32,084 bases of DNA from a bacterium (GTDB lineage: Bacteria; UBA10199; JACPAL01; GCA-016699445). The notes under the pieces are model-generated. The model worked only from the letters and a program-made list of their open reading frames with translations. It was not told the origin of the DNA and ran no database searches. Positions 1-32,084 of this stretch are shown here, one piece after another. The position numbers and the translations under genes are program-made. The DNA is taken from assembly GCA_035454885.1 (NCBI GenBank), contig DATIGE010000060.1, positions 1-32,084 of the forward strand, given 5' to 3'. Within the stretch, counting starts at the first letter, position 1. Every line of letters starts with the position of its first letter.

Positions 1-530
1 GCGAGATTGATGAGCCAGAACACGGATTTCGTACGAGCCGAGTCGTAATCGACGCGGGCATCAGGACGCGCGCCGGCGTTCAAGCGGTCGAATTCCTCCC
101 GGGATTGAACCGTTCTCCTGAGGATGGGAAGGATCGCCGCCTTCACGGCCGGAGTGGCCTCGATCTGCCGGTAATCCAGCCTTTGCCATTCAAGAGTCCC
201 CGGTGCGCGATAGAGGATGCCATCGTCCATGAACCCGGCGTCGGTCTCGGACCCCTGGCGGACGAGCACCAAGTTGGGATCGAGGCGGAAGTAATAATTC
301 TTGCTGTCGCTTTCCCGGGGCGTTCCCCGTTCGAGGTTCCGCAGGTTCGACAGGGAGAAGAGCTGATCGACGGCAACCTCCCGCGTCGCGTCCTTTTCCT
401 TGACGACGCAGGCGTCGTCGTCGGTTCGGGCGGGATCTTTCGCGTCGCAGGACACGATTTCTATCTCGCTGGGCGAAAGGCCACCGATGTCCAGGATGCG
501 TTGTGCTTGGTCCTTAAGCGTTGTTGTCAT
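1..530 (-). CDS. Hypothetical protein, C-terminus beyond left edge
   Basis: The minus-strand frame is open from an ATG at 530 to the window edge, giving about 176 residues without a stop. It starts MTTTLKDQAQRILDIGG. The protein looks soluble and charged, rich in Asp, Arg and Glu, with no signal peptide or membrane segment in the visible part. A weak GGAG lies about 11 bases before the ATG. It is downstream of the YadGH-type exporter genes on the same strand, separated by about 98 bases, so co-transcription is possible but not shown. I do not recognise a family. The opposite-strand reading frames here look like GC-rich shadows. That this is a gene rests on the long open frame and its balanced composition. 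Confidence 0.6.
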   Translation of the reverse strand, partial: MTTTLKDQAQRILDIGGLSPSEIEIVSCDAKDPARTDDDACVVKEKDATREVAVDQLFSLSNLRNLERGTPRESDSKNYYFRLDPNLVLVRQGSETDAGFMDDGILYRAPGTLEWQRLDYRQIEATPAVKAAILPILRRTVQSREEFDRLNAGARPDARVDYDSARTKSVFWLINL

Positions 531-628
531 GGGGGATGAGACTCCGGAAACCTGTTCGACGGGAACTCCCGAAAGTTGCCGGGAAAGCCCGTCCTCCCAG
601 ACAAAGTGTTCACAGTGGAATACGACGA

Positions 629-1417
629 CTAGACGACGAGTTTGTAGCCTGAGCGGAAAAGGAGGACGGCCACGGACAGGAGTCCGAAGGCGAAAAAGAC
701 CGTCACGCCGATCGAAAGCCAAGGGCAAAGGTCTCCCCGCCCCAAAACCGCCCACCGGAAGGCATCGATGAAATAGAACATGGGGTTGGCATAGGAGACT
801 TTTTTCCAGACCCCCGGGAGCATCGTCACCGAATAGAAGACGCCGCCGAGGTAGACGAACGGCGTGATGACGAAGTTCGAGAAGGTGGCCAGGTGGTCCC
901 AGTCCTCCGCCCACAGGGCCGAGATCACCCCCAAGGACGAGAAGATCGCCGAAATCAGCGTCAGAACGAGCAGCCCCCAACCCATGTGACCGATCGTCAG
1001 ATCCGTCAGCAGGACCGCCACGGCCACCGTCACGGTCCCCACCACCAGCCCGCGCGTCACGCCGCCGATCACGAAGGCCGCGACGATCTTGAGGGGCGTC
1101 AGAGGCGCCACGAGGATGTTCTCGATCGAGCGGTCGATCCTCGCCATGTACAGCGAGGTCGAGCTGTTGGAATACGAGTTGGTGATCGCCCCCATCCCCG
1201 CCAGACCGGGCAAGATGTAGAGGATGTAGGAAACGCCCGAGATGGATTCGATCCGTCCACCCAGGGAGTAGCCGAAGATGACGACGAAAAGACCCGTCAT
1301 GATGACGGGCGGCGCGATCGTCTGGGCGGCCAAACGGGCAAAGCGGTAGTATTCGCGCTCGATGAGCGTCAGGAACCCTGTCAGTCCGGACGGTCTAGGA
1401 TCGGGATTCATCGACAT
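629..1417 (-). CDS. ABC-2 type exporter permease (YadH-like)
   Basis: This 262-residue protein is an ABC-2 family inner-membrane permease with about six hydrophobic segments. Its N-terminus carries a short amphipathic stretch (LIEREYYRFARLAAQTIAPP) like E. coli YadH, followed by a segment near residues 35-55. A conserved stretch near 210-235 (YLGGVFYSVTMLPGVW, then NPMFYFIDAFRWAVLG) is typical of the family. The length matches YadH (about 256 residues). The start codon lies inside the end of the upstream ATPase gene, a 23-base overlap, so the two subunits are probably translationally coupled. A second ATG two codons later is also possible. The substrate cannot be told from sequence; relatives are annotated as drug, polysaccharide or lipid exporters. 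Confidence 0.88.
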   Translation of the reverse strand: MSMNPDPRPSGLTGFLTLIEREYYRFARLAAQTIAPPVIMTGLFVVIFGYSLGGRIESISGVSYILYILPGLAGMGAITNSYSNSSTSLYMARIDRSIENILVAPLTPLKIVAAFVIGGVTRGLVVGTVTVAVAVLLTDLTIGHMGWGLLVLTLISAIFSSLGVISALWAEDWDHLATFSNFVITPFVYLGGVFYSVTMLPGVWKKVSYANPMFYFIDAFRWAVLGRGDLCPWLSIGVTVFFAFGLLSVAVLLFRSGYKLVV

Positions 1418-2219
1418 GAATGGATTTCCCGGTCAGTTTTAGAAAAACCTCTTCAAGGCTGCCCCGATGGACGTCGACGTCGTCCACGCCGAACCCCTCG
1501 AGCCTTGCCTTCTTTTCGCCGTTCACGTCGAAGTAACGCTCACAATGGCGCGCGATGAGCTCCTCCGGCGCCCCGATCTCGACGATCCTCCCTCCTTCGA
1601 TGACGCCGACCCGGCCGCAAAGGGCCTCGGCCTCGTCGATATAATGCGTGGTCAGGATGATCGTCGTGCGGCTGCGGCTCAAGCTCCGCAGGTACTCCCA
1701 AAGCTCGTGGCGCTGCTCGACGTCGACGCCCGCGGTGGGCTCGTCCAGGATGAGGATTCTCGGATAGGTCATGAGCGATCGGGCGATGAGGACCCTCCTC
1801 TGCATGCCTCCGGAGAGCTTCCAGTATTCCACCTCCGCCTTGTCGCCGAGTCCGAATTGTTCCAGGAGCTCGCCCGCGCGGCGGCGGCGATCCTTGCGGG
1901 TCAGTCCGAAGTACCCGCCTTGAAATTCCAAGGTCCTGCGGACGGTGAAGTAGCGGTCGATGTTGGGCTCCTGGGGCGACAGACCGATCGCCGCCTTGGC
2001 CGCCATGGGATCCTCGCGGACGTTCTTTCCGAAAACAAAAGCCTCGCCCGAGTCCGTCCGCGCCAAGCCGACAATGACCTTGATGAGCGTGGTCTTCCCG
2101 GCCCCATTGGGACCGAGCAGGCCGAAAAACTCGCCTTCCGCGATCCCAAGAGACACGCCGTCCAAGGCGCTCACCGCCTTGTAGGACTTGCAGACCGAAT
2201 GGAGGGTGATCGCATCCAT
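1395..2219 (-). CDS. ABC exporter ATP-binding protein (YadG-like)
   Basis: This 274-residue protein is the cytoplasmic ATPase partner of the YadH-like permease. The Walker A motif GPNGAGKTT is at residues 36-44. A Q-loop glutamine follows in the SPQEPN stretch, then the signature LSGGMQRR, Walker B ILILDEPTAGVD, and the switch histidine in TTHYIDEAEAL. The DEPTAGVD and THYIDEAE wording is close to the YadG/CcmA-type DRA subfamily. The C-terminal 50 residues are a short extension typical of these exporters. It is the first gene of a minus-strand unit whose upstream region (2220-2338) is shared with the divergent PEGA gene. Confidence 0.9.
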   Translation of the reverse strand: MDAITLHSVCKSYKAVSALDGVSLGIAEGEFFGLLGPNGAGKTTLIKVIVGLARTDSGEAFVFGKNVREDPMAAKAAIGLSPQEPNIDRYFTVRRTLEFQGGYFGLTRKDRRRRAGELLEQFGLGDKAEVEYWKLSGGMQRRVLIARSLMTYPRILILDEPTAGVDVEQRHELWEYLRSLSRSRTTIILTTHYIDEAEALCGRVGVIEGGRIVEIGAPEELIARHCERYFDVNGEKKARLEGFGVDDVDVHRGSLEEVFLKLTGKSIHVDESRS

Positions 2220-2251
2220 GGTTTGGACTTTGTTCCCCCAGAGCCGTATGA

Positions 2252-2268
2252 TACCGACGTAATCGGTA
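2252..2268. promoter_or_regulatory. Perfect dyad in divergent promoter region
   Basis: TACCGA and TCGGTA form a perfect 6-bp inverted repeat with a 5-bp spacer, placed between the divergent starts of the ABC exporter operon and the PEGA gene. TATTAT at 2285-2290 could be a -10 element for the rightward gene. This arrangement suits a dimeric repressor, but no regulator gene is adjacent, and a dyad of this size can occur by chance. Confidence 0.3.
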
Positions 2269-2338
2269 CTGGGCTAAAGTCTTGTATTATTTTTGTGTAG
2301 CCCTGTAGTCAAATCCTTACACGCGGGAGGCGTTCATC

Positions 2339-2857
2339 GTGCGCCCAAGAATCCTGTCTACCTTCTTCCTCGTCTCTGTCTCACTCTCGTTTTCGATGAC
2401 GGCCCGGTCCGAATCAAAAAGGGACTGGGCGACCCTCTCGGTGGATTCCGAACCCCGCGGTGCCGAGGTGTACGTCGATTCGGAGTATCAGGGCGTCACC
2501 CCCCTCCAAAACGCCCGCGTACCGGCCGGGTACGTGCCGGTGACGCTGCTCAAGGAGGGATTCGTCCGCCAGACCACCCGCATCACCCTCAAGGCGGGCG
2601 AGACGAAGTCGCTGGGAACGATCCAACTCGGCAGCGCATTCGGAGAGATCTTCATCAATAGCTATCCGCCGCGCGCCACCGTGTACCTGGACGGGGACAA
2701 GATCAAGGCCCGCACCCCCCTCACCATCCGCAAGGTCCCGCGCGACAAACCGCACACCATCCGTCTCCAGCTCGAAGGCTACGACGAGTGGGAACGCGAG
2801 ATCATCCTCGAGGGGAAGGACAAGAAAAAATACGACGTCGAGCTCGAGAAGAGATAA
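2339..2857 (+). CDS. Exported PEGA-domain protein
   Basis: This 172-residue protein begins with a signal sequence (about residues 1-24, hydrophobic core TFFLVSVSLSFSM). Two PEGA modules follow, at about residues 31-98 and 101-170. The modules show the family pattern twice: SEPRGAEVYVDSEYQGVTPL and, in the second, NSYPPRATVYLDGDKIKARTPL, each followed by an LxxEGY/F-type strand (LLKEGF, LQLEGYDEW). PEGA domains are surface-associated beta-sandwich modules, often found on envelope proteins, with no known catalytic role. The start is GTG at 2339, supported by GGGAGG eight bases upstream (2325-2330). No lipobox cysteine is present. The gene ends exactly one base before the stop codon of the convergent YyaL-type gene. 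Confidence 0.85.
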   Translation: MRPRILSTFFLVSVSLSFSMTARSESKRDWATLSVDSEPRGAEVYVDSEYQGVTPLQNARVPAGYVPVTLLKEGFVRQTTRITLKAGETKSLGTIQLGSAFGEIFINSYPPRATVYLDGDKIKARTPLTIRKVPRDKPHTIRLQLEGYDEWEREIILEGKDKKKYDVELEKR

Positions 2858-4888
2858 TCAGTACAATCGGTAGATCTTCGCGGACTTGAGGGCGGGCAGC
2901 ACGTCCGCCAGGTCCGTCGCCGGCTTCCGGCAGGCGTGGGCCTCACAAAGATAAACGGCGGCCCGGCCTTGAATCGGCCCCTTGCCTTGGGCCAGCGGCG
3001 AGACCCCGCCGGCCGCCAGCACCTTGTTCGGCAGGAAAAGACGATGGATTTCGCCGATCATGGCGTTGCGGGCCGGATCCTCCGCCTTTCCCGCCACGAC
3101 GATCTCCTTCGACGCGTCGGTCGCGTAGTCCACGGCCATGAGGAGGGCCGGCGACGCCTGGGGGTGGGACGACACGAACTCCGAAAACGCCTTCACGAGG
3201 GCCTCGGCCTTGTCCTGAAACGAACGGTCGAGCGTAAATCCATAAAGACGAAGCAGGTTCAGGGCGGCGACGGAGTTCCCGGAAGGGACGGCGCCGTCGT
3301 AGATGTCCTTGGACCGGGCGATGAGCGAGGGATCACCGGCGGCGGTGAAGAAATAACCCCCGTCCTTAGCGTCCCAGAAAAGCTCATCGGATTTTTTCTG
3401 CAATTCAAGGGCGGCTCGGAACCAACGGTCATCGAAATCCGTCTCGTACAGGTCGATCAGCCCCCAGATGACAAACGCATAGTCGTCCAGCGAGCCGTCA
3501 AAGCGCACGTCGCCGTCCCGGTAGCGGCGGTTGAGGGCCTTCCCGTCCCACATCCTCGTCAGCAGAAAGTCCGCCGCCTTCCGGGCGGCGATGAGATACC
3601 TCTCCTCCCCCAGGACCTGGGCGGCGTAGGCCAACGACCCGATCATGAGCCCGTTCCACGACGCGATGACCTTGTCGTCCTTGGAGGGCGGGACTCGTTT
3701 TCTGCGGGCGGCGAAGAGCTTTCCCATCGCGCACGACAGGGGCGTTTCGGAGCGCAAGGCCCAAGGCGCCCCCTCCTTGAAGGTCAGGATCGTCTTGCCT
3801 CCGCCTTCGGCGGAGAAGTTGCCGCGGGGCGTGACCTGAAGCAGGTCCCTGACGTTTTGGAATTCATCGGCGGTCAGCAGGCCCTTGATCTCGTCTTCCG
3901 TCCAAACGTAGAATTTGCCTTCTTCGCCCTCGCTGTCGGCGTCCTCCGCCGAGTAGAAGCCGCCTTCCGGTGACGTCATGTCGCGGAGCGCATAGTCGAG
4001 CGTCTCGCGCGCCACACCCGCCCACATCGGATTTTGATCGATTTGATAGGCTTCGAGATAGGTCCGGGCGAGGAGGGCGTTGTCATAGAGCATCTTTTCG
4101 AAGTGCGGCACGAGCCACTGGCCGTCGGTGGAATACCGGTGAAAGCCCCCGCCCAGATGGTCATAGATGCCTCCCCGGGCCATCCGTTCCAGCGTGAAGG
4201 TCCCCATGGAGAGGGCCTTCGCCTCGCCGGTCCTCCGGTGGATGCGGAAGAGGAGCGAGATCGTCTCGCTCCGGGGAAATTTGGGGGCGCCTCCGAATCC
4301 GCCGTCGCGCGGGTCATAGACGTCTTTCAGCGCCGTGTAGGCCCGGCGGAGGGTCTCCTCCGAGAGCATGCGCCCCGAAGCGGAGCTCCTCCCCGTCGCC
4401 TTGAGGGCGTCGCCCACTTCCCTGCCGGACTCCGCGATCTTTTTGCGGTCCGACTTCCAGAGCTTGGAGATCTCCAAGAGGATGTCCTTGAACCCCGGCC
4501 GCCCCCAGCGGCTCTCGGGAGGGAAATAGGTCCCTCCCCAGAACGGCTCCAGGTCGTGCGTCAGAAAGGCCGAGAGAGGCCAGCCGCCCGAGCCGGTCAT
4601 CCCCTGCACGGCATTCATGTAGATCTGGTCGACGTCCGGGCGCTCCTCCCGGTCCACCTTGATGCTCACGAAGTGCTCGTTCATCACCCGGGCGATGTCT
4701 TCGTTCTCGAACGACTCGCGTTCCATGACGTGGCACCAGTGGCAGGTGGAGTAGCCGATGGAGAGGAAGATGGGCTTGTCCTCCCGCCGTGCCTTTTCGA
4801 AGGCCTCGGGGCCCCACGGATACCAGTCGACGGGATTTCCGGCATGTTGGAGCAGGTACGGGCTTTTTTCGGCAGCGAGACGGTTCAT
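2858..4888 (-). CDS. YyaL/DUF255 thioredoxin-like protein
   Basis: This large protein (676 residues from ATG 4888) belongs to the DUF255/YyaL (SPATA20-like) family. An N-terminal thioredoxin-fold domain carries a CHWCHVM motif at C49/C52, just after the characteristic [19 protein letters not shown]. The rest is an alpha/alpha-barrel resembling N-acylglucosamine 2-epimerases, with family-typical stretches such as [23 protein letters not shown] and [15 protein letters not shown]. The biochemical role of the family is unsettled. I chose ATG 4888 because homologues start close to MNRLxxEKSPYLL. An in-frame TTG at 4924 with a weak AGAGGG upstream would add 12 residues. It is transcribed divergently from the acyltransferase gene and abuts the PEGA gene with no intergenic base. 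Confidence 0.88.
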
Positions 4889-4971
4889 TCCGATAGTCTT
4901 GTCCGAAACCACCGAAAGGGGCAAGGACTGCCCTCTTGCCTCTCACCCACCCCCGGCGGTAAAAGGACCCC

Positions 4972-6795
4972 ATGGTCCGAGACCTCATCCCCTGGTTGGC
5001 GGTCGTGATGTACTTGGTCCCGATCATCGGCACCCTGGCCGCCATGAGGCGGCGCGCCAAGGCCGTGTGGTCCGTCGGCGACAGCCTGCGGCGGCTCCTT
5101 CCCGAGGACCGTTTTTACCGATGGGTCAAATCCGTCGAGACGCGCTACCGGGGCTGGCGGGACCGGCATCGGATCGGCTCGATCGTCGACCTCGACCGGC
5201 TGAATCTCTTCGCCGGCAAGGCCGAGTACGCCTTCGGCCACCTCCGAGACTACACGGTGGGGGTCTACATGATGGCCGCCTTCGGCGTCGACCTCACCCT
5301 CATGCTGTTCGGAAGCCACGAAACCCGGGCGCACCGCTTTCTCTCCATGTTCTACCACGGCACCTTCGCCCTCCTCTCGATTTGGACCTACAAGCGCCAC
5401 GTCGCCGCGGGTCTTCAGATGACCGAGTTCATGCGGGTCAATCCCCTGGTCCATCCGCAGGAATTCTTCGAGCATTATTACCGCCGGATCGGCCCCTCCA
5501 ACGTTCCCGTTCCCACGCGTGCCGCGCGCACGGTGAATCCGACGGACATTTCCTACCATACGGGAAAACCCTCCCGCCAAAGCCACTGGCTTCTCATGAA
5601 GGGCTTTTACGACACCGCGATCTTCGCGCGAAGCGCCTACAAGGCCCTCGAAACCATCGGACGCGAGTACGGGCGCGAGGTCTTCGATGTCATGGCCTCG
5701 CTCTGGGGTTCGCGCATGTTGCAGATCTTCCAGGCGCGCATGGCCGTGGAGGGCGTCGAGAAGTTCCACAATCTCTCGGGGAAAATCGTCCTCGTCTTCA
5801 ACCACAAGTCGCATCTGGACTTCGTCTTCAATTTTTTCGGCCTGAGCTCCACGCACCTGGCTGGCGGCAGGCGCATTCGTCCGCGTTACATGGCCGCCAA
5901 GGACCATTTCGTCGACAACAAGTACGTCTACAGCGGATTGGGCATCGGAAAGCTCATCGAGGCCAACGACATGGTCTTCGTCGACCGCAAGGGCAAGGGA
6001 AAGGACGCCGTCCTGGACGCCTGCCGAAAGCTCGTCGACAAGGATATCGAGATCGCCATGTACCCGCAGGGAACACGGGCCGTGGGAAATTACGGGCCCG
6101 AAGGCGAGCGCCGCGACGCCGGCTTTTACACCACCGGCACCGCCAAGTCGCTCAAGGAGAACCTGGGCCATCTCAAGAAAGGCTGCGCCTTTCTCGCCAT
6201 CGACACGCTCATGGCGGGGCGGGAGAGCGGACGAAACTATCCGGTCCACCTCGTCTTCATCGGCATCGACGGCACCGCGAACCTCGTTCCCAAAGGCTCC
6301 TTCAAGGTTCAGACGGAGCAGACGGTCAAATTCACCGTGGGGGACATCCTGACGCTCATGCCGGACGAGGCGGACGGACTGGAAAAGCCGGCGGGGGCCC
6401 TGGCGGAAACTCCGGAACAGCAAAAATACCTCGACCTGGTGGACCGCCTTCAGAACGGGATCAACGACGGTCTCGTCAAGGCGCTCAACCTCCATGAAAA
6501 GCTGAAAAGCCGGTTCCTACGCGAAGTCCGCGAGGACGGTTTGATCCCCAAGGACCAGATCCTCATCGCCGGCCACAAGCTCCAGCAGACGCCGGACGCC
6601 TATCTCGTGCTGGACCGCATCTACGCCCTGCCATGGGAGGAACAGGTCGTTTTTCTCAAGGAGTTGGGGCGCCAGTTGATTGCGGGGGAGGACTTGAGCC
6701 TTCTCAAGAACACCGTCACCGATCGTCTCTTCCGGCATCGGGGGAAAGAACTCAAGGCCATCGCGCAGCAAGAGAAGGCGAAAAAGGCTTCGTAG
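4972..6795 (+). CDS. PlsC-type acyltransferase with long flanking domains
   Basis: This 607-residue protein has a central glycerophospholipid acyltransferase domain. Motif I NHKSHLD is at residues 277-283 and supplies the catalytic His-Asp pair. A motif-III-like YPQGTR is at 364-369; most relatives have FPEGTR, so Gln replaces the usual Glu. The first 250 residues hold hydrophobic segments near 5-22 and 85-140 and no domain I recognise. The last 130 residues are helical and charged. It probably acylates a lysophospholipid or glycerol phosphate at the inner membrane, but the exact acceptor is unknown. ATG 4972 is preceded by AAAAGGA (4961-4967). It is monocistronic, and its stop codon lies in a palindromic terminator. 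Confidence 0.75.
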   Translation: MVRDLIPWLAVVMYLVPIIGTLAAMRRRAKAVWSVGDSLRRLLPEDRFYRWVKSVETRYRGWRDRHRIGSIVDLDRLNLFAGKAEYAFGHLRDYTVGVYMMAAFGVDLTLMLFGSHETRAHRFLSMFYHGTFALLSIWTYKRHVAAGLQMTEFMRVNPLVHPQEFFEHYYRRIGPSNVPVPTRAARTVNPTDISYHTGKPSRQSHWLLMKGFYDTAIFARSAYKALETIGREYGREVFDVMASLWGSRMLQIFQARMAVEGVEKFHNLSGKIVLVFNHKSHLDFVFNFFGLSSTHLAGGRRIRPRYMAAKDHFVDNKYVYSGLGIGKLIEANDMVFVDRKGKGKDAVLDACRKLVDKDIEIAMYPQGTRAVGNYGPEGERRDAGFYTTGTAKSLKENLGHLKKGCAFLAIDTLMAGRESGRNYPVHLVFIGIDGTANLVPKGSFKVQTEQTVKFTVGDILTLMPDEADGLEKPAGALAETPEQQKYLDLVDRLQNGINDGLVKALNLHEKLKSRFLREVREDGLIPKDQILIAGHKLQQTPDAYLVLDRIYALPWEEQVVFLKELGRQLIAGEDLSLLKNTVTDRLFRHRGKELKAIAQQEKAKKAS

Positions 6796-6819
6796 GGGCT
6801 TGAGGCCTCAAGCCCCTAC
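6792..6819. terminator. Perfect palindrome between convergent genes
   Basis: Each 14-base arm reads GTAGGGGCTTGAGG on its own strand, with no unpaired loop base in the symmetric form. The TAG stop codons of both the acyltransferase gene (6793-6795) and the opposing mqnD (6818-6816) lie within it at mirror positions. On the minus strand a run of five T follows about seven bases after the palindrome, which fits intrinsic termination of the mqnD operon. The plus strand lacks a clear T run. It probably acts as a shared bidirectional terminator. Confidence 0.75.
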
Positions 6820-7832
6820 CTGGATTCCTCTGAGGACGGTGGCTCCTCCGTCATCGGAAGGGTGTTCTCATCGGTCACGGGCGCCGTTGATTCCGCGGTT
6901 CCCTCCGCCGATCCGCGCGGCGCTTCCTCGACCGCCTCCGCCCCGCCTCCCCTGACGCGGCCCCTCTTCACGTCGTAGACGCAACCGTCCAAGTCCACCG
7001 GTTCCTTCAGAATGCCTTCGCGATAACCCCGGTCCAGGAAGGCCTTGATCGCCTTGAAACCGGACCGTCCGAAGTCGATCGTCCAATTGTTCACGTACAT
7101 GTCGATGAACTTCTGCGCCTTCTCGGCATCCATCCCGCGGGCGAACGGCAGCGCATGGGCCAACGACTCCTCCCGGTGCTCCAGGCCGTACTCGATGCTC
7201 TTTTGAATCAGCTCCGCCACCGTCTTGAGGACGGAAGGGTCCAAATCACGCCGGACCGCAATGCCCCCCAGCGGAAGCGGATGCCCCGTCTCCTTGTGCC
7301 ACCACTCGCCCAGGTCGACCACCTTGTGCAGCCCCTTTTCCCCGAATGTCAGCTGCCCCTCGTGGATGATGAGACCCGCGTCGATCTTCTTCTCCGCGAC
7401 CTCTTCCAGGATCTTGTCGAAGGGGTGCTGGCTGTAGCAGATGCCGGATTTTCCCTCGCCCGCCACGTGGTGCTCGTAGAGCTTCAGGGCCAGGAAGGCG
7501 CTCGTCATCTTGCCGGGGATGCCGACCCGCATTTTCAGGATCTGCTTGGGCTTGAGGACCTTGGACGAGACGACGATGGGGCCGTACTGGTCCCCGAAAC
7601 AGGCGCCCGTCGTCAGGAGGTAATACTTGTCCGCGATGTAGGGATAGACGTGGAACGACACCGCCGTGACCTCGTAAGTCCCCGTCATCGCCTTCTGATT
7701 CAGGCTCTCGATATCCTCCTGGACGTCGACAAACTCGAGCCCCTCCGGCCGGTCGATCCTGCCCTGTAGGAGGGCATAGAACATGAACGCGTCGTCGGCG
7801 TCGGGGCTGTGGGCAATGCGGATCTGGGTCAT
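6816..7832 (-). CDS. mqnD: 1,4-dihydroxy-6-naphthoate synthase (MqnD family)
   Basis: This 338-residue protein belongs to the MqnA/MqnD family, which has a periplasmic-binding-protein-like fold but is cytosolic. MqnD cleaves cyclic de-hypoxanthine futalosine to 1,4-dihydroxy-6-naphthoate in the futalosine route to menaquinone. MqnD-like features are an N-terminal HSPDADDAFMFYAL, then IIHEGQLTF near residues 155-163 with the conserved His, and LGEWWHKETGHPLPLGGIAV. The last 50 residues are a Glu/Ser/Thr-rich tail absent from typical members. The start ATG 7832 has AAGGAG eight bases upstream. It is the last gene of the DUF47-pit operon, 12 bases after the zinc-ribbon membrane protein gene. No other menaquinone gene is visible. 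An MqnA assignment is less likely because of the IHEGQLTF and LPLGGIAV wording. Confidence 0.82.
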   Translation of the reverse strand: MTQIRIAHSPDADDAFMFYALLQGRIDRPEGLEFVDVQEDIESLNQKAMTGTYEVTAVSFHVYPYIADKYYLLTTGACFGDQYGPIVVSSKVLKPKQILKMRVGIPGKMTSAFLALKLYEHHVAGEGKSGICYSQHPFDKILEEVAEKKIDAGLIIHEGQLTFGEKGLHKVVDLGEWWHKETGHPLPLGGIAVRRDLDPSVLKTVAELIQKSIEYGLEHREESLAHALPFARGMDAEKAQKFIDMYVNNWTIDFGRSGFKAIKAFLDRGYREGILKEPVDLDGCVYDVKRGRVRGGGAEAVEEAPRGSAEGTAESTAPVTDENTLPMTEEPPSSEESR

Positions 7833-7844
7833 GTAGTACGCTCC

Positions 7845-8165
7845 TTAAGAGCCGTATCGATACAATTCATCCAAATGACGGTCAAACTCTTTGTGGGCGG
7901 GGTTGGGCGTGAATCCCCGGTATTCGGCCCGGCACTTGTAGCAGACGGTCATCCATTGGGTCCGGCGGTAGATGATGAAATCGATGATCGCGGCGACAAT
8001 GAGGGAGGCCCCGTAGGTCCAGGGCACCAGGATCGCGGCGACGACCACGATGGGGATCGCGATCTTCCGGGGGAAGTCCTTTTGGAGGTAAAGGTCCTTG
8101 GCGCCGCAGGAGAGGCAGAGGTCGATCGTTTCCCCGGGGCCTGTTGCAATGATCTTTTCGGGCAT
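7845..8165 (-). CDS. Two-TM protein with split zinc ribbon
   Basis: This 106-residue protein has a CLSC pair at C17/C20, two hydrophobic segments (about residues 35-49 and 52-66) forming a hairpin, and a second pair CYKC at C75/C78. The hairpin topology would put both cysteine pairs on the same side of the membrane, so they could join into one zinc ribbon. The C-terminus is charged (HKEFDRHLDELYRYG). I do not recognise the family. The start codon follows the stop of the upstream membrane-protein gene by three bases with no clear ribosome binding site, suggesting translational coupling. Confidence 0.72.
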   Translation of the reverse strand: MPEKIIATGPGETIDLCLSCGAKDLYLQKDFPRKIAIPIVVVAAILVPWTYGASLIVAAIIDFIIYRRTQWMTVCYKCRAEYRGFTPNPAHKEFDRHLDELYRYGS

Positions 8166-8168
8166 GGT

Positions 8169-9017
8169 TTATAATGGGATCGCCGAAAGGAAGAACAGAT
8201 ACCTCGCCGCCAGCTCCCCGATGAACACGAAAGCGATCGCCACGTACATGATCCCCGTCGCCGATTGGTTCGACCCGATCCGCGCCGTCCCCCAGATCAT
8301 CCCCACGACGACCGCCGGGATGAGAAGGCCCACCAAGACCCTCTGCCAGAAGAATATGCCGTGCCCCTGAAAGGACACAAGCGCCGTCAAGAAGTCGACG
8401 TCCGGCCGGATCACTTCCTTGAAGATCAAGAGGGTGGAGCCCACGGCGGCGATCCGCAGAGCGATGACGGCGATCAGGATCCACGCCATGGAGACCAGCA
8501 GCTTCTTGGGCATGTCCGTGTTCATGAGGTAATGGTGTCCGAACATCATCCCGGCCAGGAATCCTCCCAAGACCAGCGCCGTCGTAATGAAGTTCATGGG
8601 CAGGAGGACGTTCTGGGCCCACACCGGGGACAGGGCCGCCCGGAAGAGCAGCGAATCCATGGAGACGGCCGCCAGCCCCGCCGCCGCAATCAGGACGAGC
8701 TCCGGCCGCGAGGGCGACCGTTCGCCAAACCGCATGCGAAGCCACAAGAACACGCACAGGCCCAGAAAGACGTAGAATGCGGCGAAGACCCAGGCCTCGG
8801 AAACAGTGGCGGGAGCCCCGCCGCCGAAGATGCCGGACAGGGTCAGCGTGGAGCGGTGACGGACAAAAAGCGCGACCGCCGTGAAAAGCGCGGACCAGAA
8901 GCCGATCGACCCGTAGAACCGGGGATCCACCGCCTTGGGCGGCAGCAAAGCCACGGACACGACCATGCCCACGGCCATTTGAGTGAGAAAAAGAACGAGA
9001 ATGTAGCTGATGCTCAT
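8169..9017 (-). CDS. Polytopic membrane protein, function unknown
   Basis: This 282-residue protein is strongly hydrophobic, with about eight to nine predicted membrane segments. I chose ATG 9017 (MSISYILVLFLTQMAVGM) because the in-frame sequence upstream is polar, charge-rich shadow of the pit gene. A pair of histidines in GMMFGHHYLMNTDMPKK sits at the end of a segment in mid-protein and could bind haem or metal, as in some membrane anchor subunits of respiratory enzymes; this is inference only. It lies 17 bases after pit and three bases before the zinc-ribbon gene, all on the minus strand. Its place beside mqnD might suggest a respiratory or quinone role, but nothing in the sequence proves this. 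Confidence 0.7.
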   Translation of the reverse strand: MSISYILVLFLTQMAVGMVVSVALLPPKAVDPRFYGSIGFWSALFTAVALFVRHRSTLTLSGIFGGGAPATVSEAWVFAAFYVFLGLCVFLWLRMRFGERSPSRPELVLIAAAGLAAVSMDSLLFRAALSPVWAQNVLLPMNFITTALVLGGFLAGMMFGHHYLMNTDMPKKLLVSMAWILIAVIALRIAAVGSTLLIFKEVIRPDVDFLTALVSFQGHGIFFWQRVLVGLLIPAVVVGMIWGTARIGSNQSATGIMYVAIAFVFIGELAARYLFFLSAIPL

Positions 9018-9034
9018 GGCCGCGGAGAATGATC

Positions 9035-10051
9035 TCAGGCCGCCAAATATGCAATCGCTTTGATCGCAAGGTAGGCGAGCGAGGCGATGGCGGCGGAGGC
9101 GGGAATCGTGAAGATCCAGGCCGCGATGATGCGGTTGACGATCCCCCAGCGGACCGCGGAAAGGCGACGGGTCGCGCCGACCCCCATGATCGATCCCGTG
9201 ATCGTGTGCGTGGTGCTGACCGGAATGCCCATGAAAGTCGCGAGAAAGAGCGTCGAGGCCGCCGCCGTCTCCGCGGCGAAGCCGCCGACCGGCTGGAGCT
9301 TCGTCAGCTTCATGCCCATCGTCTTCACGATCCGCCATCCTCCGAACATCGTCCCGGCGGCGATGGCCGCGTGGCAGCAGACGATGACCCAGACCGGCAC
9401 GTAGAAAGCCGCCCCCAAATGACCGGTCGAAAACAGAAGCACCGCGATGATGCCCATGGTCTTTTGGGCGTCATTGCCCCCGTGACCCAGGCTGTAGAGG
9501 CTCGCAGAAACCAACTGAAGTTTGCGGAAATGCTTGTCCACCCGCGACGGCGAGGAGTCGCGGAAGAGCCAAATGATGATCGTCATGATGATGAAGCCGA
9601 GGATCAAGCCCATCACGGGCGACACGACGATAAAAACGAGGATCTTGTAGAGTCCCGAGGTCACCAGCGACCCAAAACCCGCCTTGGTCACCGCCGCCCC
9701 GACGAAACCGCCCACCAGCGCATGCGAACTCGACGTGGGCAACCCCCACCACCACGTGAGCAAATCCCAGATGATCGCTCCCAGGAGCGCGGCGAAGACC
9801 GTCGCCACGGACATGACGGCCGGATCGACCGTCCCTTTGCCGATGGTCGTGGCGACGTGCACGTTGAAGACGAAAAGGGCGACAAAGTTGAAGAAGGCGG
9901 CCCACACGACCGCCCAGCGGGGGCTCAAGACCCGGGTGGAGACGATGGTCGCGACGGAATTGGCGGCATCGTGGAAGCCGTTGATGAAATCGAAGGCGAG
10001 CGCCACCAGGACGACGAACGCGACGACCGCAAGGGAATGGGGATCAGGCAT
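9035..10051 (-). CDS. pit: PiT-family inorganic phosphate transporter
   Basis: This 338-residue inner-membrane protein is a low-affinity phosphate permease of the PiT family. It has the duplicated family signature: FDFINGFHDAANSVAT near residue 20 and SLGHGGNDAQKTMG near residue 190. SSSHALVGGFVGAAV and STTHTITGSIMGVG lie in the two halves. About ten membrane segments are visible. It probably uses a proton or sodium gradient and takes up Pi or metal-phosphate. Its start overlaps the end of the DUF47 gene by eight bases, the usual DUF47-pit pairing. Being placed behind a PHO box is notable because in E. coli pitA is not under PhoB induction. Confidence 0.93.
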   Translation of the reverse strand: MPDPHSLAVVAFVVLVALAFDFINGFHDAANSVATIVSTRVLSPRWAVVWAAFFNFVALFVFNVHVATTIGKGTVDPAVMSVATVFAALLGAIIWDLLTWWWGLPTSSSHALVGGFVGAAVTKAGFGSLVTSGLYKILVFIVVSPVMGLILGFIIMTIIIWLFRDSSPSRVDKHFRKLQLVSASLYSLGHGGNDAQKTMGIIAVLLFSTGHLGAAFYVPVWVIVCCHAAIAAGTMFGGWRIVKTMGMKLTKLQPVGGFAAETAAASTLFLATFMGIPVSTTHTITGSIMGVGATRRLSAVRWGIVNRIIAAWIFTIPASAAIASLAYLAIKAIAYLAA

Positions 10052-10667
10052 TCTTCAGAACGATTCCTTCGAGCGTGTTGGCGACATCCTCGCAGCGGTC
10101 GGTGGCGTTTTCCAGCGTCTCGAGGATCTCCTTCTCCTTGATCAGCTTGATCGCGTCCTTCTCGCGCTCGAAGAGGTTCGAGATGGCGCGCCGGAGGGCC
10201 TCGTCGGCCTCGTTCTCCAGCCGGTTGATCTCGATGCACTGGGCGAGGATGAGCTCGGGCTTCTTCGCCATGTCGCGGAGCCTCAAGACCGCCTTCGAGA
10301 CCTCCTCAACGGCCCTCACGAGGATTTCCACGACCTTCTTCATGTCCGGGCCGGCGGGCGGCACCTTGTAGAGGACCACGCGGTTGGCGGTCCCGTAGAT
10401 CAGGTCCAGGATATCGTCCATTTCCGTGATCAGCCCGTGGATGTCCTCGCGGTCGATCGGCGTGATGAACGTCTTGTTCAGCATCTCCACCGTGTCGTGC
10501 GTGATCTGGTCGCCGTCGTGCTCGCAGTCCTCGATGGCCTTGAGCTTTTTTTCCAGGCCGTCGCCGCTGGAGAAGAAATCATCGAGAAGACGGGCCCCAT
10601 GCAGGATCGTGTTCGCCGCCTTTTCGAAAAGATCGAAGAACTTCGGAGTTTTGGGAAAGAGACCCAC
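10044..10667 (-). CDS. DUF47/PhoU-like Pit accessory protein
   Basis: This 207-residue all-helical protein is of the DUF47 (PhoU-like) family, which is routinely encoded just before PiT transporters and is thought to modulate them. Family wording is visible: FFDLFEKAANTILHGA, LKAIEDCEHDGDQITHDTVEMLNKTFITPIDREDI, and RLENEADEALRRAI. I chose GTG 10667 because GGAGGTGG (10680-10673) sits at ideal spacing before it. An in-frame TTG at 10688 would put that ribosome binding site inside the gene. It is the first gene of the minus-strand operon with pit, and its promoter region contains the 11-bp repeats at 10740-10767. Confidence 0.9.
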   Translation of the reverse strand: MGLFPKTPKFFDLFEKAANTILHGARLLDDFFSSGDGLEKKLKAIEDCEHDGDQITHDTVEMLNKTFITPIDREDIHGLITEMDDILDLIYGTANRVVLYKVPPAGPDMKKVVEILVRAVEEVSKAVLRLRDMAKKPELILAQCIEINRLENEADEALRRAISNLFEREKDAIKLIKEKEILETLENATDRCEDVANTLEGIVLKNA

Positions 10668-10739
10668 GTCGACCACCTCCAGATCCAAGGGTGAGACGCC
10701 CTCTTGGTGTTCGCGGGTCTCTCTAACGGCAAACTTCGC

Positions 10740-10767
10740 GTGACGTCAACGTGAAAACGGAGTGACG
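10740..10767 (-). promoter_or_regulatory. PHO box before DUF47-pit operon
   Basis: Three direct repeats of plus-strand GTGAMR (GTGACG, GTGAAA, GTGACG) start at 10740, 10751 and 10762, an exact 11-bp period. On the sense strand they read CGTCAC/TTTCAC, matching the repeats at pstS and phoB. The period and motif are those of PhoB tandem sites. The -10 element is not obvious. Confidence 0.75.
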
Positions 10768-10771
10768 GGCC

Positions 10772-11452
10772 CTAACCGGCGGTCTTGCGTCCGCCGTGGC
10801 GGATGTCGCGGCCCTGGACCATGAAGATGACTTCCTCGGCGATGTTCGTGGCGTGGTCGGCAATTCTCTCCAGCTGCTGGGCCACGAGGATCAATCGTGT
10901 CCCCCGCTCGGCCGCCTTCGGGTCCTTTCCCATCATGCCGATCAGCTCCTGAAAGATGCTGTGCTCCAGGGAGTCGACGTCGTCGTCCATCTCGCAGACC
11001 TTCTGGGCCATGTCGACGTCCTGCTTCACGAAGGCGTCGAGGGCCTCTTGCACCATCCCCTGCGCCTTCACCGCCATTTTGGGAAGGTCCGAATAGGGTT
11101 TCAACTGAGGCTCGCGGTTCAAGGCGATGGCCTGCTCGGCGATGTTCACCGCCAAATCGCCCATGCGCTCGAGGTCCTTGGAGGCGCGCAGCCCGATGGT
11201 GATGAAGCGCAGGTCCGAGGCCGCCGGCTGGCGGAGGGCCAGGAGTTTCAGGCACAGGTCGTCGATCTCGATCTCCAGGCGGTTGACCTCGAAATCACGC
11301 CGGATGACGTCCTCGGCCGTCTTGGAATCGCGCTCTGTGAGGGCCCTCATCGAGCGGGTGATCATCTCCTCGACGTTCCCGCCCGCCTCGAGGATTTTTT
11401 CCTTAAGCTGCCTCAACTCTTCATCATACTGTTTGTCGGTGTGTTGTTTCAT
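10772..11452 (-). CDS. phoU: Phosphate signalling protein PhoU
   Basis: This 226-residue helical protein is PhoU, the negative regulator linking the PstSCAB transporter to PhoR. Both three-helix repeats are visible with their metal-cluster motifs: LERMGDLAVNIAEQA around residue 90-105 and LERIADHATNIAEEVIF around 190-206. ATG 11452 was chosen because GAGAGG lies eight bases upstream; an in-frame GTG at 11461 overlaps that site. It is the last gene of the pst operon, 34 bases after pstB. Its usual length is about 220-240 residues. Confidence 0.95.
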   Translation of the reverse strand: MKQHTDKQYDEELRQLKEKILEAGGNVEEMITRSMRALTERDSKTAEDVIRRDFEVNRLEIEIDDLCLKLLALRQPAASDLRFITIGLRASKDLERMGDLAVNIAEQAIALNREPQLKPYSDLPKMAVKAQGMVQEALDAFVKQDVDMAQKVCEMDDDVDSLEHSIFQELIGMMGKDPKAAERGTRLILVAQQLERIADHATNIAEEVIFMVQGRDIRHGGRKTAG

Positions 11453-11486
11453 GATGAGCACCTCTCAAATTCAAGATCGAATCGTA

Positions 11487-12233
11487 TTATCCAAACCTTC
11501 CGGTGATGTAATCCTCGGTTCGTTTTTCTTTCGGATTTGTGAAGATCATCTCGGTCTCGCCCCATTCGACCAAATCCCCCATGTACAGGAAGGCCGTACA
11601 GTCAGAGACGCGCGCGGCCTGCTGCATGTTGTGGGTGACGATGACGATCGTGTATTTCGACCGGAGTTCGTGGATCAATTCCTCGATCCGCGCTGTCGAA
11701 ATGGGATCCAGGGCCGAGCACGGCTCGTCCATCAGGAGAACCTCGGGATTGACCGCCAGGGCCCGGGCGATGCAGAGCCGCTGCTGCTGCCCGCCGGAGA
11801 GGCTCATGCCGGAATGAGCCAGGCTGTCCTTCACTTCCTCCCACAGCGCGGACTTCTTCAGGCAATCGATGGCGACCTCCTCCAGGCGCGACCGGTCGCG
11901 CGTGCCATTCAACCGCAGGCCCGCCACCACGTTGTCCAGGATCGACATCGTCGGGAATGGGTTCGGCTTTTGAAAGATCATCCCGACCCGGCGCCTGAGT
12001 TTGACCGGGTCCTCCTTCAGGACATCCTTGCCGTCCAAGAGGATACGGCCTTCGACCTTCGCGCGCGGGTCCACTTCGTGCATGCGGTTCAAACAACGGA
12101 GCAGCGTCGACTTGCCGCAGCCCGAAGGCCCTATGACGGCCGTGACCGTCTTCTCCTCGATGGAAAGGTCGACGGCGTTCACCGCCTTATGATCTCCATA
12201 CCAAGCGCTGACCTTTTCAACCTGAATCTTCAT
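11487..12233 (-). CDS. pstB: Phosphate ABC transporter ATPase PstB
   Basis: This 248-residue protein is the ATPase of the high-affinity phosphate importer. Walker A is GPSGCGKST, then [19 protein letters not shown] (the PstB-specific Q-loop region), signature LSGGQQQR, Walker [14 protein letters not shown] and the switch histidine in [14 protein letters not shown]. The C-terminal [28 protein letters not shown] is diagnostic of PstB. ATG 12233 overlaps the pstA stop as ATGA, so translation is coupled. Confidence 0.97.
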
Positions 12234-13081
12234 GAGCGTTTCCCCGCAAGCCGGTTCCGGATGAAGAGCCGCGACACGATATTGAGCAGGAGCACGAGCG
12301 CAATCAAGACCGTCGCCCCCGCCCAGGCCTGCTGGTGCCAATCGTCGTAGGGACTGATGGCGTAGGTAAAGATCTGAAGCGGCAACGCCGCAATCGGCTG
12401 TTTTAAATCCGTGCTCCAAAACTGGTTTCCGAGAGCGGTGAAGAGAAGCGGCGCGGTTTCACCGGCGATGCGGGCCACGGCGAGCAGAATGCCCGTAACG
12501 ATTCCACCACGCGCGGCCTTGAGCACCACGTACACCAAAGTCTTCCAGTAAGGCAGCCCCAGCGCCAGCGCCCCTTCACGCAGGGCGCGCGGCACCATGC
12601 GCATCATCGTTTCGGTCGTCGACAGGATGGTGGGAATCATGATGATGCCCAGCGCCGCCCCGCCCGCCAGGGCGGAGAAATGATGCATGGGCCGGACCAA
12701 GATCGTATAGGCGAACATGCCGACGACGATCGAGGGCGTTCCGTTCAACAAGTCGGAGGCGAACCGCACCGCCTCCGCCGCCTTCCGCCCTCCATATTCC
12801 GACAGATAGATCCCGCCGAAGATTCCGATCGGAAGGCCGAATGCACAGGCCAGAACGAGCAGAATCAGGCTTCCCATGATCGCATTGGCAAAACCACCGC
12901 CCGTCTCTCCCACCGGCTGGGGCATGTGGGTGAAGAAATCCCAATTGAGAGAACCCAAGCCGTGCGACAAGATGTGAAAGAAAATGAGGAAGAGGGGCAA
13001 CATGGACACCAAGGCCGCGGCCAGGCTGAGCCCCAGCATGATGCGGTTGACCCAATGGCGTCTTGAATCGCGGGACATCAT
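12230..13081 (-). CDS. pstA: Phosphate ABC transporter permease PstA
   Basis: This 283-residue inner-membrane subunit has six hydrophobic segments and the ABC importer EAA loop ([23 protein letters not shown]). [18 protein letters not shown] and [14 protein letters not shown] are PstA-type motifs, and the C-terminal third carries [22 protein letters not shown]. The start ATG 13081 overlaps the pstC stop by four bases (ATGA), with a second ATG immediately after. With PstC it forms the membrane channel. Confidence 0.96.
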
Positions 13082-13986
13082 GTTCGCCCCGCCTTTCCGC
13101 CAACCTTCCAGACCAAGGCTCTCGCTCCCGCGTTGACCACGAGCGTTACCGCAAATAGCGCCAAGCCGACTCCCATGAGCGAAGAGAGATAGACCTCGCC
13201 CGACGCCTCCGTAAATTCATTGGCAATCACCGACGCCATCGTATGGCCGGGCGCCAAGAGCGAGAACGAGATCTCCGGCCGGTTTCCGATCACCATCGTC
13301 ACCGCCATGGTCTCACCCATGGCGCGTCCGAGTCCCAGAAAGATCGCCCCCAAGAGACCCGGCTTTCCAAAACGGAGCACAGCCATCCGTGTGGTTTCCC
13401 ATCGCGTGGCGCCAAGAGCAAGCGCGCCCTCGCGCTGATCATTGGGCACTGCCAAGAGCACCTCCCGTGAAATGGAAGAAATGATGGGGATGATCATGAT
13501 CGACAAGATGACGCCGGCCGCCAGCATGCCGATGCCGTATGGCGGGCCCTGGAAAAACGGCAATAAACCGAACCATTTGATAAGAAACGGCTCCACGCTC
13601 GTTCTCAACCACGGAACGAGGAAAAAGAGGCCCCAAAGTCCGTAAATGATGGACGGAATCGCCGCCAGAAGCTCGATAAGAAAAGCCACGGGCGTCCTCA
13701 AATAGGGCGGGGCGAGTTCCGAAAGAAAGATCGCCACGCCCAGGCTCAAGGGAACCGCAATCAGCAGAGCAAGCATCGAGGAAACAACCGTCCCGTAAAT
13801 AAACGGAAGCGCCCCGAAGTCCTCGGCCACCGGATCCCAGACGCTCCGAAAAGGAAACTGCCAGCCAAACTTGCGTATGGCCGGCAGCGATTCCTTAAAC
13901 AACAAGAGTCCGATCAGTCCGACGATCAGGATCAGAAGGATCGCGAAAAAACGGGTGCCTCCTTCAAAGATCCGATCGCCTTTCAT
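13078..13986 (-). CDS. pstC: Phosphate ABC transporter permease PstC
   Basis: This 302-residue protein is the second membrane subunit of the phosphate importer. It has a short cytoplasmic N-terminus, a first membrane segment near residues 14-32, and a periplasmic stretch with FGALPFIYGTVVSSMLALLIAVPLSLGVAIFLSE. The EAA loop is [19 protein letters not shown], and GLGRAMGETMAVTMVIGN is the PstC signature. It starts nine bases after the pstS stop on the minus strand and ends in an ATGA overlap with pstA. Confidence 0.96.
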   Translation of the reverse strand: MKGDRIFEGGTRFFAILLILIVGLIGLLLFKESLPAIRKFGWQFPFRSVWDPVAEDFGALPFIYGTVVSSMLALLIAVPLSLGVAIFLSELAPPYLRTPVAFLIELLAAIPSIIYGLWGLFFLVPWLRTSVEPFLIKWFGLLPFFQGPPYGIGMLAAGVILSIMIIPIISSISREVLLAVPNDQREGALALGATRWETTRMAVLRFGKPGLLGAIFLGLGRAMGETMAVTMVIGNRPEISFSLLAPGHTMASVIANEFTEASGEVYLSSLMGVGLALFAVTLVVNAGARALVWKVGGKAGRT

Positions 13987-13995
13987 GCACCCGCC

Positions 13996-15030
13996 CTACG
14001 GAGCCACCGTAATCTGAGAGATTGTCTTGTTAACTTGAGTCTTCACGGATTCGGGGAGCGGTGAATAATAAAGGGCGGGAGCCAATTTTTCGCCGTCGTT
14101 GATCGCCCATTTCAGGAAATCCACCAGGGCTTTTCCCTTGGCCGCATCATCGGTCTTTTTATAAACCAGCAGATACGTGAAGGAGCTGATGGGATAGGCG
14201 TCTTTACCTTCCGGATCCGTAATCGATACGCGGTAATCGGCCGGCATCTTCACCCCGGCCGCCGATGCCGAGACGGACTCGATCGAAGGCATCACGAAGG
14301 TCCCGGCCTTGTTCTGAACGCTCGCGTACGGCAGTTTGTTCTGCATCGCATATCCTAATTCGATGAAACCGATCGAACCCGGCATTTGCTTGATGAGACC
14401 GGTCACGCCTTCATTGCCTTTGCCTCCCAAACCCGCGGGCCAACTGACCGACTTGCCCGTTCCGACCTTTCCTTTCCAGGCAGGGCTCACCTTGGAGAGA
14501 TAGTCCGTGAAGACGTAGGTTGTGCCGCTGCCGTCCGTCCGGTGCGCGACAACGATCGCCGTATCCGGCAGCTTCATCCCCGGATTGAGAGCCGCCAGTT
14601 TAGGATCGTTCCATTTCGTGAGGTTTCCGAGAAAGATATCGGCAATCACAGGCCCCGTGAGCTTCAGATCATTTCCGATCTCCGGGAGATTGTAGGAAAG
14701 CACGACCGCGCCCAAGACGGTGGGGATATGGGTGGACGGCTGCTTGACCAGGCTCAACTCATAGTCCGACAGAGGGGCGTCGGAGGCCCCGAAATCGACC
14801 GTCTTCTCCGTAAACTGCTTCACGCCTCCGCCCGAACCGATGGACTGATAGTTGATCTTAATGTCCGGGTGCATCTTGTTATACTCGGAGAACCACTTCG
14901 AGTAGATCGGGTACGGGAACGTCGCGCCCGCGCCGTTCAGATTGACTTCCGCGCTCGCAGTAACCATGCCTGCCAAGAGGCAGGAAATGACCGCCAGGCC
15001 GGTCATGATTTTTTTGGACTTGCTCTTCAT
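13996..15030 (-). CDS. pstS: Periplasmic phosphate-binding protein PstS
   Basis: This 344-residue protein carries a signal peptide (about residues 1-27, cleavage after ASA). The mature start VNLNGAGATFPYPIYSKWF is typical of PstS. Ligand-contact motifs are visible: YQSIGSGGGVKQF, DFGASDAPL and AHRTDGSGTT. There is no lipobox cysteine, so it is soluble in the periplasm. ATG 15030 has AAGGAG seven bases upstream. The promoter carries the PHO box at 15075-15091 with a -10-like TACATT eleven bases downstream. It is the first gene of pstSCAB-phoU. Confidence 0.97.
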   Translation of the reverse strand: MKSKSKKIMTGLAVISCLLAGMVTASAEVNLNGAGATFPYPIYSKWFSEYNKMHPDIKINYQSIGSGGGVKQFTEKTVDFGASDAPLSDYELSLVKQPSTHIPTVLGAVVLSYNLPEIGNDLKLTGPVIADIFLGNLTKWNDPKLAALNPGMKLPDTAIVVAHRTDGSGTTYVFTDYLSKVSPAWKGKVGTGKSVSWPAGLGGKGNEGVTGLIKQMPGSIGFIELGYAMQNKLPYASVQNKAGTFVMPSIESVSASAAGVKMPADYRVSITDPEGKDAYPISSFTYLLVYKKTDDAAKGKALVDFLKWAINDGEKLAPALYYSPLPESVKTQVNKTISQITVAP

Positions 15031-15057
15031 ACATACTCCTTCGTCACATCGGCAATG

Positions 15058-15091
15058 AATGTAATCTCATTTGTGTGACATTTTGGTGACA
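15058..15091 (-). promoter_or_regulatory. PHO box and -10 element of pstS
   Basis: On the sense strand two TGTCAC hexamers begin 11 bases apart (plus-strand GTGACA at 15075-15080 and 15086-15091). Eleven bases further downstream is TACATT (plus-strand 15058-15063), placed as the -10 is in E. coli pho promoters where PhoB replaces the -35 contact. This is the clearest PHO box in the window. Confidence 0.85.
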
Positions 15092-15103
15092 TTATTGAAA
15101 AGA

Positions 15104-16288
15104 TTAGAAAACCACCTGAAGCTGGGTCCGGATCCGGTGGTCGTTCAGATTGAGCCCCCGCGGATTCATCAAAAGGGCGTAATCCGTCTGGATCTTGATG
15201 CCATGCCCCTTGATGAAATAGTTGAGCGCCACCGCGTTCTCGTATTGATTGGGAATGCCATTTGAGAAGACGGTCCCGGCCTGGCGCAGCGCGACTTCGA
15301 AGAGTTTCGGGACGATGAAGTAGCCCACCTGCGCGTTCCAGCCCAGATTGGTGATTTTCAGGAGGTCGTGCGATCTGGAGATCATCCCGGCGCCCTGGAA
15401 GGAAAATCCCTTATACTTGTAACCCACGTCCAGGGTCCCGAGGCTCAACTTCGCCCCTGCGGGCACCGTGCCGTTCACGAAGGCGTTGCCCAGCTCATTG
15501 AAGGCGTAAGCCACGCCGACACCCAGGTTATGCTCCTGCGAATCATCGGTGTCGGATTCAGAGGCCTTGTATTCTCCTAGTATCGGCATCTCGAAACGGA
15601 CGCCCGCCATGAACGACTGGTTCCGGTTGATCTGGTTGATTCCGTCGCCGTTCATGAAGAAGACGCTGTAGTTGAGGCCGCGATCCCAGGCGTCGCCGTG
15701 AAAGGTGAGCCCGATGTCGCGGGAAAGGTTGAAATGGCCCGTCGAGAGCGACCGGTCGACGAACTGCTGCTTGCCCGACGAGGTGAGCTCCTGCATCAAG
15801 AACGGCGTCTTGTACTGACCGACCTTCACGGCAAAAAAGTCATAAGGCACGTAATCGACGTAGTAATCTTCCAACGTCGCCAGGCCCGTCGTGCTCTCGC
15901 CCGTCACGGCCTTTGCCGTCTCCGTGCAATCGGCGTTCGTGCAGACGTCCGCGGTCGAGGCCCGGCCGCGCGTGGACAGGTTCATTTGAAAACCGAACTT
16001 CAGCTTTTTCTTGAGAGTGAACCCCTCGATCTTGATCTTGCCGCGCTGGATCGCCCAGGTGTCCTTGTCGGCCGCCGCTTCGAGGCCATCGTAAGTGAAC
16101 CGCGCCTGAACCCGCCCTTGGAGATGGATCATATTATCGCCGTCGCCGATCTTGGTCCCATCCCCCACCTTATAGACGGCCCTCATGCCGCCCTCTTCCT
16201 CGGCCCGGAGCGGTCCGGCGGCCCCCATGGCGCCGAGGCAGACCGCGGCTGCGAACAGGATCGCGGTCAGCTTTTTCTTCTTCGTCAT
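15104..16288 (-). CDS. Phosphate-selective porin (OprO/OprP-like)
   Basis: This 394-residue outer-membrane protein has a signal peptide (MTKKKKLTAILFAAAVCLGAM, cleaved near residue 30). The mature barrel has alternating beta strands and ends in a C-terminal phenylalanine (RTQLQVVF). OprO/P-family wording includes the early LQGRVQARFTYD, RGKIKIEGFTLKKKLKFGFQMN, and VKVGQYKTPFLMQELTSSGKQQFVDRS. The family includes phosphate- and polyphosphate-selective trimers of Pseudomonas. ATG 16288 has AAGGAGG at good spacing. It lies upstream of pstS on the same strand, 73 bases away, with its own PHO array, so both layers of phosphate entry are co-regulated. True Pi selectivity is inferred from context. 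Confidence 0.85.
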   Translation of the reverse strand: MTKKKKLTAILFAAAVCLGAMGAAGPLRAEEEGGMRAVYKVGDGTKIGDGDNMIHLQGRVQARFTYDGLEAAADKDTWAIQRGKIKIEGFTLKKKLKFGFQMNLSTRGRASTADVCTNADCTETAKAVTGESTTGLATLEDYYVDYVPYDFFAVKVGQYKTPFLMQELTSSGKQQFVDRSLSTGHFNLSRDIGLTFHGDAWDRGLNYSVFFMNGDGINQINRNQSFMAGVRFEMPILGEYKASESDTDDSQEHNLGVGVAYAFNELGNAFVNGTVPAGAKLSLGTLDVGYKYKGFSFQGAGMISRSHDLLKITNLGWNAQVGYFIVPKLFEVALRQAGTVFSNGIPNQYENAVALNYFIKGHGIKIQTDYALLMNPRGLNLNDHRIRTQLQVVF

Positions 16289-16348
16289 ATTTCCTCCTTG
16301 AATAGGATTTTGTTGCTTCAAAATTGGACGGCAACTTGGGGCGGCCCC

Positions 16349-16387
16349 GTGACACGTTGATGAGTCCTATGTGACTTTTGAGTGACT
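16349..16387 (-). promoter_or_regulatory. Four-unit PHO box array before porin
   Basis: Plus-strand hexamers GTGACA (16349), ATGAGT (16360), GTGACT (16371) and GTGACT (16382) fall on an exact 11-bp lattice. On the sense strand they read as AGTCAC, AGTCAC, ACTCAT and TGTCAC. The second-to-last unit is degenerate. The array lies 61 bases upstream of the porin start. Four units imply binding of two PhoB dimers. Confidence 0.75.
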
Positions 16388-16440
16388 TGAAACTTTTTTT
16401 ACAGGACTTCGCGGACTTCTCTGAGGAGGGAGAGGTAACG
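16367..16440. repeat. Imperfect direct repeat, copy A
   Basis: This segment matches 17728-17823 (copy B) across the acr3 gene. It starts with 14 identical bases (CTATGTGACTTTTG), continues through a T-rich stretch and a GGACTTC/GGACATC stretch, and has GAGGAGGGA followed by AGGTAACG. Copy A lacks 24 bases present in copy B between those last two motifs, an in-frame loss of eight codons of the response-regulator 3' end. Confidence 0.7.
16399..16440 (-). pseudogene. Remnant of response-regulator 3' end
   Basis: The minus-strand frame reads RYLSLLREVREVL and then a stop, matching the last residues of the intact response regulator at 17758-18126 (RYL, an eight-residue gap, then SLLKEVRDVL and stop). 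An in-frame TGA lies seven codons before RYL and no start codon is available, so this is a fragment, not a gene. It marks an old duplication or recombination event at the left border of the acr3 insert. Confidence 0.7.
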
Positions 16441-16611
16441 TTGCCTGATGATTGTGCCGTCTCAATAGCGGGGAGGGAAACTGTTAGGCTCGCCATCCAA
16501 AAATAGGTGGATTTTCTACACACTGCCGGGCAAGCAGTCGCCTGTCGTCGTTCGTGAGGCGATCGACTGGATGCGAAAGTCGCTTTGTGCAAGTCGGCGG
16601 TGCGGAAGACA

Positions 16612-17670
16612 ATGGAAAACACTCCGAGAAAGCTCTCGTTTCTGGACCGTTACCTGACGCTGTGGATCTTCCTTGCGATGGCCCTCGGGGTTGGTGTCGG
16701 TTATCTCTTTCCCGGAGTGGTTCCGTTCATCAATCAGTTCAATGTTGGGACGACTTCCATCCCGATCGCCATCGGATTGATCCTGATGATGTACCCTCCT
16801 CTGGCCAAGGTTCGCTATGAGGAGATGGGGCCCGTCTTCAAGAACTTCAAGGTTCTGGGACTTTCTCTGATTCAGAACTGGGTTGTGGGGCCGATTCTGA
16901 TGTTCGGTTTGGCCGTCCTCTTCCTGCACGACAAACCAGAGTACATGGTGGGGCTCATCCTGATTGGTCTCGCCCGCTGCATTGCCATGGTCATCGTCTG
17001 GAATGATCTGGCCAAGGGCGACACGGAATATTGCGCGGGGCTTGTGGCCTTGAACTCAATCTTTCAGGTGCTGCTTTACTCGGTCTATGCCTACGTCTTC
17101 ATCACCATTTTGCCAACCCGGTTGGGCCTGCCGGGCGTGGCCGTCAATATCACCATTGGAGAGATCGCCAAGAGCGTGTTCATCTACCTCGGCATTCCGT
17201 TCATCGCCGGTGTGATCACGAGGTTCTCGCTGATCCATCTCAAGACCAAGGAGTGGTTCCATACCAAGTTCATTCCTAAGATCAGCCCAATGACGCTTGT
17301 CGCGCTGCTCTTCACCATCGTGGTGATGTTCTCGCTCAAGGGTGAGAAGATCGTCCAACTCCCGCTGGATGTCGTGCGGATCGCGATTCCATTGCTCATC
17401 TACTTCGTGCTGATGTTCTTTATCTCATTCTTCATGAGCAAGAAAGTAGATGCGACATATGAACGAGCGGCCACACTCTCGTTCACTGCGGCCTCGAACA
17501 ACTTCGAGCTGGCCATCGCCGTCGCCGTGGCCACCTTCGGCATACAACATGGTGCCGCTCTCGCCGCCGTTATCGGACCGCTTGTCGAAGTACCGGTGCT
17601 CATCGGGTTGGTGAATGTCGCCCTCTGGCTGAGGAGCAGGGACTACCGCCCGCAGGAGATCCCGGTATGA
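16612..17670 (+). CDS. acr3: ACR3-family arsenite exporter
   Basis: This 352-residue inner-membrane protein has ten membrane segments and is an ACR3 (arsB type 2) arsenite efflux carrier. The essential cysteine is present at C123 in [20 protein letters not shown], and the conserved glutamate at E299 in [21 protein letters not shown] 16612 was chosen because homologues begin with a short tail before [14 protein letters not shown]; an in-frame TTG at 16585 would add nine residues. It is the only plus-strand gene between two minus-strand units. It has more A/T-ending codons than its neighbours and no arsR or arsC nearby, and it is bordered by direct repeats, all of which suggests acquisition. 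Its role would be to expel arsenite made from arsenate entering by phosphate transporters. Confidence 0.93.
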
Positions 17671-17696
17671 AGGGCCACGACGAGTCCCTTAATTAA
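17667..17696 (+). pseudogene. Nine-codon ORF overlapping acr3 stop
   Basis: An ATG overlaps the acr3 TGA as ATGA and reads MKGHDESLN before TAA. ATGA overlaps normally join consecutive genes of an operon, so this may be the preserved start of a lost downstream ars gene truncated near the repeat junction. It could also be chance. Confidence 0.3.
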
Positions 17697-17727
17697 GATC
17701 GACGCCGATGGGACGCCTTCATGCGCT

Positions 17728-17823
17728 CTATGTGACTTTTGTGTAAACGGGTTTTTTCTAGAGGACATCCCTGACTTCCTTGAGGAGGGATTCGATGGTG
17801 AAGGAGGATTTCGGCAGGTAACG
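17728..17823. repeat. Imperfect direct repeat, copy B
   Basis: This is the partner of 16367-16440. It includes the last 22 codons of the intact response-regulator gene and 30 bases downstream of its stop. GTGACT (17732) and GTAAAC (17743) keep the 11-bp spacing of a decayed PHO box, although no leftward gene now starts beyond it. This suggests the sequence once adjoined the porin promoter. Confidence 0.68.
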
Positions 17824-18126
17824 GTTGGCGCCGAGGGCGAGACCTTTCTCGATGTCCTCGCGGCTCCCCTTGGCGGAGACGATGATGACGGGGACATCCT
17901 TAAAGTCGTCGGAGGATTTGAGGTAGCGGCAGAGCTCGTAGCCGTCGAGGGTCGGCATCATGAGGTCCAGCAGGATCACGTCCGGCCGCGCATCCTCCTC
18001 GAGTCCCCACATGGCGTTTAGCCCCGAGGGGGCGGTGACCACCTGATACCCTGCCTTCTTGAGGTTGTATTCGAGTAGCTCCAGCACGTCCGGGTCGTCG
18101 TCGATGACGAGGATTTTTTGGGTCAT
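17758..18126 (-). CDS. Single-domain response regulator
   Basis: This 122-residue protein is a stand-alone receiver domain. The acidic pocket is D9-D11, the phosphoacceptor is D54 in VILLDLMMP, the switch serine is in VIIVSAKG, and the conserved lysine is K106 in YLPKSSF. There is no output domain, so it acts by protein interaction or phosphotransfer, like CheY or Spo0F. ATG 18126 follows an AAGGGGG ribosome binding site; a GTG six bases upstream overlaps that site. It is divergent from the K+ transporter genes, sharing a 166-base promoter region. No cognate kinase is adjacent. Confidence 0.88.
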   Translation of the reverse strand: MTQKILVIDDDPDVLELLEYNLKKAGYQVVTAPSGLNAMWGLEEDARPDVILLDLMMPTLDGYELCRYLKSSDDFKDVPVIIVSAKGSREDIEKGLALGANRYLPKSSFTIESLLKEVRDVL

Positions 18127-18231
18127 GGTCACCCCCTTACCGGAGCCATTCCTACCTTCAGGAAATGAAAATGCGGTGACGATCAGGTGAAAAGATCGCG
18201 ACGCGACTCGCTTTTTCGCCTTTTGGGAAAA

Positions 18232-18265
18232 CTTAACAAAAACTTAACTCCCCTCAGGGTAGACT
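18232..18265 (+). promoter_or_regulatory. CTTAAC 11-bp direct repeat before kimA copy 1
   Basis: CTTAAC occurs at 18232-18237 and 18243-18248, exactly 11 bases apart, with TAGACT (18260-18265) eleven bases further as a -10 candidate. The geometry is that of an OmpR/PhoB-family activator site, but the hexamer differs from the TGTCAC type at the phosphate genes. KdpE from this locus is a plausible binder. A short GTCCT/AGGAC hairpin follows before the start codon. Confidence 0.5.
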
Positions 18266-18292
18266 GTCCTTTATAGGACGCCACCCTCGACC

Positions 18293-20338
18293 ATGGGACG
18301 CCTCCGACGCATACTTCTGGGACCGGCACGGGACCTCAACGACCCTTCGTTGAGTCATAAGATCTCGCTGGCCGCCTTCCTCGCCTGGGTGGGCCTGGGC
18401 TGCGACGGCCTTTCCTCGTCCGCCTACGGTCCCGAAGAGGCCTTCCGCGCCCTGGGCGCCCATTCGCACCTCGCCATCCTCCTGGTCGTGATGACGGCGG
18501 TCACGATCTTCGTGATCTCAATTTCCTACTCCACCCTGATCCAATATTTTCCGGGCGGCGGCGGCGGTTATCTGGTCGCCACGAAGCTTTTGGGCGAAAA
18601 GGCGGGCGTCGTTTCGGGTTGCGCGCTTCTGGTCGACTATTTCCTGACGATCTCCGTTTCCGTCGCGGCCGGTTGCGACGCCCTCTGGTCCTTTTTTCCG
18701 GCGGGGTGGGGCGAATTCAAGCTCATGGCCGAAATGGCGGCCCTGGTCCTCCTCGTGATCATGAATTTGAGGGGTGTTCGCGAATCCGTGACGGTGGTCG
18801 CGCCGATTTTTATCCTCTTTGTCGTCATGCATGTCTTCTTGATCCTCTACGCAATCGGCGGCCATCTCACCGCTCTGCCCGCGGTTTTCCAGGATGCCGC
18901 CTCCGATCTTCACGAATCGGTCTCGTCGTTGGGCTTCCTTCCGGTCCTTCTCGTGCTCCTCCGCGCCTATTCGATGGGCGGCGGCACCTACACCGGCATC
19001 GAGGCGGTCTCGAACGGAGTCGCGACCCTCCGCGAGCCGCGCGTTCAGACCGGCAAGAAGACGATGTTTCTGATGGCCGCTTCGCTCGCCTTCACGGCGG
19101 GAGGCATCCTGTTCGCCTATCTGTTGACCAACTCAACGCCGGCCGAGGGCAAGACCATGAATGCCGTGATGGTCGGAAATCTCTTCGGACATTGGACCTT
19201 GGGCGGTTTCGGCATCGGCAAGGCGCTGGTGATCGTCACCCTCATGTCGGAGGCGGCCCTCCTCTTCATGGCGGCTCAGACCGGCTTTCTGGACGGCCCG
19301 CGCGTTTTGGCCAACATGGCTCTCGACAACTGGGTTCCGCGCCATTTCGCCCAGCTCTCGGACCGCCTGGTGACCAAGAACGGCGTCTATCTGATGGGCG
19401 CGGCGGCGGCGGCGACCCTCCTTTACACGAAGGGTCACATCACCACGCTGGTCGTCATGTATTCCATCAACGTCTTCATCACCTTCGTCCTGAGCCAGTT
19501 GGGCATGGCCGTGCATTGGATCCAGGAGAGACGCATCGAGCTCAAATGGAAGAAACAGCTCGCGGTCAACGGCGTCGGTCTCGTGATGTGCCTATGCATC
19601 CTGGGCGTCACGCTCTATGAAAAATTCGCCGAAGGCGGGTGGATGACGGCGGTCATCACCTGCACGATCATCGCCCTCTGCTTCCTGATCCGGCGTCACT
19701 ACCGGGCCGTGCGCGAAAACCTGAGGCGCCTGGACGACTTGTTGACGACGGTGCCGATCGTTCCACACGTCGATGGGGGCCATCGGGGGAGAGCAGGATC
19801 TCCCCCGATTCAAGCGAGCGACGGGCTTAGCCCGCGCGAGCGAATCGACAAGAACGCACCGACCGCGGCCGTGATGGTCGGGGGATTCTCGGGTTTCGGT
19901 CTCCACCAGATCATGTCGATCCAGATGCAGTTTCCTGACTATTTTCGGAATTTCATCTTCATCTCCGTGGGTGTCCTCGATTCGGGCACCTTCAAGGGGG
20001 CCGAGGGGGTGAAAAAGACGGAGGAGGAGACGAGGTCCCATCTGGAGCAATACGTCGCCTGGTGCCGTCAAAACGGCTGGGCTGCGGATTACCGGATGGC
20101 GGTCGACACAGAAACCGTCAACGCCCTGGAGAAACTCTGCCGTCAGGTCAAGGAGGAGTTTCCGCGGACAACCTTCTTCTCAGGAAAACTCATCTTCCAG
20201 AATGAGAAGTATTTTCAGCGCTTCCTCCACTATGAGACCGCGTTCTCGATCCAGCGCCGCCTCCAGTTCGCGGGGCTTCCCGTGATCGTCCTGCCGATCC
20301 GGGTGCTGGACGCCCCGGCCACAGCGACGAGCACCTGA
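18293..20338 (+). CDS. KimA-type K+ transporter, copy 1
   Basis: This 681-residue protein is an APC-superfamily permease most like B. subtilis KimA (YdaO) in the KUP branch. It has about twelve membrane segments up to roughly residue 465 and then a cytoplasmic alpha/beta domain resembling a universal stress protein. KimA-type motifs are CDGLSSSAYGPEE with D38, YFPGGGGGYLVATKLLGEK, DYFLTISVSVAAGCDAL, MNLRGVRES, and GGTYTGIEAVSNGV with the conserved Thr and Glu. It should import K+ with protons. The linker near residues 497-520 contains a palindromic insertion absent from copy 2. The start ATG 18293 lacks a strong ribosome binding site but matches the copy 2 start almost base for base. Copy 2 is about three-quarters identical by eye. 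Confidence 0.87.
   Translation: MGRLRRILLGPARDLNDPSLSHKISLAAFLAWVGLGCDGLSSSAYGPEEAFRALGAHSHLAILLVVMTAVTIFVISISYSTLIQYFPGGGGGYLVATKLLGEKAGVVSGCALLVDYFLTISVSVAAGCDALWSFFPAGWGEFKLMAEMAALVLLVIMNLRGVRESVTVVAPIFILFVVMHVFLILYAIGGHLTALPAVFQDAASDLHESVSSLGFLPVLLVLLRAYSMGGGTYTGIEAVSNGVATLREPRVQTGKKTMFLMAASLAFTAGGILFAYLLTNSTPAEGKTMNAVMVGNLFGHWTLGGFGIGKALVIVTLMSEAALLFMAAQTGFLDGPRVLANMALDNWVPRHFAQLSDRLVTKNGVYLMGAAAAATLLYTKGHITTLVVMYSINVFITFVLSQLGMAVHWIQERRIELKWKKQLAVNGVGLVMCLCILGVTLYEKFAEGGWMTAVITCTIIALCFLIRRHYRAVRENLRRLDDLLTTVPIVPHVDGGHRGRAGSPPIQASDGLSPRERIDKNAPTAAVMVGGFSGFGLHQIMSIQMQFPDYFRNFIFISVGVLDSGTFKGAEGVKKTEEETRSHLEQYVAWCRQNGWAADYRMAVDTETVNALEKLCRQVKEEFPRTTFFSGKLIFQNEKYFQRFLHYETAFSIQRRLQFAGLPVIVLPIRVLDAPATATST
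19782..19847. repeat. In-frame palindromic insertion in kimA copy 1
   Basis: The first hairpin has perfect 11-base arms at 19782-19792 (ATCGGGGGAGA) and 19799-19809, with a six-base loop. The next sequence forms a second imperfect hairpin from CGATTC at 19806 to GAATCG at 19847, whose core CGGGC-TTA-GCCCG is at 19822-19834. It encodes residues in the linker between membrane and cytoplasmic domains. Copy 2 has a linker about 13 residues shorter with no such structure. Confidence 0.65.
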
Positions 20339-20376
20339 AAAACGGATAAGTCATCGATTTAAAACGACTTTCTGCC

Positions 20377-20414
20377 CTTAACCCCTTTTTCATTCCGAAG
20401 GACCCCTTCTTAAC
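20377..20414 (+). promoter_or_regulatory. CTTAAC motifs before small ORF and kimA copy 2
   Basis: CTTAAC at 20377-20382 is followed 11 bases later by TTTCAT (20388), and another CTTAAC is at 20409-20414, 32 bases from the first. The shared hexamer with the region before copy 1 suggests common regulation and a second promoter, but the spacing is not a clean 11-bp lattice. Confidence 0.3.
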
Positions 20415-20463
20415 AGGAAAGCGGCCGGGTGCGCCGTTATCCTTCGAGTAGATCGGAGGCGTT

Positions 20464-20628
20464 ATGCGCAAACCATTCCTCATCGCAGTTCCGCTGCAGC
20501 TCCTGGGAGGCATCCATTCCGTCAAGGAGACCCTCTGCATCAACGAATGGACCCTGGCCCTTGCGCTATTTTCGGCCTTCTTCCTGGGCTGGGTCACGGT
20601 CAGGATCGCGGATCGGTATTTCAACTGA
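20464..20628 (+). CDS. 54-residue membrane peptide coupled to kimA copy 2
   Basis: This small protein begins MRKPFLIAVPLQLLGG and has one clear membrane segment near residues 31-47 (WTLALALFSAFFLGWVTV), ending RIADRYFN. GGAGG lies at 20455-20459, four bases before the ATG. Its TGA stop shares the final A with the ATG of the next transporter (TGATG), a reinitiation arrangement. I do not recognise a family. Position and size recall KdpF, the small peptide of the Kdp complex, but there is no sequence match I can claim. It may be a small subunit or regulator of the second KimA. Confidence 0.7.
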   Translation: MRKPFLIAVPLQLLGGIHSVKETLCINEWTLALALFSAFFLGWVTVRIADRYFN

Positions 20629-22604
20629 TGGGACGGCTCCGACGCATTCTTCTGGGGCCGGCGAGAGACCTTCACGATCCCTCGCTGAGCCACAAACTTT
20701 CGCTGGCCGCCTTTTTGGCCTGGGTGGGCCTGGGCTGCGACGGCCTTTCTTCCTCGGCCTATGGACCGGAAGAGGCCTATAAGGCGCTGGGTCCGCACGG
20801 CCATTTAGCCATCATCCTGGTCGTCATGACCGCCACCACGATCTTCGTGATCTCAATCGCCTATTCCAACCTGATCCAGCACTTTCCCGGCGGCGGTGGC
20901 GGCTATCTGGTCGCGACAAAGCTATTGGGCGAAAAGGCCGGCGTTGTTTCGGGTTGCGCCCTGCTTGTCGACTACTTCCTGACCATCTCCGTTTCGATCG
21001 CTTCGGGCTGCGACGCCCTGTGGTCATTCTTGCCGGCCAGCTTCGGGCCCTACAAGCTCGCAGCCGAGGTCGCCGCGCTCATGGTTCTGGTCCTCATGAA
21101 CCTGCGCGGGATCAAGGAATCGGTCATGACGATCGCGCCGGTCTTCCTGCTCTTCGTCGTCACCCACGTCTTCCTCATCCTCTACGCCGTGGGCAGCCAT
21201 GCGACGGCCCTTCCTTCGCTCTTTCAGGGGGCCTCCGCCGATTTTCACGAATCGGTCAAGGCGTTCGGATTCCTCCCCATTGCCCTGATTTTATTGCGCG
21301 CCTACTCGATGGGCGGCGGTACCTATACCGGGATCGAGGCGGTTTCGAACGGAGTCGCGACCCTCCGCGAGCCCCGCGTCCAGACCGGAAAGAGGACGAT
21401 GTTTCTCATGGCCACTTCGCTCGCCTTCACGGCGGGCGGCATCCTCTTTGCTTATCTCCTGACCAACTCGGTTCCCGTCGCGGGGAAAACGATGAACGCC
21501 GTCCTCGCCGGAAATCTCTTTGGGCATTGGACTCTGGACGGTTTCGGCATCGGCCATGCGCTGGTCATCGTGACCCTCGTTGCGGAAGCGGCCCTCCTTT
21601 TCATGGCGGCTCAGACCGGCTTCATCGACGGTCCCCGCGTTCTGGCCAACATGGCCTTGGATTCATGGGTGCCTCGGCATTTCGCCCAGTTCTCGGACCG
21701 GCTCGTCACCAAAAACGGCATCTATTTGATGGGGGCGGCCGCGATCGGAACCTTGATCTACACGCGCGGCAACATCACGATGCTGGTCGTCATGTACTCC
21801 ATCAACGTCTTCATCACTTTTGTTCTGACGGAATTGGGCATGGCCGGCCATTGGATCGCGGAGAGGCTCAAAGAGCCGCGGTGGAAGAGCCAGCTGGCCA
21901 TTCACGGCACCGGTCTCGTCATGTGCCTCTGCATCTTAAGCGTCACCTTGTACGAAAAGTTCGCCGAAGGAGGGTGGATGACCTCCCTCATCACCAGCGC
22001 CGTGATTGCCCTCTGTTTTCTGACCCGCCGGCATTATCAATCCGTCCGGAGCAGCCTGAAACGACTTGATGACCTGGCGATCATTCCCATCGCCGCCTTT
22101 CAACCGAACGAACAGCCGACGGCGGATCCACCGGAGATCGACAAAACGGCCCCGACGGCGGGGGTGATGGTCGGTGGATTCTCAGGTTTCGGGATCCACC
22201 AGCTTCTTTCGATCCAGACTCAATTCCCGCGTTACTTCAAGAATTTCATCTTTCTCTCCGTGGGAGTCCTCGACTCCGGGAGTTTCAAGGGGGCCGACGG
22301 CGTCCTGAAAACCGAGGAAGAAACCAGAAATCATCTGGAAAAATACGTGGAGTGGTGCCGCGAAAACGGATGGCCCGCCGAGTACCGGATGGCCGTTGAT
22401 ACGGAGGCGGTCGGCGCACTTGAGGGCCTTTGCCGGAAGGTCAAGGAGGAGTTTCCGAACGTCACTTTCTTTGCCGGCCGGCTCATCTTTAAAAACGAGA
22501 AATATTATCACCGCTTTTTGCACTATGAGACGGCCTTCTCCATCCAGCGCCGGCTTCAATTCGCGGGGCTTTCGGTGACCGTATTGCCAATCCGGGTCGT
22601 TTGA
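20628..22604 (+). CDS. KimA-type K+ transporter, copy 2
   Basis: This 658-residue paralogue of the gene at 18293 keeps every KimA-type motif: CDGLSSSAYGPEE, FPGGGGGYLVATKLLGEK, DYFLTISVSIASGCDAL, and GGTYTGIEAVSNGV. The C-terminal cytoplasmic domain starts at about residue 510 (TAGVMVGGFSGFG) and is also well conserved. ATG 20628 gives the same N-terminus as copy 1 (MGRLRRILLGPARDL). A longer in-frame start at 20547 would lie inside the 54-residue ORF and is rejected. The 30-base gap to the KdpD-like kinase gene suggests a shared transcript. In B. subtilis the C-terminal domain binds c-di-AMP; whether it does here is unknown. Confidence 0.88.
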   Translation: MGRLRRILLGPARDLHDPSLSHKLSLAAFLAWVGLGCDGLSSSAYGPEEAYKALGPHGHLAIILVVMTATTIFVISIAYSNLIQHFPGGGGGYLVATKLLGEKAGVVSGCALLVDYFLTISVSIASGCDALWSFLPASFGPYKLAAEVAALMVLVLMNLRGIKESVMTIAPVFLLFVVTHVFLILYAVGSHATALPSLFQGASADFHESVKAFGFLPIALILLRAYSMGGGTYTGIEAVSNGVATLREPRVQTGKRTMFLMATSLAFTAGGILFAYLLTNSVPVAGKTMNAVLAGNLFGHWTLDGFGIGHALVIVTLVAEAALLFMAAQTGFIDGPRVLANMALDSWVPRHFAQFSDRLVTKNGIYLMGAAAIGTLIYTRGNITMLVVMYSINVFITFVLTELGMAGHWIAERLKEPRWKSQLAIHGTGLVMCLCILSVTLYEKFAEGGWMTSLITSAVIALCFLTRRHYQSVRSSLKRLDDLAIIPIAAFQPNEQPTADPPEIDKTAPTAGVMVGGFSGFGIHQLLSIQTQFPRYFKNFIFLSVGVLDSGSFKGADGVLKTEEETRNHLEKYVEWCRENGWPAEYRMAVDTEAVGALEGLCRKVKEEFPNVTFFAGRLIFKNEKYYHRFLHYETAFSIQRRLQFAGLSVTVLPIRVV

Positions 22605-22634
22605 GAATAGGCTCTATCTCAACCGAAGCTCACC

Positions 22635-23681
22635 ATGAAATCCTCGTACCGCTATCTACTTTCCGTTCTTTTGATCGCCGGCTGGACGGCGTTCGCCAAA
22701 CTGGTCTTCCCCCGCATCGAGATCGCCAATTTGGTCATGACCTATCTTCTGGCCAATGTCCTGATCGCGGTGCGGTACGGCCAGGGGCCTTCGGTCGTTT
22801 CGGCCGTTTTGAGCGTGGCCTTGTTTGACTTCTTCTTCGTTCCCCCCTATCTGACCTTCGTCGTTGCGGATGCGAAATATTCCGTAACCTTTCTGATTAT
22901 GCTGGGGGTGACCGTCCTGACCGGCCGCCTGATGGTTCAATTGAGGCGCAACGCGGAAAAGGCCAATCAGGCCCAGATCGCGGCGGAACGGGAGGCGATG
23001 ATGAGCTCCCTGCTCAGTTCCTTTTCCCACGACCTCCGGACGCCGTTGACGTCGATTTCCGGCGCGGCGGGCACTCTCCTGACCGAGGACCATAAGCTTT
23101 CCCCGGAGGACCGCCGCCGCCTCCTGGAATCGATCGACGACGAATCCGCCCATCTGAACCGCCTGGTGGAGAACATCCTGCAAATCACGAAGATCGAAGC
23201 GGGCCATATCAATATCAAAAAGGAATTGCAGTCGATCGAGGAGATCATCGGTAGCGCCTTGAATCGTCTTGATGCGCTTTTGAAGGACCGCAGGATCGCC
23301 ACGGAGATCCCCGACGACCTGCCGCTCGTGCCCATGGATGGTCTCCTGATCGAACAAGTCTTGATCAATCTCCTGGAGAACGCCTCGCGGTACACGGCCG
23401 CCGGCTCGCCCATCGACATCCGCGCCCGGAGAAACGGAGCCAAGGTGACGGTCGAGATCGCGGATCGCGGTCCGGGTGTGCCGGCGCCGGAGCAATCCCG
23501 GATTTTCGAGAAATTCTACCGAAGCGGCAAAAAGGACGTTTGGGGCAGCGGCCTTGGGCTCGCGATCTGCCAGGGCATTCTCAAGGCCCACCAGGGCGAG
23601 ATCGGCGTCAAGGACCGTGACGGCGGCGGAAGCTTGTTCTATTTTTCGTTGCCTCTCGAAAACGGAGGAAAGGCCGCATGA
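22635..23681 (+). CDS. Short KdpD-like sensor histidine kinase
   Basis: This 348-residue kinase begins with the DUF4118 membrane domain of KdpD (four segments, about residues 5-100, including [33 protein letters not shown]). A HisKA domain follows with phospho-acceptor H132 in [13 protein letters not shown], then an HATPase domain with N box [11 protein letters not shown]1 DRGPGVP and G2 [10 protein letters not shown]. Full KdpD is about 900 residues; the N-terminal KdpD and Usp domains are absent, and no trace of them lies upstream. The GTG/ATG choice is ATG 22635, without a clear ribosome binding site. Its stop overlaps the kdpE start (ATGA). It probably senses K+ or ionic strength through the membrane domain and controls the adjacent KimA genes. 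Confidence 0.87.
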
Positions 23682-24394
23682 CCACCACGAATCCATCGGT
23701 CCTGGTCGTCGAGGACGACTCGCAAATCCGGCAATTCCTGAAGGTCGGCCTCGAAAGCAACGGTTACGCCTACCTCGAATCCGTGCAGGGCAAGCAGGGC
23801 TTGTCCGAAGTGGCGACGCGCAATCCGGACCTCGTCGTCTTGGATTTGGGATTGCCCGACATGGACGGGATCGACTTTCTGAAAAACCTGCGCGAATGGT
23901 CGAAGGTGCCGGTGATCGTCCTGACCGCCCGCGGCAACGAGCAGGACAAGATCAACGCCCTGGACCTCGGCGCCGACGACTATCTCACCAAACCCTTCGG
24001 CGTCGGCGAGCTGCTCGCCCGCATCCGTGTCGCTTTGCGCCACGACGCCCAGAGGGCGAGCGGGGAGGACTTGCCGCTCTTCGAAAACGGAGCGCTTCGG
24101 ATCGATTTCGTGAAGCGCCAGGTCTTCGTCGGCGACCGCGAGGTCCACCTGACGCCGACGGAATACAAGATCCTCACGTTGCTCGCCCATCATGCCGGCA
24201 AGGTGCTGACCCAGCGCCAGATCCTGACGGAGGTGTGGGGGGCGGCTTACGCCGAGCGGGGGGACTATTTGCGCGTCCACATGCACCAGCTCCGGCACAA
24301 GATCGAGTCCACACCCGCGCGACCCAAGTGGCTCATCAACGAGCCGGGCGTCGGGTACCGGATGACCGTGGAGGAACGGCGAAAAGACGATTAG
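23678..24394 (+). CDS. kdpE: KdpE-type response regulator
   Basis: This 238-residue OmpR-family regulator has a receiver with D13/D14, phosphoacceptor D56 in [12 protein letters not shown], the switch threonine in VIVLTARG, and lysine in YLTKPF. A winged-helix DNA-binding domain follows ([27 protein letters not shown] and [14 protein letters not shown]), ending GVGYRM. The [11 protein letters not shown] and [13 protein letters not shown] wording is KdpE-like. The partner kinase gene overlaps by four bases. kdpFABC is absent; the likely targets are the two KimA genes. The 3' end overlaps the convergent mgsA stop by four bases. Confidence 0.9.
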
Positions 24395-24756
24395 GACGCC
24401 AGCCCCCGGATCAGGATGCTGGCCGAGGCGAGGTTCGTGGCGAGGGGGATGTTGTGCACGTCTGCGAGCCGAAGGAGCATGAAGATGTCCGGCTCGTGGG
24501 GATGGATGCCCAGGGGATCCCGGAGGAAGATGATGCCGTCGATCTTCTTCTCGACGATCATCGCGGCGATCTGCGCGTCGCCGCCGTTCGGGCCGCGCTC
24601 GAACTTCGTGACGGGCAGTCCCGCCTTTTCCACGTACTTGCCCGTCGTCCCCGTCGCAACGAGCTTGAATTTCCGGATCAGCTCGAGGTTGTCCTTCACG
24701 AACTCGACCATCTCGGCCTTTTTCCCGTCGTGGGCGATCAACGCGATGGTTTTCAT
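24391..24756 (-). CDS. mgsA: Methylglyoxal synthase
   Basis: This 121-residue cytosolic enzyme converts dihydroxyacetone phosphate to methylglyoxal and inorganic phosphate. Catalytic and phosphate-binding residues match the family: H9 in IALIAHD, the TGTTGK loop at 35-40, [11 protein letters not shown] with catalytic D60, D80 in FLRDPL, H87, and D90. It ends [14 protein letters not shown]. The family is usually 120-155 residues, so this is a short but complete member. ATG 24756 overlaps the phoR stop (ATGA), which places it as the third gene of the phosphate two-component operon. Known members are strongly inhibited by Pi, so the enzyme would be active only when Pi is low. Confidence 0.93.
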
Positions 24757-26504
24757 GTCGTCTTCTCCAAGGGAATCGTGAACCAGAATTCGGAACCTTT
24801 TCCAACCTCGCTGTTCACGCCCACCTCACCCCCGTGGGCCTGGACCAGGTGCTTGACGATGGCAAGCCCGAGCCCCGTCCCCCCCATCTGGCGCGAGCGT
24901 GCCTTGTCGACCCGGTAGAACCTTTCAAAAACGCGCGGCAGATCCGCCTCGGGGATGCCGATGCCCGAATCCGCGACCGCCAACCGGCAGAATCCGCCCT
25001 TCGTCTCGGCGGTGACCGTCACCGTCCCGCCCTCGGACGTGTACTTGAGGGCGTTTTCCACCAGATTGCCCAGAATCTGGCGGAAGGCCTGGGGATCGGC
25101 CTGGGCGGCGACGCCTCCGCCCACCCGGTTCTGTAGTTCTATCTTCTTCGCGCGGGCCATCTCCGAAAACTCATCGCAGATGGCGTCGACGGCGGGCTTA
25201 AGAGGGGTCGGCGCCAAGGCGATCTCCAACCGGCCCGACTCGATCTGCGAGAGCATCAGGATGTCCTCGACCAGGTTCTGGAGCTGGGAGGCGTTGGTCT
25301 CGATCTTTTCCACGAAGCGCCGCGCGGCGGAGGGGTCCTCCAGGGCCCCGCCCCGGAGGGTCTCGGCGTAGCCACGGATGCAGGTGAGCGGCGTCTTGAG
25401 CTCGTGCGAGACGTTCGCTACGAATTCCTTCCGGACGTTCTCGAGCCTCCGGATATTGCTCACGTCGTAAAAGACGGAGACCGACCCCTCATGCAGAGGC
25501 GCCGCATGGACGACGACGTTCCTCTCCTGCCCGCCGACGAAGATCTGGATTTCATGCTCCTGCGGCATCTTTTCCGAGAGAGCCCTTTCCACGGCGTCGT
25601 TGACGGCCGCGTTGCGGAGACATTCCAAGACCGTCTTCCCCGCCCAGTCACCGGACAAGCCCAGCATGGCGGTCAGCGCCGGATTCACGAGGACCATCTC
25701 GCCCTTCGCGTTCGTCACGAGCACGCCTTCGATCATGCCGTCCAAGATCGTCGCGAGTTGATTCTTTTCGCGCTTCAATTCCCCCCACTGTGTCTCCAAA
25801 CCGTCCGCCATGGCGTTGACGGCTCGGGCGAGCGTCCCGATCTCGTCCTTCGGGATGGAATAGAGGCGTTTGGAGAAGTCTCCCCGCGAGATCCGCTGGG
25901 CGATCTCCGACATCCGCAGGAGGGAGCGCACGACGGACCGCGAGAGGATGAGCCCCATCAATCCGGCGATGCCCAAGGCGACCAACGCCGCGGCAACAAT
26001 CGACCTCCGGATCTCGGCCTCGGTGTTGGCGATGACTTTCAGGGGCAACGCGACACGGGCAAAGCCACGCCGGGTCTTCACGGCCACGTAGAGGAGATCG
26101 GTCCGTATGGTCGCGGAGTGGCGTCGCGACGACCCGAAATCGGCGTCGATGGCTTGCTGGATTTCGGGTCTTTGAAGGTGGTTCTCGACGCGTTCCAGGT
26201 CGGCGTCATCCAGCTCCGAATCGCCCAGAACCTTTCCGTCCGGCGCGATGATCGTCACGCGCGCCCCGATCTCGCGCGACATGCGGTCCGCCAGGGCATC
26301 GGCCTCGCGAGGACCCCATTGGGCATCATCCAGCGATTCGACGTGGTCGCGGATCAAGTTCGCTTTCTGGACTAGGTTCTTCTCGATGTCGGCGACCAGG
26401 AAACGGTCGATCCGGGGGACGAGGGTCGCGTACGAAACGACGAGGGCCCACGCAGCGACGATCAAGAACGCGGCGAAGAGCTTCCAAGCGATCTTTGATT
26501 TCAC
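24753..26504 (-). CDS. phoR: Phosphate sensor histidine kinase PhoR
   Basis: This 583-residue membrane kinase has a first membrane segment (residues 8-28), an extracytoplasmic region to about 165, and a second segment (168-190). A HAMP domain follows (about 190-245), then a PAS domain ([21 protein letters not shown]). The HisKA domain has H367 in [15 protein letters not shown], and the HATPase domain has [17 protein letters not shown] and [12 protein letters not shown]. The layout with a large sensor loop matches Gram-positive-type and deltaproteobacterial PhoR rather than the short E. coli form. GTG 26504 is 15 bases after phoB with no clear ribosome binding site. VicK-like kinases have the same architecture; the phoB partner and PHO boxes favour PhoR. 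Confidence 0.88.
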
Positions 26505-26519
26505 AGGGATGCCACGCGG

Positions 26520-27209
26520 TTACTCGACCCTCTCTTTGAAACGATAACCGATCCCGCGGATGGTTTCGATGTAATCCCCCGCCCGTCCCAATTTCTCCCG
26601 GAGGCGTTTGATGTGGGTGTCGACGGTCCGGGTCGTCAGCGCCGCGTCGTAGCCCCAGACACGGTCCAGGAGCAAATCCCGCGTGGCCACCCGGCCGCGG
26701 TTGGAGAGCAGATACTGAAGGAGCTTGAACTCGATGGCGGTGAGCCGGACCTCGTCTTTCCCCACCTTGACCTGGAAGCGGGCGGGGTCGATGTTCAGGG
26801 TCCCGAAGGACTGAGGCTGGGCGTTTTCGATGAATTCGCGATCCTTGATCCGTCTTAAGATCGCCTTCACGCGGAGGACCAGCTCGCGCGGGCTAAAGGG
26901 CTTCGCCAAATAATCGTCGGCCCCCACCTCGAATCCCACGATCCGGTCCACCTCCTCGCCCTTGGCGGTCAAGATGAGCACCGGGATGTTCTTGGTTTTC
27001 GCGTCGTTCTTGAGGCTGCGGCAGACCTCCAAGCCCTGCATGTCCGGCAGCATGAGATCCAAGATGACCAGGTCCGGCTGGACCCGGCGGGCCTTGGCAA
27101 GCCCGTCGGCGCCGTTCTTGCTGACCTCGGTGGTAAACTTTTCCTGCCGCAGGTTGTAGTCGACCAACTCTGAGATGTCGTTGTCGTCTTCGATAATGAG
27201 TATCTTCAC
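26520..27209 (-). CDS. phoB: Phosphate response regulator PhoB
   Basis: This 229-residue OmpR-family regulator has D8/D9, phosphoacceptor D51 in LVILDLMLPDMQGLEVCR, and the lysine in YLAKPFSPREL. The C-terminal winged helix reads VRLTAIEFKLLQYLLSNRGRVATRDLLLDRVWGYDA and TVDTHIKRLREKLG, ending in the typical IRGIGYRF. The wording is PhoB-like throughout. GTG 27209 has AGGAG seven bases upstream. The promoter holds its own PHO box (27283-27311), implying positive autoregulation. It is the first gene of phoB-phoR-mgsA. Confidence 0.92.
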   Translation of the reverse strand: MKILIIEDDNDISELVDYNLRQEKFTTEVSKNGADGLAKARRVQPDLVILDLMLPDMQGLEVCRSLKNDAKTKNIPVLILTAKGEEVDRIVGFEVGADDYLAKPFSPRELVLRVKAILRRIKDREFIENAQPQSFGTLNIDPARFQVKVGKDEVRLTAIEFKLLQYLLSNRGRVATRDLLLDRVWGYDAALTTRTVDTHIKRLREKLGRAGDYIETIRGIGYRFKERVE

Positions 27210-27282
27210 GTCTCAGCTCCTGTGGCATCCAATGCCCTGAACGCGCTTTCGAAGAAAGAGTGGCTCCCACAATCGGCGCTAA

Positions 27283-27311
27283 ATGTTACAGCAATGTGAC
27301 ATAAATGTGAA
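27283..27311 (-). promoter_or_regulatory. PHO box before phoB-phoR-mgsA
   Basis: Plus-strand ATGTTAC (27283), ATGTGAC (27294) and ATGTGAA (27305) form three direct repeats with an exact 11-bp period. On the sense strand they read TTCACAT, GTCACAT and GTAACAT. The array is 74 bases upstream of the phoB start. Confidence 0.78.
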
Positions 27312-27340
27312 ATCCGCACTTTGGGACGGACTCAGCGCCC

Positions 27341-27691
27341 CTATTTCAAGAACCCCGCCTTTTCGAAGACCCAAACGCCTATCCCCAAGGCGGCGGTCGC
27401 CAAGGCCATCGAGACGACGAACGGGACCTTGTGTTTGAAGAGGAAATAGGCCGCGACGAAAAAAGCGAAGCTGGGGATCACCCAGAGGATGACGTCCTTC
27501 GTGTAGATCGCCAAGAGATTCAAGTCCCGCTTTTCAAAGTAGATCCAGATGAGCGACAGGAACGTCATCATCGGCAGGGCCGTCAGGAGGGCGGCGCCCT
27601 TCGGGAAGGTCTTGGCCGCCTCGCTGATCGCGGCGATGAGGATGCCGGAAAGGACGACCTTCACGAGAAAGAAAGCGGTTTGAGAGGTCAT
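27341..27691 (-). CDS. DUF3147-like small membrane protein
   Basis: This 116-residue protein has four hydrophobic segments across its length and resembles DUF3147 family proteins (KVVLSGILIAAISEAAKTFPKGAALLTALPMMTFLSLIWIYFE). The function of that family is unknown. ATG 27691 was chosen because the in-frame sequence upstream is polar; AGAAGG precedes it. It ends about 30 bases from the phoB PHO array and is divergent from the metal-uptake locus. Confidence 0.75.
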   Translation of the reverse strand: MTSQTAFFLVKVVLSGILIAAISEAAKTFPKGAALLTALPMMTFLSLIWIYFEKRDLNLLAIYTKDVILWVIPSFAFFVAAYFLFKHKVPFVVSMALATAALGIGVWVFEKAGFLK

Positions 27692-27746
27692 GGGCCTTCT
27701 ATCGCTCGAACGGCGCCGATGAGCAATGATCTTGACGGGCACCGAA

Positions 27747-27768
27747 GGAATGACGTACGCGCCGTTCC
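27747..27768. promoter_or_regulatory. Imperfect dyad abutting the metal-locus start
   Basis: A 22-base imperfect inverted repeat with outer arms GGAA and TTCC ends immediately before the ATG at 27769. Only the outer four pairs and a few inner pairs match. It could be an operator for a Fur/Zur-type repressor, but it does not match a consensus I know. Confidence 0.22.
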
Positions 27769-28062
27769 ATGCGAACCGTCTTCCGGAAAATCGGGCTGGC
27801 CCTTTCTGCGGCCGCGGTTCTCTTCACGGCGGTTTGTCTCCCCTTGCATTACCACGAAGACCAGGCCCAACACAGCCAGTCCTCGCACTGCTCCATCTGT
27901 CATTTTTCCAAGGAGGGGAAGGCCTCCGGGGTCGCTGCGGCGTTCCAAGGCCCTCCTTGCGCCCCCTCGGAGGGGACGGTTTCCGTCGTCCAGGCGGATC
28001 CCCTCCTGGTCCTTCTGACCGGCCAGGTCCCGCAACGCGCCCCACCGGCCGCCCTCTCCTAA
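27769..28062 (+). CDS. Small exported His/Cys protein
   Basis: This 97-residue protein begins with a signal peptide (residues 1-23, core LALSAAAVLFTAV). A cluster of metal-ligand residues follows: HYHEDQAQHSQSSHCSICHF, with a CxxC and five histidines. The rest is Ala/Pro-rich with no domain I know. Similar H-C-x-x-C patterns occur in small periplasmic proteins near metal uptake genes (DUF2946-like), but I am not certain of membership. There is no clear ribosome binding site. It leads the plus-strand metal locus, 44 bases before the next gene. Confidence 0.65.
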   Translation: MRTVFRKIGLALSAAAVLFTAVCLPLHYHEDQAQHSQSSHCSICHFSKEGKASGVAAAFQGPPCAPSEGTVSVVQADPLLVLLTGQVPQRAPPAALS

Positions 28063-28106
28063 GAAGACCGCATATTTCAAGATTGTTCCGTCGTAAGGAG
28101 CCTCAA

Positions 28107-29204
28107 ATGCGTGCACGTTTGCGCGTCGCCACCCTGTTCGGGTGCCTGTGCCTCGGCTGGACGGCATCGGCCCAGGAGACACAACCCGCTCAAGAGAAGC
28201 AAATCCTCCTCTGGAAGGTCCCGGCCTCCGGGCGGAAGGCCCTCATTCCTGATATCAGCCTCATCGGCTCTATCGCCGGCGCCTGGTTCCGAGACGACCC
28301 GGGGTCCGACCTGGGGGAAAACCCATCGCGGACCGGCTTCAATTTTCAGGGCGTGGAGTTGGCGCTCCAGTCGGCGATCGACCCGTATGTGCGCGGCGAC
28401 GTCTTCATCCTGTTTAAAGAGGACGGCGTCGAGGTCGAAGAGGCGACCGTCACGACCGTGTCGCTCCCCTGGAACCTCCAGATCCGGGGCGGGAAGTTGC
28501 TCGCCCGGTTCGGCCGCCAGAATACCCAGCACTTAGAACAGCTCGACTTTGTCGATAACTCCTTCACGAACCGCTATTTCTTCGGCCCGGAGGGGTTTCA
28601 TGAATTGGGGGCCGAACTCTCCGTCCTTTTCCCCCTCCCCTGGTATTCCGAGCTCTCCTTCGAGTTTCTCCAGGGAGAAAACGCGGGGAACTTCGACGGG
28701 GCCCGCAAGCAGGACTTCGCCTACCTCGGGCATTGGAAGAACGGCTTCGACGTGACGACGAATCTGGCGGGCCAGATCGGTCTCTCCGGCGCGGTGGGTT
28801 TCAACGACACGGCCCCCGGCAACATGACGCAGATCTACGGGGCCGACCTCTACTTCCGCTGGAAACCCTCCGAGCGCCGCGGTCTCAAGTGGCAGACGGA
28901 ATATTTCCTGAGACGATTGGAAGACGTCGGCGGCACGCGGGTGGAAGGCGGACTCTATTCACAGCTCATCTGGCGCTTTGCGCGCCGGTGGGAGGCGGGG
29001 ATCCGCGGCGAAAGGATCGGACTCCCCGACGAGGGAAACCGGCAGTGGGGCCTCTCGCCGCAAATCACCTTCGTCGCGACCGAATTTTTTCACCTGAGGG
29101 GTCAATACAATCTCATTCACACGGATGGAATCGCGAGGGAACAACATGAAGCCTTTCTCCAAATGCAATTTAATATGGGTCCTCACGGCGCTCATAGCTT
29201 TTAG
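28107..29204 (+). CDS. Outer-membrane porin-like protein of metal locus
   Basis: This 365-residue protein has a signal peptide (residues 1-22, ending TASAQ) and beta-barrel character: alternating hydrophobic strands, many aromatic girdle residues, and a C-terminal F. Stretches such as GKLLARFGRQNTQHLEQLDFVDN and FEFLQGENAGNFDG recall zinc-regulated or poorly characterised porins found beside ZnuA-type genes. ATG 28107 has AAGGAG six bases upstream. The gene's last 59 bases overlap the start of the binding-protein gene. It probably lets metal or a metal complex cross the outer membrane. Confidence 0.78.
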   Translation: MRARLRVATLFGCLCLGWTASAQETQPAQEKQILLWKVPASGRKALIPDISLIGSIAGAWFRDDPGSDLGENPSRTGFNFQGVELALQSAIDPYVRGDVFILFKEDGVEVEEATVTTVSLPWNLQIRGGKLLARFGRQNTQHLEQLDFVDNSFTNRYFFGPEGFHELGAELSVLFPLPWYSELSFEFLQGENAGNFDGARKQDFAYLGHWKNGFDVTTNLAGQIGLSGAVGFNDTAPGNMTQIYGADLYFRWKPSERRGLKWQTEYFLRRLEDVGGTRVEGGLYSQLIWRFARRWEAGIRGERIGLPDEGNRQWGLSPQITFVATEFFHLRGQYNLIHTDGIAREQHEAFLQMQFNMGPHGAHSF

Positions 29205-30066
29205 CGCGCCCTTATCCGCCCGCGCCAAGTTGAAGGTCGTCGGGTCGATCCCCGACCTCGCCGCCCTCGCCCGGGAGGTGGGAGGCGATCTGGTGGAAAC
29301 GCAGACGATCGCGCGGGGGGATCAAGATCCCCACTATCTCGAGCCCAAGCCCAGTTTCGCCCTGATGCTCAACAAGGCGGACCTCCTGATCGAGGCGGGC
29401 CTCGAGCTCGAATCGGGGTGGCTCCCCGTCCTCATCACGCAGTCGCGGAATCCCAAGATCCAACCGGGGCAGAACGGGTTTCTGAACGCGGCCCAAGAGC
29501 TGAACATCCTGGAAATCCCGACCGGCCCCGTGGACCGCTCGATGGGGGACGTCCATCCCGAGGGCAACCCCCATTATTGGATGAACCCCCGGAACGGGCT
29601 CGTCATCGCCAAGAAGATCGCGCAAAGGCTCGGGGAGCTGGACCCCGCGAACGCCTCAAAATTCACCGGAAATTACGCGGATTTCGAAAAACGGCTCTCG
29701 GACCGGATCGCAACCTGGGAAAAGGAGGCGGCGCCTTTTCGCGGAAAAAAGGTCATCACCCATCACAAGAGCTTTTCGTATTTCGTCGACTGGACGGGGT
29801 TAAAGGTGGAGGGGCTGATCGAGCCCAAGCCGGGCATCCCCCCCAATCCCTCCCATCTTCTGTCGCTGATCCAGCTCATTCAGACGGAAAAGATCCCCCT
29901 GATCATCACGGAGAATTACTACGATCCCAAACCGTCGCGGGAGCTGGCGGAAAAAACGGGCGCGAAGGTGCTGATCCTCCCGACTTCCGTCGGCGGCGAG
30001 CCGGGCATCAGGACCTACGAGGACCTCTTCGAGGCCCTGATCGGTAGGCTGAAAGGGGCTTTATGA
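29146..30066 (+). CDS. Zinc/manganese-type ABC substrate-binding protein
   Basis: This 306-residue periplasmic protein belongs to cluster A-I metal-binding proteins (ZnuA/TroA-like). A signal peptide covers about residues 1-27. Metal ligands fit the family: H63 in DQDPHYLEPKP, H143 in NPHYWMNP, H207 in VITHHKSFSYF, and an acidic ligand E256 or D260 in ITENYYDP. It lacks the His-rich loop of many ZnuA proteins, so zinc versus manganese is undecided. ATG 29146 follows GAGGGA and overlaps the porin gene. Its stop overlaps the permease start (ATGA). Confidence 0.88.
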   Translation: MKPFSKCNLIWVLTALIAFSAPLSARAKLKVVGSIPDLAALAREVGGDLVETQTIARGDQDPHYLEPKPSFALMLNKADLLIEAGLELESGWLPVLITQSRNPKIQPGQNGFLNAAQELNILEIPTGPVDRSMGDVHPEGNPHYWMNPRNGLVIAKKIAQRLGELDPANASKFTGNYADFEKRLSDRIATWEKEAAPFRGKKVITHHKSFSYFVDWTGLKVEGLIEPKPGIPPNPSHLLSLIQLIQTEKIPLIITENYYDPKPSRELAEKTGAKVLILPTSVGGEPGIRTYEDLFEALIGRLKGAL

Positions 30067-30869
30067 ACGCGTTTGTCTTTCTCCTGCCGGCCTTCGCGGC
30101 CTGCCTGATCTTGACGGGCATTCATACGTACCTGGGCATCCACGTCGTGAGCCGGGGCGTCATCTTCGTCGACATCGCTCTCGCCCAGATCGCGGCGCTC
30201 GGGATGACGGTCGCCTTCCTCGTGGGATTCGAGCCCGGAAGCCAGACCGCATACTTCTTCGCCCTCGGCTTCACCTGCCTGGCCGCCCTCTTCTTCGCCT
30301 ACTTCCGGCACGAAAGGATCCCTCAGGAGGCCTTGATCGGGGTCTCCTTCGCGGTGAGCTCGGCCCTGGCGATCCTCCTGTCCGACCGGATCCCCCACGG
30401 TTCGGAGCACCTCAAATACATCCTCTCGGGCAACATCCTCTGGGTCTCCTGGCCGCACATCGTCAAGACGGCGCTGATCTATCTCGTCATCGGACTTTTT
30501 CACTACGCGCTCCGGGGTCGATTCCTCCTGGTCTCGACCGATCCCGAGGAGGCCGCCCGCCGGGGCCTCAAGGTCTGGCTTTGGGACCTGATGTTTTACG
30601 TCTCGTTCGGCCTCGTCATCACGAGCTCGGTCCAAATCGGGGGCATCCTTCTCGTCTTCTCGTTCCTCATCGTCCCCGCCCTCTGCAGCATGCTGTTTTA
30701 CGGAGGCTTGCGCGGCCGGATTTTCATGGGCTGGGCGGTCGGCACGGTCACGAGCGTGGGAGGGATCGCGGCCTCGTATTTCTGGGACCTCCCGACGGGG
30801 CCCGCCATCGTGGCCGGGTTCGGGCTTGCGCTCCTCGTTTCCCTTGGGATAAAGCGCCTGGCCAGTTGA
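30063..30869 (+). CDS. Metal ABC transporter permease (ZnuB-like)
   Basis: This 268-residue protein has about eight membrane segments and belongs to the ABC-3 family that imports Zn or Mn. Family signatures include RGVIFVDIALAQIAALG near residues 36-52, ILSGNILWVSW, and ITSSVQIGGILLVFSFLIVPA. The start overlaps the binding-protein stop (ATGA). The ATPase subunit gene normally adjacent (znuC) is not in this window, so the importer must use an ATPase encoded elsewhere. Confidence 0.9.
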   Translation: MNAFVFLLPAFAACLILTGIHTYLGIHVVSRGVIFVDIALAQIAALGMTVAFLVGFEPGSQTAYFFALGFTCLAALFFAYFRHERIPQEALIGVSFAVSSALAILLSDRIPHGSEHLKYILSGNILWVSWPHIVKTALIYLVIGLFHYALRGRFLLVSTDPEEAARRGLKVWLWDLMFYVSFGLVITSSVQIGGILLVFSFLIVPALCSMLFYGGLRGRIFMGWAVGTVTSVGGIAASYFWDLPTGPAIVAGFGLALLVSLGIKRLAS

Positions 30870-30927
30870 TTGACTTCAAAAGCATCAACCCTCGACCAAC
30901 ATCGGTCAACTCATTCTCGAGGAAAAC

Positions 30928-31896
30928 ATGAAACATCGGCTTTTCTTCGCCTTGGCGCTCCTCTGCGCCTTGGCTCCCTGGGGCGGGATCGCGGAGGCCT
31001 GCGACCTCTGCGCCATCTACAGCGCGACCAACGCCTCGGGCCTGGACGGCCGGGGCTTCGGCGCCGGCGTTGCGGAACAGTTCACGCATTTCGGAACGCT
31101 GAAGGACGACAGCAAGACCCAGCCGAACCCCTTCGGCCAGTTCCTGGACAGTTCCATCACCCAGATTTTCGGGAGCTACGATTTCAACAAGTACGCCGGC
31201 CTGCAGCTGACGCTGCCGGTGATCGTCCGCTCCTTCCGGCGCGTGGAGGGCGGCGCCGTCGAGACGGGAACCGTGGCCGGTCTCGGCGACATGTCCCTCG
31301 TGGGCCGCTTCCAGCCCTATCAGAAATTCACCGAGCGCTTTAGCTTGAGCTGGCATCTCTTGGGAGGGGTCAAGTTCCCCACGGGCTCGACGAGCCGCCT
31401 GAAAGAGGAATTGAACGAGGACATGGATCCGGCGGATCCGAACGAACGAAGCGGCGTCCACGGCCATGACCTGACGCTGGGCAGCGGATCCTTCGACGGC
31501 GTCGTAGGGACCAAGATCTATACGCGGTGGCGCCGGTTCCTCGCCACCTCCGACATCCAGTATGCCATCCGGAGCCGGGGCACGATCGATTACCGCTTCG
31601 CCAACGACCTCCATTGGAACTTAGGGCTGGGAGGCTACGTCTTCCTGAGGCACAATTTCACGCTGGCGGCCCTCGCGAGGGTGTCCGGAGAGCACAAGGG
31701 GCTGGATGACCTGGCGGGCATGCCGGTGGACGACACGGGCCTCACAACCGTCTCCCTGGGACCGGATTTCCTCTTCACCTGGACGGAGCATTTGAGCGCC
31801 AACCTGGGGGCGGACATCCCGGTGCTGATCCACAACACGGCCTTTCAGTCGGTTCCGGATTACCGGATCCGTGCGGCGGCGTCTTGGAGGTTCTGA
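30928..31896 (+). CDS. Outer-membrane beta-barrel with N-terminal CDLC
   Basis: This 322-residue exported protein has a signal peptide (residues 1-23) followed directly by ACDLCAIYSA. The rest is a barrel of about twelve strands ending SWRF, with LSLxWHLLGGVKFPTGS and SGSFDGVVGTKIYTRW resembling transporter-like barrels of the phenol-degradation MetA family. The mature N-terminal CxxC could bind metal or haem. GAGGA precedes ATG 30928. It follows the permease by 58 bases, so it may be part of the metal locus. Confidence 0.75.
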   Translation: MKHRLFFALALLCALAPWGGIAEACDLCAIYSATNASGLDGRGFGAGVAEQFTHFGTLKDDSKTQPNPFGQFLDSSITQIFGSYDFNKYAGLQLTLPVIVRSFRRVEGGAVETGTVAGLGDMSLVGRFQPYQKFTERFSLSWHLLGGVKFPTGSTSRLKEELNEDMDPADPNERSGVHGHDLTLGSGSFDGVVGTKIYTRWRRFLATSDIQYAIRSRGTIDYRFANDLHWNLGLGGYVFLRHNFTLAALARVSGEHKGLDDLAGMPVDDTGLTTVSLGPDFLFTWTEHLSANLGADIPVLIHNTAFQSVPDYRIRAAASWRF

Positions 31897-31904
31897 CCTT
31901 CCCG

Positions 31905-32084
31905 CTAGCCGTCGATTCGGACCTCGCCGACGCACTTCGTCGGGAGGCCCGTCTTGTTGGCTTTTTTGAGGATCTGTTTGGGGGTCACGGGGTCTTCATA
32001 GAGACAGACGGCCTCACCGCTTTGGATGTCGAGCGTCAAGTCCTTGCAGAGGGAGGACAGCTCTTCCTTGAACTTGTCGGCGCA
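31905..32084 (-). CDS. HMA-like metal-binding protein, N-terminus beyond right edge
   Basis: The last 59 codons of a minus-strand gene are visible, ending TAG at 31905-31907, eight bases from the convergent barrel gene. The stretch EAVCLYEDPVTPKQILKKANKTGLPTKCV resembles the second half of a heavy-metal-associated ferredoxin fold (as in MerP, where a beta strand is followed by a helix ending in AGY or TGF). The upstream CxxC expected of such a domain would lie outside the window, although a CADKFKEELSSLC stretch is present. Assignment is tentative. Confidence 0.5.
   Translation of the reverse strand, partial: CADKFKEELSSLCKDLTLDIQSGEAVCLYEDPVTPKQILKKANKTGLPTKCVGEVRIDG

Follow-up and report, generated by a model that had tools for sequence, protein, structure and literature searches.

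KimA of Bacillus subtilis (PDB entries 6s3k, 8b70 and 8b71) is a KUP symporter whose K+-site and proton-site residues have been reported, and the portions of the structural report drawn on here describe a homodimer and mention no small subunit (PMC6994465). The literature searched yielded no description of a small membrane protein that partners KimA. The P-type pump KdpFABC includes such a component, KdpF (Pfam PF09604), a single-span membrane peptide of 28–30 residues whose gene adjoins that of the K+ importer. Directly before kdpF, most of the kdp operons seen in this work, from several phyla, carry an unnamed single-span ORF of 27–36 residues (loci L119, L138, L145 and L154, and about 30 further kdp loci). 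The products of these ORFs, referred to here as pre-KdpF peptides, follow the rough pattern MD..(F/Y)(I/L)..L.FF.LS.....C(D/E)RL. In C. acetobutylicum, small peptides are presumably encoded upstream of kdpA by orfZ and orfY.

The window analysed here (the whole 32,084-nucleotide stretch of DNA) contains two tandem kimA genes on the forward strand, kimA1 (18293–20338) and kimA2 (20628–22604), with a small ORF of the same strand (sORF, 20464–20628) in the 289-base gap between them. The sORF encodes a 54-residue small membrane protein, MRKPFLIAVPLQLLGGIHSVKETLCINEWTLALALFSAFFLGWVTVRIADRYFN, and its ATG is preceded at a distance of four bases by the Shine–Dalgarno (SD) sequence GGAGG (20455–20459). 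Its stop codon TGA (20626–20628) shares the A at 20628 with the ATG of kimA2, forming a TGATG junction (20626–20630) with an overlap of one base, and the 12 bases 5′ of the kimA2 ATG hold no SD sequence. These features agree with the original prediction, which had also described the two genes as translationally fused; the stop–start overlap bears out the arrangement, for which translationally coupled is the proper term.

The sORF is very probably a real, previously undescribed gene, because its combination of an SD sequence and a membrane segment is rare in shuffled sequence, its codon composition is that of a gene and its predicted helix is confident. Among 5,000 dinucleotide-shuffled versions of the gap, 8% contained an ORF of at least 40 residues ending no more than 10 nt from the ATG, 0.4% contained such an ORF with an SD-like motif, and 0.02% (1 of 5,000) contained one that had a membrane segment in addition; coupling by itself is thus unremarkable, whereas the full combination is rare. 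The GC contents at the three codon positions are 0.56/0.39/0.78, against 0.59/0.45/0.79 for the genes of the window. The codon score of the sORF was equalled by only 1.3% of out-of-frame 54-codon stretches (about 99% scored lower). In the training set for this score the ends of two gene intervals were misplaced, so that they contained 3 and 17 stops, an error that would dilute the signal rather than create it. The single membrane segment that had been predicted is modelled by AlphaFold, from a two-sequence alignment, as a single helix of residues 28–53 with a pLDDT of approximately 90 over most of its length; the N-terminal 27 residues are poorly defined, with a weakly hydrophobic stretch before the helix. 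Scans of the peptide against Pfam, NCBIfam and PHROGs gave no significant match, a tblastn search against plasmids gave none, and Rfam and tRNA scans across the window found nothing. A profile search of the PDB returned weak matches to photosystem I subunit XII (E-values of 0.4–0.6), which reflect membrane-helix similarity and were rejected as evidence of relationship.

The 658-residue product of kimA2 is, by its sequence, a genuine KimA/KUP homologue, as had been proposed: it matches PDB entry 6s3k with an E-value of 2e-55 and is identical in the alignment at D36, Y43, D117, T121, S125, T230, E233 and Y377, the residues of the K+ and H+ sites of B. subtilis KimA. Behind it follow, on the same strand and identified by profile matches, genes for a short KdpD-like histidine kinase (22635–23681), comprising DUF4118, HisKA and HATPase domains without the N-terminal sensor domain of KdpD, and for a KdpE-like response regulator (23678–24394) that overlaps the kinase gene. 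The three genes are thus closely spaced or overlapping. kimA1 is 79% identical to kimA2 and has no coupled sORF. In the tree the two copies are sisters, with weak support (84/71), and adjoin the single kimA genes of genomes G003 and G005; since the copies are nearest to each other, the duplication looks lineage-specific. Behind the G003 gene stand the same kinase and regulator genes as behind kimA2. The simplest history suggested by these comparisons is a tandem kimA duplication in the lineage of the window genome, with the sORF at the junction. The window genome holds a third, more distant KimA gene (G000:C65:37447-39420, locus L027; 51% identity) with CTTAAC upstream, where a coupled small ORF was looked for and none was seen. 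No kdpA was detected in this genome.

The sole credible relative of the sORF, among 46 genomes of the phylum and 385 genomes overall, is a 57-residue ORF of genome G003 (G003:C6:106522-106692). The two peptides are 30% identical from end to end (E-value of 7.5e-4) and share an ungapped core of 45 residues, LI.VP..L...I.S........EW...L....AF.LGW, so that they correspond in length, in architecture and in the positions of the LI.VP..L and EW...L....AF.LGW motifs. Their Smith–Waterman score of 73 was reached by none of 20,000 shuffles, region-wise shuffling included, and the G003 ORF is the top match to the sORF, itself excepted, among the 839 membrane ORFs in the loci compared. The significant end-to-end similarity places the sORF in one family with the G003 ORF, and these are its only two known members. 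Weak genome matches in G005, G006 and G086 were rejected as relatives; they lie out of frame or antisense inside other genes, or in unrelated contexts.

Like the sORF, the G003 ORF heads a K+-uptake operon and has the next gene immediately behind it. Unlike the sORF, it has a weaker SD sequence and precedes not kimA but a kdp operon, in the order 57-residue ORF, 152-residue ORF, KdpF, KdpA; the spacing of the genes suggests that both family members are co-transcribed with the genes behind them. The 152-residue ORF (L045:904-1362) has no Pfam match. Because the only relative heads a kdp operon, the family appears to go with K+-uptake operons rather than with kimA. The sORF is probably the gene of a single-span membrane protein of a rare, unnamed family whose two known genes stand first in K+-uptake operons, and its product would have an accessory or regulatory role rather than that of a KimA-specific structural subunit. 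The peptide looks like a helper tied to general K+ uptake and not like a dedicated part of KimA. It may adjust an importer or signal to the DUF4118 kinase of the neighbouring gene. The sORF would have been inserted between the kimA copies either in the course of their lineage-specific duplication or later, and its source may have been a kdp operon that the genome subsequently lost. A more speculative extension, which we regard as unlikely, is that the peptide is a portable modulator that serves either two unrelated importers, the KUP symporter KimA and the P-type pump KdpFABC, or a DUF4118 sensor kinase shared by the two regulatory systems; it would then have followed the active importer when kdp was lost.

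The sORF could instead be a leader ORF, with an inert peptide, that only delivers ribosomes through its strong SD sequence and the TGATG junction to kimA2, whose SD-less start sits directly at that junction. The upstream regions of the kimA genes bear on this. A putative promoter of the sORF–kimA2 unit, TTAACA (20410–20415) and TATCCT (20438–20443) separated by 22 nt on the forward strand (20410–20443), was read by eye and is tentative; a scan for the sigma-70 consensus found no match there. The sequence upstream of kimA1, TTAACT-N22-TATAGG (18244–18277), has the same spacing. Direct repeats of TTAAC with an 11-base period lie upstream of kimA1 (within 18233–18277 of the window) and of the G003 kimA gene (L005, reverse strand, around position 1445), and are a candidate site for an OmpR-family regulator (KdpE-like or PhoB/PhoP-like). 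By eye, TATAGG or TATAGA follows these repeats after 22 nt and lies 11–15 nt 5′ of the start codon, and neither gene is preceded by an SD sequence, an arrangement that would fit nearly leaderless messages controlled by an OmpR-type regulator. The missing SD sequence of kimA2 is therefore not in itself a sign of coupling. With an SD sequence before the sORF and none before kimA2, however, ribosomes that have finished the sORF probably restart at TGATG and account for most of the translation of kimA2: a nearly leaderless gene would fail at an internal position, and a kimA copy displaced behind another gene would need a new means of ribosome recruitment, which the sORF would supply. That the sORF is nothing but such a leader is nevertheless rather unlikely, as another operon, which lacks kimA, carries a homologue with a conserved peptide sequence, for which a pure leader would have no need, and the promoter boxes were read by eye. 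The sORF most likely functions also as a protein, given that conservation.

The original prediction saw in the sORF a stoichiometric partner of KimA, perhaps comparable to KdpF in the Kdp system, and proposed to look before kimA in related genomes for the same ORF, whose absence from close relatives was to count against this reading. The position and coupling of the sORF would fit a dedicated subunit of this kind, and other K+ importers have known small subunits, KdpF among them; a stop–start overlap alone, however, is not proof of stoichiometry. An equivalent ORF is absent 5′ of kimA1, absent before the closest kimA genes compared, those of G003 and G005 (77–78% identity), genomes that share the order but neither the family nor the genus of the window genome, and absent before 50 further kimA relatives of 37–67% identity, among which ORFs with a membrane segment, shorter than 160 residues and ending near the gene start were sought, a filter that an atypical partner may escape. 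One kimA gene has a stop–start junction with a 146-residue multi-span ORF (L063:4561-5001), which has no clear Pfam family and is unrelated to the sORF. As the ORF does not accompany the other kimA genes compared and the published KimA is homodimeric, these comparisons do not support a conserved KimA subunit, and with the only relative standing in a kdp operon we consider a dedicated subunit improbable. The analogy with KdpF likewise fails at the level of sequence. Both are small single-span membrane peptides encoded next to a K+ importer, but the sORF peptide is longer than the 28–30 residues of KdpF, matches neither the Pfam PF09604 nor the NCBIfam profile of KdpF, and is encoded before kimA2 rather than directly before kdpA. 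It is not a KdpF, because the operon of its G003 relative encodes a separate one (28 residues; PF09604, 41.4 bits).

A pre-KdpF peptide that moved from kdp to kimA would also be a small membrane peptide heading a K+-uptake operon, and by eye the sORF helix FFLGWVTVRIADRY resembles FFALSWALIRLCERL. On a profile built from 30 pre-KdpF peptides, however, on which members reach at least 23 bits and background at most 8.4 bits, the sORF scores 1.0 bit, a value equalled by 18% of shuffles (895 of 5,000), whereas nearly all members score 23–51 bits, new ones near kimA in Acidobacteria included; the C(D/E)RL ending is missing from the sORF, and such an origin is highly unlikely. Several kimA genes adjoin kdpA or a kdp operon (L070:5001-9109, L072:5001-9131, L058, L061 and L062), in deltaproteobacterial (Geobacter-like) and acidobacterial genomes, an adjacency that offers a possible route for the transfer of small genes between the two systems. 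That the sORF is a chance ORF, or overlaps a longer KimA2 that starts at an upstream ATG in the KimA2 frame (20547, with no stop in between), is scarcely credible in view of its codon usage, SD sequence and homologue, of the lack of an SD sequence before that ATG and of the start of both kimA1 and the G003 kimA gene at the MGRLRR position.

If the sORF peptide acts on K+ uptake generally, as we favour, two importers that work by different mechanisms would be connected through one small protein, and the family would offer a handle on K+ sensing by short DUF4118-type KdpD kinases. If the sORF is only a translational coupler, the locus would show how a nearly leaderless gene stays expressed after tandem duplication.
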